Source: Chitinophagales bacterium (GTDB taxonomy: Bacteria > Bacteroidota > Bacteroidia > Chitinophagales > LD1). From it: a stretch of 64,000 bases of DNA. The translations under genes were made by a program, and so were the position numbers. Location: assembly GCA_016787045.1 (NCBI GenBank), contig JAEUVA010000021.1:1-64000 (forward strand). Direction: 5' to 3'. How positions within the stretch are numbered: position 1 is the first letter of the stretch; every line of letters begins with the position of its first letter. The notes beneath the pieces are model-generated. The model made no database searches. It was not told where the DNA came from and saw only the letters and a program-made list of their open reading frames with translations. This document shows positions 1-64,000 of the stretch, piece by piece.

Positions 1-2755
<2,755 letters not shown>

Positions 2756-2766
2756 AATTCAGTTTT

Positions 2767-4818
2767 ATGAAACATACTTCACTATTGTTTACGCTGCTTA
2801 TACTGGCAGCGCAAGCCTCCTTTTCGCAAGGCGAAACACAAAACACAGGTGTTGGCTTGTATTGGAAACTGCTTGGCAATGCCAATACCGATACTTCTCT
2901 ACATTTTGTAGGAACCCCTGATAATAGGGCACTCACATTTAGAACGAATAATGTCAGAAGGATGACAGTTAGCAGTACCGGTAATGTAGGTATTGGTACT
3001 ATTAACCCGGCATATAAATTAGACATAGTTGCTCCGGGAAATACAATAGGACTACGGCTTCTGAGTGGCAATAACGCTGAACTTACATATATTTCATTAG
3101 GCAGAACCAATGAATATGCGCAAATTGGAGCATGTACTGCGGGCAGTTTCTTCTTAGACGCTCAAGCCGGAGATATGGCAATTAAAAATTTTAATACCGG
3201 AAAAATTTTGTTTGGCGCATCTTTCAGTGCTAATGCTCACATGTCTATCATTACGAACGGCAACGTTGGCATTAACACAGTAGCGCCTTCGCAAAGATTG
3301 CATGTGGCCGGAGCAACAACCGGTGTAAGGTTTGAAGGGCTAGGCACCGGAGGTTCTTTTATTACTACACCAAGCGCAACAACAGATAGATTACTTTTTG
3401 CAGATGCAACAGGTATATTACGGTCTATCAATAACGGTACTGCCAATCAGGTAGTAAGTATTAATGCTAGTGGAGTGCCCACATGGGCCAATGGTAATTT
3501 TTGGAGTTTAAGCGGTAATACATTGACGGGTACTGAACTTATTGGTTCTACCAATGCCCAAGCAGTTCGTTTTTTCTGTAACAACACAGAGCGAATGAGA
3601 ATAAACCCAACGGATGGGGAGGTGGTGGTAGGCGCAGTTGCTTCTCCTTATGCTGGCGATATGTTTGCCGGAGTATCTACAGCAGCTTTACCATTTGTGA
3701 TAAATGGATATACACAACACGGAGGAAGTGGCTGCTGGGGCGAAACCTTAGCCGCCAGTGCATCCGGCTTTTCTTCTGTACAGGGGGTTTATAGTGGTAG
3801 TGGGACAGGTTATGGCGTATTAGGAAATTTTAATGGAACAAGCACCTCTGTTACAAGAGCTGGTGTTTTTGGAGTATTGAGCCAACCCACCACATCCAAT
3901 TATGGTGCAGGGGTGTATGGGTACTCTTCTATAGGATCAGGTAATGGGCATATGGGTGTATTGGGTGGTTACAATGGAGCTTCATTTGGAATAGGAGTTT
4001 ATGGGTTAGGTTTTGGAGGCGGATACATAACCGGTAATTTTGATATAGCTGTAGTGGGTTGGAGAGCCAACAATGGAAACTATAGTGGATACTTTAACGG
4101 GAACCACACTATAGCCAATGGTGCAAAAGCAGCAAGCGTGGGCACCACACAAGGCAATCAGCTTTTATATTGCATGGAAAGCCCCGAAGTTTGGTTTGAA
4201 GATTTTGGCAGCAGCCAATTAGAAGGTGGTAGAAAAACAATTCATCTTGATCCGTTATTCTTAGAAACTATTGTAGTGGACAAAGACCACCCTATGCATG
4301 TATATATTCAAATGGAAGGAGAATCAGATAATGTGTATGTGATAAAAGATAAAGCATTCTTTACCGTAGTAGAGCGCAACAATGGTCAAAGTAATGCCCC
4401 GTTTAGCTGGCGCTTGGTAGCCAAGCGGGTTCACTTTCAAGATTACCGCTTTGGTAATGACCCTGTATGGGGTCCTGGCGATACCCGCCAATACATGGAG
4501 TACTCGGTGCCTCCAAAAATTGATTACAACGAAAACGTAGTATTACAGGCGGCTAAACGTGCAGCAGGTCAAAAAGCACCACTGCCTCCGGGGTTTGTTA
4601 GTTGGCAGCAAATTCAAAAAGAAATGAATGAGCGAAACAAATACAATACCCGCGAAGAACAGCCCATGCCGGTTTACCAGCCCGCAAACTCAACACCAGA
4701 CAATGATGCAGGTAGTAATAAACAATCTACACCACCGGCCAATATTAAAATTGGACACACCGGAGGTAGCTTACCTCAACAAATGAGTGGCCAACCGCAA
4801 TCACATAAGCAAGAATAG
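2767..4818 (+). CDS. Secreted fibre-like protein with GNVGIGT motifs
   Basis: 683 aa. Residues 1-20 form a signal peptide (hydrophobic core LLFTLLILAA, then SFSQ). Residues ~28-62 are a module around YWKLLGNANTDTSLHFVGTPDN that recurs right after the signal peptides of the proteins encoded at 54683-56320 and 59362-61215. Two tail-fibre-like motifs follow, GNVGIGT (residues 72-78, then NPAYKLDI) and GNVGINT (~165-171). The middle is Gly-rich and beta-predicted. Residues ~457-590 form a domain around LLYCMESPEVWFEDFG that I recall from other Bacteroidota secreted proteins without known function. The last ~90 residues are Pro/Gln-rich and low complexity. No T9SS sorting domain and no S74 domain. 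Same operon as the collagen-like gene. Inferred to be a surface or outer-membrane fibre protein. Confidence 0.8.
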   Translation: MKHTSLLFTLLILAAQASFSQGETQNTGVGLYWKLLGNANTDTSLHFVGTPDNRALTFRTNNVRRMTVSSTGNVGIGTINPAYKLDIVAPGNTIGLRLLSGNNAELTYISLGRTNEYAQIGACTAGSFFLDAQAGDMAIKNFNTGKILFGASFSANAHMSIITNGNVGINTVAPSQRLHVAGATTGVRFEGLGTGGSFITTPSATTDRLLFADATGILRSINNGTANQVVSINASGVPTWANGNFWSLSGNTLTGTELIGSTNAQAVRFFCNNTERMRINPTDGEVVVGAVASPYAGDMFAGVSTAALPFVINGYTQHGGSGCWGETLAASASGFSSVQGVYSGSGTGYGVLGNFNGTSTSVTRAGVFGVLSQPTTSNYGAGVYGYSSIGSGNGHMGVLGGYNGASFGIGVYGLGFGGGYITGNFDIAVVGWRANNGNYSGYFNGNHTIANGAKAASVGTTQGNQLLYCMESPEVWFEDFGSSQLEGGRKTIHLDPLFLETIVVDKDHPMHVYIQMEGESDNVYVIKDKAFFTVVERNNGQSNAPFSWRLVAKRVHFQDYRFGNDPVWGPGDTRQYMEYSVPPKIDYNENVVLQAAKRAAGQKAPLPPGFVSWQQIQKEMNERNKYNTREEQPMPVYQPANSTPDNDAGSNKQSTPPANIKIGHTGGSLPQQMSGQPQSHKQE

Positions 4819-4840
4819 AACTGAAAAATAGTTGAAAAAA

Positions 4841-4868
4841 AGCGGGGCAGCCACCCCAATTTGGCTGC
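4841..4868 (-). terminator. Terminator of the 512-aa helical protein gene, with two alternative stems
   Basis: On the minus strand a GGGG-N6-CCCC stem (4857-4844) is followed by GC and a run of seven T. An alternative, mutually exclusive stem pairs GGCTGC (4863-4868) with GCAGCC (4847-4852). The T run lies only on the minus-strand side, so it serves the gene ending at 4879. The plus-strand operon ending at 4818 has no T run after the hairpin. Confidence 0.65.
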
Positions 4869-4878
4869 ACCCGCACAA

Positions 4879-6417
4879 CTATGGAACCCACATTTGAGCA
4901 ATCCTGCGGCTACCGGCCGTGGGTTTTACCGGTTTGCCGCTTAACTCTTTCTGCGCAATTTTTGCGCTTTCGTTGGTGTAATCTTTTTGATCTATGATTG
5001 TCATTAACCACACATATAAATCAATAAACATGTCATTTTCAGAATGGGACACAGTTTGAATGGCCTTCTCGGTTTTTGCACGTATGGCTGCCTCATCAGA
5101 ACTACGCAATGCAGTGCTTAATAGTTTAATAATTTGTGAGTTGACGTCTTTTTCTTTTTTTACAGAGGGCACATAAGTGCGCTTGAAACTTTCTATCTGG
5201 TTGGTTACATACTGTATGTTGCCCAACTGATAATGCAGGAGGATGTGCACGACTTTCAATTTGTCTAAGTAGAAAGCAGACACATGCTTATGCTTACGGT
5301 AAAAAGCCAGCGCATTGGCTATCCAATCTAAGGCCGTAAGCAACTGACCATCTTTAATCAGAGCAGCAATAAAATAGTAATACAACTTGTGCTTAATGCT
5401 TACCGGAAATTTATGGGTAGTATCTAAAAATTCGCTCTGTAGTTCTCTCAGCTCCGTAAAGTCATTAAACACTAAGGTGCGGATGAGTTTTATCTCCAAC
5501 AAATGACCTATGGTATCGGTATGGTGGTCATCTATGTGTTTAAACCGGTTGATGATATGGTCAATTACTCCGGCCAATTGCTGGCGCTGCCCGGCATTAG
5601 CCAGCGATGTAACAATATTGGTATAGATAAAAGATAACTCACGACCATCTTTCAGTAAATGCGGTTTGCTTTCGAGTAATGACACAATGTTCATGTTGTG
5701 CCTCAGCATCCCTTCATAATCGTTAATCAAGTAAGCGTACAAATCCAAAATGCCCTCTTTAATTATCCGCAGCCGAACACTGTTGTTCAGCAGCTTATCT
5801 TTCATGGCTTTGTGGTTAATCAGTTGCTCTACCTCCTTGGTATGGTAAGGGCTGAGCTCTTTATCTTGATGCTTAAGTTTGATTACATACAGTTTATGCT
5901 GAATCTCCGAAAGATTCATGTGTATCATATTAGAATAAACCGTATCGTGAAACTCTTGCCAAAACTTATCTTCCAGCGCAAGCTCATTAAATCCAAACTT
6001 AAATTCAAAGTGCATAACCTGTATGAGGGTATCAAACAGTTCGTACCGGGTACACAGTTTCTTTAACGATTCCAGTTCTTTATGAATATGGCCGGAGAGC
6101 CCCTTGTTGCTCATTAAGTGCAGCCGCTGCATTTGCGATAGCGCCTCACCCACAGGTGTGCGGATGAGGTGATATGGTGCCATGGCCTGTGTTAACTCTT
6201 GCCACAGATAATCTTTGATTGCCGAAATTTTGCGCGAGCAACCGTTTTTTTTGAGTATGCGAATCAACTCCTGCTCGTTGTACTCGTGCTGCTTGCAAAT
6301 AGCATCGAACAAAATGACGTAGTACGAGTTTTTGTTGGAGTTCTGTTTAAAGTAACCCCGCTCGTGTGCGGTCATAGACTGGATGAAGTCAAATAATTTG
6401 TCGGTCTTTTTAATCAT
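4879..6417 (-). CDS. ~500-aa all-helical protein of unknown function, linked to surface-fibre genes
   Basis: 512 aa, ATG start. No signal peptide or membrane segment, so probably cytoplasmic. The sequence is almost wholly helical, with many aromatic and charged residues spaced as in TPR-like solenoids, but I do not see clear TPR consensus repeats. The N-terminus (LFDFIQSMTAHERGYFK, then YYVILFDAI, and a Lys-x-Tyr-Leu segment) aligns by eye with the start of the 490-aa protein at 56402 (VFDLVKTLTDGELKLLKK, then YLDLLRIF and KSYLYKFLL). The two are probably distant paralogues. Each lies beside a secreted fibre-like gene; here the arrangement is convergent. Function is not known. A regulatory or scaffold role for the neighbouring surface protein is speculation. 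Confidence 0.8.
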   Translation of the reverse strand: MIKKTDKLFDFIQSMTAHERGYFKQNSNKNSYYVILFDAICKQHEYNEQELIRILKKNGCSRKISAIKDYLWQELTQAMAPYHLIRTPVGEALSQMQRLHLMSNKGLSGHIHKELESLKKLCTRYELFDTLIQVMHFEFKFGFNELALEDKFWQEFHDTVYSNMIHMNLSEIQHKLYVIKLKHQDKELSPYHTKEVEQLINHKAMKDKLLNNSVRLRIIKEGILDLYAYLINDYEGMLRHNMNIVSLLESKPHLLKDGRELSFIYTNIVTSLANAGQRQQLAGVIDHIINRFKHIDDHHTDTIGHLLEIKLIRTLVFNDFTELRELQSEFLDTTHKFPVSIKHKLYYYFIAALIKDGQLLTALDWIANALAFYRKHKHVSAFYLDKLKVVHILLHYQLGNIQYVTNQIESFKRTYVPSVKKEKDVNSQIIKLLSTALRSSDEAAIRAKTEKAIQTVSHSENDMFIDLYVWLMTIIDQKDYTNESAKIAQKELSGKPVKPTAGSRRIAQMWVP

Positions 6418-6795
6418 GTCAGGGAGAGCAAATGTATAATATTGTATATAGTACTGTTTTGAGCAAAATGTACTAAAATATTATTTTAAATTGTTGAAAA
6501 TCAGCTTATTATCACTATTGTTTACTGCTGTGGCTTATGGATAAAAGTTTAAAATTTCTTGTGTGTGCCTGGTGAGTAATTGACCTAATGTAGGGTTTCA
6601 TGCTTGAGTTTTGTTGGGTACTCTTGCAACTCTAATGCCAAAGAAAGAACAGAATTTTAGTGCCTAAATGTTCCAATGAATTGTATTATATAATTGAAAA
6701 TTAGGTAGTTACAAATCATATTTTAATTCTTGAAGTGGATTTTTCAGCACATTTTTTCCTAAAAAAGGGTTTTGTGGCGCTGTACCATTGCCGGT
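6418..6795. other. 378-bp AT-rich intergenic region between divergent genes
   Basis: Lies between the start of the 512-aa helical protein (minus) and the response regulator (plus). Strongly AT-rich. Apart from the -7 box at 6429-6436 I see no convincing structured RNA, operator or small gene. The response-regulator promoter is presumably in the right half, but I find no full TAnnTTTG match there. Confidence 0.6.
6429..6436 (-). promoter_or_regulatory. Candidate -7 box (TACATTTG) for the 512-aa helical protein gene
   Basis: The minus strand reads TACATTTG, a full match to the Bacteroidota TAnnTTTG -7 element, 11 nt before the ATG at 6417. No well-placed -33 TTTG is seen: the nearest CAAA on the plus strand, at 6464-6467, is 27 nt away. 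Confidence 0.45.
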
Positions 6796-7227
6796 ATGAA
6801 AAACCCACTAAAAGACCTTCACCGTTCGGCTCAAGTCATTGAAAATCTGCAAACTATACTATTAGTAGATGATAGTTTTGAAAACAACTACCTGACCAAG
6901 TACATTTTGAAGCTGGAAGGGATCAATGCCATCGTACAAGAGGTAAACAATGGTAAGCAGGCGTTAGATTACATCCGCGTTTATGGCTTTCCCGATGTGA
7001 TATTTTTGGACATTTGCATGCCACAAATGGATGGCTTTGAGTTTTTATTGGCTCTAAAAGCCATGCATGTACCGGTGCAGTCCAAAATTTTCATTTTGTC
7101 TAGCTCTATCTATGAGTGGGAAATAGAAAAATTTGTAGAAACCGGTTTGGTGGCCGATTATTTTGAAAAGCCATTTGAGTCATCGTACATACCGGTAATG
7201 CTGCAAAAAATAGCTGCCAAAAACTAA
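6796..7227 (+). CDS. Single-domain response regulator (CheY-like receiver)
   Basis: 143 aa from the ATG at 6796; an in-frame TTG at 6772 would add eight residues that do not look like receiver sequence. All receiver landmarks are present: acidic pair D25-D26 (LLVDD), phospho-acceptor D72 (VIFLDICMPQMDGFEF), Ser102/103 in place of the switch Thr, and K125 (YFEKPF). There is no output domain, so the protein must act through a partner or as a phosphate sink, as many stand-alone Bacteroidota receivers do. No histidine kinase is adjacent. It converges with the M23 peptidase gene (6-nt gap). The input signal and partner cannot be told from the sequence. Confidence 0.9.
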   Translation: MKNPLKDLHRSAQVIENLQTILLVDDSFENNYLTKYILKLEGINAIVQEVNNGKQALDYIRVYGFPDVIFLDICMPQMDGFEFLLALKAMHVPVQSKIFILSSSIYEWEIEKFVETGLVADYFEKPFESSYIPVMLQKIAAKN

Positions 7228-7233
7228 TAGGTA

Positions 7234-8217
7234 TCAATCAAAAGTTTGCCCAGGGTTGTTAGACATTTCTAACATTTTTTGAAAATCGGCATCCTTCAAA
7301 TCATTATAGTAGTAGTAAGCCGGGTTTACTGCATTTCCGTTTTTCAATACTTCATAATGCAAATGCGGGCCGGTGGATTTACCGGTGCTGCCGGAGTAGC
7401 CAATTACCTCTCCACGAACTACTTTTTGACCCGGGCGTACTTTAAAGCGTGATAGGTGAGCATAGCGCGTTTTGTAGCCATAGCCGTGGTTTACAATTAT
7501 CTCGTTACCATAGCCCTGATAAGAATAGTTCACCGTTTCTACCACCCCGTCACCGGTCACATGCACTTCGGTGCCTACGTGGCAGGTAAAATCCATCCCC
7601 TCATGAAACTTAGTGATTTTGTACACCGGGTCTATCCGCCACCCAAAGCCGGATGCCATGCGCTCTAAGCTTTTGTTGAGAATGGGCTGCACAGAGGGGA
7701 TAGAACTCAACATTTTTTGTTTGTTCTGCATCATGCCGGCTATCTCGTCATAGCTTTTTGACTGAATAACCATTTGCTTTTTGAGCCGATCTACTTTTTG
7801 CGCCACGTCCTTGATTATCTCGCCATTGTCATAGTTATCTAAGTACCGGTATTTGGATACTCCACCACTACCTGCCTCCCATACATCCTTATTTATTGGC
7901 TCTGCCTCAAACATCACACGGTAAATGTTTCCATCCCTGTAATGCAATCCGTTGAGTACTTCGCTTAGCCGGCCCACTTCTTCATTGAGCAGCGAATATT
8001 GGCTGCGCAATTGGTTGAGTTCTGCTTTGAGTTGCTTTTCTTTAGGGGTATCAAAAAAGTTGTAGTAGATAGTAGAAATAGCCAACGAAAAAACGAGCGC
8101 AGCAGCCAAGAAGCCGATGGTACGCAAAATGCGGGTACCCCAACCTACCACGGCTTTTTCAAAGCTGAGGGTCTGGGTATTAAATACGTACTTTTCGTTT
8201 TTCTTAAAAAGGGCCAT
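7234..8217 (-). CDS. Membrane-anchored M23 (LytM-type) metallopeptidase
   Basis: 327 aa from the ATG at 8217; a TTG two codons upstream is less likely. A short cytoplasmic N-terminus is followed by one membrane segment (about residues 33-52), a coiled-coil region (about 58-92 and 135-170) and a C-terminal LytM domain (about 185-300). Zinc ligands are visible: H205 and D209 (FHEGMDF) and H287 (GPHLHYEV), with catalytic His H254 (RYAHLS) and H285. It should hydrolyse peptidoglycan cross-bridges in the periplasm, in cell-wall remodelling or division. The metal site is intact, so it is predicted to be active rather than an EnvC-like activator. Divergent from alaS across a 95-bp gap. Confidence 0.92.
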   Translation of the reverse strand: MALFKKNEKYVFNTQTLSFEKAVVGWGTRILRTIGFLAAALVFSLAISTIYYNFFDTPKEKQLKAELNQLRSQYSLLNEEVGRLSEVLNGLHYRDGNIYRVMFEAEPINKDVWEAGSGGVSKYRYLDNYDNGEIIKDVAQKVDRLKKQMVIQSKSYDEIAGMMQNKQKMLSSIPSVQPILNKSLERMASGFGWRIDPVYKITKFHEGMDFTCHVGTEVHVTGDGVVETVNYSYQGYGNEIIVNHGYGYKTRYAHLSRFKVRPGQKVVRGEVIGYSGSTGKSTGPHLHYEVLKNGNAVNPAYYYYNDLKDADFQKMLEMSNNPGQTFD

Positions 8218-8312
8218 GGTCAAAAAACGGTCAAACCATCGGCTGACCGTGTGCTCGGTTTTTTTATTTTCGTCCGCCCGAAAATAGAACCATTTTTCAG
8301 AAGGGAAAACGC

Positions 8313-10952
8313 ATGATGACTTCTAACGAAATACGACAAGCATTTTTAGATTTTTTTGAAAGCAAAGGCCACAAAATTGTGCCCAGCGCACCCATTGTGG
8401 TGAAAAACGACCCCACGCTCATGTTCATCAACAGCGGCATGGCTCCGTTTAAGAATATCTTTTTGGGCAACGAACCCATCAAATATCCACGCATTGCCGA
8501 CACACAAAAATGCCTGCGTGTAAGCGGAAAGCACAACGATTTGGAAGAAGTGGGTGTGGACACCTATCACCACACCATGTTTGAAATGCTCGGCAACTGG
8601 AGTTTTGGCGATTACTTTAAAAAAGAAGCCATTGAATGGAGTTGGGAGTTGCTGACTAAGGTTTACGGTTTGCCGAAAGACCGCTTGTATGCTACCGTGT
8701 TTGAAGGCGATGCAAAAGAAAATTTGACCTTTGATGATGAGGCAAACAACGAATGGAAAAAATGGATTGCAGAAGACCGTATTCTGAAAGGAAATAAGAA
8801 AGACAACTTTTGGGAAATGGGCGATACCGGCCCTTGTGGGCCATGCTCCGAAATTCATATTGACTTAAGAAGCGAGGATGAACGCAAAGCTATTGACGGC
8901 AAAACTTTGGTGAATGCCGGACATCCGCAAGTGATTGAAATATGGAATAATGTGTTCATGGAGTTTGAGCGCAAAGCCGATGGCAGTCTGGTGAAACTCG
9001 CAAAACAACATGTGGACACCGGCATGGGCTTTGAGCGGTTATGCGTGGCGGTGCAAGGCAAAAAGAGCAATTACGACACCGATATTTTTCAGCCCATTAT
9101 TCAGCAGTTAGCAGCAAAAAGCGGAACTACTTACAAGTTTACAGCACCTCAGCTTTCTGCCGATGGAAAAGTGATAGGCACGCTTACCGAAGACCAAAAG
9201 AAAGATATTGCCCTGCGCGTGGTAGCCGACCACATTCGCACCATTGCTTTCACCATTGCAGATGGGCAATTGCCAAGCAACAACGGTGCGGGTTATGTAA
9301 TCAGAAGAATACTGCGCAGAGCGGTTCGTTATGGTTATTCCTACTTAGGATTAGAGCAGCCATTTATGAGTGAGCTCGTACCTTTGTTATCTAATCAATT
9401 CGAAAATGTTTTCCCAGAGTTGAAAGCACAGGAAAGTTTTGTGATGAATGTGATTAAAGAAGAAGAAACTGCTTTCCTTAGAACGCTTGCGAATGGGATA
9501 AAAAGAATAGAGACACTTAGTGGTATTGATGGCAAAACTGCCTTTGAACTCTTTGATACTTATGGCTTTCCACTTGACCTAACCAAACTGATTGCAGCCG
9601 AAAAAGGATGGAGGGTTGATGAAGAAGGTTTCAACAAAGAAATGGCTGCTCAAAAACAACGCGGCAAAGCCGATGCCACCAAAGAGCAAAGCGACTGGAC
9701 GCTGGTGGGCGAAGACGGCAAAAGTGATTTCATTGGCTACGACTTTACGGAAGCACAGGTAAATGTAGTGAAGTACCGCAGTGTGAAGCAAAAGGACAAA
9801 GAGTTGTTTCAGTTGGTGTTGGATAAAACGCCCTTCTATGCCGAAAGTGGCGGGCAGGTGGGCGACATCGGCTACTTAGATTTTGGTGGCGAAAAAGTAG
9901 AAGTGCTCGACACCAAAAAAGAGAATGATTTGATTGTACATTGGGTGAAGAAGTTGCCCACTAAACCCGAAGCAACAGCACAAGCCAAAGTAAACGAAAC
10001 CAAGCGCAACGATACCAAGAAAAACCACTCGGCTACACACTTGTTGCAATCTGCTTTGCGCGAAGTGCTGGGTACACACGTGCAACAAAAAGGTTCATTG
10101 GTAAATGCTGATTATCTGCGTTTTGATTTTTCGCATTTCAGCAAAATGACCGATGAAGAAGTTGCCAAAGTGGAGCAAATAGTGAATGAAAAAATCATGC
10201 AGAACATTGCTTTAGATGAAAGACGCAACGTGCCGATTGCCGATGCGGAAAAGTTGGGCGCAACCATGCTGTTTGGTGAAAAGTATGGCGAGTTTGTGCG
10301 CGTAATCACCTTCGATGAAAAATTCAGCCGCGAGTTGTGTGGAGGTACGCATGTAAAATCAACAGGCGAGATTGGTTTGTTCAAAATCACTTCAGAAGGC
10401 TCGGTGGCTGCGGGCGTGCGCAGGATTGAAGCCGTTACCGGAAAGAAAGCGATTCAATTGGCAAATGATGCAATTAGCAAATTAGCAGATGTAACTGTTG
10501 CGTTAAACAACTCCAAAGATGTGTTGAAATCAATTGAGAATTTGAGAATAGAGAATGAAGAATTAAAGAAGCAATTACAACAATTTGAAGACCGCGCCAT
10601 CGCAGAATTAAAGAAGGCAACTTTAGCTTCTATTGAAAAGGTTGGCAACATTCTGTTTTATGCAACTACAAATGTGGATGTAAATTCTGTGGATGCTTTG
10701 CGCAAGTTAGGCATTCAAATCACCAACGATTTACAGGAGAATTTTGTGTTGCTGCTTTCTACAGAAATCAACGGAAAGCGTCCGGTGCATTTGCGCATTG
10801 CGCCATCGCTCAACATCAACGGCAATCAATTGCTCAAAGAGTTAGCACCCAACATTAAAGGTGGTGGTCCGGCAGATTTTGTGCAGGCAAGTGCGGGTAG
10901 TGTGGATGAAGTGAGTGCGTTGGTTGGCATTCTTAAACAAAAATTCTCTTGA
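8313..10952 (+). CDS. alaS: Alanyl-tRNA synthetase
   Basis: 879 aa, the usual length. It charges tRNA-Ala and edits mischarged Ser/Gly. In order: the class II catalytic core (opening ...FLDFFESKGHKIVPSAP, with FINSGMAPFKNIFLG and the TGPCGPCSEIH segment), the tRNA-recognition region, the editing domain with the zinc motif HSATH (about residue 572) and CGGTH (about 675), then a coiled coil and the C-Ala domain ending in GGGPADFVQASAG. Starts at ATG 8313 (a second ATG follows immediately). gatB begins one nucleotide after its stop, so both are clearly translated from one transcript. A one-mismatch -7 box, TATTTTCG, lies about 40 nt upstream. Confidence 0.98.
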   Translation: MMTSNEIRQAFLDFFESKGHKIVPSAPIVVKNDPTLMFINSGMAPFKNIFLGNEPIKYPRIADTQKCLRVSGKHNDLEEVGVDTYHHTMFEMLGNWSFGDYFKKEAIEWSWELLTKVYGLPKDRLYATVFEGDAKENLTFDDEANNEWKKWIAEDRILKGNKKDNFWEMGDTGPCGPCSEIHIDLRSEDERKAIDGKTLVNAGHPQVIEIWNNVFMEFERKADGSLVKLAKQHVDTGMGFERLCVAVQGKKSNYDTDIFQPIIQQLAAKSGTTYKFTAPQLSADGKVIGTLTEDQKKDIALRVVADHIRTIAFTIADGQLPSNNGAGYVIRRILRRAVRYGYSYLGLEQPFMSELVPLLSNQFENVFPELKAQESFVMNVIKEEETAFLRTLANGIKRIETLSGIDGKTAFELFDTYGFPLDLTKLIAAEKGWRVDEEGFNKEMAAQKQRGKADATKEQSDWTLVGEDGKSDFIGYDFTEAQVNVVKYRSVKQKDKELFQLVLDKTPFYAESGGQVGDIGYLDFGGEKVEVLDTKKENDLIVHWVKKLPTKPEATAQAKVNETKRNDTKKNHSATHLLQSALREVLGTHVQQKGSLVNADYLRFDFSHFSKMTDEEVAKVEQIVNEKIMQNIALDERRNVPIADAEKLGATMLFGEKYGEFVRVITFDEKFSRELCGGTHVKSTGEIGLFKITSEGSVAAGVRRIEAVTGKKAIQLANDAISKLADVTVALNNSKDVLKSIENLRIENEELKKQLQQFEDRAIAELKKATLASIEKVGNILFYATTNVDVNSVDALRKLGIQITNDLQENFVLLLSTEINGKRPVHLRIAPSLNINGNQLLKELAPNIKGGGPADFVQASAGSVDEVSALVGILKQKFS

Positions 10953-10953
10953 G

Positions 10954-12402
10954 ATGACCGAAGATAAATATAGCAAATACGAAGTAGTAGTGGGGCTTGA
11001 AGTGCACGCACAACTTTCAACGCACAGCAAAATGTACTGTGCCGACTCTACGGAGTTTGGCGCATCACCCAACACGCAAGTAAGTCCGCTCTCACTTGGT
11101 CTTCCGGGTACACTGCCTGTGGTGAACGAAATGGCTATTGAATACGCAGTAAAAATTGGGTTAGCTACTCGCTCAGATATTCGCTACGAAAATCAATTTG
11201 CCCGAAAAAATTATTTCTATGCCGATTTGCCCAAAGGGTACCAAATTACGCAAGACAAAACACCTATCTGTACCAATGGAACTATTGAGTTTGAAGTAAA
11301 CGGAGAGAAAAAAAGTGTGCGATTAACCCGCATTCACTTAGAAGAAGATGCCGGTAAGTCTATTCACGATATTGACCCCTATTTTACGCTCGTAGATTTG
11401 AATCGTGCAGGCACACCGCTCATAGAAATTGTGAGCGAGCCGGACATTCGCAGTGGCGAAGAAGCCATGGAATATTTGTACGAAGTGCAAAAATTGCTGC
11501 GCTATTTGGATATTTCTGATGCTAATATGGAAGAAGGAAACATGCGCTGTGATGCTAATATATCGGTACGGCTAAAAGGCACATCTGCATATAATCCACG
11601 CAGCGAAGTAAAGAACATGAACAGCGCCCGTAATGTGAAGCGCGCTATAGAGTTTGAGTTTAAGCGACAAGTAGATTTAATGGATGCCGGTGAGAAACTT
11701 ACACAAGAAACCCGCGGCTTTGATGCTGTTAAAGGAAATACTCTTACCCAACGCAGCAAAGAGCATGCGCATGATTATCGCTACTTCCCTGAACCCGATT
11801 TGCCACCCGTTTTTGTTACCGAAGAATACATCGCGAAAGTTCAAAAAGACATGCCAAAATTGGCGGCAGAACTAAAGCAAGAGTACATGCAGCAGTACGG
11901 TTTGCCGGAGTATGATGCAAGATTATTGAGTGAAGATAAATTCACTTCTGCGTATTTTACTGGGCTACTGAGTTGTACTAAAAATTTCAAGGCAGCTTCC
12001 AACTGGATGTTGGGGCCCGTTAAGAATTATTTAAATGAAAACGGACTCGCCATTCAGCAGTTTGAAGTACTGCCCTCTACTATCGCATCACTCATTGCAC
12101 TGATTGATGAAGGCAAAACCAACTTTAGTGTGGCTTCTACAAAAATATTTCCAGCAGTAGCTCAAAGCGGAAAAGAACCACTCGCTGTTGCTCAAGAACT
12201 TAACCTGTTGCAAAGCAGCGATGAAGGGTTAATCAAAGAACTGGCGGAGGCAGTGATTGCTAAATATCCTGAAAAAGTGGTGGAGTACCGCAGCGGTAAA
12301 AAAGGATTGTTAGGTTTGTTTGTAGGTGAAGTAATGAAACTAAGCAAAGGCAAAGCAGACCCTAAACTCACCAACCAAATTTTAAACGACCTCTTACAAT
12401 AA
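10954..12402 (+). CDS. gatB: Asp/Glu-tRNA amidotransferase subunit B
   Basis: 482 aa from the ATG at 10954. A longer reading frame begins inside alaS, but its extra 13 residues are not GatB-like, and the family begins with YEVVVGLEVHAQL, as here at residue ~9. GatB is the kinase/transamidase subunit of GatCAB, converting Glu-tRNA-Gln (and Asp-tRNA-Asn) to the amidated forms. Landmarks are GLEVHAQL, the RKNYFYADLPKGYQ segment, HLEEDAGK and the C-terminal YqeY-like helical domain. gatA and gatC are not in the window. The 1-nt gap from alaS suggests translational coupling, a sensible pairing of tRNA-charging functions. Confidence 0.97.
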   Translation: MTEDKYSKYEVVVGLEVHAQLSTHSKMYCADSTEFGASPNTQVSPLSLGLPGTLPVVNEMAIEYAVKIGLATRSDIRYENQFARKNYFYADLPKGYQITQDKTPICTNGTIEFEVNGEKKSVRLTRIHLEEDAGKSIHDIDPYFTLVDLNRAGTPLIEIVSEPDIRSGEEAMEYLYEVQKLLRYLDISDANMEEGNMRCDANISVRLKGTSAYNPRSEVKNMNSARNVKRAIEFEFKRQVDLMDAGEKLTQETRGFDAVKGNTLTQRSKEHAHDYRYFPEPDLPPVFVTEEYIAKVQKDMPKLAAELKQEYMQQYGLPEYDARLLSEDKFTSAYFTGLLSCTKNFKAASNWMLGPVKNYLNENGLAIQQFEVLPSTIASLIALIDEGKTNFSVASTKIFPAVAQSGKEPLAVAQELNLLQSSDEGLIKELAEAVIAKYPEKVVEYRSGKKGLLGLFVGEVMKLSKGKADPKLTNQILNDLLQ

Positions 12403-12421
12403 ATTTTCACAAATACATCAC

Positions 12422-13558
12422 ATGAATAAATTGATTTTCACATTGAGCTTACTTGTAATTTGTTTCGCTTGCAACAGCAACCCCGAAAACAACAAATACA
12501 CCATACAAGGCACTGTAAAAAACTATGGCGTAAAATCTATTAAGTTAGAGAAACTGACTTTGAAAGAAGTAATAACTATAGATTCATCTGCTATTGATGA
12601 GGCCGGGAATTTTAAAATGGAAGGCGTAAGCGAAAACGGATTTTACCGCCTCACCTTAGACGCGCAAGTGTTTTGGATCATATTTCTAGAACCCACTAAA
12701 TATCAAGTGGCCATTGACATGAAAGCAGAAGAACCACTCAAAGTTACCGGCTCTGCCGATAATGATGAGCTACAGGCCGCTATCAAAAAAATTAATGAGC
12801 AGCAGCAACAAATACAAACTGCCCGCTATGGGTTAATGATGGCTCAGCAATACGGAGGCATTACACAAGACTCGGCCAGCAAACTAATGGCCACTATTAA
12901 TGCTACCGGTCGCGAAATGGAGGCCACTTGTTTAAACAATGCGAAGTCAGCTAAGAATCCGTTGTTAGCTATGTTTTACATTACTAATACTCCCATGCAA
13001 AATTTTGCGAAAGAAAATCTAGAGGTGATTCAACGCATGGAAAAAGAAATACCCAACTCAACTTACACTAAAGAGTTTCGCGCTGTTTACAATGAGTACG
13101 AAGCGCAAAGCAAGGCCTCTGCCGGAGTGGGTACAGTAAACATTGGTGACATGGCTCCCGAAATTGATTTGCCAAGCCCGGATGGAGCAAACATCAAACT
13201 ATCATCGCTCAAAGGCAAAGTGGTGTTGATTGATTTTTGGGCATCATGGTGCGGACCATGCCGGGTAGAAATGCCGAATGTGGTAGCTGCCTACAATAAG
13301 TACAAAGGCAAGGGATTTGCCGTGTACAGCGTGTCTTTAGATAAAACAAAAGAGGCATGGGTTAATTCTATTAAGGCGCTGAACATGCCTTGGCCATATC
13401 ATGTAAGCGATTTAAAGTTTTGGCAATGCGAGGCAGCGTTAAAGTACGGAGTTCAAGGAATACCAGCTACATTTCTATTGGATAAAACCGGTAAGGTTAT
13501 AGAAACCAACCTGCGTGGCGAGGCACTAGATAAAAAGTTAGCAGAGTTGCTGCCTTAA
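12422..13558 (+). CDS. TlpA-like thioredoxin lipoprotein with N-terminal DUF4369-type domain
   Basis: 378 aa. Residues 1-16 are a signal peptide with a lipobox-like end (VICFAC), making Cys17 the likely lipidated residue. Residues ~25-115 resemble the DUF4369 beta domain common in Bacteroidota (YTIQGTVKNYG...IKLEKL). A helical linker follows, then a thioredoxin-fold domain (about 235-378) with the redox motif WCGPC at 276-280 in the context FWASWCGPCRVEMP. Such proteins reduce disulfides in the periplasm, for example in cytochrome maturation or resistance to oxidative stress. It lies 19 nt after gatB and is probably read from the same transcript; 14 nt separate it from the next gene. Confidence 0.9.
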   Translation: MNKLIFTLSLLVICFACNSNPENNKYTIQGTVKNYGVKSIKLEKLTLKEVITIDSSAIDEAGNFKMEGVSENGFYRLTLDAQVFWIIFLEPTKYQVAIDMKAEEPLKVTGSADNDELQAAIKKINEQQQQIQTARYGLMMAQQYGGITQDSASKLMATINATGREMEATCLNNAKSAKNPLLAMFYITNTPMQNFAKENLEVIQRMEKEIPNSTYTKEFRAVYNEYEAQSKASAGVGTVNIGDMAPEIDLPSPDGANIKLSSLKGKVVLIDFWASWCGPCRVEMPNVVAAYNKYKGKGFAVYSVSLDKTKEAWVNSIKALNMPWPYHVSDLKFWQCEAALKYGVQGIPATFLLDKTGKVIETNLRGEALDKKLAELLP

Positions 13559-13572
13559 CTTACTTTTATGCT

Positions 13573-14238
13573 GTGAGCCGTTTTATACTTTTCGCAGCGT
13601 ATATCGTTTTGTCAGTTTCTGCACTGGCGCAGAAAACAGATACCACAGGTTTTGAGGGCTTCAAAGCAGTGAAATTGGCTGCGCATCAGAATCTTGTAAA
13701 AACTTCGCTATTCCCGTTTTTAGTGGGTCAGATACCTTGGTGTGGAGAGGCACGGTTTACGTATGAAAGAATGATTACACATAATCAATCATTTTTAGCC
13801 GGTTTTTCTTACAATTATCCAAACCCGATTTTGTTGTTGAGTTCTTTAGTCTATAATACTTCGTTTAAGCAATACAGTTTGCGCGGAGCGAGGGGCATGT
13901 TGGGCTACAGAATTTACCCATTCAAAAAATCTACTGCCCCCGAAGGATTTTTTACCGGAGTTTACCTTTCGTACAACTTTGTGAAGGTGAAAGAGCGCAA
14001 CGGAAATGGAGATTATTTTTCGTTTAACTACACCAATGCCAGTGCAGTTGCCGGCTACCAGATGTACTTGGGCGAAAACTTTTATGGGGAAGCGTTTGGC
14101 GGTATTGGCTATCGCTACAATTTTATCAGAGCGTACGATGCCTCTACCGGTCAGAGCAGTGCGCAAGAATATTACTTACTCAGAGGGCTCAAAAATGTAA
14201 AGTTTGTATTGCAGGTAAATGTGGCTTATGCTTTTTAA
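13573..14238 (+). CDS. Small outer-membrane beta-barrel protein
   Basis: 221 aa with a GTG start; the nearby ATG at 13568 runs straight into a stop. A signal peptide (FILFAAYIVLSVSALAQ) is followed by alternating beta strands rich in Tyr/Phe (SFLAGFSYNYPNP, GVYLSYNFVKVKER, FYGEAFGGIGYRYNFI), ending in the aromatic C-terminal strand VLQVNVAYAF, the Phe-terminated signature of BamA substrates. Predicted 8-10-stranded barrel, similar in style to DUF3575-type proteins, of unknown role. The stop overlaps the stop of the convergent GMC oxidoreductase gene by 4 nt. Confidence 0.82.
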   Translation: MSRFILFAAYIVLSVSALAQKTDTTGFEGFKAVKLAAHQNLVKTSLFPFLVGQIPWCGEARFTYERMITHNQSFLAGFSYNYPNPILLLSSLVYNTSFKQYSLRGARGMLGYRIYPFKKSTAPEGFFTGVYLSYNFVKVKERNGNGDYFSFNYTNASAVAGYQMYLGENFYGEAFGGIGYRYNFIRAYDASTGQSSAQEYYLLRGLKNVKFVLQVNVAYAF

Positions 14239-15842
14239 AGCCCGGATGCTACACGGTGCGCATTAGCCATCAGCGAAAAAGTAATGCCTTTGCCTGGTAA
14301 GTAATTAAAGCCCGACCCATCGGCTACATATACATTTTTTGTTTCACCTAATTTGCCATCGGGTAAAAGGGTATAGCGCTGATTTTTTGCCGAGAAAGGT
14401 AGCGTGCCACCATAGTGAATACTGGCACCATGCCCCGGTGCAATTTTTTTGAGCACAAAACAGTTGAGTTGTCTTAATGCCCAGCTAAATTTTTTCTCTG
14501 TATCCGTTAGCTGCGCTTGTTCCTCTTTATTTAAAGTGTAGTGAGCATGCAACTCATCCCCGGTGGTTTGATTGTAGTTTTTTTGTAGTTGCACCCACTT
14601 TCCACTGCTCGGTTTTTCGGGGTGAAACAAACCGATGATGGTAAATGCCGGCATCATATATTGTAAAAAACGATAAGCAGATTTTACATCTAAAGGAGAT
14701 TCTTTAAGTAAGTGAAAAAGCATCATAGAACGATAGCTGTAGCAAGAGCCCATGGGTACGTCCATATTGTTGCCATGCTTATCGTAAAACATAGAGAGTT
14801 GAGCAAAACCAATTTTTCGTTTATCTGTATCTTTTCCAAGCAATCCGGGTTGAATGCCCGCCAGGTAACTGTATGGGTTAGACAGCAAAGGCAGTTGATT
14901 TTCATAATCATCAAACGAACGCAAAACGATGCGGGAAGTACCCAGTACACCTGAGGCGAGAACCAATTTCTTAGCAACAAATCTTTTTGATTCCGTAGTA
15001 TCTAAAGTAAGCGAGTGTACGGTTACTGTATCTGCATCTTCTGCAAACCTCACCGCACATAAATTGCCTATAAATGAAAAGTTGCTATGAGTTTTGAGTT
15101 GATCAATTGTTAACCACGGCCGGTATGCGCTCTTGTCGTTATCGCTGTAGAAATCCATATCGCGATACTGATATGGCAAGCGATTATCTTTTGGCTGTGT
15201 AAGCAATGCTAAGCTTGGGCGACCTACAAAAAAACCGTGCCTTTTTAAATGTTCTTTTTTCTTTAAGTAATTGTTTTGCAAATTTTCACCGTTGCTATCC
15301 ATGTCAATACTGGGCTGCAGTGTGCTTAGGGTAGCAGCGGTGTAGGGCGTGGCATCGTCTTGCGCTCCGGATACTCCAATTCTTTTGGCTACTACTTCAT
15401 AAGCATTTTGCATTTCAGATGAGGGCAAACCACAGGCATCCAATTCGTTTTTGCTAAACATGCAACAACCTAAGCCCCATCCATTTCCTAATCCACCGTA
15501 GGCCAATGATTCTAAAGGAATGAATGAGTTAGATACCACCGGCAAAAACTGTCGGACAAAAGCTGTCATGAATTTACGGGGGGGCGTAAGGTGCTCACCC
15601 GTGATTATTTTACCAAACGGTACGCCTTCAAAATTATCGCCTAAAAAAAACCGATGCTGCTCTTGCTCTTCTTTGCGGATCTGTAAAAAATCTTTGGGGG
15701 GAATTATTCTTTTGTATCGCTCATCTTTCACTCCGCCATCTATCATCAGTACTTTTAACCCGCGCTCTACCAACGTTTGCGCTGCCATGGCGCCAGAGCA
15801 TCCCGAACCTACTACTATCGCATCCCACACTATATCATCCAT
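14235..15842 (-). CDS. GMC-family FAD oxidoreductase
   Basis: 535 aa from the ATG at 15842 (MDDIVWDAIVVGSG). A longer frame starting ten codons earlier would overlap the upstream gene more and lacks family-like residues. The N-terminal Rossmann motif VGSGCSGAMAA binds FAD. The C-terminal signature VYVADGSGFNYLPGKG...SLMANAHRVA is typical of glucose-methanol-choline oxidoreductases, with HYGGTLPF nearby. No Tat or Sec signal peptide is visible. The substrate, probably an alcohol, sugar or sterol-like compound, cannot be deduced. It is the last gene of a minus-strand run beginning at queD, overlapping the 132-aa protein gene by 13 nt. Confidence 0.9.
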   Translation of the reverse strand: MDDIVWDAIVVGSGCSGAMAAQTLVERGLKVLMIDGGVKDERYKRIIPPKDFLQIRKEEQEQHRFFLGDNFEGVPFGKIITGEHLTPPRKFMTAFVRQFLPVVSNSFIPLESLAYGGLGNGWGLGCCMFSKNELDACGLPSSEMQNAYEVVAKRIGVSGAQDDATPYTAATLSTLQPSIDMDSNGENLQNNYLKKKEHLKRHGFFVGRPSLALLTQPKDNRLPYQYRDMDFYSDNDKSAYRPWLTIDQLKTHSNFSFIGNLCAVRFAEDADTVTVHSLTLDTTESKRFVAKKLVLASGVLGTSRIVLRSFDDYENQLPLLSNPYSYLAGIQPGLLGKDTDKRKIGFAQLSMFYDKHGNNMDVPMGSCYSYRSMMLFHLLKESPLDVKSAYRFLQYMMPAFTIIGLFHPEKPSSGKWVQLQKNYNQTTGDELHAHYTLNKEEQAQLTDTEKKFSWALRQLNCFVLKKIAPGHGASIHYGGTLPFSAKNQRYTLLPDGKLGETKNVYVADGSGFNYLPGKGITFSLMANAHRVASGL

Positions 15843-16228
15843 AGTAATATTTTTCCGGCAAAGGCACGGCATCCGCTACCAATTCCATTAAAAAATAGTT
15901 TAATTAAATCAGAAACACCAAAAACCTGTGGCTGAAACAGGAGTAAGTACTCGGGTTGGGTTTCTAAAATAGCAAAGGCAAGAATTAATCTTTTCCGCCA
16001 TTCATTATCGCGTTCAAAAATTCCGGTAGCTGCATCAAACAATCCAATCAGCAAAGGGTACCTGAGGCACAGATGTACCATTTTTATGGTGCGGGGATCA
16101 AACTCTAAATCTCTTCGGGTAATTGCAGCAAGAAACAATACAGATACTTTGGGTGTAGCAGAGTGGCCAATCAGATAGCGGGTGTATAGTTCAATCTCTG
16201 TTTGCAGATCTGCATCATTCACTTTCAT
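15830..16228 (-). CDS. Unknown 132-aa helical protein upstream of the GMC oxidoreductase
   Basis: 132 aa from the ATG at 16228; a GTG codon directly before it is an alternative. It starts two nucleotides after the DUF2304 gene stops, and its end overlaps the start of the GMC oxidoreductase, so it sits inside an operon. The sequence is helical, with conserved-looking charged and aromatic residues (YTRYLIGHSATP, HLCLRYPLLIGLFDAATG) and a hydrophobic C-terminus (IGSGCRAFAGKILLWMI). No signal peptide. I do not recognise the family. By position it could be a partner or small subunit of the oxidoreductase, as happens with other GMC enzymes, but no homology supports this. Confidence 0.75.
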   Translation of the reverse strand: MKVNDADLQTEIELYTRYLIGHSATPKVSVLFLAAITRRDLEFDPRTIKMVHLCLRYPLLIGLFDAATGIFERDNEWRKRLILAFAILETQPEYLLLFQPQVFGVSDLIKLFFNGIGSGCRAFAGKILLWMI

Positions 16229-16230
16229 CA

Positions 16231-16575
16231 CTACTTCAGTTTTTGCTCCATGCGTTGTTGCAGCAATGCATGTTCCTGTGCCAGAGTTTTGTTTTGCTGC
16301 TGTAGTTTAGAAACTGTAACTGACAAATGCAGCAAGTAAACCAGCAAGGCAAAAATGGCGCCCATAAAAACCAGGTTGGGCGGAGCATATACACCCATCA
16401 GCCGAGCCATAGTTTCTAACCCATCGCGCCAAAACGAAAAGAATAGGATAATACCGGTACAAATAATCCAGATAAAAGCATACTCCTCGCGAAGGCGGCC
16501 ACGGTGTATCAGATAAGCTACCTGGAGCAAAAACAAAATGCTGGTAAAAATGGCGATAATCTGTATGCGTGCCAT
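16231..16575 (-). CDS. DUF2304 small membrane protein
   Basis: 114 aa. Three membrane segments are visible (about residues 5-22, 33-49 and 65-88) and a Gln/Glu-rich coiled-coil tail (LQQQNKTLAQEHALLQQRMEQ). Length and topology fit DUF2304, which in many bacteria and archaea is encoded next to a DPM1-like glycosyltransferase and is thought to anchor or assist it in polyprenyl-phosphate sugar transfer. Here the glycosyltransferase is 5 nt upstream, supporting that partnership. Confidence 0.8.
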   Translation of the reverse strand: MARIQIIAIFTSILFLLQVAYLIHRGRLREEYAFIWIICTGIILFFSFWRDGLETMARLMGVYAPPNLVFMGAIFALLVYLLHLSVTVSKLQQQNKTLAQEHALLQQRMEQKLK

Positions 16576-16580
16576 AGCTG

Positions 16581-17294
16581 CTATTTTCGGAGATATGAAA
16601 AAATAATGGCCAGTGTTACTTTAAACATATAATAGACTGAGCCAAATGAGCGGATGGATGATTCTCCTCCCATCCGCTCGCTCATGTGTACGGGTATCTC
16701 ACCAAACTTCAAATCGTTTTTTGAAAGAAGGATAATGGCTTCCGGCTCAGGATACTCATCCGGGTAATATTTGTAAAAAAGAGCCAATGTTTTCCGGTTA
16801 AACATTCGCATGCCCGATGTAGCATCTTTTACTGTTTTGCCGGTTAGCAATTTAAGCAACCATTCAAAATACGATATGCCCACTCTGCGCATAAATGTGC
16901 TTTGAAAACCTTCTTTGGTAATAAATCGCGAGCCGATGGCTACATCCCAACCGTTTTGATGAATAGCGTTTAGTAACAAAGGAATTTGTACGGGTGGATG
17001 TTGCCCATCACCATCTATTTGCACCGCAAAATCAAACCCATTTAGTAATGCGTATTTAAAGCCGGTTTGTACGGCACCGCCAATACCTAAGTTAATGGGC
17101 AAGTTCAGTGCTATGCAGTCTAACTCGGCTATTATCTCGCGGGTTTTATCTATGGAGCAGTCGTTAACAACTACCGGAGTCATAGCAACACCGGTTTCTT
17201 TGCTCACGCGGTTTACTTCGGCTACAACGGTGGCAATGCTCGCCTCCTCGTTGTAGGCCGGTATTACCACAGCAATTTTTTGTTGACTGCTCAT
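16581..17294 (-). CDS. GT2 glycosyltransferase, dolichyl/polyprenyl-phosphate mannose synthase-like
   Basis: 237 aa, single GT-A domain. Opening motif VVIPAYNEEASI, then NDCSIDKT, the metal/nucleotide motif DGDGQH (residues 94-99, preceded by FAVQI) and the acceptor-loop segment ATSGMRMFNR. These match DPM1/polyprenyl-phosphate glycosyltransferases, which move a sugar from a nucleotide donor to a lipid phosphate at the cytoplasmic face. No strong C-terminal membrane domain of its own; the DUF2304 partner next door would supply it. Likely feeds lipid-linked sugar to protein or cell-envelope glycosylation. A 64-nt gap separates it from the acyl-CoA dehydrogenase gene upstream. Confidence 0.92.
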   Translation of the reverse strand: MSSQQKIAVVIPAYNEEASIATVVAEVNRVSKETGVAMTPVVVNDCSIDKTREIIAELDCIALNLPINLGIGGAVQTGFKYALLNGFDFAVQIDGDGQHPPVQIPLLLNAIHQNGWDVAIGSRFITKEGFQSTFMRRVGISYFEWLLKLLTGKTVKDATSGMRMFNRKTLALFYKYYPDEYPEPEAIILLSKNDLKFGEIPVHMSERMGGESSIRSFGSVYYMFKVTLAIIFSYLRK

Positions 17295-17358
17295 GTAAGC
17301 AAGTATAAAAGAACTTGTTGATTTATTCAGTACTGTTGTTAAGTAGCCAGGGCGATAG

Positions 17359-18534
17359 CTATCCTCTGGCTTTTATCATTTGCTTATCGTGCTTCACGTT
17401 ATCCAATTCTATTTTACTGATTACTTCATGCATAATTTCCGTAGTGCCAGCACCCACGCTCATTAGCCGGATATCGCGGAGTGAGCGGGCAATGCCGTAG
17501 TCTTCCATGTATCCCCAGCCGCCATGTATTTGCAGGGCTTCGTTAATCACATAAAACGCTTCTTCACACACATACGCTTTAGCAATAGATATGATGCGAT
17601 AGGCAGCAGGACCTTGTTCAATAAACTCTTGTACAGCCCGGTAAGAGAGCGACCGGCACGCTTCTACAGTAATCGCCATCTTGGCAATTTTGTGGCGTAG
17701 CACCTGAAACTTGGCAATAGGCCGACCAAAGGCCTGGCGCTCGTGCATGTACCGTTTTGCTTTTTCGGTGGCATGTGCTGCACTGGCTGTACCGGTAATA
17801 GCAGCTATCAACCGTTCTTCCTGAAAATTACTCATAATATAATAAAAACCCATATTTTTTTGACCCAATAAAGCGGTTTTGGGAACTATGCAGTTTTCAA
17901 AATACAGTTGTCCGGTATCAGAAGAGTGCATGCCCAACTTGTTGTGTACCGGTGTAGCGCTAAAGCCGGTAGTTTTAGTATCAAACAAAAGCAGCGAAAG
18001 ATTGTGCCCCTCACCGGTGCGTACAGCCAGTACTATAAAATCGGCCATGGTGCCATTGGTGATAAACATTTTTGAACCGTTCACAATAAAGTGGTCGCCT
18101 TTATCTTCGGCAGTGGTGGTAATGCCGCCTACATCACTACCGGCACCGGGTTCAGTAATGCCAAGAGCAGCAATTTTTTCGCCTTTGAGAGCCGGTACCA
18201 AATAGGTTTGTTTTTGTTCTTCGGTACCTATGGCATTGATTACCGGCAGTGGAAGATAGGTGTGTGCGTATAAACTCATCGCCAACCCGCCAATGTTTGC
18301 TTGCGAAAGTTCTTCGCTAACGGTTACAGCTGCCCACATATCCATGCCGCTGCCACCGTATTGTTCCGGGAAGGAAACACCAAAAAATCCGCGTTCGCCC
18401 ATTTTGCGAAACACCTCGCGCTCGCAAATTTTTTTGGCCTCCCACTCGGCCACGTGGGGTTTTATTTCGGTATCTACAAATTGCCGAAATGATTCGCGCA
18501 ATAATTCATGTTCTGAAGTGAAAGGTGATGCCAT
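17359..18534 (-). CDS. Acyl-CoA dehydrogenase (LCAD/IVD-like active site)
   Basis: 391 aa. FAD-dependent alpha,beta-dehydrogenation of an acyl-CoA. The N-terminal helical domain has GFFGVSFPEQYGGSGMD; the middle beta domain has ALGITEPGAGSDVGG and MFITNG; the C-terminal helical domain has HGGWGYMEDY and ends GAGTTEIMHEVIS. The Glu usually seen just before Gly-Thr in short/medium-chain enzymes (YEGT) is Ala here. A Glu-rich NFQEERLIAA segment lies where long-chain and isovaleryl enzymes keep their catalytic base, so I place it in that group. Substrate unknown. It begins 18 nt after queD, so probably one transcript. Confidence 0.93.
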   Translation of the reverse strand: MASPFTSEHELLRESFRQFVDTEIKPHVAEWEAKKICEREVFRKMGERGFFGVSFPEQYGGSGMDMWAAVTVSEELSQANIGGLAMSLYAHTYLPLPVINAIGTEEQKQTYLVPALKGEKIAALGITEPGAGSDVGGITTTAEDKGDHFIVNGSKMFITNGTMADFIVLAVRTGEGHNLSLLLFDTKTTGFSATPVHNKLGMHSSDTGQLYFENCIVPKTALLGQKNMGFYYIMSNFQEERLIAAITGTASAAHATEKAKRYMHERQAFGRPIAKFQVLRHKIAKMAITVEACRSLSYRAVQEFIEQGPAAYRIISIAKAYVCEEAFYVINEALQIHGGWGYMEDYGIARSLRDIRLMSVGAGTTEIMHEVISKIELDNVKHDKQMIKARG

Positions 18535-18552
18535 ACGGATGTTTATTTTTGT

Positions 18553-18969
18553 TTATGCAGGGTATTCAAAATAATTGCGATCTGTTTCATAAAGCCGAAT
18601 TTGTAAATCGTATTTTGAGTCAATTCTTTTGCGAAGCAAACTATATATCACAACAACAATATTCTCACCTGTGGGGTTCAAATCTTTAAACTCCGGGCAA
18701 TCTAAGTTGAGGTTGCGGTGGTCAAAGCGCTCCATCACTTCTTCATCAGTTATCATTTTTAGTTCGGCAATATCTATCACATAGCCGGTGGATGGATCAA
18801 TTTCTCCTGTCACCTTTACATCTAAACGGTAGTTGTGCCCATGGTAGTTTTCGTTGGCGCACAAGCCAAAACAATTTTTGTTCTGCTCGTTTGTCCAGTC
18901 CTTTCGGTATAGCCGGTGGGCAGCGTTAAAAGTAACTTTGCGGAATACCGCTACGCGGTGATTTTTCAT
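18553..18969 (-). CDS. queD: 6-carboxytetrahydropterin synthase / PTPS-family protein
   Basis: 138 aa, full length for the family. Converts 7,8-dihydroneopterin triphosphate in queuosine (7-deazaguanine) synthesis, or acts as a pyruvoyl-tetrahydropterin synthase. Zinc ligands are visible: the His of FNAAHRLYR and the two His of NYHGHNYRLDV, with the Cys of CFGLCANENYHGHN as catalytic candidate. DHRNLNLD supplies the second conserved His, and the C-terminal Glu lies in LYETDRNYFEY. Other que genes are not in the window. Heads a run of minus-strand genes to which it has no obvious functional link. Confidence 0.9.
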   Translation of the reverse strand: MKNHRVAVFRKVTFNAAHRLYRKDWTNEQNKNCFGLCANENYHGHNYRLDVKVTGEIDPSTGYVIDIAELKMITDEEVMERFDHRNLNLDCPEFKDLNPTGENIVVVIYSLLRKRIDSKYDLQIRLYETDRNYFEYPA

Positions 18970-19048
18970 TAGTGGTAAATGTATAAAGTTTAAGTTTTGA
19001 GTTATCTCATTCTAACTTTACTATAGTTAGCCGGTATTAAATACATAT

Positions 19049-20941
19049 TTACTTACTGCCTGCTAGTATGGCATCTACCACAGCCGGGTCTAGCAAAGTG
19101 GTAGTGTCTCCAAGGTTGGAAGTATCTCTCTCAGCCACTTTGCGAAGTATTCTGCGCATAATTTTTCCGCTGCGGGTTTTGGGTAGTCCGGGCACTACTT
19201 GAATTTTGTCTGGCTTTGCAAAGCTGCCAATTTTTTGGGCTACCACCTCGCGCACTTCTGCCACTAATTTTTCTACATCCGATATTTTTTCGGTGCATAT
19301 AACAAAAGCATAAAGCGCTTGTCCTTTAACATCATGCGGATAACCTACTACAGCACTCTCTATCACCAATGGGTGTTCGTCAATGGCGTTTTCTACCTCA
19401 CCGGTGCCTATCCGATGGCCCGAAACATTTATCACATCATCTACCCGCCCCGTGATGCGATAGTACCCATCATCATCGCGCCTACAGCCATCACCGGTAA
19501 AATACAAATTAGAATATGTGCTAAAGTATGTTTGGCGAAAACGCTCATGGTTGCCGTACACCGTGCGGGCCATGCCCGGCCACGGGAATTTTATGCACAA
19601 GTTGCCCGCTACATTGTTTCCCTGTATTTCGTTTCCGCTCTCGTCCACTAACACCGGTTGTACACCCGGTAGTGGGAGAGTGGCAAATGCAGGTTTTAGC
19701 GGTGTTACAGTAGCAATGGGTGAAATAAGAATACCACCCGTTTCGGTTTGCCACCAAGTATCTACAATGTCGCATTTGTTTTTTCCTACATGGGTGTGAT
19801 ACCAATGCCAGGCCTCTTCGTTGATAGGTTCGCCTACACTACCGAGCACTCGGAGCGAAGTCAACTTTTTGTTTTCAAAAATTTTAATTCCATAAGTTTC
19901 TAATGAACGAATAGCCGTAGGTGCAGTGTAAAGAATATTGACTTGGTGTTTATCTACAATATCCCAAAACCGGCCATGATCGGGGTAAGTGGGTATGCCT
20001 TCAAACATTACTGTGGTAGCACCATTGAGCAATGCACCATACAACAAATAACTATGGCCGGTTACCCAACCCACATCGGCAGTACAAAAAAACACTTCGC
20101 CATTTTGGTAGTTGAATACATTTAAAAACGTAAAAGCAGTATAAACCATATATCCAGCTGTAGTGTGTAGCAAACCTTTGGGCTTACCTGTGCTGCCGGA
20201 TGTATAAAGAATGAAAAGCGGATCTTCAGCATTCATTGGTTCCGGTAAAAAATTGTTGCTGCAATTTTTAGTGATTTCGTGCCACCATACATCTCGCTGT
20301 GGCTGCATGGTTATTTGTTCGCTACGATGATTAAACACCACACAATGTTTAATGGTAGGGGCTTGGGTCAGCGCTTCATCTACAATTTTTTTGAGTTCTA
20401 CTTTTTTCTCGCCTCTGTAAAAAGCATCGGCTGTGATGATGAACGAACAGCCCGAATCATTTATCCTATCAGCTACTGAAGCAGATGAGAATCCGGCAAA
20501 CACTACTGAATGTACGGCCCCCATTCTTGCACAAGCTAGCATGGCAATGGCGGCTTCGGGTATCATGGGTAAATAAATGCACACTCTATCGCCTTTGCGC
20601 ACACCAATTTTTGATAATGCGTTGCAAAATTGGTTTACACTATGCAGCAATTCGCGGTAAGAAATTTTTTGAGATGCTTCATTGGGGTTATTGGGTTCCC
20701 AAATTATTGAAATAGCATCGGGCGATGTTTCAGTATGCCGATCTAAACAGTTTTGAGTGATGTTAGACACTGCACCTTCAAACCACTTTACACTAGGTTC
20801 AGTAAAGTTCCATTGTAGTACAGAATCCCACTTTTTTTGCCACTCAAAGTTATCAGCTACAGCTGCCCAAAATTTTTCCGGCTCAGCCGTACTTAGTAGA
20901 TACGCTGATTTGTATTCTTCCCATGTTTTTATCTGCTGCAT
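19049..20941 (-). CDS. acs: Acetyl-CoA synthetase (AMP-forming)
   Basis: 630 aa from the ATG at 20941 (MQQIKTWEEY); an in-frame TTG two codons upstream is less likely. Activates acetate to acetyl-CoA through acetyl-AMP. The N-terminal ACS domain is followed by the AMP-binding core with LYTSGSTGKPKGLLHT, the acetate-pocket segment containing DTWWQTETG, and FTGDGCRRDDDGYY. The C-terminal lid has the acetylation-regulated Lys in PKTRSGKIMRRILR. Only 28 nt separate it from the stop of the outer-membrane protein upstream on the same strand. Confidence 0.97.
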   Translation of the reverse strand: MQQIKTWEEYKSAYLLSTAEPEKFWAAVADNFEWQKKWDSVLQWNFTEPSVKWFEGAVSNITQNCLDRHTETSPDAISIIWEPNNPNEASQKISYRELLHSVNQFCNALSKIGVRKGDRVCIYLPMIPEAAIAMLACARMGAVHSVVFAGFSSASVADRINDSGCSFIITADAFYRGEKKVELKKIVDEALTQAPTIKHCVVFNHRSEQITMQPQRDVWWHEITKNCSNNFLPEPMNAEDPLFILYTSGSTGKPKGLLHTTAGYMVYTAFTFLNVFNYQNGEVFFCTADVGWVTGHSYLLYGALLNGATTVMFEGIPTYPDHGRFWDIVDKHQVNILYTAPTAIRSLETYGIKIFENKKLTSLRVLGSVGEPINEEAWHWYHTHVGKNKCDIVDTWWQTETGGILISPIATVTPLKPAFATLPLPGVQPVLVDESGNEIQGNNVAGNLCIKFPWPGMARTVYGNHERFRQTYFSTYSNLYFTGDGCRRDDDGYYRITGRVDDVINVSGHRIGTGEVENAIDEHPLVIESAVVGYPHDVKGQALYAFVICTEKISDVEKLVAEVREVVAQKIGSFAKPDKIQVVPGLPKTRSGKIMRRILRKVAERDTSNLGDTTTLLDPAVVDAILAGSK

Positions 20942-20969
20942 ATACAAATGTTTTTTTGTGAATCAGACC

Positions 20970-23900
20970 TCAAAACAGTGCCCTTAGCTCTGCCCGACCG
21001 GTATGTATGGGTTTAAGTGTTTCTTTGGCTCCCTTTTCAAAGCCGGTCATTCGACCATCGTACCCAATAGTAAGTTGAATATTTTGAGTCAAATTTTGTG
21101 CAAAGTTTACTTGCCATACTAAGTTGTTTCCGTTGCGTAATCCTTCCAGCATAGCATACTCCAATTGAGGGTTACTGTATTTTTTATCATTATATAACAC
21201 GGTAGCGTAAGTAATACTGCCATCAATGGTGCTTTTGTTTTGCCGATTATAGCGCACCAACAACGAAACTTTGTGTACTTGCGCAGTTTGCTTGCCCACA
21301 GTGTCGGTGGGGTTGGCTTTTAGAGAAAAATCATACTTGAGATCAAAGCGCAGATAGTTTTTGAGTTGATAGCTGAATGTGCTATTGATGTCATTGTAAT
21401 GAAAGCGATACTGCAAGTTTTGATAAAAATCAGACACATTGGCTTTGGTACCGTTGATGTATAGAAGTTGCGTGTTGAAAGATTGAAACACATTCCACCG
21501 CACTAAAATGCTTTGCGATTGCGCAAAGCGATTTTCTATTCCGGTGGTCAATAATGTTCGGGTTCGGTTGTAGTTGAAATCTACTTGTGCACCGTATTTT
21601 GCCTCTAAGCGATTAAAGTAAAGTGAGTTCCTGCTGCTGATAGCTGTGGAAACTAATTGCTCATCGTTATCACGTAGCGGAATAGGGTTAAAGTACTCTC
21701 TTATGTTTTTGTTGCGAAGCACAAATGTTTTTTTACTCAGTTGAATACTGGCTAGCATGCTAAACATAGAGATAAATTTTTTGAAGCCCGTAGCAGTTCG
21801 CCAAATAGCAGCCGGATTAATGTTGATGACTTGATTTAACTGATTAGTGTTGACCGATACAAACTCAGGAGTTACTACAAACACGCGCACGTAGCTTGCC
21901 GTGTCGTTAAAGTTTTTGATGCCAAACTCATTGACGTCTTTTACACCGTTGGTGTTTATATCGCCCAGCCAGATGTAATCGCCAGCGTTAGTAGGCGAAA
22001 GTTGATAAACCAATTGTGTTTTTTGTTGGCGACCGGTACCTATTTCGTAAAGTGTGGTAGAGCGAATAAAACCATTTAATATGCTCAGATTGTAGTCTAT
22101 GCGTCCTAAATAATAGTGCTCTGGTATAGTGCTGGTTATAGAGTCGGTTTCTTTGGCATATCGGTAAGTAAGGGTGTAGTTAAGTGTTTGATTTTTGATG
22201 GTGTTTACACGGCCCATAAAGTTAAATGTATGTGCCTGAAAATGCGGCTTGTCAAAACCTCTGTTTAGTGCATGGTGCTCAGCGCGCATCACGTATTCAA
22301 TGCCAAACTGATTAACGGAGGAATCGGCTGTTTGAAAGTACAGTTTGTAGTTTTGCCAAAGGAAGCTATTGGCATTTAATGTGTCAGCATCTTTGTTTTG
22401 AAGCATGTTTACTTCATGATCATACATTACGCCCATTCTCCATCCTGTTTTTCTTGAGAGCAGAAAAGTGAAATCACTTTTGGGCCTAAAATAGTTGGTC
22501 CTATTGTTTGTGGATGTTGAACGCAAATAACTATTGCTGAACACCAACGTGAAAATTCCTTTTGAGAAGTTTCCATTCAAAGCATTTTCAAAACCACTAT
22601 AAACCGAATCGCGAAGAAATGATTTGAAGCGGTAGCTTACATTACCCAACCCCCGCCAACGGTATTGTAAGTGGGCCACTGATAAGTGTTCGTTATTTTG
22701 TGTGTTGGTATTGCTAATGTTCCAATCGCGGTTAAACTCTATGTTGCGGTACCTTTCTATTGTATTAAATCTGTTTTGAAGAAACTCATAATTGACATCT
22801 ATAATTAATTGTTGTAATGGGTTATTAGCTGTATCTGATTTGGTGTTCACGCTACCCCGGTAGTTTATACGAGCGGCCACTCCGGCATTATCGCCATCAT
22901 CTTTTTTAGAGTACATGTTCACATCTGTATTGCTCACCGCCATCTCTGCCGCTACCGTGTGCTGTGTCGAAATGTTGTACTCTCCACCCAGCGTGTACAG
23001 TTGTTGATATTTTGGAGTTACTAAAAACATAACCGGCTCATAGCTGCCGCGTAGTGTAAGTGTGAGGTTTACAGAATCAATAGCCGGTGCAATCCATTGG
23101 TAAACCCTGCCGTTTGCAGTTGATGTAACGGGAACATAATTGCCTTTGCCTTCACCCACAAAAGCAAAAGTTGCGGCATACATTGCATCAGTTGGATTGG
23201 TAGAGTAAACAAGTACAGAATCAAAAGTAAATGGAAATATTACAGTATCGCGCAAAGCGTATAAGATGCGATTGGCATCGTAAGCAACGCTGTCTATGCC
23301 TTGATAAAACGCATTTTGAACACTATCGCCAATGGTTGTCAAAAAGGTTTTTTTTGCTGCATTGAGTGTTTGTTGCACGTTTTGCCCTTTGCTATCTTGT
23401 TCGCTGTATAAACTAAAGTGAACATTGCCTTTAGGTGCTACAAAACTGCTATGTGCAAATGCTGTACTTCGCAAATAGTTCTGCTCAGAGTATTCAAATT
23501 CTACATACACCCTCAGATCTTTTGTAATTATTCTGCGCGGCATAAACGTTATCTCCCCTAAATTGTAATCAATTACATAATCCCGATCAGCACCCCTTTC
23601 CATCTTTTGGCCATTCACAAATACTTCTTCTGTATTTGCTAAAATGATTAAGAAGGTTTCTCCATTGGTACCCACCAGTTTATACGGTCCTTGATTACCA
23701 TCACTTACACTCAAAAAGTTACGCGCAAATTTTCCTCTGGAAATACCACCTGCAACCGCAGTATTTAAAATGCCTTTTTTCTTGATGTCAATACCACTGC
23801 TGTAACTTCCACCTCGGTATTTTTTGGAAAAACGCATAAAATATTCTCGCTCAGGGTTAAACAAATCAAAATCACCGACAATAATTTTGTGTTGGTCTTT

Positions 23901-24548
23901 GCGGAGTTGAATAAATATCTTATCAAATTCCTGTATTTGTTGGGTATTGCCCTCGGGCTGTATGGGTATATTGTTGTCTGTTATAGCCGCTGTTATTTCT
24001 AAATCGCGGGTAACCATGCCGCTGAGTTGCATATTAAATACAGAGTTGAGTACCACACTTTGGTTACTGCCAAACGAAATACCTCGCGAAAAACTACCGT
24101 TGTAATCCAAACTCCCAAAATCAATAAAGTTTCTGGCGGTCTCCTCCGGCTTGTAGGTAAATGGTTTTACCAAAAAGTTTTCTGAACCGGCTTTGTAAGC
24201 CGCAAAATCTTTATGTGTGCCAGCTGCTGTAAGCGCAAATGGAAATACTCTGTAGAGTATTTTAATGCTATCTGCATTTGGTTTTTGTTTCCATATCAGT
24301 TGAGAAGAAAAGTGATGTAAAGAATAAGTGCTGCTATCAACAATCTCTCCACTATTATTTCTAACTGTAACAGAAGTGGGAACAATGCTGAGGGAATCTA
24401 AAATCAGTGTATCGGTTTGCAGCGGATAGGTAGCATAGCGTACACCATTAAAAAACTGCGCATAACTTTCTGCTGAAGTAATCAGCAGTAGCGCAGTTAG
24501 CGCAAGCCACCCGCGAAAAATATTTGATACAGTGCTGTTAGCAATCAT
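20970..24548 (-). CDS. Large outer-membrane beta-barrel protein downstream of tamB
   Basis: 1192 aa from the ATG at 24548, giving a clean signal peptide (IFRGWLALTALLLITSAESYAQ). A TTG five codons upstream is an alternative. A beta-rich N-terminal part (about 30-400) includes GPYKLVGTNGETFLIILAN, EEVFVNGQKM and RDYVIDYNLGEITFMPRR, a motif style seen in several large Bacteroidota outer-membrane or surface proteins. The remainder (about 560-1190) is long alternating beta strands with Tyr/Arg/Asn pairs (YRYAKETDS, LYFNRLEAKYGAQVDFNYNR), the look of a large barrel. The last residue is Phe. No TonB box or plug domain is recognised. It lies 59 nt after tamB in the same orientation, so a role in outer-membrane assembly is possible. 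The family is not named. Confidence 0.82.
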   Translation of the reverse strand: MIANSTVSNIFRGWLALTALLLITSAESYAQFFNGVRYATYPLQTDTLILDSLSIVPTSVTVRNNSGEIVDSSTYSLHHFSSQLIWKQKPNADSIKILYRVFPFALTAAGTHKDFAAYKAGSENFLVKPFTYKPEETARNFIDFGSLDYNGSFSRGISFGSNQSVVLNSVFNMQLSGMVTRDLEITAAITDNNIPIQPEGNTQQIQEFDKIFIQLRKDQHKIIVGDFDLFNPEREYFMRFSKKYRGGSYSSGIDIKKKGILNTAVAGGISRGKFARNFLSVSDGNQGPYKLVGTNGETFLIILANTEEVFVNGQKMERGADRDYVIDYNLGEITFMPRRIITKDLRVYVEFEYSEQNYLRSTAFAHSSFVAPKGNVHFSLYSEQDSKGQNVQQTLNAAKKTFLTTIGDSVQNAFYQGIDSVAYDANRILYALRDTVIFPFTFDSVLVYSTNPTDAMYAATFAFVGEGKGNYVPVTSTANGRVYQWIAPAIDSVNLTLTLRGSYEPVMFLVTPKYQQLYTLGGEYNISTQHTVAAEMAVSNTDVNMYSKKDDGDNAGVAARINYRGSVNTKSDTANNPLQQLIIDVNYEFLQNRFNTIERYRNIEFNRDWNISNTNTQNNEHLSVAHLQYRWRGLGNVSYRFKSFLRDSVYSGFENALNGNFSKGIFTLVFSNSYLRSTSTNNRTNYFRPKSDFTFLLSRKTGWRMGVMYDHEVNMLQNKDADTLNANSFLWQNYKLYFQTADSSVNQFGIEYVMRAEHHALNRGFDKPHFQAHTFNFMGRVNTIKNQTLNYTLTYRYAKETDSITSTIPEHYYLGRIDYNLSILNGFIRSTTLYEIGTGRQQKTQLVYQLSPTNAGDYIWLGDINTNGVKDVNEFGIKNFNDTASYVRVFVVTPEFVSVNTNQLNQVININPAAIWRTATGFKKFISMFSMLASIQLSKKTFVLRNKNIREYFNPIPLRDNDEQLVSTAISSRNSLYFNRLEAKYGAQVDFNYNRTRTLLTTGIENRFAQSQSILVRWNVFQSFNTQLLYINGTKANVSDFYQNLQYRFHYNDINSTFSYQLKNYLRFDLKYDFSLKANPTDTVGKQTAQVHKVSLLVRYNRQNKSTIDGSITYATVLYNDKKYSNPQLEYAMLEGLRNGNNLVWQVNFAQNLTQNIQLTIGYDGRMTGFEKGAKETLKPIHTGRAELRALF

Positions 24549-24607
24549 GAAGACGACCGGCAAAATACAGTTTGCGCCACGATTGTAATAATGCCAAACC
24601 GGTTGTT

Positions 24608-27600
24608 TTATTGTTTGTTATCTAGTTCCAGGTTGTTTGGAGCAGCGGGTTCAGTATTTTCCAAAGTTGTGTTATCTTGTTTTTTACGCTTCTTTTTGAT
24701 TTGAAACAGCTCACGTGGTTTGTCAAACTCTTTGCGGAAAGAGATACCAACGCCTGTACGATTATTGTTTCTAGAGTTGTAGTAATCGTAGTTGGTACGG
24801 TTAAAGGCCTTAGCCCTCCAGGTACCATCTGGTGTAAACAAGTACTCTACCTGAAAATCTCCAGTAGGGATAACGGCACGTGCACCGGTATTTTGCCCGT
24901 TGTTGCCCTGTGTTACGTTATTGTTTCCAATATCTAAGTTGCCACCGGCATTAATCACTAAGCGGTTGTTGAGCAGGCGTTGTTGCAGAGCCAGTTGAAT
25001 TTCTCTGCGAGTATCGTATGTATTAGTGGGGTTGTTAATGTTTACGTTGTTTGCCTGGTCGTATTGTTTATATCCCAAATTGATGTTGAGGTTTTGGAGT
25101 GCTTTTACATCTGTAGCGCTTAGTAAACTATTCAGGTAATTGGTCAATTGTGTAGAGAGTAGTTCGCCAACCGTGTTAGCAGCAGTGCCGCCTACATAGT
25201 TACCAGAGCCGCTATTGCCGCCACCGCTTTGCGATAAAAATGTTTGCGGTAAAAAGCGGTTCATAACCAATAACCCAAACACCTGTTTGTTTAAATCATT
25301 TTCGTAGAGTTTCAATTGTGCTAATCGTTGATCAACATAGCTTTTTATTGTTGGGTCAGGGTCAATGGCCTTAATGTCAAAACCAATGTTTGGACGCTCT
25401 AATGCACCGCGTAAGTTAAGTAGCAACCGAACTGGAATACGATTTTGCGATGCTGCCAGCAACTGATTTTGCGAGCTGCTGCCTTGTTGCGAGTTGCTAC
25501 CGCTGGTAACTAAATCTTCAATGAGGTCGGTGGTAGAAGTGCGTACTTGATATACTGCATCTACATTCAAATTAGCTTTGTAAATATCTCCATTAAAACT
25601 GATACTACCGCCTTTGCTGATGTCAAATCTTTTATTGATAATATTTTGTAATGTAAAAAGATAATTCCCCCTATCAATTTCATACAATCCGTACATGCTG
25701 ATGTTACCTCCTCGTGGTATTTCTACTTTTAGATTGCCGCTTCCATAGCTGGTTAGTATATCGCCAGCTACAGGGTCAAGAATAATATCCATCCGGGCAT
25801 CAGGGGTTACATCTACATCTAGCGAGAAGTTAACCCCATTTACCTTGAGAGGAGCGATTTTGGTTGTAGTAACCGTATCTTTACTTACAAATTTGTAAAA
25901 CGTGTATTTGTTGGTTTCGTAGCTGCTGGTGATTGGCAGGCGGCAATAAGTCCCCAATTTTGTAGTAGCACTTGCCTTGATATTGATAAGATTAAATGGC
26001 CCTAAGAACCGCACACTGCCGGCACCGTATGCCTCGCCATAAAAGTATGGACTCAGTTTTTCTGTCGTATTCAAAAACTGCCCGTTGTTGGTTTCCACCA
26101 CTAAATCAATGTTAAACTTTTTGAAGCTTTCATGGTTGATGCGCCCGGTGGCTACCAGCATGCTATCGCGCACATCAAAGACTACGGCATTGCCAAAATC
26201 AAAACCGTGTTCATCTAACCGCACACGGTGGTTGCGGATGTGGTACGTGGTATTTAGAAACGATACCGTAACCGTGTCGTTAATTAGCCACACATCGCCT
26301 TTTAGTATTGGTTTTTTCAGCGGTCCCTCTAGTGTGGCTTTTGCACGGGCATAGCCACGACAGTCTTTTACATATTTGTCAAAAAACTTATAGTTTAAAA
26401 AGTTTAAACCCACTCGTGGAGCATCTAACTCTACTTTTATTGTGGGCACTTCGCCCAAAGTCACATAGCCATTTAGCTCAATGTTATTTTGGTAATACCA
26501 TACCGGGTTAGCGCTTTTTACAGAACCCCGTAGCAGTATTTTTTTGCCGCTATCATCTAGCTTGCTTTCTATGTTTACATCGCCTACCAGCTCTTTGCCC
26601 AGCCGTAACTCATCCACTACAAAATCGGCAAACAGCCGCGGCTTATAGAACACATCTTCTACCTCAATTTTACCGTTCACATTGCCTTGTATATCGCGTA
26701 CCTTTTCTGTAAAAATGCCAGTAAAATCAGCAATGCTGGTATTGTCTAAAATTATTTTTACTGAGGTAGAAGTATCATTTTTTAGATAACTGCTGATGTA
26801 CACCCGTTGTTCTTCGCTGCGAAACACCAAACCGTGCGATGAAATTTTTTTACCATTGATGAGAACGAAATTTCCTTTATCAAACGTCCAATGATAGTTG
26901 CCCAGCTTAACATCACTGGGCTCTACCCGCACCAACGCCTGGTTGATTTGTGGAGTAATAAGTGAAGTGAGATTAGCGTAGTTAAAGTGTGTTTTGTCGG
27001 CAATAGTTACATCTAAACGGATGTCTTTATTGTCTAGAGTACGAGCAGCAATAGCCAACGTGTCTAACCATAAACTGTCTTTGCTATATAGATTGTCTGT
27101 TTTTACTTCTAAGTCAAAAAAACCTTCTGCTGAGTTGGCATTGATGTCGGTTTTCCGAAGTTTAAAATCTCCGAAGGCCAATTCAGGTATAAATCCTTTT
27201 ACATCTAATTGTTGTTGTAAACTATTAAAACTGACCTGAATACGTGTATTGCGAATTGTTTTGAATTGCGGATGAATGACTCGCGTTAAGCTACCCGGCT
27301 CAAAGATTTGTACATCAGCAGTAAAATTTTGCCGGTAAACTATGGTATCTTCCGGCTGACGAGTAAAAGTTTTTTTAGTAAAAGCAACCAGTGCTTTTGG
27401 CAACTCTGCAATGGTAAAGTTGCCGGTTATTCTTGCATTAGCTACATCACTTTCTATCACTATAATCTTTTCTTCATCGCTAATTAGTTTAGCATCAATT
27501 TCAGCTTTTTTGATAAATGAACTGAATGAATCGCGCCTGAGGGTAACGTTGGTCAACAACAAGTTTCCGGTGATATCATCAATATTCTTACCCGTAAAAT

Positions 27601-29500
27601 CAGCTTCTACTTTTCCGGCAATAAACAAGTTTGATTTTCCGAAATTCAGTTCTTGTGGCTTTATGCTGTCAATGATGGCTTCAAAATTCAGTACCGGTAA
27701 TGCTTGCGATAAATCGGCCTTCCCTGAAAAAGTCATTGCTAATGAACGGTCGTTTATTTTGAGGTTACCGCTAAACGATTTTTTTATCACATTACCATCA
27801 ATTTTAATGTTTTCATACAAGTGATTGCGAAAGGTGAACTGCGAGATAGTGCCATAAATGGTGTCGTTTAAACTCTCTAAGGTAATGCCACGCCCTTTGA
27901 TAGTGGTATTGAGCGACACGGTACCAAAGTTGATTTCATCACCAAAAAATTTGCCGAGATGAAAACTATTTAGAGCTAACTCACCGGAGTAAGCTGTTTT
28001 GTTTGTTTTCTTGTTGTACGAAAAATTCATTTTCGTAGTTGCTGAGCCAATACTGCTTACCAGTTTTCCTTGCGAGTAGATGTCTGTCAAAAAGCCATCT
28101 AAGGTGCCGGTATAGTAAATTAACCCTAACGAACCCACATTTGCAGGAATTTTAATTTTAGGGGCAAAGCGCTGAATGTCGGCTATAGTTGTAGCTAACC
28201 TTTCGATACGTAAGTTGAGTGATGTTTCAAAGATATCGGGTAAGCCACGGGTGCTAAAGTCTCCTTTAAACTGGGTATTTTGCCCGGTGCGTATGTTGAT
28301 GTTTTTTCCCCGCAGGTTGCTCACACTTCCACGGATGTCGCCATCTAAGTAAAGAGTGTTATGCTCTATGGTACTTAGTTTGTGTAAAAAATAATTGAGG
28401 TCGCGCAGCGATAACTTAGAGTCAGTAAGCCGTGCATCCAATTTGACTTTATGCAAAAAATCTTTGAAGTCATAAAAATCAGTATATGAAAAACTCAGGT
28501 AGTTTTTGATTTCACTGTTATCTGTTTTAAGCAATAGGTCAGATAGGGTAACATCGTTTACGCTCACTCTGGCCTGAGCGGTAAGTTGTTGCAGCCGAAA
28601 ACCGCTTTGTTCTATAGCACTAAGCCGGCTAATGTGGGCAGAAATGGTGTCGTCCACAATACATCCATCTTCGGCTACAAGTTGTATGTCGTTAATTTTT
28701 AATCTGCGCAAATCTACTCCATGGCCAAGCGCAGTATCTACATTATAGTCATGCATGGCAAATTTGCTATTGGTAAGCTCTAGTGTTTCCCAAGTAACCT
28801 GCACCAGGTCTTTCAAAAAATGAAATGGCTTGAGAGAGTCATCCGGTTGTTTGATGCGGGGCAGTAAATCTGCATGCACATCAGCACCATCAATTACCAC
28901 TCTTTTTATGGCAATTAGCCCATGCTCTAACGCAAAATCATTGAGCGAAACATCTAAAGTGGGTACAGACACTTGCAAATCAAGATGGGCTTTGTAGTCT
29001 GTATATCGCACACTGGTATTTAGCAGCGATAAACGGCTGAGATCTAACTGCCATGCTATAGGTGTAGATGATTTTGGAGCAGATGCCGGTGCTTTATCGC
29101 CCGAAAACTTTTTGAGTATATCGCCAATGTTGGTGTGGGTGCCCGTGCTATCGCGTTCTATGCGTACTGTACCTTCAGTCAACTTAATTTTACTGACCTT
29201 CAACTCCTTTTTAAAAAGCGAAAAAGTTTTGAAATCAATACTCAATTCTTTGGCATAAATCAGCGTATCTCCATTGAGGTCCTCCATGTAAAAGTTGACT
29301 AACTCTGCCTTGGTTACAAAAGCAATGCGTACTTTTTCTATGCTCACCCGCGAGCCGGTTTTGGAAGAAAGGTAATCGGTAGCTCTTTGTGCCAGCCATG
29401 TTTGTACACTCGGGTAGCGGATGGCTATAAAAAATGCCACCAACAGTACTGTGAGTACCAGCGTAAACCACAAAAAGAATTTCAATACTTTTTTTCTCAA
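24608..29500 (-). CDS. tamB: TamB-type translocation/assembly module protein
   Basis: 1630 aa with a TTG start. No ATG occurs in frame before residue ~72, and the TTG places a signal anchor (FFLWFTLVLTVLLVAFFIAI) exactly at the N-terminus. A very long repetitive beta body (AsmA/TamB-like beta-taco) runs to about residue 1200. The C-terminal DUF490/TamB domain (about 1250-1600) has GSGNLKVEIPRGGNISMYG and YEIDRGNYLFTLQNIINKRF. TamB spans the periplasm and is implicated in phospholipid transport to, or protein insertion into, the outer membrane. Bacteroidota TamB usually works with a BamA-like TamL lipoprotein, which is not in the window; a large barrel protein follows instead. Divergent from tsaD. 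Confidence 0.93.
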   Translation of the reverse strand: MRKKVLKFFLWFTLVLTVLLVAFFIAIRYPSVQTWLAQRATDYLSSKTGSRVSIEKVRIAFVTKAELVNFYMEDLNGDTLIYAKELSIDFKTFSLFKKELKVSKIKLTEGTVRIERDSTGTHTNIGDILKKFSGDKAPASAPKSSTPIAWQLDLSRLSLLNTSVRYTDYKAHLDLQVSVPTLDVSLNDFALEHGLIAIKRVVIDGADVHADLLPRIKQPDDSLKPFHFLKDLVQVTWETLELTNSKFAMHDYNVDTALGHGVDLRRLKINDIQLVAEDGCIVDDTISAHISRLSAIEQSGFRLQQLTAQARVSVNDVTLSDLLLKTDNSEIKNYLSFSYTDFYDFKDFLHKVKLDARLTDSKLSLRDLNYFLHKLSTIEHNTLYLDGDIRGSVSNLRGKNINIRTGQNTQFKGDFSTRGLPDIFETSLNLRIERLATTIADIQRFAPKIKIPANVGSLGLIYYTGTLDGFLTDIYSQGKLVSSIGSATTKMNFSYNKKTNKTAYSGELALNSFHLGKFFGDEINFGTVSLNTTIKGRGITLESLNDTIYGTISQFTFRNHLYENIKIDGNVIKKSFSGNLKINDRSLAMTFSGKADLSQALPVLNFEAIIDSIKPQELNFGKSNLFIAGKVEADFTGKNIDDITGNLLLTNVTLRRDSFSSFIKKAEIDAKLISDEEKIIVIESDVANARITGNFTIAELPKALVAFTKKTFTRQPEDTIVYRQNFTADVQIFEPGSLTRVIHPQFKTIRNTRIQVSFNSLQQQLDVKGFIPELAFGDFKLRKTDINANSAEGFFDLEVKTDNLYSKDSLWLDTLAIAARTLDNKDIRLDVTIADKTHFNYANLTSLITPQINQALVRVEPSDVKLGNYHWTFDKGNFVLINGKKISSHGLVFRSEEQRVYISSYLKNDTSTSVKIILDNTSIADFTGIFTEKVRDIQGNVNGKIEVEDVFYKPRLFADFVVDELRLGKELVGDVNIESKLDDSGKKILLRGSVKSANPVWYYQNNIELNGYVTLGEVPTIKVELDAPRVGLNFLNYKFFDKYVKDCRGYARAKATLEGPLKKPILKGDVWLINDTVTVSFLNTTYHIRNHRVRLDEHGFDFGNAVVFDVRDSMLVATGRINHESFKKFNIDLVVETNNGQFLNTTEKLSPYFYGEAYGAGSVRFLGPFNLINIKASATTKLGTYCRLPITSSYETNKYTFYKFVSKDTVTTTKIAPLKVNGVNFSLDVDVTPDARMDIILDPVAGDILTSYGSGNLKVEIPRGGNISMYGLYEIDRGNYLFTLQNIINKRFDISKGGSISFNGDIYKANLNVDAVYQVRTSTTDLIEDLVTSGSNSQQGSSSQNQLLAASQNRIPVRLLLNLRGALERPNIGFDIKAIDPDPTIKSYVDQRLAQLKLYENDLNKQVFGLLVMNRFLPQTFLSQSGGGNSGSGNYVGGTAANTVGELLSTQLTNYLNSLLSATDVKALQNLNINLGYKQYDQANNVNINNPTNTYDTRREIQLALQQRLLNNRLVINAGGNLDIGNNNVTQGNNGQNTGARAVIPTGDFQVEYLFTPDGTWRAKAFNRTNYDYYNSRNNNRTGVGISFRKEFDKPRELFQIKKKRKKQDNTTLENTEPAAPNNLELDNKQ

Positions 29501-29509
29501 CCGTTTTGA

Positions 29510-29542
29510 TTTGTGCTTCGCCCGTTTTCCGTTCTATATTTG
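29510..29542 (+). promoter_or_regulatory. Bacteroidota-type promoter of tsaD
   Basis: -33 TTTG (29510-29513), a 21-nt spacer, and -7 TATATTTG (29535-29542), matching TTTG-N(19-21)-TAnnTTTG. The GTG start of tsaD is at 29548, 5 nt after the box, so transcription would begin at or next to the start codon and the mRNA would be nearly leaderless. Confidence 0.65.
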
Positions 29543-29547
29543 CCCTT

Positions 29548-30549
29548 GTGAGCGTAACCATACTTGCCATTGAATCATCTTGCGATGACACTTCGGCTGC
29601 CATTATCAAAGATGCCAAAATACTTGCCAATCTTACGGCTACACAGGCCATTCATCAACAATGGGGCGGTGTAGTTCCTGAATTAGCTTCACGCGCGCAC
29701 CAACAAAATATTGTGCCGGTAGTAGATGCGGCTTTCAAAAAAGCAAACATTTTGCCCGAAGAATTAAGCGCAGTGGCGTTTACCCGGGGGCCTGGTTTAA
29801 TAGGTTCTCTCCTCGTAGGGGTAAGTTTTGCCAAGGCGTACGCGCTTGCGCGTAACCTGCCATTGATAGAGGTGAATCACATGCAGGCGCATGTGTTGGC
29901 GCACTTTATTGATAACCATCCGCAGTTTCCTTTTTTGTGTTTGACCGTTTCTGGCGGGCATACCCAATTAGTGTTGGTTAAGAATTTTTTAGAAATGGAA
30001 GTGGTGGGCGAAACCTTAGACGATGCTGCGGGGGAGGCGTTTGACAAAACAGCTAAACTACTCGCCTTGCCCTATCCGGGCGGACCGCTGATGGATAAGT
30101 ACGCACAGTTGGGCAATGCTGAGCGATTTTTATTTCCTGAACCTCAGGTTGCTGATTTTAATTTTTCGTTTAGCGGTTTAAAAACATCGGTGCTGTACTT
30201 TTTGCAAAGAGAAGTAAAGAGAAATCCACTTTTTGCTGCCGAAAATATGAATGATTTGTGTGCCGGCATTCAAAAAACCATTGTAGATATATTAGTGAAA
30301 AAAACAATCAAAGCTGCCACACATTTTGGAGTAAATGAAATTGCATTAGCCGGTGGAGTATCAGCCAACAGTGAATTGCGCCAGCGTTTTGAGCAAGCCG
30401 GTAAAGACCGCGGCTGGAAAACACACATCCCCGCATTTGAATATTGCACAGATAATGCTGCTATGATTGCCATTGCAGCGCACTATAAGTTTTTGAGAAA
30501 CGAGTTTTGTACTCAGCAGGCAGAGCCGCTGGCGCGATACGAGATATAA
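29548..30549 (+). CDS. tsaD: tRNA N6-threonylcarbamoyladenosine transferase
   Basis: 333 aa with a GTG start at 29548 (SVTILAIESSCDDTSAA), the conserved N-terminus of the family. The frame is open further upstream (from 29506), but that would put 14 foreign residues in front and cross the promoter. TsaD, with TsaB/TsaE, transfers the threonylcarbamoyl group to A37 of ANN-decoding tRNAs. Metal ligands are seen as HMQAH and the Asp of YCTDNAAMIA. ASKHA ATP-binding motifs FLCLTVSGGHTQLVLV and LAGGVSANSELR are present. Universal and normally essential. Opposite orientation to tamB, an arrangement common in this phylum. Confidence 0.97.
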   Translation: MSVTILAIESSCDDTSAAIIKDAKILANLTATQAIHQQWGGVVPELASRAHQQNIVPVVDAAFKKANILPEELSAVAFTRGPGLIGSLLVGVSFAKAYALARNLPLIEVNHMQAHVLAHFIDNHPQFPFLCLTVSGGHTQLVLVKNFLEMEVVGETLDDAAGEAFDKTAKLLALPYPGGPLMDKYAQLGNAERFLFPEPQVADFNFSFSGLKTSVLYFLQREVKRNPLFAAENMNDLCAGIQKTIVDILVKKTIKAATHFGVNEIALAGGVSANSELRQRFEQAGKDRGWKTHIPAFEYCTDNAAMIAIAAHYKFLRNEFCTQQAEPLARYEI

Positions 30550-30557
30550 AAGAGCAA

Positions 30558-30791
30558 CTATGCTTTGATGTCGCTATTATCTTCTTTAGCCAAGAAGAAA
30601 AAAGATAAACCTACAGTTAAAAGCAATACACCTACCACCAGTGGAACCAAGTGCCCGGTTTGAAACATACTTTGGTGCAACTTAGGGTCGTTGTAGCTAA
30701 GCGCCCAAGAGGTGTTGGCCATTACAAACGAAAAATAGAGGGTTAAAAGACCGCCTACTATGGTGGTGATGCCGGCTATTACTTTGCTCAT
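30558..30791 (-). CDS. Small two-helix membrane protein
   Basis: 77 aa. Two membrane segments (about residues 5-24 and 47-69) flank a short polar loop (TSWALSYNDPKLHQSMFQTGH), with an acidic C-terminus (KEDNSDIKA). I do not recognise a family. It converges with tsaD (8-nt gap). A one-mismatch -7 box, TACATTCG, lies about 25 nt upstream on the minus strand. Its length, clean start and membrane pattern make it a believable gene, but nothing indicates its role. Confidence 0.65.
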   Translation of the reverse strand: MSKVIAGITTIVGGLLTLYFSFVMANTSWALSYNDPKLHQSMFQTGHLVPLVVGVLLLTVGLSFFFLAKEDNSDIKA

Positions 30792-30853
30792 GTGTTGTGG
30801 TTTAAAATTCGGTGGCGAATGTATGAAAGTATGCGAAATGCGAAAAAATGAAC

Positions 30854-31957
30854 TTACTCAACCACTAATTTTTTCTGCACAGTTTGCCCGCTGGCCGATA
30901 GCTGAACAATGTACAACCCTTTTGACCATGCCGTGGTGCCAATGATTTGTATGCTATTGCGCTCTACTTGGGTTTCGTAAACCAAGCGCCCCTGTAAGTC
31001 ATATATGTGGCATTGGGTATTTGGTGCTATGTCGCTTAGCTGAATGTAAACCACATCGCTCGCGGGGTTCGGGTAAATTTGTATGTTGGTTGGCGATAAT
31101 GTACCGGCCAAATCAGTAGGTAAAAAGCGTGCACTATCGCGGTAAATAATCTTGGTTACAAATTCAAAAGTTTGAATTTGACCGAAAAAGCCCGCTTGTG
31201 TAAAAATTTGCAACAGTGGCTCTTTTTCATTTTTGCCAATCCATTTGTACTCGCGCACAATGTCGTTTTGTACAGCAAATCCGAAACTGAGCGAATCGAT
31301 ATGGAGGGAATCTACACCACGAATCTCGGTACGCACCCGCACTACATCAAAAGTGCCAAAGGGGGTGGTTAATTTGCCCCAGCCATCGGCCTCGTTTACC
31401 CTTTTTTGTTTGTGCGTGTAAGAACCTAATTGCGGAATTTTGACCGTATATGCCGAGTTGGCACTATCCGTGTTGCCAAACTCTATCGGAAAATGGTAAA
31501 GCGTATCCGGTTTTGAAAAAGGCACCGAAGTAGCAATTCCCGAAATTTTCATGCCCATACCTTTTTGGCGGTAGTGGTTGTTGCTTTTGAGGAAAAAACT
31601 GTAGGGCTCTGTAAAAATAGTATTGATGATAGGGATGCTGGTCAAAAGGTTATCTTGCTTCAAAGCAATGTTAGATTGATACGGATTGATGGGCAAATTG
31701 GAAAAAGTGAACGCATAAAACGGATGCGTAAAAGTAGGGTTGCGAAAAGAATCTACATACTGGCTTTGCCACTCCAGTTCGCTAAAATTCCAAGTATAAT
31801 TTGCACCTGTGGTTTTGTAATCTAACAGCGGATTCCACACGGCTACGCTCATGCGTGCCGTATCACCTGCATTGGCAAAATCATTGGCTACAATGCTGAT
31901 TTGTGCCTCTGTTGAAAAGCTGTATAGCACAAAAAATGCTAGTAAAAGTTTTTTCAC
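30854..31957 (-). CDS. Secreted protein with T9SS type A sorting domain
   Basis: 367 aa. A signal peptide (LLLAFFVLYSFSTEAQ) is followed by a beta-rich body of unknown fold (about 20-285) and a C-terminal type A sorting domain (about 290-367) with the usual landmarks: NIQIYPNPASDVVYIQL, then IYDLQGRLVYE and the terminal strands GLYIVQLSASGQTVQKKLVVE-type ending. Such a domain directs export through the type IX system and, as a rule, cleavage or attachment at the cell surface. The body has no catalytic motif that I recognise. Monocistronic as far as can be seen. Confidence 0.88.
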   Translation of the reverse strand: MKKLLLAFFVLYSFSTEAQISIVANDFANAGDTARMSVAVWNPLLDYKTTGANYTWNFSELEWQSQYVDSFRNPTFTHPFYAFTFSNLPINPYQSNIALKQDNLLTSIPIINTIFTEPYSFFLKSNNHYRQKGMGMKISGIATSVPFSKPDTLYHFPIEFGNTDSANSAYTVKIPQLGSYTHKQKRVNEADGWGKLTTPFGTFDVVRVRTEIRGVDSLHIDSLSFGFAVQNDIVREYKWIGKNEKEPLLQIFTQAGFFGQIQTFEFVTKIIYRDSARFLPTDLAGTLSPTNIQIYPNPASDVVYIQLSDIAPNTQCHIYDLQGRLVYETQVERNSIQIIGTTAWSKGLYIVQLSASGQTVQKKLVVE

Positions 31958-32026
31958 GCTGCAAAAATTTTGATGCGCAAGAAAATCATTATTTTGTGAT
32001 TACAACAGTGAGTTTAGTCAATAAAT

Positions 32027-32060
32027 AAAGCGCACCCTAGGTAGTGCGCTTTTTTTATTT
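32027..32060. terminator. Rho-independent terminator hairpin
   Basis: Perfect 9-bp stem AAAGCGCAC (32027-32035) / GTGCGCTTT (32044-32052) with an 8-nt loop. It is flanked on the plus side by a T-rich tract and on the minus side by TTTATTTATT. It lies just past the stop of the 152-aa gene on the minus strand, which it most likely serves, shielding the T9SS cargo gene downstream. Confidence 0.8.
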
Positions 32061-32072
32061 TGACTTGAATTG

Positions 32073-32531
32073 CTACAAGCCAAGCATTATCCGCTCAATG
32101 GGTACGGCAGAGCGGGTTCGTACTTGGCCAACCCAACGGCCAATACGTGCATCAATCACATATTCTCCAACTAACTGGTTGCAGTTAGCCGATACGTACA
32201 CCCCTCCGCCTGTAGATACGCCTTGATCGCACCGGGTTAATGTGTTATCTGCATTTACTTTGCTGATGGTAACAGTGGCACCGTTTACAGTACTGGTAGG
32301 CGTTGAAATGTCGTACACCACAATAGAAACGGTACCGGGAGCAGTAGTTAAACTATCACTGCTAACTGGTGTGCCATCTGTGGGAATTCGTTTTGCAGTT
32401 ATAGCAGAATCCATATCAAACTTGTATGAACTCAGTTCCTTCAACTGCTTGGAGTTGTCAACATATTTGAATCCTAAAAATCCAGCAGTAATCGTTAGTG
32501 CTAATACCAACGGTTTTAAAAATTTTTCCAT
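32073..32531 (-). CDS. Membrane-anchored protein with a carboxypeptidase-regulatory-like fold
   Basis: 152 aa. One N-terminal hydrophobic segment (LVLALTITAGFLGFKYV) could be a signal anchor. A short coiled segment follows, then a beta-rich domain (about 60-150) whose pattern (TVSIVVYDIS...NGATVTISKV...GVYVSANCNQLVGEYVIDA) suggests an Ig-like or carboxypeptidase-regulatory fold. Two Cys residues may pair. No function can be assigned. It has its own terminator (32027-32060) and is divergent from the adenylate cyclase gene across 85 bp, so it may be monocistronic. Confidence 0.72.
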   Translation of the reverse strand: MEKFLKPLVLALTITAGFLGFKYVDNSKQLKELSSYKFDMDSAITAKRIPTDGTPVSSDSLTTAPGTVSIVVYDISTPTSTVNGATVTISKVNADNTLTRCDQGVSTGGGVYVSANCNQLVGEYVIDARIGRWVGQVRTRSAVPIERIMLGL

Positions 32532-32616
32532 GTTAATTGAATTTTTTCAGGGTTTAAGAATGACGCACAAGGTAAATTTCTGATTTGATACAAAGAAATT
32601 TATTTTTCACCCACCC

Positions 32617-34356
32617 ATGACCCCATTAAAAAGAGCTTCCGCTAGCACTCAAACTATAGATGCTGCCGTTGTACGAGCTAGAGAACTAGCTCAAAAAAAC
32701 TTGCGCCAAGCATTAGCTATTGCCAGCAAAGCAGCAAGCAAATCTCGCGAAATCGGTTATATGAAAGGAGAAGCAGATGCGCTGCGGGCAATAGGTGTTA
32801 TCTATACATCCAACGGAAAGATGCCGAAGGCACTTGACGCGTACGAGAAAGCATTGCAGCTATACCAAAAGGCAGATAATCTGCAAGGCGAGGCCATGGT
32901 GTATAACAATATGGGGATAATCTACTACCGGCTTTCAAAATTTGTGGACGCCACAGAGTATTATTTTCATTCACTCAAATTAAAAGAGCAATTGGGCGAT
33001 AAGGTTGGATCGGTATCTACATTGACTAACATTGGTTCTGTTTATCAAAAGCAGTCAAATTACTCAGCCGCAGTAAATTTTTACCGAAGAGCTATTCGTG
33101 TATCACGCAGCATAAAAAACTCCAATATGGAGGCCGTTAACTATCAAAACATTGCTGAAGTTTACATTGAGCAAAAAAAACTTTCAAAAGCAAAGCGCAT
33201 ACTTAAACAAGCGCTACAGTATTTTGAAAACTCAGGCGAGCATCTTTCTGCTGTATCGGCTTACATCAATCTGGGTGTAGTGTATAAAGAGGAAAAAAAC
33301 TACGAAGCAGCAATAGAAACGTACCACAAGGCGCTGGCCATTTCCTTGAAACAGAGACTCTCTTTTGAAACAGCTGTTTGTTGGATGAACATAGGAGAGG
33401 CGTACCTAGCACAGAAAAACTTTGCTGAGGCAGAAAAGCATCTTCTAAAAGCACTCATCAGTGCAAAAAATCAAATGTCAAACGAAACGCTGCATACTAT
33501 CTTTGACAACTTGTCTGAAGTAAGCAGACGCAAAAATGACTACAAAAATGCCTACAACTATTTGCGCAAATACCTCAATGTTTTTGTTGCTAACCAAAAG
33601 GCCAAGCGCAGCAACCAAATCAGCGAAATGCACATGCAGTATGAGGTAGAAAAGCGGGAGAAAGAAGCCGAAATCTTTCGGCTTAAAAATGTAGAGCTAA
33701 AGGGCGCGCTGCAAAAATTAGATGCCGAGAAAAAACAATCTGAAAAATTGCTGCGCAACATTTTACCTGCTGATGTGGCGGAGGACCTAAAAACCAAAGG
33801 AAGTTCGCCCGTAAAATTGTTTAAGGATGCCACCGTCATGTTTATTGACTTCAAAAACTTTACGCTTCATGCACAACTCATGAAGCCCGAAGAAATAGTG
33901 GAAAAACTCTCATTTTATTTTACCGGGTTTGAGGAGATAATAGCCAAATATAAAATTGAAAAGATTAAGACTATTGGCGATGCCTTTATGTGCGTGTGCG
34001 GTGTGCCAAAGCCCGTTAGCAACCATGCCCTAAAAATGGTGCAGGCGGCTGTTGAGATTTCGGTATTTGTTGAGCGCAATTTTGCTCCTAATCCGGCAGA
34101 TAGGTTTGAAATACGGGTGGGTATTCACAGCGGACCGGTGATTGGCGGTATTATCGGAACCCAAAAATTAGCATACGATATTTGGGGCGATACCGTAAAC
34201 ACCGCAGCCCGTATGGAGCAAAACAGCGAGCCGGGGAAAATCAACATTTCTGAGGCCACTAAACGCCTGCTTAAAAACAAGTTTGATACCGCTTATCGCG
34301 GAAAAGTTTCGGCCAAGAACAAAGGCGAGATTGATATGTTTTTTGTATTGCCTTAG
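32617..34356 (+). CDS. Soluble class III adenylate cyclase with N-terminal TPR repeats
   Basis: 579 aa with no signal peptide or membrane segment. Residues ~30-330 hold about seven TPR units (for example AMVYNNMGIIYYRLSKFVDA, ALNIG-type helices), followed by a coiled coil (about 335-385, KREKEAEIFRLKN) and a class III nucleotidyl cyclase domain (about 395-575). Metal-binding Asp residues are D411 (MFIDFKNFT) and D455 (IGDAFMCV). Adenine-selecting residues are K451 (KIKTIGD) and D521 (YDIWGD), so ATP is the predicted substrate. The transition-state pair is N528 and R532 (VNTAAR). All catalytic residues are present, so it should be an active homodimer making cAMP under control of TPR-bound partners. 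A one-mismatch -7 box, TATTTTTC, lies 8 nt before the ATG. Confidence 0.92.
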   Translation: MTPLKRASASTQTIDAAVVRARELAQKNLRQALAIASKAASKSREIGYMKGEADALRAIGVIYTSNGKMPKALDAYEKALQLYQKADNLQGEAMVYNNMGIIYYRLSKFVDATEYYFHSLKLKEQLGDKVGSVSTLTNIGSVYQKQSNYSAAVNFYRRAIRVSRSIKNSNMEAVNYQNIAEVYIEQKKLSKAKRILKQALQYFENSGEHLSAVSAYINLGVVYKEEKNYEAAIETYHKALAISLKQRLSFETAVCWMNIGEAYLAQKNFAEAEKHLLKALISAKNQMSNETLHTIFDNLSEVSRRKNDYKNAYNYLRKYLNVFVANQKAKRSNQISEMHMQYEVEKREKEAEIFRLKNVELKGALQKLDAEKKQSEKLLRNILPADVAEDLKTKGSSPVKLFKDATVMFIDFKNFTLHAQLMKPEEIVEKLSFYFTGFEEIIAKYKIEKIKTIGDAFMCVCGVPKPVSNHALKMVQAAVEISVFVERNFAPNPADRFEIRVGIHSGPVIGGIIGTQKLAYDIWGDTVNTAARMEQNSEPGKINISEATKRLLKNKFDTAYRGKVSAKNKGEIDMFFVLP

Positions 34357-34440
34357 GTGCAGAATGTGTAAAACATACGTTGCCGGTGCTTTAATATTCG
34401 GCACAAGGGTATAATTTAGCCGCGCTTTTAACAAAACGAT

Positions 34441-35115
34441 ATGACCAACTCTGCCATATTCAAAAGTTCTGTAGGTAAAAAAGCCCTGATGGGGGTTACC
34501 GGACTTTTTCTCATTACCTTTTTAGTCATCCACTGCTCCATCAACGCCATGATATTTTTAAACGATGGTGGCGAAACCTTCAAAAAATGGGGAAGCTTTA
34601 TGGGTACCAATCCCATTATCCGCACCATGGAAATTGTGCTGGTAGCCGGTTTCCTAGTACACATAGTGGATGGCTTGCTGCTTTGGAAGCAAAACCGCGA
34701 TGCACGGCCGGTGAAATATGCCATGAACAGCGCCAACGCCAACTCTACTTGGTACAGCCGCAGTATGGGTCTGTTGGGTACATTGTTGCTGATATTTTTA
34801 GTCATCCACACAGCTCATTTTTGGATTCCCAACCGTATGCAGCAGGGGTTAACGCACTGGCACAACGAGATTGACCTCTACGGAAAAATGCTCGAAGTAT
34901 TTCAAAACCCTGTAATAGTAGCTATCTACATTTTTGGATGTGTTTCTCTGTTTTGGCATTTGCTGCATGGTTTCAAAAGTGCTTTTCAGAGTTTGGGCTT
35001 AAACCACACCAAATACAACAGTGCTATTGGTTGGGCCGGTACCGCATTCAGCATAGTGGTGCCTGCCATTTTTGCTTTAATGCCCGTGAGTATCTATCTG
35101 GGTTGGATAAAATAA
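34441..35115 (+). CDS. sdhC: Succinate dehydrogenase/fumarate reductase cytochrome b subunit
   Basis: 224 aa, five predicted membrane helices, matching the single-subunit di-haem b558-type anchor used by Bacteroidota and Bacillus instead of separate SdhC/SdhD. It starts AIFKSSVGKKALMGVTGLFL. Haem-ligand His candidates lie in LVIHCSINA, FLVHIVDG, LVIHTAHFW and LLHGFKS. It carries electrons between the SdhA/SdhB catalytic arm and menaquinone. First gene of sdhCAB; the sdhA gene starts 24 nt later. Confidence 0.95.
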   Translation: MTNSAIFKSSVGKKALMGVTGLFLITFLVIHCSINAMIFLNDGGETFKKWGSFMGTNPIIRTMEIVLVAGFLVHIVDGLLLWKQNRDARPVKYAMNSANANSTWYSRSMGLLGTLLLIFLVIHTAHFWIPNRMQQGLTHWHNEIDLYGKMLEVFQNPVIVAIYIFGCVSLFWHLLHGFKSAFQSLGLNHTKYNSAIGWAGTAFSIVVPAIFALMPVSIYLGWIK

Positions 35116-35139
35116 TTAGTTCATACATACACGCAAGCT

Positions 35140-37077
35140 ATGTCAACTTTAAATTCAAAAATTCCCCCGGGGCCACTGGCCGAAAAGTGGAGTTACTACA
35201 AAGAGCACGCTAAATTGGTAAACCCCGCCAACAAGCGTAAACTTGAAGTGATTGTGGTGGGCACCGGATTGGCCGGTGCATCTGCGGCTGCAACATTAGC
35301 AGAGCTGGGTTATCAAGTAAAAGCATTTTGCTTTCAGGATTCTCCGCGCAGAGCGCACTCTATTGCTGCACAAGGGGGAATTAATGCTGCCAAGAACTAC
35401 AAAAACGATGGTGACTCGGTGTATCGCCTTTTCTACGATACCATCAAAGGAGGCGACTTTCGTGCCCGCGAAGGCAACGTGTACCGCTTGGCTGATGTAT
35501 CGCGCAATATTATTGACCAATGTGTGGCACAAGGCGTACCCTTTGCCCGTGATTATGGCGGGTTGTTAGATAACCGCTCATTTGGCGGTGCGCAGGTATC
35601 GCGCACGTTTTACGCCCGTGGTCAAACTGGTCAACAGTTGTTGCTTGGTGCTTACGGTGCTCTGGAAAGACAAGTAGGTTTGGGTAATGTAAAAATGTAT
35701 TCCCGCCACGAAATGCTGGAGCTGGTAAAAATAGATGGTAAAGCCCGTGGTATTATCGCCAAAAACTTAGTAACCGGTGAGTTAGAAAGACACTTTGGCC
35801 ATGCTGTATTGCTCTGCACCGGTGGATATGGCAATGTATTTTTCCTATCCACCAATGCTATGGGCAGTAACGTTACAGCCGCCTGGAAAGCCCACAAACA
35901 AGGCGCTTACTTTGGCAACCCTTGCTACACCCAAATTCACCCCACCTGCATACCGGTAACCGGAGATTACCAATCTAAGTTGACACTGATGAGCGAATCG
36001 CTCCGCAACGATGGCCGTGTATGGGTGCCCAAAACAAAAGAAGATGCCAAAGCCATTCGCGAAGGCAAGAAAAAACCGGAAGACATTAAGGAGGAGGATA
36101 GAGACTATTACTTAGAAAGAAAGTACCCCTCTTTTGGTAACCTTTGCCCACGCGATATTGCCAGCCGCGCAGCCAAAGAGGCCTGCGATGATGGCCGTGG
36201 AATTGTGCCATCGGGCTTTGGTGTGTTTTTAGATTTTGGAGATGCCATCAAACGCCTTGGTGTTGAAGTGGTAAAAGCCCGTTATGGCGAGTTGTTCCCG
36301 ATGTATCAAAACATCACCAACGAAGACCCCCTCAAAACGCCTATGAAAATTTACCCGGCAGTACACTACACCATGGGTGGCCTGTGGGTAGATTATGAAT
36401 TAATGACCTCCATACCCGGTTGTTATGCTTTAGGCGAAGCTAACTTTAGCGACCACGGTGCCAACCGCCTTGGCGCTTCTGCCTTGATGCAGGGCTTGGC
36501 CGATGGTTATTTTGTAATACCATACACCATTGGAAATTACTTGTCTTCGGAAATTTTCACTAAGTCTATTCCTACCGATCATCCTGCTTTTGCAGAGGCA
36601 GAAAATGCGGTGAAAGAGAGAACACAAAAACTCCTCTCTATCAAAGGCAAAAGAACAGTAGATGATTTTCACAAAGCGCTGGGCAAAATTATGTGGGAGT
36701 ACTGCGGCATGGCGCGTACCGCTGAGGGTCTAACCAAAGCCCGCAAAATGATTCAGGATTTACGCAAAGAGTTTTGGAGCGATGTAAATGTACCCGGCAC
36801 TATCAACGAGTTTAACCCCGAATTAGATAAAGCGGGCCGGGTGGCCGATTTTATTGAACTCGGAGAACTGATGGTGGTAGATGCGCTCAACCGCAACGAA
36901 AGCTGTGGCGGACACTTCCGTGTAGAGTATCAAGACCAAGGCGAAGCCAAGCGCGATGATGAAAACTACCGCTATGTAGCTGCTTGGGAATTTAAGGGCG
37001 TAGATGCCGATCCGGTGCTTCACAAAGAAGATTTGGTTTATGAAAACATTCAATTGCAGGTTCGTTCATACAAGTAA
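35140..37077 (+). CDS. sdhA: Succinate dehydrogenase/fumarate reductase flavoprotein subunit
   Basis: 645 aa, typical of the b558-type enzyme. Oxidises succinate to fumarate (or the reverse) with covalent FAD. The Rossmann motif [20 protein letters not shown] leads; the FAD-linking His is in [15 protein letters not shown]. Substrate-site residues lie in QIHPTCIP and the C-terminal part has [20 protein letters not shown]. An insertion rich in Lys/Glu/Asp ([20 protein letters not shown]) sits mid-protein, as in relatives. Membrane-peripheral, cytoplasmic face. Spacing to sdhB is 12 nt. Confidence 0.97.
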
Positions 37078-37089
37078 ATTCTGAACAAT

Positions 37090-37836
37090 ATGAAATTCAA
37101 TTTAAAAGTTTGGCGACAAAAAAATGCCAAGGACCAAGGCAAGTTAGTGGACTACACCATTGACAACATCAATGCCGATATGAGTTTTTTGGAAATGGTA
37201 GATGTGCTCAACGATGAACTGGTGCGCAAGGGAGAAGACCCCATTGCCTTTGACCACGATTGTCGCGAGGGCATATGCGGTATGTGCAGTATGTACATTA
37301 GCGGCCGTGCGCACGGCCCGCAACATGCAGCAACTACTTGCCAGTTGTATATGCGCTCATTTAAAGATGGAGATACTATTTATGTGGAACCATGGAGAGC
37401 CAAGGCATTTCCGGTAATTAAAGATTTGGTGACCGACCGCTCTGCCTTTGATCGCATTATTGCTGCCGGTGGGTTTGTATCGGTAAATACCGGGCAGGCA
37501 CAAGATGCCAATGCGCTGCCTGTAGAAAAAGCCGATGCCGAAAAAGCCATGGATGCTGCCGCTTGTATTGGTTGTGGTGCTTGTGTGGCGGCCTGTCCCA
37601 ATGGCGCTGCTATGTTATTTGTATCGGCTAAAATCTCTCAGTTGGCTTTGTTTCCGCAGGGGCAGCCCGAGCGTAATACTCGCGCTATTAACATGGTGAA
37701 CCAAATGGATGAGGAGGGCTTTGGCAACTGTACTAACATAGGCGCTTGCGAGGCCGAGTGCCCCAAAGAAATTAAACTGACCAACATAGCCCGCATGAAC
37801 CGCGATTATTTGGCTGCCTCTTTGATTAGTGAATAA
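37090..37836 (+). CDS. sdhB: Succinate dehydrogenase/fumarate reductase iron-sulfur subunit
   Basis: 248 aa. Three clusters are readable: the 2Fe-2S site CREGICGMC (with a later Cys in TTCQLY), the 4Fe-4S site [17 protein letters not shown], and the third cluster site [15 protein letters not shown]. The N-terminus is a ferredoxin-like fold ([21 protein letters not shown]). It passes electrons from FAD in SdhA to the haem anchor SdhC. Final member of the sdhCAB operon; the next gene has its own promoter. Confidence 0.97.
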
Positions 37837-37840
37837 GCAT

Positions 37841-37848
37841 TATTTTTG
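37841..37848 (+). promoter_or_regulatory. Candidate -7 box (TATTTTTG) of the Cys-rich peptide gene
   Basis: Full match to TAnnTTTG, 22 nt before the ATG at 37871 and just after the sdhB stop. A TTTG at 37821-37824 could be the -33 element, although the 16-nt spacer is a little short. It implies that the small gene can be expressed independently of sdhCAB. Confidence 0.45.
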
Positions 37849-37870
37849 TAACCAATTTTAAACCATAATC

Positions 37871-38146
37871 ATGAACAAAATAGTTGTAGTTTTCGCTTTG
37901 GCATTTGCTGTAAACATGGCATCGTATGCTGGTGGCGATGACAAGAAAAGCAAGAAAAATAAAACCAACACCACTGTTACTTCTCACAAGTGTAGCGAAG
38001 AATGTAAAAAAAGCGGCAAGTGCAGTACAGAAGGCAAGGCCTGCGGACACACCCAAGAGCAAGGCAATGCCGGTAACAAGGGTTCTTGCTGCCAATCTAA
38101 AAAAGAGGGCACTACCGGTGGTGGTTGCTCTGGCCACGGTCATTAG
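37871..38146 (+). CDS. Exported Cys/His-rich small protein, possible metal binder
   Basis: 91 aa. A signal peptide (IVVVFALAFAVNMASYA) leaves a ~72-residue mature peptide with seven Cys (SHKCSEECKKSGKC, KACGH, GSCCQS, GGCSGHGH) and four His, rich in Lys and Gly and ending GHGH. Cys spacing C-x3-C-x5-C does not match a zinc finger or cytochrome motif. The composition suggests binding of a soft metal (Cu, Zn, Cd) or disulfide-linked structure in the periplasm. The position right after sdhCAB may be coincidental; a separate -7 box at 37841 supports independent control. Family not recognised. Confidence 0.75.
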   Translation: MNKIVVVFALAFAVNMASYAGGDDKKSKKNKTNTTVTSHKCSEECKKSGKCSTEGKACGHTQEQGNAGNKGSCCQSKKEGTTGGGCSGHGH

Positions 38147-38194
38147 TCCCAAGTATTTTTTTTAAAGAAAGTTACACGTGCGATATTCAAAATG

Positions 38195-38227
38195 AAAAAG
38201 CCCCTCCGTTTCCGAAGGGGCTTTGTT
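38195..38227. terminator. Bidirectional terminator
   Basis: 9-bp stem AAAGCCCCT (38197-38205) / AGGGGCTTT (38216-38224) with a 10-nt loop. On the minus strand it is followed by TTTTTC, ending the Hsp20 gene. On the plus strand it closes the sdh/Cys-rich peptide region. It lies between two convergent genes. Confidence 0.8.
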
Positions 38228-38263
38228 CAACCCTAAAACCCAAGTTCTGCCTAAGCAGAATGT

Positions 38264-38713
38264 TTATGCAATTTTTACTTCAAAAGCTGTGCCTTCTTTG
38301 GCTTCTTCGCGTTTTGGAAGGGTAATGTGGAGGATGCCATTTTCGTAATTGCCCGCTATTTTAGAGGCATCTACGGTTTTGGGCAGTGTAAAACTGCGGC
38401 TAAACGAATTGAAGTTAAACTCCTTTCGGGTGTACTTTTCTTCGTTCACCTCTGTCTCGTTTTTTGTAGCTGCTGAGATGGTGAGCAGGTTGCCTTCTAC
38501 CTTTACATTTAACTCCTCTTTTTTGAAGCCCGGAGCCGCTACTTCAATCTGGTAGGCCTCTTTGGTATCTTTAATGTTGACCAAAGCAGGTGTTTTAAAA
38601 AACTCGCGGTTGGTAAAGGTCGGAAACTCGTTTTCAAAAAAGTTGTCCATAATGCTTGAAAAACGAGGGAAAGCCACGCGGCCATTTTCTGGTTTTACTG
38701 ATAAGAGTGTCAT
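38264..38713 (-). CDS. Hsp20-family small heat-shock protein
   Basis: 149 aa from the ATG at 38713 (TLLSVKPENGR). A longer frame adds 16 basic residues of no family resemblance. A variable N-terminal arm (PRFSSIMDNFFENEF) is followed by the alpha-crystallin domain (about 45-140): ALVNIKDTKEAYQIEVAAPG, FKKEELNVKVEGNLLTISA, the SFSRSFTLP strand and GNYENGILHITLPK. The C-terminal tail ends AFEVKIA. ATP-independent holdase that keeps unfolding proteins soluble during stress. No typical promoter box is seen upstream, so it may use another sigma factor. Confidence 0.94.
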   Translation of the reverse strand: MTLLSVKPENGRVAFPRFSSIMDNFFENEFPTFTNREFFKTPALVNIKDTKEAYQIEVAAPGFKKEELNVKVEGNLLTISAATKNETEVNEEKYTRKEFNFNSFSRSFTLPKTVDASKIAGNYENGILHITLPKREEAKEGTAFEVKIA

Positions 38714-38987
38714 AGTTTGTTTATTTTTTAGTGATAAAATTTGACTTTTCACCTTATTCAAACCAAATGCCAGTACAAAATAGTGCCATTATGTCTAATT
38801 ATACACAATATAGCAAGACAAAATGTCTATTTTAATGAGATTTATTCATGTTTTGGCGGCATACAACAAGTCAAGCATGTTTACCCGGCAGATAGAGTAA
38901 TTCTTTTAATAAATCGTTTTATGTATGAATATTCATTTATTAAAAGCTAAAAATGCACTTAATGTATTATTTATCGTTCTAAAAAAT

Positions 38988-39006
38988 ATGTAAATATTAT
39001 TTACAT
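38988..39006. promoter_or_regulatory. Probable operator of the hipBA pair
   Basis: Perfect inverted repeat ATGTAAAT-ATT-ATTTACAT, centred at 38997 and 28 bp upstream of the -7 box at 39035, that is, over or just upstream of the -33 region. HipB-type antitoxins repress their own operon through such dyads, so this is the natural candidate site. Confidence 0.55.
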
Positions 39007-39034
39007 TTGTATGAAATATTAATCGTAAAATCTA

Positions 39035-39042
39035 TAAATTTG
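39035..39042 (+). promoter_or_regulatory. -7 box (TAAATTTG) of hipBA
   Basis: Full TAnnTTTG match ending 4 nt before the hipB ATG at 39047, predicting a near-leaderless transcript. A TTTG lies 25 nt upstream (39006-39009), slightly farther than usual, and touches the right half of the operator dyad. Confidence 0.55.
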
Positions 39043-39046
39043 CATT

Positions 39047-39397
39047 ATGAGTGAAGATTCAGACATCTATTTATACAGTGATAAATCATTAATGCAGCAA
39101 ATAGGCCGCTATGTAAAGCAGCAACGCATTCAAAAAGGGCTTACCCAAACCGAGTTGGCTGCTCAAGCTGCTATGAGCCGCTCTACACTAAGTTTAATGG
39201 AGCGTGGCGAAAATATTGTGTTGCTCAACCTTATCAAAGTGCTGCGGGTGTTAGATGTGTTGCATGTGTTCCATACGTTTAAAACACCTACTATCATTAG
39301 TCCGTTTGTATTGGCAGAGGCGGAGCGTAAGCAGCGCAAGCGGGTGCGCAACAAAAACAGTACAGATGCTTCCACTAATCTTGATTTAGGATGGTAA
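39047..39397 (+). CDS. hipB: HipB-like XRE-family antitoxin/repressor
   Basis: 116 aa. An XRE/Cro-type helix-turn-helix occupies residues ~17-70 (IGRYVKQQRIQKGLTQTELA, MSRSTLSLMERGE), followed by a hydrophobic dimerisation segment and a basic, disordered tail (EAERKQRKRVRNKN). Its stop overlaps the start of the toxin gene by 7 nt, indicating translational coupling. Expected to bind and neutralise the HipA kinase and to repress the operon through the dyad at 38988-39006. Somewhat longer than Escherichia coli HipB, the extra length being the basic tail. Confidence 0.9.
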   Translation: MSEDSDIYLYSDKSLMQQIGRYVKQQRIQKGLTQTELAAQAAMSRSTLSLMERGENIVLLNLIKVLRVLDVLHVFHTFKTPTIISPFVLAEAERKQRKRVRNKNSTDASTNLDLGW

Positions 39398-40671
39398 CCA
39401 CCGCATACATAAAACTTTGGGGCAAGGTAGTTGGCGCTGCTGCGTGGAATGAGCAGCAGGGGCTGGCAAGTTTTGAGTATGCTGCCGATTTTGACCCCGC
39501 CATGTGGCCGGTATCACCCATCAAAATGCCGATGCAGCAGGTGTATATGTTTCCGGAGTTGAAGGGTAATCCTACCTTTCAAGGTCTGCCAGGGTTATTG
39601 GCCGACTGCCTGCCCGATAAGTATGGCAATGACCTAATTAATGCCTGGTTGGCGCAAAACGGGCGGCCCGAAAACTCGCTCAATCCCGTGGAGTTGCTGT
39701 GTTTTATTGGTGCGCGGGGTATGGGGGCACTGGAGTTTGAGCCCACTGTGGCTCCGTTGGCTTCGTCAGCGGGTTTAGAGTTGGAAAGTTTAATTGCTTA
39801 CACGCAGCAGCTACTCAGCCGCAAAGAAAAAATAGGGGTACATACCAATGCCGCTATGCGCGATGTAATGATAGAGGTATTAAAAATGGGCACCTCTGCC
39901 GGTGGAGCAAGGCCCAAAGCTATTATTGCTTACAATGAAAAAACGGGTCATATCCGCTCTGGGCAAACACTGCCCGGCAAGGGCTATGGGCACTGGCTAA
40001 TTAAGTTTGACGGGGTGCTGGATACGCAGTTTGGGGCTACACACGGCTACGGAAGGGTAGAGATGGCCTACTACAAAATGGCCATTGACTTCGGCATAGA
40101 GATGATGGAGAGTCGCCTGGTAGAAGAAAACGACCGTGCTCACTTTATGACCAAGCGTTTTGATCGCATCAATGACAATGAAAAACTACACCTGCAAACT
40201 TTTTGCGGCTTGCAGCATTATGATTACACCCGCATTACCAGTTACAGTTACGAGCAGTTGTTTCAAACCATGCGTCAACTCAAACTCACGTATGCCGAGG
40301 CCGAGCAAATGTACAAACGCATGGTGTTTAATGTGCTGACCCGCAACTGCGATGACCACACAAAAAACTTTTCGTTTTTAATGGATAAATCCGGCAAGTG
40401 GAAATTGGCTCCGGCTTATGATTTGTGTCACGCTTATCGCCCAGATAGCTATTGGGTAAACCAGCATTGCCTGAGCATTAACGGCAAGCGCAGCGAAATT
40501 ATCCGCAAAGACCTGTTGGCAGTTGCAGAGCAAAATTCTATCCGAAAACCGGCACAGGTTATTGAAGAATGTTTGGATGTAGTTAATCGTTGGCCGGAGT
40601 ATGCCAAACGATATAGTGTAGAAACAAAACTCATGAAGGCCATTGACCAAACATTAGTAAAGGGGATTTAA
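39391..40671 (+). CDS. hipA: HipA-like serine/threonine kinase toxin
   Basis: 426 aa, full length. The N-terminal subdomain (about 1-115, [15 protein letters not shown]...[12 protein letters not shown]) and the kinase core are both present. The Ser/Gly loop [11 protein letters not shown] (167-177) contains S169, the counterpart of the HipA autophosphorylation loop. K205 lies in HWLIKFD. The catalytic loop is [10 protein letters not shown], with D322 and N326, and the metal Asp is D344 (APAYD). All catalytic positions are conserved, so an active kinase is likely. HipA toxins phosphorylate glutamyl-tRNA synthetase or other targets and cause growth arrest or persistence. The target here is not known. 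Confidence 0.92.
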
Positions 40672-40729
40672 ATCACCGGTTGGCGATGCAAAAATTTATT
40701 CATTTGCTCTCTCAAAAGTTAATATACAC

Positions 40730-42256
40730 ATGAATGCAGTTTTGAAAAAATTAGGCGTCCCCATCTCGGGGAGTGGAGTGAGTACCGGTACAAAATGGTT
40801 TAATACCAATGGCGAAAAAATAGAGAGCTATTCACCGGTAGATGGAAAAAAAATAGGAAGTGTTACATCTGCTACTCAAAAGGATTTTGCGCAGGTAATG
40901 GCTACTGCGCAAAAGGCGTTTGTGGAATGGAGGAATGTACCCGCCCCCAAGCGCGGTGAAATAGTGCGGCAGATAGGAGAGGAGTTGCGCCTGTATAAAA
41001 AAGAGTTAGGTACATTGGTGAGTTATGAAATGGGCAAGAGCTTGCAAGAGGGCTTAGGCGAAGTGCAAGAGATGATAGACATTGCCGATTTTGCAGTTGG
41101 GTTATCTCGCCAGTTGTATGGGTTAACCATGCACAGCGAGCGGCCCCAGCACCGCATGTACGAACAGTGGCATCCACTGGGAGTGGTAGGCATTATTTCA
41201 GCTTTCAACTTTCCGGTGGCGGTGTGGAGTTGGAACAGCATGCTGGCTTGGGTGTGTGGCGATGTATGTGTATGGAAACCCTCAGAAAAAACACCGCTCT
41301 GCTCCATTGCCTGCCAAAACATAGTAGCAAAAGTTTTTAAGCGTAATGGCTTGCCCGAAGGCATTTCGTGTGTGGTAAATGGCGATTACAAAGTGGGCGA
41401 ATGGTTGAGCAGCGATACCCGTGTGCCTTTGGTAAGTGCCACTGGCAGTACTCGCATGGGCAAAGCCGTAGGTGCAGCTGTAGGTGCACGTTTGGGTAGA
41501 AGTTTGTTGGAACTTGGAGGTAACAATGCCATCATTCTAACGCCCGATGCAGACCTGGATATAGCCCTGATGGCAGTAGTATTTGGTGCTGTAGGCACAG
41601 CCGGGCAGCGCTGTACCACTACCCGCAGGTTAATCATTCACAAAAGCAAATATGTCGAGGTAAAAAATAGATTAAAGAAAGCATACGCTCAATTAAAAAT
41701 TGGCAATCCGCTAAATGAAAAAAATCATGTGGGGCCACTGATTGATAAGCAAGCGGTGCAACTCTATGAAAATGCTATTGCCGATGCAAAAAAGCAAGGC
41801 GCAAAAATTTGGGTGGAAGGCGGTGTGCTGAAAGGGAAAGAGTATGCAAGCGGCTGTTATGTAAAGCCGTGCATCATAGAAGCAAAAAATGATTTAGCAA
41901 TTGTGCAGCACGAAACCTTTGCACCAATATTATATATCACTTCTTACGACACAATAGAAGAAGCAATTGCACTGCAAAACGGAGTGGTACAGGGGTTAAG
42001 CTCAGCCATTATGACCACCAACATGCGCGAGGCAGAGCAGTTTCTCTCTGTCAATGGCAGCGATTGTGGTATTGCCAATGTAAACATTGGTACTTCGGGT
42101 GCAGAAATAGGCGGTGCTTTTGGCGGAGAAAAAGAAACCGGAGGAGGGCGCGAAAGCGGAAGCGATAGCTGGAAGGCCTACATGCGCAGGCAAACCAACA
42201 CGATCAACTACGGCTCTAAGTTGCCGTTAGCACAGGGAATAAAGTTTGATCTGTAG
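40730..42256 (+). CDS. ALDH7-type aldehyde dehydrogenase (aminoadipate-semialdehyde dehydrogenase-like)
   Basis: 508 aa. NAD(P)-dependent oxidation of an aldehyde to an acid. The catalytic Cys is in [12 protein letters not shown], the general-base Glu in LLELGGNNA, and the nucleotide-binding segment includes [12 protein letters not shown] and [11 protein letters not shown]. The C-terminal [19 protein letters not shown] pattern is the ALDH7 (antiquitin) hallmark, a family acting on alpha-aminoadipate semialdehyde in lysine breakdown and on betaine or lipid aldehydes. No lysine-degradation genes are adjacent, so the substrate is open. Converges with the next gene (13-nt gap). Confidence 0.94.
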
Positions 42257-42269
42257 TACGCAAGTAAAG

Positions 42270-43373
42270 TTAATCTACCCAAAACTTAATTAATGAACTT
42301 TGATCCGCAGTTGATAAAAGGCACAAGTACATACCGGTTTTTAAATTAATAAGGTCTATTATCTGGTTTTTGGTTACGTATTGCTCCAATATCAATCGGC
42401 CTTCAATATTGTATACACCCAATGTGCCTGTAAATTCGTTGGTTACTATTTGCTTTGGTTGGCTAAGGAATATCGGAATATTTTTATTCTTATTTTCACC
42501 TAAACTCGCTGTGGTACAATGGCTTGCCTTTACCATTACCGGAAAACTATAGCGGCCAATCAAGATGCCGTTGCGATACTCGTTTACAAAAAAGGGGACG
42601 AGATATGTTCCAACTACCTGTACGTAACACTCCAACTCACCTGCAGAGGGTGAAAAAAAAGAACTATTATATCCAAATGGCTTTGTAGGATAAAAACCAT
42701 TTGGCCAAATTACTGTATCTGCACCTATCAAATCATTAGCATATACCATTGGAGATTGATTACTGCCTGCGCAATACATATTTTGTAAGTCGTACGCTAA
42801 GCTATCTGCATCTGCATCAGTGGCTGATATTGCTATGGTATCTTTTTGATAAATGTTTATACCAAACAATGGTTTAGTGGTGATGGTAGGAGAATGTTGG
42901 TTTTTTGGAACTAATGTGGCTGTAATTAACATGCCGTATCCATCTGGAGTGTAAATGTTAAATGCATCGGGTGTACAACATCTACCCCAAGCCAATATAT
43001 AGCTGGAGGTGTCGTCTGCTACGGTAAAAACTTGCGAATATTTTGCCGCCTCATAACAATTGTTTATTAGTGGCAGGCAATTGTAAAAATCATCAACTCC
43101 GGCATCAGTAACTATCGGTGGGGTATTGATGGTTATTATGCCCTCTAATTGCGTAAATGACGAATTGAAGATACCTACCTCTATTTGCGATACAGCAGAC
43201 GTTGTTGTGATGTCAAATGGAGTGGAACTACTGCAATCTCTATACAACGTCAGATTTAATGTATAGGTAGTATCATTCATTTTGGTGTATGATATAAAGC
43301 CACCTACTAAGTGGTCAGCTTTGCCAGTAATGTACAGAACACAGTAAGTCAATATCAAAATAGCATTTTTCAT
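42270..43373 (-). CDS. Secreted protein with a degenerate type A sorting-like C-terminus
   Basis: 367 aa. A signal peptide (AILILTYCVLYITGKA) is followed directly by DHLVGGFISY and TYTLNLTLYRDCSS, an opening seen in many large Bacteroidota adhesin-like proteins. The middle (about 120-280) has eight or more Cys (YNCLPLINNCYEA, WGRCCTPDAF), likely disulfide-bonded in the periplasm or outside. The C-terminus (about 310-367) looks like a T9SS type A domain (LGVYNIEGRLILEQYV, TGMYLCLLSTADQSSLIKFWVD) but lacks the YPNP start motif; SQPKQIV stands in its place. Either a divergent sorting domain or a decayed one. Function unknown, presumably surface or extracellular. Confidence 0.8.
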   Translation of the reverse strand: MKNAILILTYCVLYITGKADHLVGGFISYTKMNDTTYTLNLTLYRDCSSSTPFDITTTSAVSQIEVGIFNSSFTQLEGIITINTPPIVTDAGVDDFYNCLPLINNCYEAAKYSQVFTVADDTSSYILAWGRCCTPDAFNIYTPDGYGMLITATLVPKNQHSPTITTKPLFGINIYQKDTIAISATDADADSLAYDLQNMYCAGSNQSPMVYANDLIGADTVIWPNGFYPTKPFGYNSSFFSPSAGELECYVQVVGTYLVPFFVNEYRNGILIGRYSFPVMVKASHCTTASLGENKNKNIPIFLSQPKQIVTNEFTGTLGVYNIEGRLILEQYVTKNQIIDLINLKTGMYLCLLSTADQSSLIKFWVD

Positions 43374-43451
43374 TGCTTAAAAATACACATCTGTATGTAG
43401 CAGGCAATGCCCATTTTTAAAAATTACATTCTAATGACAATTAATATTTAT

Positions 43452-44462
43452 TTAATGTATTTTTGGTATGGTACTAAGCAAATATTTAGTCATTTCATCG
43501 GATATCCCCAGGTGTGTTACCATCCTCACCATAGTGGATGAAAACGGTGAAACTTTGATTCCGAGCGCAGCAAGTTTGGTGGTAGTGTCAGCGGCATTTT
43601 CTACTTCAAAAATCACAATATTAGTTTCGGTGGGCAGTATGGTTTTTACCCAACTGCATTTTTCCAATGCAGTGGCAATGGTTTTGGCTCTGCGGTGGTC
43701 ATCGGCTAATCGCTGTATGTTATTTTCTAATGCATATATGCAGGCGGCTGCCAGTATGCCGCTTTGGCGCATACCGCCACCCATTACCTTACGTATTTTT
43801 CTAGATTTTTTGATGAATGCCGCATTGCCTAACAGTACACTGCCTACCGGTGCGCCTAAACCTTTGCTTAAACAAACTGAAATGCTGTGAAAAAAGCCGT
43901 GCGTATCCATAGGGGTTTTATCTAATGCAACTAAGGCATTAAAAATGCGAGCACCATCTAAATGAAAAATCAGATTTTTGCTTTTGCAGAAATCGCTCAG
44001 CAATTTCATTTCTTCTATGCTGTATATACTGCCACCGCCTTTGTTTACGGTATTTTCTATGGCCACCAGGCGCGTGTTTGGGTACCAATCAAAATCCGGA
44101 AGAATTAGCTCTTCTACTTGTGGCACTGTCATTTTTCCTCTCTCTCCGCTGGTAAGACGCACAGAAACACCGCTGTGAAAAGCCCACCCACCCGTTTCGT
44201 AATTGTAGATGTGTGAGAGTTTATCGCAGATAATCTCATCTAGGGGTTGGGTGTGCGCTTTAATTGCAATTTGATTGGCCATGGTGCCACTCGGGCAAAA
44301 GAGTCCAGTTTCAAATCCAAACATTTCTGCCAGCATTTGCTCCAGTTTTTTCACTGTAGGGTCTTCAGAAAAAACATCATCGCCCAAAGGCGCGCTCAGC
44401 ATGGCCTCGAGCATGGCAGGGGTGGGTTGGGTTACGGTATCGCTGCGCAAGTCCACTATCAT
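43452..44462 (-). CDS. ltaE: Low-specificity L-threonine aldolase
   Basis: 336 aa, fold-type I PLP enzyme that splits L-threonine/allo-threonine into glycine and acetaldehyde. The start MIVDLRSDTVTQPTPAML is diagnostic. The glycine-rich PLP segment is CPSGTMANQIAI, the cofactor Asp-His pair lies in HLDGARIFNA, and the Schiff-base Lys is in CLSKGLGAPVGS. GGGMRQSG follows as expected. Its ATG overlaps the rhomboid gene's TGA (ATGA, 44459-44462), so translation is coupled to that gene. Confidence 0.95.
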   Translation of the reverse strand: MIVDLRSDTVTQPTPAMLEAMLSAPLGDDVFSEDPTVKKLEQMLAEMFGFETGLFCPSGTMANQIAIKAHTQPLDEIICDKLSHIYNYETGGWAFHSGVSVRLTSGERGKMTVPQVEELILPDFDWYPNTRLVAIENTVNKGGGSIYSIEEMKLLSDFCKSKNLIFHLDGARIFNALVALDKTPMDTHGFFHSISVCLSKGLGAPVGSVLLGNAAFIKKSRKIRKVMGGGMRQSGILAAACIYALENNIQRLADDHRRAKTIATALEKCSWVKTILPTETNIVIFEVENAADTTTKLAALGIKVSPFSSTMVRMVTHLGISDEMTKYLLSTIPKIH

Positions 44463-45076
44463 AGTCCACTTATTATACTTTTAATAAATCCAACCAATAG
44501 CATTGGCTTAAGCACCAATGGAAAAACAAAGCCAAACACAGCACCGGTAAAGTGAGCTGTATGGCCAATGTTATCGCCTCCACGCTGTGCCATATACGCG
44601 CTGTACAGCAAGTAAATTGGCCCAAAAACAAAAGCCGGAATTCCGATGGGAATAAACATCAGGTAAATTTTACTCCATGGGGCAAACAAGATGCTGGCAA
44701 AAATAACCGCTGCCACTCCGCCCGAAGCACCCAAGCTACGATAGCGGTAATCATCTCGCTTGGTAAACAAATTATATGCATCGGCAATTGCCACAGCGCC
44801 AAAGTACATGACAATGTACAAGGTGTGGCCAAACCCCCAAAACAAACTGTCAAACACATCTTCTACCAATACGCCAAAACTGTATAGGGCCAACATGTTA
44901 AAAATGAGGTGTGTCCAATCGGCATGAATAAAACTGCAAGATACTAAGCGGTGCCATTCGTTTTTTCGCCACACTTCATACGGATAAAATATTAGTTGCT
45001 CTATCCACCGTGGGTTACTGAAAGCCATAATAGATATGGCGCTGGTGATGATCACCAAAAACAGGGTAATGCTCAT
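44459..45076 (-). CDS. Rhomboid-family intramembrane serine protease
   Basis: 205 aa from the ATG at 45076 (SITLFLVIITSAISIMAF). A longer frame starting at 45328 adds 84 non-family residues and overlaps the divergent gene. Six membrane helices. The catalytic dyad is S118 in SLGASGGVAA and H175 in GHTAHFTGAVFG; HADWTHLIFNM (H51, H56) is the conserved helix-2 motif. Cleaves membrane-protein substrates within the bilayer; substrates unknown. A TACATTCG sequence 4 nt before the start is a one-mismatch -7 box. Confidence 0.92.
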   Translation of the reverse strand: MSITLFLVIITSAISIMAFSNPRWIEQLIFYPYEVWRKNEWHRLVSCSFIHADWTHLIFNMLALYSFGVLVEDVFDSLFWGFGHTLYIVMYFGAVAIADAYNLFTKRDDYRYRSLGASGGVAAVIFASILFAPWSKIYLMFIPIGIPAFVFGPIYLLYSAYMAQRGGDNIGHTAHFTGAVFGFVFPLVLKPMLLVGFIKSIISGL

Positions 45077-45080
45077 GCAG

Positions 45081-45088
45081 CGAATGTA
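45081..45088 (-). promoter_or_regulatory. Possible -7 box (TACATTCG) of the rhomboid-aldolase pair
   Basis: One mismatch from TAnnTTTG, 4 nt before the rhomboid ATG on the minus strand. Sequences of the TAnnTTCG type recur near several starts in the window. Confidence 0.3.
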
Positions 45089-45141
45089 CACAGCCACTTC
45101 ACAATTCCTGCAAAAGCAAGCAAAGGATTTGCTGGCATTCT

Positions 45142-45149
45142 TATTTTCG
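45142..45149 (+). promoter_or_regulatory. Possible -7 box (TATTTTCG) of the DUF1599 operon
   Basis: One mismatch from TAnnTTTG, ending 5 nt before the ATG at 45155. No clear -33 partner at 19-21 nt. Confidence 0.3.
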
Positions 45150-45154
45150 CCACA

Positions 45155-45706
45155 ATGGCTGCCAATACCTCCGCACAGTTTGACGAGCAGATAAAACACT
45201 GCCGCAATATTTTTGAAAAGAAAACTACTGATTACGGCACCTCTTGGAGGGTGCTGCGACCTAAGTCGCTCACTGACCAGTTGTTTATTAAAGCGCAGCG
45301 CATACAAACCATTGAAGAAGCTGCCCATAAAATGGTGGACGAAGACGAGCGCAGCGAGTTTATTGGGTTGGTAAACTATGCGGTTATTGGGCTCATACAG
45401 CTAAAGTTAAAAGATGATAACCGATTAGAAATATCGGCCAACGAGGCCTTACAATTGTACGATTTTGAAGTGGCAGAAATCAAGCAGTTGATGCTAGCAA
45501 AAAACCACGACTATGGTGAGGCCTGGCGCGATATGCGGGTGAGCTCATTTACCGATTTGATTTTAATGAAGTTGTTGCGCATAAAGCAGATTGAAGACAA
45601 TTCGGGAAAAACGCTTATCAGCGAAGGGATAGATGCCGGATACAGAGATATTGTGAACTATGCCATTTTTGCATTGATTAAACTTGGAGAGAACACGGAC
45701 AGATAA
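45155..45706 (+). CDS. DUF1599 protein with internal tandem duplication
   Basis: 183 aa from the ATG at 45155; the frame extends upstream into the rhomboid gene, but the extra residues look like antisense translation. Two copies of one ~75-residue helical module are visible: residues ~10-85 (DYGTSWRVLRPKSLTDQLF...RIQTIE...LVNYAVIGLIQL) and ~104-177 (DYGEAWRDMRVSSFTDLIL...RIKQIE...IVNYAIFALIKL). This matches DUF1599, a MazG-like helical domain also found in phages and linked to nucleotide metabolism or modification. Biochemical role unproven. First gene of a four-gene plus-strand run. Confidence 0.88.
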   Translation: MAANTSAQFDEQIKHCRNIFEKKTTDYGTSWRVLRPKSLTDQLFIKAQRIQTIEEAAHKMVDEDERSEFIGLVNYAVIGLIQLKLKDDNRLEISANEALQLYDFEVAEIKQLMLAKNHDYGEAWRDMRVSSFTDLILMKLLRIKQIEDNSGKTLISEGIDAGYRDIVNYAIFALIKLGENTDR

Positions 45707-45736
45707 ATTCTAACTACTAAATTCTAAAATTTTAAA

Positions 45737-47149
45737 ATGACGGTTTATAGTATTTTTACATACGTTGGAATAGCAGCTTTATTGCTCACTGCATTACGCT
45801 TTTGGATTGCTCGCCCCCAAAACTGGCTCATTTGCTATCTGCAAAATTTTATTGGTGCATTGTTTATTTTTTCCGGATTTGTAAAGGCCGTAGATCCCTT
45901 GGGTACCTCCTACAAAATGCACGAGTATTTTGAGGCCTTTGCTCAAGAAGGTTTTCGCCCAATGTGGGAATACTTAGCTACTTGGAGTACCCCTATGAGC
46001 ATACTGATGATAGCTGCCGAGTTATTTTTTGGCTTTACATTGCTTATTGGTTGGTTGCCGCGCTTTTCCGTAACTATAGTTTGGTGGCTTACTTTGTTTT
46101 TTACCATCCTCACCGGCTACACCTATCTCTCCGGTTATTGCATTACCACATTGTTTGTGGCACTATCTACAGCCGCAGTGGTTATGCTTGCCGCAGTGCC
46201 ACTCATTTCTAAAGTGAACATTAAAAATTTGACCCTATTGGCCGGTTTACTCTTTGTTGCTGCACTTTTCTTTTGGTTTAAAAGCGAATCTTTTGGTTGC
46301 GCATTTACCGAAACAAAAATGAAAGTAACCGACTGCGGTTGCTTTGGCGATTTTATTAAACTGAAACCCTGGGAGACTTTTTACAAAGATGTGTTCTTAG
46401 ATGTGCTGATTCTGATTTTGGTATTGGGATACAAAGATATTACCTCTGTTTTCTCTAAAGCCAAAGTAACCTTTGCGATGACAGGTGCAGCATTGTTTTC
46501 TTCTATAGTATGTTTGTATCACGTTTACTGGAACGAACCAAGCATAGACTTTAGGCCCTACAAAGTGGGCAACAACATTGCGGAGCTGCGCAAGGAAGTG
46601 AAACCGGCAGTTATTGAAATGACATTTGTGTACAAAAACAAAAAAACGGGAGAACAAAAAGCATATACCATGAATGAGCTCACCTCGCTCAATTATGACG
46701 AGGTAGAATTTGTAGAGCGCAAAGACGTGGTGAAAGACCCCGGCATCCCGGCTAAAATTTCTAACCTTTTTATTGAAGATAACGAAGGGCAAAATATAAC
46801 TGATGCAATACTCTCTGAGCCGAGATACACCTTTTTAGTTGTTTCACCAAACATTGGCAAAACAAATGAGGAAGCATTTAAAGCACTGAATGCTATAGCT
46901 GAAGCTGCTACTAAATCAGGAGCTAAGTTTTATGCCGTGGTTCGCAATGAAGGAAACATGGAACAGTTTAAGAAAAAAGTAAACGCAACATATCCGTTTT
47001 ACCATGCCGATGAAACACCACTCAAAACCATGATTCGCTCAAACCCCGGTTTATTACTTTTGAAAGAAGGTGTAGTAGTGAACAAGTGGCATTACAGGCA
47101 TTTACCAACTGTGGAGGAATTGAAGAAAACATACTTTACCAGTAAATAG
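45737..47149 (+). CDS. DoxX/MauE-like membrane protein with C-terminal thioredoxin-like domain
   Basis: 470 aa. The N-terminal half (about 1-265) has about eight membrane helices, with FIFSGFVKAVDPLGTSYKM and the DoxX/MauE-type motif DCGCFGDFIKLKPWETFYKD. The C-terminal soluble half (about 280-470) looks thioredoxin-like (TFLVVSPNIGKTNEEAF, FYAVVRNEGNMEQF, LKEGVVVNKWHYRHLPTVEEL) but has no CxxC, so it is unlikely to be a redox enzyme by itself. This architecture is common and conserved in Bacteroidota (BT_3928-like). The paired Cys of CGCFGD could handle disulfide electrons as in VKOR/MauE systems. Role not settled. 30 nt after the DUF1599 gene. Confidence 0.88.
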   Translation: MTVYSIFTYVGIAALLLTALRFWIARPQNWLICYLQNFIGALFIFSGFVKAVDPLGTSYKMHEYFEAFAQEGFRPMWEYLATWSTPMSILMIAAELFFGFTLLIGWLPRFSVTIVWWLTLFFTILTGYTYLSGYCITTLFVALSTAAVVMLAAVPLISKVNIKNLTLLAGLLFVAALFFWFKSESFGCAFTETKMKVTDCGCFGDFIKLKPWETFYKDVFLDVLILILVLGYKDITSVFSKAKVTFAMTGAALFSSIVCLYHVYWNEPSIDFRPYKVGNNIAELRKEVKPAVIEMTFVYKNKKTGEQKAYTMNELTSLNYDEVEFVERKDVVKDPGIPAKISNLFIEDNEGQNITDAILSEPRYTFLVVSPNIGKTNEEAFKALNAIAEAATKSGAKFYAVVRNEGNMEQFKKKVNATYPFYHADETPLKTMIRSNPGLLLLKEGVVVNKWHYRHLPTVEELKKTYFTSK

Positions 47150-47161
47150 CCACCAATTACA

Positions 47162-48241
47162 TTGGAACTGATTAAATACATAGCTACCCGTTTACTCTCC
47201 GGCATTACGGTAATGGTAGGAGTGGTGTTGGTCATTTTCTTTTTGTTCAATATTATGCCCGTAAACTCAGCACGGCTTACTTTAGGGCAAAGGGCAGATG
47301 TAGCTTCCGTACAAGCCATTGAAAAAGAGTTTCGGCTCAACCTATCAGCACCACAACGCTTGTTGCTTTATTTTAATGATTTAATGCCTGTTTCATTTCA
47401 CTGGTTGAATGATGCTGATGCACCTTCGCATCTTAATCCGGATGAGGTAAAGTTTATTAAACTATTTACTGTAGGCGAAGTTTCAGTAGTAGTTAAACAA
47501 CCTTACTTGGGAAAGTCATTCCAAAACCGCAGACCGGTGAGTACATTGATAGCCGAAAAACTATTTCCAACTTTTATGTTGGCCGTATCGGCTATGGTTA
47601 TTGCATCTATCCTGGGAGTTGTACTGGGTACATTTGCAGCGGTAAAACAATACACTGCGTGGGATAATATCATATTAGTTATTTCTACATTAGGTATTTC
47701 GCAGCCCGCGCAAATATCCGGGCTAATTATTGCCATGATATTTGGTTACTATTTTGCCGATTATACCGGGCTTGGAGTATCGGGTTCGCTCACCACATTA
47801 GATATTGATGGAGAAGTGATAGTTTGGAAAAATTTAATACTTCCCGCGCTCGCATTGGGTATTCGTCCCATATCTATCATTACCCAACTTACCCGCAGTA
47901 GCATGTTAGATGCATTGAGCCAAGACTACATCCGCACGGCAAAAGCCAAGGGACTAAGCCGCTATCAGGTAATTTTTAAGCACGCGCTTCGTAATGCTAT
48001 GAATCCGGTGGTAACCTCTATCTCGGGTTGGTTAGCTGCTTTGCTTACGGGTGCCTTTTTGATTGAAAGCGTATTTACTTATGACGGGTTAGGTACGCTA
48101 ACTATCAATGCACTAAAAATGTTTGACTTTCCGGTGGTGATGGGAGCTGTACTATTTGTGGCGTTTGTTTTTGTGGTCATGAATATTTTTACGGATGTTT
48201 TATACTCTTTGCTTGACCCGCGCGTTACAGTAAAAGCATAA
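47162..48241 (+). CDS. ABC transporter permease, DppB/OppB type
   Basis: 359 aa with a TTG start 12 nt after the preceding stop; no in-frame ATG precedes the family-like N-terminus ELIKYIATRLLSGITVMVGV. Six membrane helices, with a large periplasmic loop between the first two. The cytoplasmic coupling (EAA) loop reads QDYIRTAKAKGLSRYQVIFK, followed by HALRNAMNPV. It should form part of a peptide/nickel-type importer. No second permease, ATPase or binding protein is adjacent, so its partners must be encoded elsewhere, as often happens in this phylum. Confidence 0.92.
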   Translation: MELIKYIATRLLSGITVMVGVVLVIFFLFNIMPVNSARLTLGQRADVASVQAIEKEFRLNLSAPQRLLLYFNDLMPVSFHWLNDADAPSHLNPDEVKFIKLFTVGEVSVVVKQPYLGKSFQNRRPVSTLIAEKLFPTFMLAVSAMVIASILGVVLGTFAAVKQYTAWDNIILVISTLGISQPAQISGLIIAMIFGYYFADYTGLGVSGSLTTLDIDGEVIVWKNLILPALALGIRPISIITQLTRSSMLDALSQDYIRTAKAKGLSRYQVIFKHALRNAMNPVVTSISGWLAALLTGAFLIESVFTYDGLGTLTINALKMFDFPVVMGAVLFVAFVFVVMNIFTDVLYSLLDPRVTVKA

Positions 48242-48244
48242 ACC

Positions 48245-48979
48245 ATGTGGCGCGCTTTATTCTATCTTTCTTCATTACTGTTTGTTTTTTGTTGTCCGGT
48301 TAAATCTGTTGCTTCAACTGCTGACACCGTAACCATCAATGGTACAGTGTATGATTTGTTTACCGCTCGTGCCTTGCCGGGAGTAAGTGTCATTAATACT
48401 AGGTGGGGACAAACCACCGCTACTGATGGCTTGGGTAGGTTTGTGATAAAAGCACTGCATGATGATACGCTGTTTTTGTTTTATCCATCCTACCGCACTA
48501 CTAAGTTCTCGGTTGCAGATTCTATACTCAAAAAAGAGTTTGTGTTGCAAATTGGCATAGAGCCGCTCAATACCGGACTTAACCAAGCTGTTATTATCAA
48601 AGCTCCAAAAACGCTAGAGCAAATTGAAAAGGAAAGGAAAGAACTGGGTAAAACTCCTAAAGAGTTAGATAAGCCCATCATTGAACCCTTCAGCAGCCCC
48701 ATCAGTGCTTTGTACGATTTGTTTTCACAGCGGGCACAAGAGCGAGAAAAGCTGAAGAAACAAATGATAGAAGATGACCGCAGAAAAATTTTTAGAGAGT
48801 TGCTGGATTACTATAACGAAAACAATCTGATTGATTTGCCTGAAGAATACTACGAGGACTTTACCAATTACAGCAAGCTAAGTATAGATTTTCTAAAGAC
48901 CAGCAGCGATTACGAAATCACTAAAACAGTGGTTGAGCTGTTTAATAAATATGCGCGGTTAAACGGTATTGTGAAGTAG
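48245..48979 (+). CDS. Secreted carboxypeptidase-regulatory-like domain protein
   Basis: 244 aa. A signal peptide (ALFYLSSLLFVFCCPVKSVAS) precedes a CarboxypepD_reg-like beta domain (about 30-110: VTINGTVYDLFTARALPGVSV, TTATDGLGRFVI, DTLFLFYPSYRT). A charged helical region (about 115-244) rich in Lys/Glu follows (LEQIEKERKELGKTPKELDK). Proteins of this build occur widely in Bacteroidota envelopes; function unknown. It starts 3 nt after the permease gene and ends exactly where the convergent TolC gene ends (stops abut at 48979/48980). Confidence 0.82.
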   Translation: MWRALFYLSSLLFVFCCPVKSVASTADTVTINGTVYDLFTARALPGVSVINTRWGQTTATDGLGRFVIKALHDDTLFLFYPSYRTTKFSVADSILKKEFVLQIGIEPLNTGLNQAVIIKAPKTLEQIEKERKELGKTPKELDKPIIEPFSSPISALYDLFSQRAQEREKLKKQMIEDDRRKIFRELLDYYNENNLIDLPEEYYEDFTNYSKLSIDFLKTSSDYEITKTVVELFNKYARLNGIVK

Positions 48980-50350
48980 CTACCTTACTAGCTCTCCTTG
49001 CAAGCGCATCAACTCTGTTTCGGCAACTTTTGCAGCGTATCGGGCATTTACTAATCGTGTTTGCGCATTGATGTAACTCCACTGTGCTTCGCGCAGTTCT
49101 ATAGCAGTAGATTGAGCTAGTTTGAAACGCTCCATAGCTATTTTTTGATTCTCATCGGCCAGCAAAATATTTTCTTGCTCTAATATTAACTGTTCTTGTG
49201 CCATGGCAAAATCTGATAATGCTTTGTATTGGGATAGCTTAGTTTGAAAGCGAACTTTATCTGCATTAAACTGGGCTGACTGAATCTGTATGGCTGCTAC
49301 TTTGTTTTGGCGGATGGTATTCAGCCCATTGAACAATGGTACACTAAGCGTGAAGCCGGCATTCAATCCATTAGTTTGGTTCACCAAAAAGAATCCGGCT
49401 GAGTTGTTGGAGCGGTTGTAATTGTACCCCACATTCCCGATAAGTGTAGGGAAATATTGCGAAAATGCTTCCCGCTTCAATTGCTTGGCAACGTCAATGT
49501 TTTTGTTAGCCACCAGTATCTGCAAATTTTTTTGTTCCAGATCGGCAGATACATTTTTCAGCAAAAAGGGGATAGAATCTGTTACCGCAAAATCAGTTTC
49601 TGCAGCTTGTGAGAGAAGAGTATTTAAATCAGCTTTGCGTTGTGCAATTATTTTTTTTTGCAAAAGCAGGTTACTTTTTTGTTCATTCAAATCAACCTTA
49701 GCTTGCAGTAAATCAGTTTTGCCCGATGTGCCTACCTGAAAACGGGCTTCAGCTAATTTTACGCGCTCCTCGGAAATTTTGATGGCCTCTTCAATAGCGT
49801 GTAATTGTTGTTGTGCTCTTACTGCATCGTAGTAAGCATTCATCACATTGGCAACTACAGTTTGCATTTCATCTTTTAATTGAAGCAGGCCAATTTCTTC
49901 TAATTTGTTTAGCCGCGATTTAATGGCAAACATTCGCAAGCCATCAAACAGCGTCCAGTTGAGAGCAACACCGGCACTCAGGTTATTGCCGGTAACGCCT
50001 GTGGTGTTGATTTCGTTGCCGTTAGAGAATTTTTGATTGAGATTATTGAGCGTAAAGTTATCGCTTAACGTTCCGTTGATGCGCGGTAGCATACCTGCAT
50101 TGCCAACGCTGTTGTTGCGCGATGCAATTTCGGCTTCGTTTTTAGCCAACAAAATATCGTAGTTGTTTTTTAGTGCACGTTCAATGGCTTGCTCTATAGT
50201 AAGTATTTGTGCAAACGGTGATTGAAAAACCAGCATTGCGGTAACGAATGACAAGCATCGGAAAAAGAAAGTATGACTTAGCGGTGGAAACCAGCGTATG
50301 GTGTAGGGCTTCGGTTCGTTGATCGCTAACTGATGTTTAAGAAAAATCAT
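48980..50350 (-). CDS. TolC-family outer-membrane efflux protein
   Basis: 456 aa. A signal peptide near residue 30-50 (CLSFVTAMLVFQSPFAQ) sits behind an unusually long polar leader, so the true start could be internal. Two outer-membrane efflux repeats follow (opening ILTIEQAIERALKNNYDILLAKNE, second repeat around LQILVANKNIDVAKQ) with long helical-barrel coiled coils (EAQWSYINAQTRLVNARYAA). It forms the trimeric outer-membrane channel for the RND pump encoded immediately upstream (4-nt gap). Last gene of a three-gene efflux operon. Confidence 0.94.
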   Translation of the reverse strand: MIFLKHQLAINEPKPYTIRWFPPLSHTFFFRCLSFVTAMLVFQSPFAQILTIEQAIERALKNNYDILLAKNEAEIASRNNSVGNAGMLPRINGTLSDNFTLNNLNQKFSNGNEINTTGVTGNNLSAGVALNWTLFDGLRMFAIKSRLNKLEEIGLLQLKDEMQTVVANVMNAYYDAVRAQQQLHAIEEAIKISEERVKLAEARFQVGTSGKTDLLQAKVDLNEQKSNLLLQKKIIAQRKADLNTLLSQAAETDFAVTDSIPFLLKNVSADLEQKNLQILVANKNIDVAKQLKREAFSQYFPTLIGNVGYNYNRSNNSAGFFLVNQTNGLNAGFTLSVPLFNGLNTIRQNKVAAIQIQSAQFNADKVRFQTKLSQYKALSDFAMAQEQLILEQENILLADENQKIAMERFKLAQSTAIELREAQWSYINAQTRLVNARYAAKVAETELMRLQGELVR

Positions 50351-50354
50351 TCTC

Positions 50355-53300
50355 CTACTTTTTATTTCTACTCAAATACGAATACATGGCCGGTATTACA
50401 AACAAGGTAAGTAATAGCGAAAACAATATGCCGCCAATGATTACAATGCCCAATGGAATACGGCTTTGAGCACCTGCTCCTAAAGCAAATGCAATAGGCA
50501 CAGCTCCCAGGGCTGTAGCAAAACTGGTCATTAAGATAGGGCGCAAACGAAGTGCCGATGCTTCAATTACCGCAGCCATTTTTTCTTCACCAGCTTTTCG
50601 TTTTTGATTGGCAAACTCTACTATCAAAATGCCGTTTTTAGTTACCAAGCCAATGAGCATGATAATGCCGATTTGTGAGAATATATTGAGTGTTTGATTG
50701 AACATCCATAAACTCAATAATGCACCGGCAAAAGCCAATGGCACGGTAAACATGATAATGAGCGGGTCTATAAAACTCTCAAACTGTGCGGCAAGTATCA
50801 AAAATATAAGTACTAAAGCTAAAGCTAACGCAAAGGAGGTGTTGGAGGAGCTTTCGGAGTAATCGCGAGCAGCACCGTACAGCGATGTATTGAAACTCTC
50901 GTCTAGTACTTTTGCAGCAATCTCATTCATGGCGGCTACCCCATCGCCAATTGTTTTGCCGGGGGCAAGTCCGGCAGAAACCGTAGCGCTTTTGTAACGG
51001 TTAAAATGATACAACTGAGGCGGGCTGCTTAGCTCGGTTAACTTTACTAAGTTATCTAACTGTATGTTCGCACCTTTGCTGTTACGCACATAAAACGATT
51101 TAAGATCTACCGGCTCATCGCGGTTATCTCTATCTACTTGGCCAATGACTTGATATTGCTTACCATTCATGATAAAGTACCCTAATCTGCGTCCACTAAG
51201 CGCCAATTGCAAAACTTGAGATATATCTAACACGCTTACCCCAAGTTCGTTGGCTTTTAGGCGGTCAATTTCAATTTGTAGTTCGGGTTTATTGAATTTT
51301 AAGTTGACATCTACGCCTTGAAAAGTGGGGTGTTTGTTGGCCTCTTCCAAAAACAAAGGCAATTTTTCTTTAATCTTATTGAAGTCTAAATTTTGAACCA
51401 CAAACTGCACCGGTAACCCAAAACGAGCTGCACCACCGGTGGATATAGTTTGATCTTGGATAGGAAACGCCTTTCCTTCGCTAAATTTGCCCAGGTTCTT
51501 AGTTACATATTGTACAATTTCTTGCTGTGAGCGTTGGCGTTCCTCCGGTTCAGTTAGCCGAACACGCACAAAACCACTATTCACTGCACCACTTCCTGCA
51601 AATCCCGGAGCAGTTACACTGAGTACAATTTTATTTTCCGGTACGGAGTCCATCATAAAATTGACAATACGACCAATGTATCTGTCCATGTATTCGTAAC
51701 TGGTGCCCTCTGGTGCTGAAACCGATAATCTGAAAACGCTGCGATCTTCTAATGGTGCCAACTCACTTTGCAGGTTTTTGCTAATGATAAAAATGAGCAA
51801 TATACACACTGCCAAAATAGGGAAGGCCAACCACCTGCGTTTCATGAAAGAACTCAACACTTCTCTGTAGCCATTATCTAATGATTCATAAAAGGGTTCA
51901 GACTTTTCGTAAAACCAACTGCGCTTATGCTCTTTGCGCTGTAGCAGTACATTTAGAACCGGAGTGAGTGTAAGCGAAACAAAAGCGGAAATTAACACTG
52001 CCCCAGCCACTACTATGCCGAATTCACGAAACAAGCTACCCACAAATCCTTGCAGGAAAATGATGGGAAGAAACACTACAGCGAGTGTGATGCTGGTTGC
52101 TATTACGGCAAAAAAAATTTCATCGCTACCCTCGCGGGCTGCGCGGTATTTGTCCATACCGGCTTCTATCTTTTTGAAGATATTTTCTGTTACCACTATG
52201 CCATCATCTACCACTAAACCTGTAGCTAGTACAATAGCCAATAAGGTAAGTACATTTATCGTGAAGCCAGCCATATACATAATAAAGAAGGTGGCAATGA
52301 GCGATACCGGAATATCTATCAAAGGCCTGATGGCTATTAGCCAATCACGAAAAAACAAATAGATAATAATAACAACTAATACAAAAGCAATGGCTAAGGT
52401 CTCTGCCACTTCTACAATAGAGCGTTTAATAAAAATAGTTTGGTCTAAGGCGATGTCCAACTTTATATCATCGGGTACATCTTTTTTAATTTGCTCATAT
52501 CGCTTGTAAAACTCATTGGCAATCTCTACATAGTTGCTGCCCGGCTGTGGAGTGATAGCCAACGCCACCATGGGCACGCCACGTTCTTTTAAAACGGTTT
52601 CTTCATTTTCAGGCCCTAGTACAACATTGGCCACATCGCGTAGGAGCACAATCTGATTATTGCCAGATTTTAACACCAAGTTTTCAAAGTCGCTCTCCGT
52701 AGTCAGGCGGCCAAATGTTTTTACAGTAAGCTCAGTATTGTTGCCATACACTTTACCTGCCGGTAGTTCTACGTTTTCTCTGTTAAGGGCATTTTGTATG
52801 TCAGAAAAAGTTAATTGATATGCAGCAAGTTTTGCGGGGTCTATCCACAAGCGCATCGCGAATTTTTTTTCGCCCCATATTTGTACGTTACTAACTCCCG
52901 GTATAGTTTGTAGTTTTTCTAAAAGCACATTGGTAGCATAATCGCAAACTTCTAACTGATTGCGCGAGTCGCTGCGAACGGTCATAGAAATAATTGCATC
53001 GCTGTTGGCATCGCTTTTTGTAACCACAGGCGGTGCATCTATATCTTGCGGTAGTTGACGAACGGCTTGCGAAACTTTGTCGCGTACATCGTTAGCCGCG
53101 GCTTCCAAATTGCTACCTATGTTAAACTCTACAGTAACAATACTTGAGCCCTGGTTGCTAGAAGAAGAAATAGTACGGATACCCTCTATACCGTTGATGG
53201 CTTTTTCTAAGGGCTCTGTAATTTGTGATTCTATGACATCTGCATTGGCACCGGTATAGTTGGTACGTACTGTAATTACCGGTGGATCTATACTGGGGTA

Positions 53301-53408
53301 TTCACGAATGCCTAAATATTTAAAGCCAATAGCTCCAAACAACACAATGATGATGTTCATGACTATGGCCAGCACCGGGCGCGATAAACTTAATCCGGGT
53401 AAACTCAT
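50355..53408 (-). CDS. RND efflux transporter, HAE1 (AcrB/MexB-like) family
   Basis: 1017 aa, twelve membrane helices with two large periplasmic loops. It begins SLPGLSLSRPVLAIVMNIII. The proton-relay motifs are present: the acidic pair in GLVVDDGIVVTENI (helix 4) and the Lys of GLVTKNGILIVEFAN (helix 10). Uses the proton gradient to pump drugs, detergents or other amphiphiles from periplasm and inner leaflet to the outside through the TolC partner. The substrate is not predictable. Middle gene of the operon. Confidence 0.96.
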   Translation of the reverse strand: MSLPGLSLSRPVLAIVMNIIIVLFGAIGFKYLGIREYPSIDPPVITVRTNYTGANADVIESQITEPLEKAINGIEGIRTISSSSNQGSSIVTVEFNIGSNLEAAANDVRDKVSQAVRQLPQDIDAPPVVTKSDANSDAIISMTVRSDSRNQLEVCDYATNVLLEKLQTIPGVSNVQIWGEKKFAMRLWIDPAKLAAYQLTFSDIQNALNRENVELPAGKVYGNNTELTVKTFGRLTTESDFENLVLKSGNNQIVLLRDVANVVLGPENEETVLKERGVPMVALAITPQPGSNYVEIANEFYKRYEQIKKDVPDDIKLDIALDQTIFIKRSIVEVAETLAIAFVLVVIIIYLFFRDWLIAIRPLIDIPVSLIATFFIMYMAGFTINVLTLLAIVLATGLVVDDGIVVTENIFKKIEAGMDKYRAAREGSDEIFFAVIATSITLAVVFLPIIFLQGFVGSLFREFGIVVAGAVLISAFVSLTLTPVLNVLLQRKEHKRSWFYEKSEPFYESLDNGYREVLSSFMKRRWLAFPILAVCILLIFIISKNLQSELAPLEDRSVFRLSVSAPEGTSYEYMDRYIGRIVNFMMDSVPENKIVLSVTAPGFAGSGAVNSGFVRVRLTEPEERQRSQQEIVQYVTKNLGKFSEGKAFPIQDQTISTGGAARFGLPVQFVVQNLDFNKIKEKLPLFLEEANKHPTFQGVDVNLKFNKPELQIEIDRLKANELGVSVLDISQVLQLALSGRRLGYFIMNGKQYQVIGQVDRDNRDEPVDLKSFYVRNSKGANIQLDNLVKLTELSSPPQLYHFNRYKSATVSAGLAPGKTIGDGVAAMNEIAAKVLDESFNTSLYGAARDYSESSSNTSFALALALVLIFLILAAQFESFIDPLIIMFTVPLAFAGALLSLWMFNQTLNIFSQIGIIMLIGLVTKNGILIVEFANQKRKAGEEKMAAVIEASALRLRPILMTSFATALGAVPIAFALGAGAQSRIPLGIVIIGGILFSLLLTLFVIPAMYSYLSRNKK

Positions 53409-53508
53409 ACTTATCTTGGAACGCAGATTTGGCAGATAGTCAAGATAGATTTGGATGTATTTATCAATACGTATCCTGATAATCTTTTATATCTGCGTTC
53501 TATTTAAT

Positions 53509-54573
53509 TTATTCAATCAATTTAATAACCTTTAGACCCATGCCGGGTTTCACACTCATCAATGCACTGGCAATAATTGTATCACCTTCACTAATTCCGT
53601 CAGTAATTTGTATTTGTGATTGGCTACGTACGCCAGTTTGCACAATCCTAAAATCGGCTTTACCGCCATTCACTACAATCACTTTTTTATTGCGCGCTTC
53701 GGGTATAATACATTGTGTAGGAATCATCAGTGCATTGTCTATACTTTTTAACCCCACATCTACTTTAGCAAAGGTGCCGGGCAGTAATTCAGCGGTGTGG
53801 TTCTGTACCAGCGCACGAATTTTAATACTGCGGGTGGCCTCGTCTATGCGGGGTTCCGTAGCGTATATTTTTCCGGTATGCGGTTCATTGCTGCCATCGG
53901 TTGTAAACTTTACAATATCTCCTTTTCTTAAAGCAGATGAATATTTTTCGGGAATAGTAAAATCAATTTTGAGTGGGTTGATTTGCTGTAAAGTGGCAAC
54001 TGAGGTTGCCGGAGTTATGTAGGCGCCTTCGCTCACATTCCGTAAGCCCACTATGCCATTAAACGGGGCACGAATTTCTGTTTTGGAGATATTGGCCTGT
54101 ATTAATTCAATATCTGCTTTAATGTTGTTGAGTTGTATCAACGCGTTGTCGTATTCCTGCTGACCAATGCCGTTTACGGATAAAAGTTGTTTTAAACGTT
54201 GCTCAGTTTTTTCAGCAGTTTCGCGTTGCAAGAGTAGTTTTTTGAACTGCGCCTGTAGGTCAGCATCATATAGTTTTACAAGCAGTGTACCTTTGGTTAC
54301 AGCAGTTCCTTCGCTCAGGTTGAGCAGCGTAATTTTTCCGGAAACTTCTGCGTGTAGCTCAACTTCTTCATTGGATAATAATGTACCTGATGCGGTTACT
54401 CCGTTTTCTAAACTTTTGGCTTGAACCAAAAAGCCAGCAACCGGCATTTCTTGCGGTGGCCCACCAGTAGGGCCTGTGGGGGCTTGTTCTTTTGGGTACA
54501 AAACTTTGTTGTAAACTATAATGCCAACTATCAGCAATAATACAACCATCAAGAACACGGTAAACTTGGACAT
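53509..54573 (-). CDS. RND periplasmic adaptor (membrane fusion protein)
   Basis: 354 aa from the ATG at 54573 (SKFTVFLMVVLLLIVGIIVY), which places the membrane anchor at the N-terminus. A TTG at 54621 would add 16 residues. Architecture: anchor, a Pro/Gly-rich linker (QAPTGPTGGPPQEMP), lipoyl half-motif (LHAEVSGKITLLNLSEGTAV), alpha-hairpin (about 110-165), second lipoyl half (TEIRAPFNGIVGLRNVSEGA), beta-barrel and membrane-proximal domains. Bridges the RND pump and TolC channel. First gene of the operon; 100 nt separate it from the pump gene. Confidence 0.94.
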   Translation of the reverse strand: MSKFTVFLMVVLLLIVGIIVYNKVLYPKEQAPTGPTGGPPQEMPVAGFLVQAKSLENGVTASGTLLSNEEVELHAEVSGKITLLNLSEGTAVTKGTLLVKLYDADLQAQFKKLLLQRETAEKTEQRLKQLLSVNGIGQQEYDNALIQLNNIKADIELIQANISKTEIRAPFNGIVGLRNVSEGAYITPATSVATLQQINPLKIDFTIPEKYSSALRKGDIVKFTTDGSNEPHTGKIYATEPRIDEATRSIKIRALVQNHTAELLPGTFAKVDVGLKSIDNALMIPTQCIIPEARNKKVIVVNGGKADFRIVQTGVRSQSQIQITDGISEGDTIIASALMSVKPGMGLKVIKLIE

Positions 54574-54682
54574 GAAAAAATTTTGCGAAGCGATAATGCG
54601 GAAAAATAGTTGTAGATACAACTGTTTAGGGTGGCTTAACCCTTGTTAACAAATGATAAACCGAATCACTTTCATGAAGAAG

Positions 54683-56320
54683 CTATCTGAGTTTGAGGAG
54701 GTTTTTGATTGCTGCAATTTCAGTTTTCAGCACCTTGTTCTCTTCACTAAGCTCTTGTACCGCTTTTACCAGTGGTACCACAAATTCAGCATATGTGAGG
54801 GAGTACAATTTGTCTGGTGAGTGGGGGATATGTAAGCCACTGAAATTATAGTTGCAGTTTTTAGCCGCTTGCTCCACTTCTTGCGCAATAAAACCCGTCA
54901 TCCGCTTTTTCTCTATGTCGTATTTGCCCTCCCATTGTAACGTATCGGAAGTGCCATATACCATTTTGTTTTGTTGGTGTATATCAAACTGATAGCTTAC
55001 CGGGCGCAGTAGATTGATAAATTGCAAACCTGGAATATCTGCTTTTACATCACGCTTGATACGGGCATCACTAAAACTGCTCCAACCTACTTGCCCGCCA
55101 ATATAAAATACACTCGTATTGCCAATTTCAATGGTGTTAGAATTTGTGCCAACCCAGCCGGCTAAGTATCCGAAACTTGAAAAGTTGGAGGGGTTGAAAC
55201 CAAATGCCCCACCGGCCTGCCTGCCTACAGCCGTATTGTTCAACCCGGTTTGGTTGTTATACAATGCCTGATATCCCACCCCAACATTGCCTTGGCCTGT
55301 TGTGTTTTGGTACACCGCATACCCCCCTACTCCCGTATTGCCAGCGCCAGTTGTGTTTAAGTGCATAGCTTGATTACCTATTGAGGAGTTATCAGCGCCA
55401 GAGGTATTACTATACATAGCGTAGTAGCCAATACCTACATTACCCAACCCATTTATGTTTTGATACATGGTATTTCTGCCAATGGCTACATTGGCCCAGC
55501 CGTTTTGGTTGCTAAACATTACCTCGTTGCCAATAGCTACATTTTCAAATCCGGTATTGTTGTTGAAAAGACACATATAACCCAAAGCCGCGTTTCTGCT
55601 ACCCGATGTATTGGAGTACAATGTGTTTACTCCGCAAGCAGTATTGAAATTTCCGTTTGAGTTAGCGTACAGCGCTTGTGTGCCTAATGCGGTGTTTTCG
55701 TTGCCGGTAGTATTTGAGCCCAAACTTTGATGCCCAATGGCCGTATTGTAATTGCCGGTAGTGTTGTATAGCATAGAAAAATGCCCCATGGCATTATTCC
55801 AATTACCGGTGGTGTTTAGCCCCAAAGCAGAGTATCCTACACCTACGTTAGATTCTCCACTGTTGTTTTGCAATACATAGCTGCCCACAGCAACATTGCC
55901 ATTAGCTGCGGTGTTATTGCGCAAAGCATGAAAACCTACGGCTGTGTTGTTAGCACCTGAGGTATTGGCCCGAAGTGTATTTGTGCCAATGGCCGTGTTG
56001 TAAAATCCATCGGTATTGCTAGACATTGATTTGTACCCCATAGAAGTATTAGCATTACCCGTAACTATCATTTCGCCACTTCTGTAGCCCAAAAATGTAT
56101 TGAACAAGAAGGAGTCGATTAACCCGGCATGCGTGTTGTTGATTTTAAATTTTAGCGAAACATTATCGGTTGTACCAATAAAATGCTGTGTGGCATCAGT
56201 ACCTGAGTTTCCTTTAATTTTCCAATAAGGAGTCACCGGATTATGTGATTCAACTTGCGCCCATATTGTGGAAGCATGTAATGTGTGTACACTAAGTAAA
56301 AGAAGATAAATACGTTTCAT
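54683..56320 (-). CDS. Exported YadA-head-like fibre with C-terminal peptidase S74 chaperone domain
   Basis: 545 aa from the ATG at 56320 (KRIYLLLLSVHTLHAS); a frame start seven codons upstream is less suitable. Signal peptide to about residue 21, then the shared module PYWKIKGNSGT and FIGTTDNVSLKFKINN (about 30-62). Residues ~80-375 hold about 17 repeats of 17 residues on the pattern NTTGNYNTAIGHQSL, the left-handed trimeric head repeat of YadA-type adhesins. The C-terminus (417-545) is an S74 domain: SDARIKRDV with S417 as the probable self-cleavage Ser, RPVSYQFD, GFIAQEVEQ, SLTYAEFVVPLVKAVQEL and a final coiled coil. Predicted to trimerise and self-cleave. No T9SS signal. Divergent from the helical protein at 56402. 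Confidence 0.88.
   Translation of the reverse strand: MKRIYLLLLSVHTLHASTIWAQVESHNPVTPYWKIKGNSGTDATQHFIGTTDNVSLKFKINNTHAGLIDSFLFNTFLGYRSGEMIVTGNANTSMGYKSMSSNTDGFYNTAIGTNTLRANTSGANNTAVGFHALRNNTAANGNVAVGSYVLQNNSGESNVGVGYSALGLNTTGNWNNAMGHFSMLYNTTGNYNTAIGHQSLGSNTTGNENTALGTQALYANSNGNFNTACGVNTLYSNTSGSRNAALGYMCLFNNNTGFENVAIGNEVMFSNQNGWANVAIGRNTMYQNINGLGNVGIGYYAMYSNTSGADNSSIGNQAMHLNTTGAGNTGVGGYAVYQNTTGQGNVGVGYQALYNNQTGLNNTAVGRQAGGAFGFNPSNFSSFGYLAGWVGTNSNTIEIGNTSVFYIGGQVGWSSFSDARIKRDVKADIPGLQFINLLRPVSYQFDIHQQNKMVYGTSDTLQWEGKYDIEKKRMTGFIAQEVEQAAKNCNYNFSGLHIPHSPDKLYSLTYAEFVVPLVKAVQELSEENKVLKTEIAAIKNLLKLR
55195..56080 (-). repeat. About 17 tandem 51-bp units encoding head repeats
   Basis: Each unit encodes 17 residues of form N-T/S-x-G-x-x-N-T/V-A-x-G-x-x-x-L-x-x. 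Amino-acid identity is confined to the turn and core positions and DNA identity between units is modest, so this is an old protein repeat rather than a recent tandem expansion, unlike the collagen array at the left end. Confidence 0.8.
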
Positions 56321-56350
56321 ACAAGCGTAAAAAAGGAGCAATCAGTACGT

Positions 56351-56374
56351 TAAGCCAAGCAAAAATTTGGTTTA
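56351..56374. promoter_or_regulatory. Imperfect inverted repeat in the fibre/helical-protein divergent promoter region
   Basis: TAAGCCAA (56351-56358) and TTGGTTTA (56367-56374), 8-nt spacer, seven of eight positions pairing. It sits midway in the 81-bp gap between two divergent starts and could be a shared operator. No full TAnnTTTG box is seen in either direction. Confidence 0.35.
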
Positions 56375-56401
56375 TATCGGGTAGCAGCCGATTATTGAAG
56401 C

Positions 56402-57874
56402 ATGAGAATTGCCCCGGTTTTTGATTTGGTTAAAACACTTACAGATGGCGAATTGAAGCTTTTGAAAAAAAGAGCACATGACACAGACGCTGCTTACTTA
56501 GACTTGTTGCGCATTTTTAAAAATGCCGGTACAAACAACGAAGCAGTTTTTAAAAAGCAATTTGCCGCAAAACACCCCGGGATTAATTACACCGAAACTA
56601 AGTCGTACCTGTACAAGTTTTTGCTAAGGGTGCTTACAGAAATTCATCATGAGCAAAATGTGTTTACCCGCATCAACTTTCAGTTTGTAACAGCCGATGT
56701 GCTGTTTCAGCGCGGGTTAGCTGAAGAAGCATACTCCATATACAAGCATTGTAAAACGCTGGCAGATGAAGAGAGCTTTTTTTTGTTGGGTGCCGTAGCG
56801 CTCAAGCGGATGCAGAATGTGCTTTTTAAGTTGGCCAAATCAGATAGGGAGTATGCCTTACTTGATTCGCTATCGGTACAAGAAACAGAGGCCATAGAAA
56901 AAGACCGCGAGGCCTCTGTTTGCATGCATCAGTATATCCGTTTTGTACAATTGATTGAAAAGTACGGAGGCCCCACCTCGCAGGAAGTTTTGCAAAAGTT
57001 TGAAGCCGTAGCAGAGCATCCGGTAATAAAAAACTATGCGCACCTGCGGTCGAAACAGGCGCGATTAATCTCGTTTGATTTACTGTCTAATTACTACCGC
57101 TTTACCGGTCAAAGGGATGCATTTACAGCACTATCTGTTAAAGAACTTAAGCACTATACTTCATCTTTAATCAAAGATTCGTATTACGCTTATCGGTACA
57201 TTTTTGTGTTGCATAACCTCATTAACGCATTGCCGGAAAGTGCGGCTAAAAGAAAGTACCAAAAGTTATTGCAGAATGCACCCACGCCAAACGCAAATAC
57301 AGCCGACTACAAGCGGTTGTTTTTGTTGCATGCCTCTCTGTCTCAATTAGCCGGCCTAAGTGCTACCGACTATGATAAGGTATTAACCGCTACAACTACA
57401 GAGCTGAGCAAAAGCTGGTTACAACAAAAACCTAAAGAGCGTTTAGATTTGGTGATACACCTGGTGAGCAACCTGGTTCACCGAAGAGTATTTGATAAGG
57501 CATACGATGTTTTGTTGCCGGAACTAAACAATAAGCAACTGGAAAAAACTCTTCCTGCCCAATATATCGGATTGCGATTTTTTTTCCTGTTGATATTGTA
57601 TGAGCAAAAAAGATTTGACCAAATGGAATCACCGTTGCGGGGGCTTAATTATGCACTGAATAAAAACTCAGTGAAAAATATGGTGGCGTTTGCATTGGCT
57701 AATTTGTTTATGCAGTTACAGAAGAACAAAAACAAGGCACAACTCAAAAGGGCATTTCAGCGAGTAAACCATGCGGTGGCCCAATCTCCGAATTTTACCA
57801 GCCAGTTGTACGGCATAAACACCATTGTAGAGTCGGCATGGTTTCAGCAGTTGAATAAGCCGAGCACATACTAA
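56402..57874 (+). CDS. ~500-aa helical protein, probable paralogue of the protein at 4879-6417
   Basis: 490 aa, ATG start, no signal peptide or membrane segment; apparently a cytoplasmic helical solenoid. The N-terminal ~80 residues (VFDLVKTLTDGELKLLKK, YLDLLRIFKNAG, KSYLYKFLLRVLTEIHHEQN) follow the same order of features as the 512-aa protein at 4879-6417. The middle has paired helices with conserved aromatic residues (LISFDLLSNYYRFTGQRDAF, YYAYRYIFVLHNLINAL). Function unknown. Its start is 81 bp from the divergent S74 fibre gene, and its stop overlaps the stop of the convergent propeller gene by 4 nt. The repeated pairing with fibre genes suggests a related job, such as regulation. Confidence 0.82.
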   Translation: MRIAPVFDLVKTLTDGELKLLKKRAHDTDAAYLDLLRIFKNAGTNNEAVFKKQFAAKHPGINYTETKSYLYKFLLRVLTEIHHEQNVFTRINFQFVTADVLFQRGLAEEAYSIYKHCKTLADEESFFLLGAVALKRMQNVLFKLAKSDREYALLDSLSVQETEAIEKDREASVCMHQYIRFVQLIEKYGGPTSQEVLQKFEAVAEHPVIKNYAHLRSKQARLISFDLLSNYYRFTGQRDAFTALSVKELKHYTSSLIKDSYYAYRYIFVLHNLINALPESAAKRKYQKLLQNAPTPNANTADYKRLFLLHASLSQLAGLSATDYDKVLTATTTELSKSWLQQKPKERLDLVIHLVSNLVHRRVFDKAYDVLLPELNNKQLEKTLPAQYIGLRFFFLLILYEQKRFDQMESPLRGLNYALNKNSVKNMVAFALANLFMQLQKNKNKAQLKRAFQRVNHAVAQSPNFTSQLYGINTIVESAWFQQLNKPSTY

Positions 57875-58533
57875 TTTTGCTTTATGGCAATTTGCCATTC
57901 GCTTCTAATCAATCGCAATGATTTTTCGCCCGCTACCACCATATCTTTGTTCGATAATATGGCATAAATTTTTCCTGCATTATCACTCGCAACACTTTCT
58001 ACGGCATTGCTGCTAATTGGCGAGTTTGAGGTGTTGAATAACTGCACTTTGTAGCCGTTCATACAAATCAAACCTTGATTAGAAGTTCCCACCCATAACA
58101 AACCGGTTTTATCGCTGGCAATAGCAGTGAAAGTAGTACGCGGCAAATTGGTGTTTTCGGAGGTGTAGGCAATGTATGTGTAACCATCAAAACGAAAAAT
58201 GCCTTTGGTAGTGGTAGCATAAACATTTCCGGAGTTGGTCATGCACATATCGGTAACCCGGTTAGCGGGCAGTACAGAATTGGACTCGGTGATGTGTGTT
58301 ACTTTCTGATTTTTTTTGTTGATGCAATAGATACCATCAGCTGTGCCCAGCCAAATTGTAGTTTGGGTTTCTACTTGTGCAGTAATTGCATGGTTACCGA
58401 TCAACTGTTGAAAGTTGACATCTTGTGATTGGACAAACAAAAACGGGAAAAACAGATATTTTATTACCGCTACAAATTTGAATGCCGCTTTAAAAACGGG
58501 TGATTGCATCAGGGGGTAGAATTGCTTTTTCAT
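57871..58533 (-). CDS. Short exported beta-propeller fragment (two-component-propeller type)
   Basis: 220 aa from the ATG at 58533 (KKQFYPLMQSPVFKAAFK); a longer frame exists upstream. The hydrophobic stretch VAVIKYLFFPFLFV at residues ~21-35 is a probable signal sequence. About four blade-like repeats follow: TTIWLGTADGIYCI, GNVYATTTKGIFRFDG, GLLWVGTSNQGLICM and AGKIYAILSNKD. The pattern is the Reg_prop repeat of propeller sensor kinases such as the one at 61261. A complete propeller domain needs many more blades, and there is no Y_Y_Y, membrane or kinase part, so this is either a stand-alone short periplasmic protein or a remnant of a sensor gene. Confidence 0.65.
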   Translation of the reverse strand: MKKQFYPLMQSPVFKAAFKFVAVIKYLFFPFLFVQSQDVNFQQLIGNHAITAQVETQTTIWLGTADGIYCINKKNQKVTHITESNSVLPANRVTDMCMTNSGNVYATTTKGIFRFDGYTYIAYTSENTNLPRTTFTAIASDKTGLLWVGTSNQGLICMNGYKVQLFNTSNSPISSNAVESVASDNAGKIYAILSNKDMVVAGEKSLRLIRSEWQIAIKQN

Positions 58534-58564
58534 GGTGCTGTTGTTTTTCCTTTGTTTACTGCAA

Positions 58565-58574
58565 AGGTGCACCT
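58565..58574. promoter_or_regulatory. 10-bp palindrome upstream of the propeller gene
   Basis: AGGTGCACCT is a perfect palindrome overlapping a one-mismatch minus-strand -7 box (CAAAGGTG on the plus strand, 58562-58569), 31 bp upstream of the propeller start codon. It lies in the gap shared with the divergent crp-like gene and may be an operator. Confidence 0.3.
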
Positions 58575-58717
58575 GTAGTTGCGCAGTTTTGCTCACCCAA
58601 TCGGGGGAATGTGTGCCAAAAACTTAAACTGGCTATAAAGTGTAACAGTACCTTCCGGTGTAGTTTTTTGTAAACAATGTGAGCAGTCAATTGTCTGTAT
58701 TAATATTGACCAACGCT

Positions 58718-59302
58718 ATGGATACATTACTCCAAAAAGTACAATCTCGGTTTCCTTATGTTACAGCCGAAAAATTGGCCGATATACTGGCTATGGGAGA
58801 AGTGGTGGTGGTTCAACCCGGAGAAATTTTATTTAAAGAAGGCGTAAACAACGCCCGTGCCGCTATTGTACTAGAGGGCATATTGCGCAATTACACCTAC
58901 AACTCAAAAGGCGAAGAAATTACTACCCTATTGGTAGATGAACTACGAGCAGCGGCACCGTACTCTAATATTTTTTTAAACAAACCGGCCACCGAAACTA
59001 CCGAAGCCGTGGAGCAAAGTTTGGTGTTCTTGTTTGTTTTTCCGGAGGTTCAACAAAAAATGGAACAAGATTTAGTGCTGTTGCGGCTCTACAAAGATTT
59101 AGTGCAAGACGCATTGATTAACTCTATACAACGCATAGAAGATTTTACCCGACTCAACCCGGTGCAGCGCTACGAGCGGCTTTTGCAAGATCGGCCTACA
59201 CTATTGGATAGAGTACCACTCAAATTTTTGGCCTCTTACCTCGGCATTACCGCAGTTTCGCTTTCCCGCATACGTAAGCGCATCAGCAAAAGCAGAAATT
59301 AA
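58718..59302 (+). CDS. Crp/Fnr-family transcriptional regulator
   Basis: 194 aa from the ATG at 58718 (DTLLQKVQSRFPYV); a GTG at 58679 would add 13 residues. N-terminal cyclic-nucleotide-binding-like domain (about 10-120: VVVQPGEILFKEG, AAIVLEGILRNYTYNSKGEE) and a C-terminal winged helix-turn-helix (VPLKFLASYLGITAVSLSRI). The phosphate-binding Arg-rich loop of true cAMP receptors is absent (LRAAAPYSNIFLNKPATE instead), so it probably does not bind cAMP, as is common for this subfamily in Bacteroidota. Lies 59 nt upstream of the S74 fibre gene and is its obvious candidate regulator. Confidence 0.9.
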   Translation: MDTLLQKVQSRFPYVTAEKLADILAMGEVVVVQPGEILFKEGVNNARAAIVLEGILRNYTYNSKGEEITTLLVDELRAAAPYSNIFLNKPATETTEAVEQSLVFLFVFPEVQQKMEQDLVLLRLYKDLVQDALINSIQRIEDFTRLNPVQRYERLLQDRPTLLDRVPLKFLASYLGITAVSLSRIRKRISKSRN

Positions 59303-59334
59303 CTTTTGTAAAGTGTTGCCGGTGGGTCATCACT

Positions 59335-59355
59335 TAGGTTTGTGCAGCAAACCTA
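59335..59355 (+). promoter_or_regulatory. Perfect inverted repeat overlapping a -7 box before the S74 fibre gene
   Basis: TAGGTTTG-N5-CAAACCTA, eight bases pairing on each side, ending 6 nt before the ATG at 59362. The left arm (59335-59342) is itself a full TAnnTTTG box and the right arm is the same box on the minus strand. It may be an operator for the adjacent Crp-like protein, a bidirectional promoter element, or an RNA hairpin in the leader. Confidence 0.5.
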
Positions 59356-59361
59356 TTCTCA

Positions 59362-61215
59362 ATGTACTATAACGCATTTTTAGTTTTTAGTTTTTGGATA
59401 GCCACACTATCAGCTTTTTCTCAAGCAGAAACCAATAACCCTGTATTGCCATTTTGGACCGTAAAGGGCAATAGCGGCACTACACCGGGCACTAATTTTA
59501 TAGGCACTACCGATGCGAAAAAATTGATTTTTAAAGTCAACAATCAGCAAGCCGGTTTGATTGATTACACTTCCCCTTACAATACCACTTTGGGCTATCA
59601 GGCATTGGTGGCTAACACTACCGGCTACAGCAATGCTGCCTTCGGATATTTGGCATTAGCCGCCAATACTACCGGTTATGACAACATGGCTATTGGAGAC
59701 AGTACCTTGTCTTCAAACACCACTGGATACCACAATGTTGCTTTGGGTACCTTAGCTCTCTACTCTAATACTACCGGAGTTGGCAACACCGCTATTGGTT
59801 ATGCCGCCCTGCAAGATAACTCAGGTTCAACCTCCAGCTTAAATACAGCCGTGGGCGACTATTCTTTAACCAACAATACAACAGGTTTTTTCAATACTAT
59901 GGTAGGTGGACTCTCTGGCTATAGAAACACCACCGCCAGGTATAACACCGGAATAGGATATAGGGCTTCTTACACCAATTTAACGGGCGAAGGGAATGTA
60001 GCTATTGGCCACTACGCGCTTAACTCCAACCTTGTGGGTAGAAATGTAGCTATTGGTACAGAGGCCTTGGCAGATGCCCAACTCTCCTCACAAAACGTGG
60101 CAATAGGATATTTTGCCCTCCATAATTTATCCGGCTTTCCGGCAAACACCGTATCAGGTAACGTAGCCGTAGGGGCTTATTCACTGTATTCCGCCAATTA
60201 TGCAGTGGCCACCTATCCCATACACAATACAGCCATAGGCGACAGCTCCTTGCGGCTGAATACCTTTGGTTGGGGAAATACTGCCTTAGGGAAAAACGCC
60301 CTTTTGTTTAACACCGGAGGCACAAAAAATACCGCTATTGGTTACAATGCCGATGTAAGCAACTCTTTCCTTACCAATGCCACGGCCATTGGCTACAATG
60401 CCAAAGTAAACCAGAGCAACGCTATTGTATTGGGCGCTACAGGCACAGACCAAGTAACCGTAGGCATTGGCACTACTACGCCCACCTATCCGCTAACCGT
60501 CATTAGCACGGTAAACGGAACATTTGGCCCTTATGGCTACTTAACTACTACAGGCGCAGCCACATTTGCCGGAAGCAATTCTATACCGGTTTCTATTTGG
60601 GCATCGGGCAGAGTACTGGCTACAGAGTTTGATGCATATAGCGATGCACGCATAAAAAACATTATCAATATTTCGGATGGTGTAGTTGATTTAAACACTA
60701 TAGCCCAAATTCAGATAACCAACTATCAATACATAGATACCATTAGTAAAGGAAACAGAGTGTCTAAGAAGGTAATAGCGCAGCAAGTAGAAGGAGTGTA
60801 CCCCAGTGCAGTATCAAAAATTACGGACGTTATACCGGATATTTATCAGCTAGCAGAGATGCACAACGGAAAGGTGAAGTTGAAAAATAATTTGCAACCG
60901 GGCGAAAAAGTAAAACTGATTTTTGCCGATCAATCTCAAGTATATACTGTGCTTAGTGCCAATGAAAAAGAGTTTGAAGTAAATGAGGAAAAGGAAGGAA
61001 GCGTATTTGTTTTTGGAAGAGAAGTAAACGACTTTAGGGTAGTTGATTACGAAGCATTAGCCATGCTCAACATCTCAGCCACACAGCAACTGCTAAAAAT
61101 GATTATACAGCAACAAAAAGATATTGAAAAAATGCGCGCGCAATGGAGCGCTCTTCAAAATGAAGTGGAAGAAATAAAGCAGCAACTTTTGCTCAAAAGT
61201 GCAAATACGGATTAA
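59362..61215 (+). CDS. Exported YadA-head-like fibre with a second-type S74 chaperone domain
   Basis: 617 aa. Signal peptide (FLVFSFWIATLSAFSQ), then the shared module PFWTVKGNSGT and FIGTTDAKKLIFKVNNQQAG. Residues ~70-350 are irregular 17-residue head repeats (NTTGYDNMAIGDSTL, NTTGVGNTAIGYAAL), then VTVGIGTTTPTYPLTV. The S74 domain begins at S427 (SDARIKNII) and runs NYQYIDTI, KKVIAQQVEGVYPSAVS, DVIPDIYQLAE. Unlike the protein at 54683, it then contains a ~60-residue insertion (KVKLIFADQSQVYTV, VFVFGREVNDF) before VVDYEALAMLNISATQQL and a long terminal coiled coil. This insertion-bearing form resembles the S74 domains of MRF-like and viral proteins. Predicted trimer, self-cleaving. Directly downstream of the crp-like gene. 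Confidence 0.88.
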   Translation: MYYNAFLVFSFWIATLSAFSQAETNNPVLPFWTVKGNSGTTPGTNFIGTTDAKKLIFKVNNQQAGLIDYTSPYNTTLGYQALVANTTGYSNAAFGYLALAANTTGYDNMAIGDSTLSSNTTGYHNVALGTLALYSNTTGVGNTAIGYAALQDNSGSTSSLNTAVGDYSLTNNTTGFFNTMVGGLSGYRNTTARYNTGIGYRASYTNLTGEGNVAIGHYALNSNLVGRNVAIGTEALADAQLSSQNVAIGYFALHNLSGFPANTVSGNVAVGAYSLYSANYAVATYPIHNTAIGDSSLRLNTFGWGNTALGKNALLFNTGGTKNTAIGYNADVSNSFLTNATAIGYNAKVNQSNAIVLGATGTDQVTVGIGTTTPTYPLTVISTVNGTFGPYGYLTTTGAATFAGSNSIPVSIWASGRVLATEFDAYSDARIKNIINISDGVVDLNTIAQIQITNYQYIDTISKGNRVSKKVIAQQVEGVYPSAVSKITDVIPDIYQLAEMHNGKVKLKNNLQPGEKVKLIFADQSQVYTVLSANEKEFEVNEEKEGSVFVFGREVNDFRVVDYEALAMLNISATQQLLKMIIQQQKDIEKMRAQWSALQNEVEEIKQQLLLKSANTD

Positions 61216-61260
61216 AGATTGTGACTTGCTTACTTCAAGCAGTTTTTTTGCAATTGACAA

Positions 61261-64000
61261 CTACACACTAATCGTAGTAACAGTGCCTTGTGCAGTTGAA
61301 AAAACATCAAACCTTGCCTCTACTTCTTCGGCACGGTAGCGCATGTTTTTTATGCCATTGCCGTTTTTGCTTTTGTAGTTGTTTACATCAAAACCCTTGC
61401 CATCATCTTTGATGATTAGTGTTACTCCGGTAGCTGTTTTCTTTACTTCTACATACAGGTTTTTTGCTTCGCTGTACTTTACGCTGTTGTACACGGTTTC
61501 TTTAAAAATCAAGAAAATATTTTTGCGTTGCTCCATGGTTAGTTTCACTTCTTCTGCCTGTTTTTCCGCATTAAAATGAAGTTGCATGGCAGATGGTGCC
61601 ACCAAGTCAGCAGCAAACACCCGCATACGCTCCATCAAAAATTTTGCCGTGTCGTTTTTGGGGTTCACGCTCCACACAATATCGCTCATGCTCTCTACCA
61701 TTTCGCGGCTGTTGCTGCCAATTTTTTGCAACATTTTTTGTGCCCCTGTGCTGTTGTTTTGCTCCAATTGTTGTTTAGCTGCTTCGCTTAAAAACGAAAT
61801 GCTACCCAGTGTACTGCCTATATCATCGTGCAAATCGCGGGCTATTTTGTTGCGGATAGATTGCAGTTTCATCAGTTGATTAATGCGGTATTTGTAGAAA
61901 GCAAAAGCACCGGCAGCAATGGCGGTAGCCACCAATAAATAAAACCACCAGGTATAGTAAAACGGTGTGGCAATTTTAAACTCAGCTAAGATGGTATCGC
62001 CACCAAACTGGCCCGATGGATTGGTTACCCGCACCCATAGTTTAAACTTTCCCCATGGAAGGTTGGTGTATTTTATTTCTCCGTCATCGCTGTTTTTCCA
62101 ATCAGCTTCAAGCCCCTCTAATTTGTACTGAAACCTTACTGTTTGCGGAAAGGTGTACTGTATGGCACTTACCGAAAAATCAATAAACCTTTCGTTGGCC
62201 TTTAACTTTACTAAACCTTCTGTTGCTTGGGTCAAAAAACTTTTGTCAAATACTTTCATTTCGGCCAAATACAACGGAGGATAAGTAGTGTCAAATTTTA
62301 CGGCATCGGGCTTAAAAGTAAACACGCGGTTACCCGCTGCAAAGCTAACTTCATGTTTGGTTTCGTTTGAAAACTGTGGCGATAAGTTGGTGTTAGCGCT
62401 GCCATCGTTTACATCTAAATGGAAAAACTTTTTTGCCTTTAAATCAAACACCTCTAACCCATTGCGGGTTACTATCCATAGTCGCTGCCTTTTATCGGCA
62501 TGTATGCCAAAAAACATGAGTGATGAGGCCGAGTTGGTGGGTTGATAGAGCGTAAATTTTTTTCCATCAAACTCACACAATCCCCTGCCGGATATACTCA
62601 TCCAAATGTGATTATTCTTATCGCACCAAAGCCCCATAATATCATTGCCGGGTATAGATAGTGGGTTGGCTGGGTCATTTACATACCCTTCAAACTCATT
62701 TTTTTCTAATGGAGTATTTTTTTTGCGCATATATAGCCCGCCCGATGTAGCCACCCACAGGTTTCCTTTTTTATCCAAAATCACTTTTCGTGCCAAGGAG
62801 TTTCCTAAACTCTTGGGCAGCTCTTTGAAGTAGTAGTAGGGATAATAAGTGTAATCTACCTCGCTATAAAAGCCAATGCCGTAGCCCAATACGGCCATCC
62901 AAAACCCCGGCTCGCCATTTACGGTATCGCGAATAATATCTTTGACCTGAAAAACAGTTTCGCTATAAAAATCGCGGTGGGTGCCCACTTCATCTACAAT
63001 ACATTCTTTAATTTTTGATGAGCCGTATTGCCATTCATAAAATCCAATTTCTGTGCCCAGCAAGTACTTGTCATTTTGTAAGTGAAGCAAAAAATCGGGG
63101 TTTGCATTAAAGTTGCGGTTGGTAAACTTGATGCGGTCAAAGCTAAACTGTATTTCATCGCTCAAAAACATGCCTAAAGAGGTATTAACGGCAACACTGC
63201 CATCGTTAAACCGATGTGTGCGTAAGATAGTGAGGTCGGTTTGCGCATCGGTAAATTCGGCTTCTGAAAACAGCCATGCCCTTGGGTCATATCTTGCTAA
63301 ACCGGCCGATGTGCCTACCCATAAAATACCGCGCGAATCTTTGTGCATGCTCAGTATCTTATTGCTGGGCAGCGAACTTTGCTTGCCTACTTTGCGGGTA
63401 AACTGTACTGCTTCACCGGTATTTTTATTTACTCTGAATAATCCTGAACCGCGAGAACCCGCCAGCATGTATAGCGAGTTGTAATCGGCTACGCACATCA
63501 GCAAATCATTATCGGTTTCCAATTTTTTTTGCTCGGCCAAGGGCTGATTATCTTGAACGAACAAGCCGGGATTCCAACCGGCCATCCAAATTTTTGAACC
63601 GGTAACAAAAAATTGTTGCACACTGCCCGAAATAGAGTTACTGCCTGTGTAGCGAGTTATCTTGCCGGTAGTTTTATCGGCACAAAACAACATACCGCTG
63701 TGCAGTAAACTAAAATATACTTTGCCATCGCGCTCGTAAAAATGGTGTACCCAGGTCAAAAAGCCGGCTGGTCGCGTCAGGGCTTTTTCGGGTTTCATCT
63801 CTTCGTCATTAAACCGCCAGTAGGTAAACTGTAGTGTTTTTTTGTTTAAAAAAATGCAGGAGTACATCTCGGCACCTATGGCCAGGTAGTTTTCATCCCA
63901 ATCATACAAGCAATTGAGCCGGTTGGTGGCTATGGTGGTGGTATCTTTGGGCGAGTGCCTGAACTGTGTAAACTTTTTGTTGTCTGGTGCTTTGGCATCG
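61261..64000 (-). CDS. Beta-propeller sensor histidine kinase, N-terminus outside the window
   Basis: The minus-strand frame is open to the right edge (913 codons visible); an in-frame TTG at 63909 is only an internal codon. Order of domains: periplasmic two-component-propeller repeats (ILSMHKDSRGILWVGTSAGL, KGNLWVATSGGLYMRK, NHIWMSISGRGLCEFDGK), the Y_Y_Y domain (RFQYKLEGLEADWKN, LPWGKFKLWVRVTN), one membrane helix (WWFYLLVATAIAAGAFAFY), a HisKA_3 dimerisation domain with the phospho-acceptor His in IARDLHDDIGSTLGSI, and an ATPase domain (NSVKYSEAKNLYVEV, IIKDDGKGFDV, GNGIKNMRYRAEEV). No receiver domain. Such kinases (NarL/LuxR-type partners) sense extracellular ligands, often glycans. The partner regulator is not in the window. 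Confidence 0.93.
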   Translation of the reverse strand, partial: DAKAPDNKKFTQFRHSPKDTTTIATNRLNCLYDWDENYLAIGAEMYSCIFLNKKTLQFTYWRFNDEEMKPEKALTRPAGFLTWVHHFYERDGKVYFSLLHSGMLFCADKTTGKITRYTGSNSISGSVQQFFVTGSKIWMAGWNPGLFVQDNQPLAEQKKLETDNDLLMCVADYNSLYMLAGSRGSGLFRVNKNTGEAVQFTRKVGKQSSLPSNKILSMHKDSRGILWVGTSAGLARYDPRAWLFSEAEFTDAQTDLTILRTHRFNDGSVAVNTSLGMFLSDEIQFSFDRIKFTNRNFNANPDFLLHLQNDKYLLGTEIGFYEWQYGSSKIKECIVDEVGTHRDFYSETVFQVKDIIRDTVNGEPGFWMAVLGYGIGFYSEVDYTYYPYYYFKELPKSLGNSLARKVILDKKGNLWVATSGGLYMRKKNTPLEKNEFEGYVNDPANPLSIPGNDIMGLWCDKNNHIWMSISGRGLCEFDGKKFTLYQPTNSASSLMFFGIHADKRQRLWIVTRNGLEVFDLKAKKFFHLDVNDGSANTNLSPQFSNETKHEVSFAAGNRVFTFKPDAVKFDTTYPPLYLAEMKVFDKSFLTQATEGLVKLKANERFIDFSVSAIQYTFPQTVRFQYKLEGLEADWKNSDDGEIKYTNLPWGKFKLWVRVTNPSGQFGGDTILAEFKIATPFYYTWWFYLLVATAIAAGAFAFYKYRINQLMKLQSIRNKIARDLHDDIGSTLGSISFLSEAAKQQLEQNNSTGAQKMLQKIGSNSREMVESMSDIVWSVNPKNDTAKFLMERMRVFAADLVAPSAMQLHFNAEKQAEEVKLTMEQRKNIFLIFKETVYNSVKYSEAKNLYVEVKKTATGVTLIIKDDGKGFDVNNYKSKNGNGIKNMRYRAEEVEARFDVFSTAQGTVTTISV

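Follow-up and report, generated by a model that had tools for sequence, protein, structure and literature searches.

The 64,000-nt stretch of DNA analyzed here (the window) carries a gene for a Crp-like regulator and, on the same strand, a gene for a surface or fibre-like protein, with a perfect inverted repeat between them (Table 1). The initial annotation had placed a perfect 8+8 repeat behind the crp-like gene, ending 6 nt short of the fibre-like ATG at 59362, and both its sequence and coordinates proved exact and its position was confirmed: the arms (59335-59342 and 59348-59355) enclose the bases TGCAG (59343-59347), and 6 nt follow before the ATG. In what follows, G-numbers denote genomes, with G000 the genome holding the dyad, and L-numbers denote Crp-family loci.

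The regulator has a Crp-type, cNMP-binding-type N-terminal domain (PF00027, 28.1 bits at a cut-off of 27.5), and its closest solved structure is PDB 3dn7 (E 2.5e-9, aligned over residues 10-188); the Pfam search of the regulator gave no HTH match. Its ATG start is backed by alignment, and its SLSRIRKR segment is invariant in nine relatives. The nearest orthologs, at 41-49% identity, are from three genomes of another genus in the same family (G020, G023, G027) and two of the same genus (G013, G010); the same five, as MAGs labelled Bacteroidetes, were the best five relatives in a GTDB search, and no regulator relative was found in the viral contigs searched.

The N-terminus of the fibre-like protein (59362-59424, MYYNAFLVFSFWIATLSAFSQ) is signal-peptide-like and lacks the usual basic residues. 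A second Peptidase_S74 surface protein, encoded on the minus strand (54683-56341), resembles it past the signal peptide. In G013 and G010, the gene behind crp is likewise of surface type by eye, with a signal-peptide-like start and collagen-like repeats.

Table 1. Features of the crp-fibre locus and of related loci.
Feature	Position	Strand	Basis or remark
Crp-like regulator gene, 194 aa, stop TAA at 59300-59302	58718-59302	+	PF00027, 3dn7, orthologs
Conserved block AATTAACTTTTGTAAAGTG	59297-59315	+	Putative operator of the Crp-like protein; 15/19 columns invariant in six orthologs
Core near-palindrome TTAAC-TTTT-GTAAA, centre 59305/59306	59299-59312	+	Overlaps the crp stop codon
8+8 dyad TAGGTTTG-TGCAG-CAAACCTA	59335-59355	.	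Sequence read directly
Left dyad arm, apparent -7 promoter box TAGGTTTG	59335-59342	+	Conserved at fixed spacing in 6/6 orthologs
Predicted transcription start, G	59347	+	TAnnTTTG -12/-5 rule applied to the sequence
Predicted 15-nt leader of the surface-protein mRNA	59347-59361	+	Leaders of 13-18 nt at 13/22 crp-adjacent sites
Right dyad arm CAAACCTA	59348-59355	+	Within the predicted leader
Surface/fibre-like gene, 617 aa, signal-peptide-like start, Peptidase_S74 chaperone domain PF13884	59362-61215	+	Predicted target
10+10 inverted repeat before a secreted-looking collagen-like protein (G013, G010)	L065 ~3109-3193; L064 ~3108-3190
Nine-codon ORF	L063 ~3148-3177; L066 ~3147-3176; L067 ~3240-3269, ~3420-3449

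Frequency of the dyad in the window and the genome

Taken by itself, the dyad is weak and within chance expectation; its position is the notable part. Perfect 8+8 dyads with a loop length between 3 and 20 nt number 47 in the window (37 distinct centres), and ten order-2 shuffles of it gave 23-48, with a mean of 32.6. The search for further copies that had been suggested as a check returned a single exact copy in 3.62 Mb, and the dyad was rejected as a recurrent genomic motif. Allowing up to three mismatches, the pattern has one occurrence versus 0.49 expected. Opposed TAnnTTTG/CAAAnnTA pairs 3-20 nt apart were also considered as a genome-wide class and rejected, as their number (21) fell below that of the reversed control pattern (29). 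Among the 62 TAnnTTTG boxes in the window, both strands counted, two have an exact complement 3-27 nt downstream, and both are the dyad, read from each strand. Shuffling the 15-nt leader of G000 gave p = 0.0005 for the box complement, at a locus that was picked because of its dyad.

Conserved islands behind crp-type genes

Alignment of the region behind crp in the six close orthologs (G000, G020, G023, G027, G013, and G010) reveals two conserved islands, AATTA.C.TT.GT.AAGTG and then TA..TTTG, across a variable, non-conserved spacer, and just two single invariant columns outside both. The first island lies at the crp stop codon or shortly after it in all six. The second starts exactly 36 bases past the start of the palindrome 14-mer in 6/6, the boxes reading TAGGTTTG, TAGCTTTG, TAGTTTTG, TATCTTTG, and, in two cases, TACTTTTG. 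Sequence, conservation, and fixed spacing are thus directly observed here. Because this second island coincides with the left arm of the dyad, we read that arm as a genuine-looking -7 box. The earlier proposal that both arms are opposed -7 boxes holds for the letters of both and, as a promoter element, for the left arm; the right arm is not conserved as a -7 box. In G020, G023, and G027, the bases equivalent to this arm form a shared AAACCYA-like leader element ahead of the ATG, and they do not complement the -7 box.

The candidate operator of G000 has two-fold symmetry in a 5-N4-5 layout at 4/5 pairs, with perfect versions in relatives. The operator of the Crp-like protein most likely lies at this conserved palindrome, 30 bp upstream of the dyad. 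In none of the six orthologs do the 300 bases preceding the crp start contain a 14-mer scoring at least 9/10, and autoregulation was rejected as a candidate.

According to the available parts of the sources, the Bacteroidota sigma-ABfr promoter combines a -33 TTTG with a -7 TAnnTTTG (PMC6847099, PMC7366714). The conserved TAGGTTTG matches the -7 element as described there, whereas the -33 TTTG is absent; the nearest TTTG (59305-59308) lies 26 nt before the -7 box, inside the candidate operator at -42 to -39. A missing -33 element might be anticipated at a promoter where an activator takes its place. Scans for sigma-70-type promoters and for terminators found nothing above chance near the site; the terminator scan also failed to flag hairpins that were read by eye in L063 and L066.

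Beyond the close orthologs, 88 Crp-family loci were entered, of which 84 were kept after removal of same-sequence repeats; loci whose matches were weak or largely incomplete, or whose hosts were improbable (L019, L100, L109, L128-L139), had been passed over, while L063-L067, L070, and L071 were omitted as copies of loci already included. A 14-mer matching TTAWC-N4-GWTAA at 8/10 or better is present at 53/84 loci, and an exact TAnnTTTG follows in 15 cases, counted 14-74 bases from the start of the 14-mer, with 13 of the boxes at exactly 36. L007 is not among the 13, another 14-mer having scored there, and its real site, TTATCTTTTGTAAA, has the box TATCTTTG at 36. The consensus was derived from some of the loci scored with it, and therefore the test was repeated without any sequence model, a locus qualifying if it had a strong inverted repeat of whatever sequence close to the crp stop. 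Seventeen of the 84 loci qualify, G000 itself being below the threshold, and TTTG was found 14 times at +10 to +69 from the repeat centre, +33 accounting for six of these and +34 for one; nothing fell at +33 in three control regions or for two control motifs. As the loci are related, these counts overstate their independence.

In 60 genomes, the composite pattern had 17 matches versus 6 in the control, and 13 of the 17, including all 6 exact ones, lie at the 3' end of a Crp-family gene or up to 120 bases behind it. Five of these 13 were unused in the design of the pattern (G007, G047, G040, and second sites in G023 and G027). The same 60 genomes hold 134 Crp-type matches (table sum), so that the strict composite marks a minority. 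The G000-specific composite has a single exact match in its own genome, the site itself; a looser version (up to two mismatches) elsewhere in that genome was set aside as looking like chance, with 28 places versus 34 in the control. The literature searches, judged mostly from their listings, showed no published description of the candidate operator or its arrangement.

Individual loci carry palindromes of their own. Among the loci of the sequence-independent test, L083, L085, and L089 (Flavihumibacter or a relative) have TTATC-N4-GATAA, and L108 (Flavobacterium) has TTGAT-N4-ATCAA behind the crp-type stop; in these four, L115, and L017, the palindromes, including an ACTTGTC-TTAAGACAAGT-like one, are equally far from a box reading TTTG or TTCG, as judged partly by eye. 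This suggests that Crp-family operators could be read off systematically.

The genes behind the composite are diverse. Elsewhere it precedes fatty-acid hydroxylases, an MFS transporter, a metallo-beta-lactamase-fold protein (metallo-hydrolase), a polyketide-cyclase-like protein, and DUF4260; thus, different regulator-neighbour pairs with unrelated targets share one layout in several Bacteroidota families. Nine codons, M[LF]D[DSA]xYNGN-stop, make up the first frame after the promoter in G020, G023, and G027, with two tandem copies in G027. This pattern occurs at 4 places in 3/396 genomes of the order, all at this crp-adjacent locus, and had no matches in viral contigs. Terminator-like hairpins follow the nine-codon ORF by eye, and an Rfam search of the three loci carrying it gave no match up to E = 1. 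The ORF is possibly a Crp-controlled nanopeptide or small RNA. More speculatively, the MYYN start of the fibre-like protein is placed where the relatives have this ORF ending in YNGN.

Predicted start site and alternative roles of the dyad

In Flavobacterium psychrophilum, TAnnTTTG lies at -12 to -5, as stated in the part of PMC9723704 available. Applying this rule places the palindrome centre at -41.5 from the predicted start, the position of a class II Crp/Fnr activator; for E. coli, an excerpt of PMC3688515 puts the site at -41.5 +/- 4 in 19 of 23 FNR-activated promoters whose start is known. The value of -41.5 here follows from the predicted start alone, and the spacing to the -7 box is identical in the six orthologs. 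At 13 of 22 crp-adjacent sites, which were selected for showing the composite, an ATG lies 13-18 nt past the predicted start, the ATGs counted being those that open the nine-codon ORF or one of 60 codons or more. At the remaining nine, it lies at 6, 30, 37, 40, 47, 70, 72, 88, and 197 nt; in two of these, an ATG belonging to the expected protein or else to a short frame was seen by eye at 15 (L053) and 18 (L058).

The dyad had also been suggested to form a leader hairpin controlling translation. For the gene's own mRNA this is not supported, since the predicted transcript starts inside the dyad loop without the left arm and its leader therefore cannot form the hairpin; the fold of 59347-59420 is unremarkable (z -0.57). 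Read-through RNA from crp could form a hairpin: folded in isolation, the dyad gives a 9-bp stem with one G-U pair and a 3-nt loop (-9.7 kcal/mol). Read-through transcripts of the IS10 transposase and T4 lysozyme genes are known to undergo fold-back inhibition, in which, as is weakly suggested here, a hairpin on the longer RNA alone would hide the start region; unlike in those cases, the left arm here would be the -7 box itself. The -7 region of crp read-through RNA would pair with the bases before the ATG and block translation, whereas promoter-started RNA, lacking the left arm, would be freely translated, so that the hairpin would act in addition to a class II promoter. Since a transcript never contains the -7 box from which it was started, the hairpin would mark read-through RNA only.

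Several observations speak for such a fold-back insulator. In G000, G013, and G010, the ATG follows 6, 1, and 1 nt after the end of an exact 8/8 complement of the -7 box (leader-shuffle p 0.0005, 0.0045, and 0.0015, respectively), even though the boxes differ (TAGGTTTG vs. TACTTTTG), the two changed positions being matched on the other arm. The G000 stem reaches the -9.7 kcal/mol given above, and the terminator scan found no terminator-like site between crp and the fibre-like gene. In G013 and G010, the repeat with its flanks is 10+10, ATACTTTTGT / ACAAAAGTAT, and joins the -7 box to the pre-ATG bases; a 21-base element is unique to these leaders and is no general surface-gene leader. By eye, the G013 leader has a further hairpin between the arms. 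Against this, none of the other 19 crp-adjacent sites examined, G020, G023, and G027 among them, has the complement, and a pairing-energy test (leaving out L017 for a wrong-strand match, L010 for a one-base shift in register, and L083, L085, and L089 for an improbable 3-nt leader) was weaker, with p 0.042 for G013 and 0.024 for G010 and near-uniform values elsewhere. Moreover, the G013 and G010 leaders are homologous and count once, G000 was chosen for its dyad, and the loops are very unequal (5 nt vs. more than 60 nt). We consider the fold-back insulator rather unlikely, and keep it as the leading rival because exact complements in same-genus orthologs argue against simple coincidence. Should it nevertheless operate, the surface protein would be made solely from the Crp-activated promoter, and this genus would have a built-in translational insulator.

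The other two roles proposed for the dyad fare worse. A second, opposed promoter, with the right arm as its -7 box, would send an antisense RNA into the 3' end of crp; this arm reads TAGGTTTG on the minus strand, and the pre-ATG element of G013 and G010 likewise reads as an opposed TAnnTTTG, TACTTTTG. The three other-genus orthologs, however, read TGGGTTTA, GGGTTTTA, and TGGGTTTA there on the minus strand by eye and lack TAnnTTTG, the genome has no excess of opposed boxes (21 vs. 29 in the control), and no operator or -33-like element was seen by eye at promoter spacing on the minus strand; the dual promoter suggested initially is thus not borne out, and we regard it as very improbable. Perfect symmetry and overlap with the -7 box, a classic position for a repressor, would suit the dyad as an operator, bound over the -7 box by a repressor that could be the Crp-like protein or some other dimeric regulator. 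It is, however, absent from 3/6 close orthologs, and a better-conserved palindrome lies upstream, at 59299-59312. The arms in G013 and G010 are more than 60 nt apart, which excludes a single dimer site. Rather than a conserved symmetric site of fixed size, there is an 8/8 complement at 3/22 crp-adjacent sites with differing arm spacing. The exact dyad sequence is indeed missing upstream of the orthologous genes, which the initial annotation had named as a refuting observation, although a version of different sequence is present in G013 and G010. We give an operator role for the dyad hardly any credence.

A putative class II promoter serving the next gene

The reading that we consider well favored is that the site is a class II promoter activated by the Crp-like protein encoded directly upstream, which thereby probably switches on its downstream neighbour. 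A dimer of this protein would bind the near-palindrome overlapping the stop codon of its own gene and, centred at -41.5 under the -12/-5 rule quoted above, would contact the RNA polymerase that occupies the -7 box TAGGTTTG together with the housekeeping sigma factor of Bacteroidota, and would take the place of the missing -33 element. Transcription would begin near 59347, and the fibre-like gene would be expressed behind the 15-nt leader. The left arm would then be the -7 box and the right arm a part of the leader, most likely dispensable for promoter activity. We infer the start site, binding by the Crp-like protein, and activation rather than repression from the sequence, the term "activator" resting on the position of the palindrome. 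The perfect inverted repeat appears mostly incidental; the same-genus relatives hint at a fold-back hairpin too, and the exact -7 box complement before the ATG in G000, G013, and G010 is unexplained by the class II model.

The arrangement resembles the class II CRP/FNR promoters of E. coli, which, in the available part of PMC3688515, have an FNR box TTGAT-N4-ATCAA near -41.5: a 5-N4-5 inverted repeat is found here as well, its centre is at -41.5 from the predicted start, and the regulator is of the Crp/Fnr superfamily. The E. coli FNR-type sequence itself also occurs in Flavobacterium L108 and L115 (L115 by eye), with TTTG at the same spacing. Unlike in E. coli, the half-site is TTAAC/TTATC, the core element is a Bacteroidota -7 box rather than a -10, and the operator, placed across the stop codon of its own regulator gene, serves the gene that follows. 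In Bacteroides thetaiotaomicron, the Crp-family regulator HcpR is likewise encoded upstream of a gene that depends on it, hcp (PMC13370916, available in part); HcpR is described there as a haem-binding nitrosative-stress regulator, and the comparison here covers regulator family and gene order.

Overall, a striking inverted repeat is replaced by a base-resolved prediction, that of a class II operator located at or closely behind the regulator's own stop codon and serving the next gene. For Crp-family regulators of unknown function, this layout offers a predicted operator, start site, and target, and it suggests how Crp/Fnr proteins may work with a -7-type promoter.
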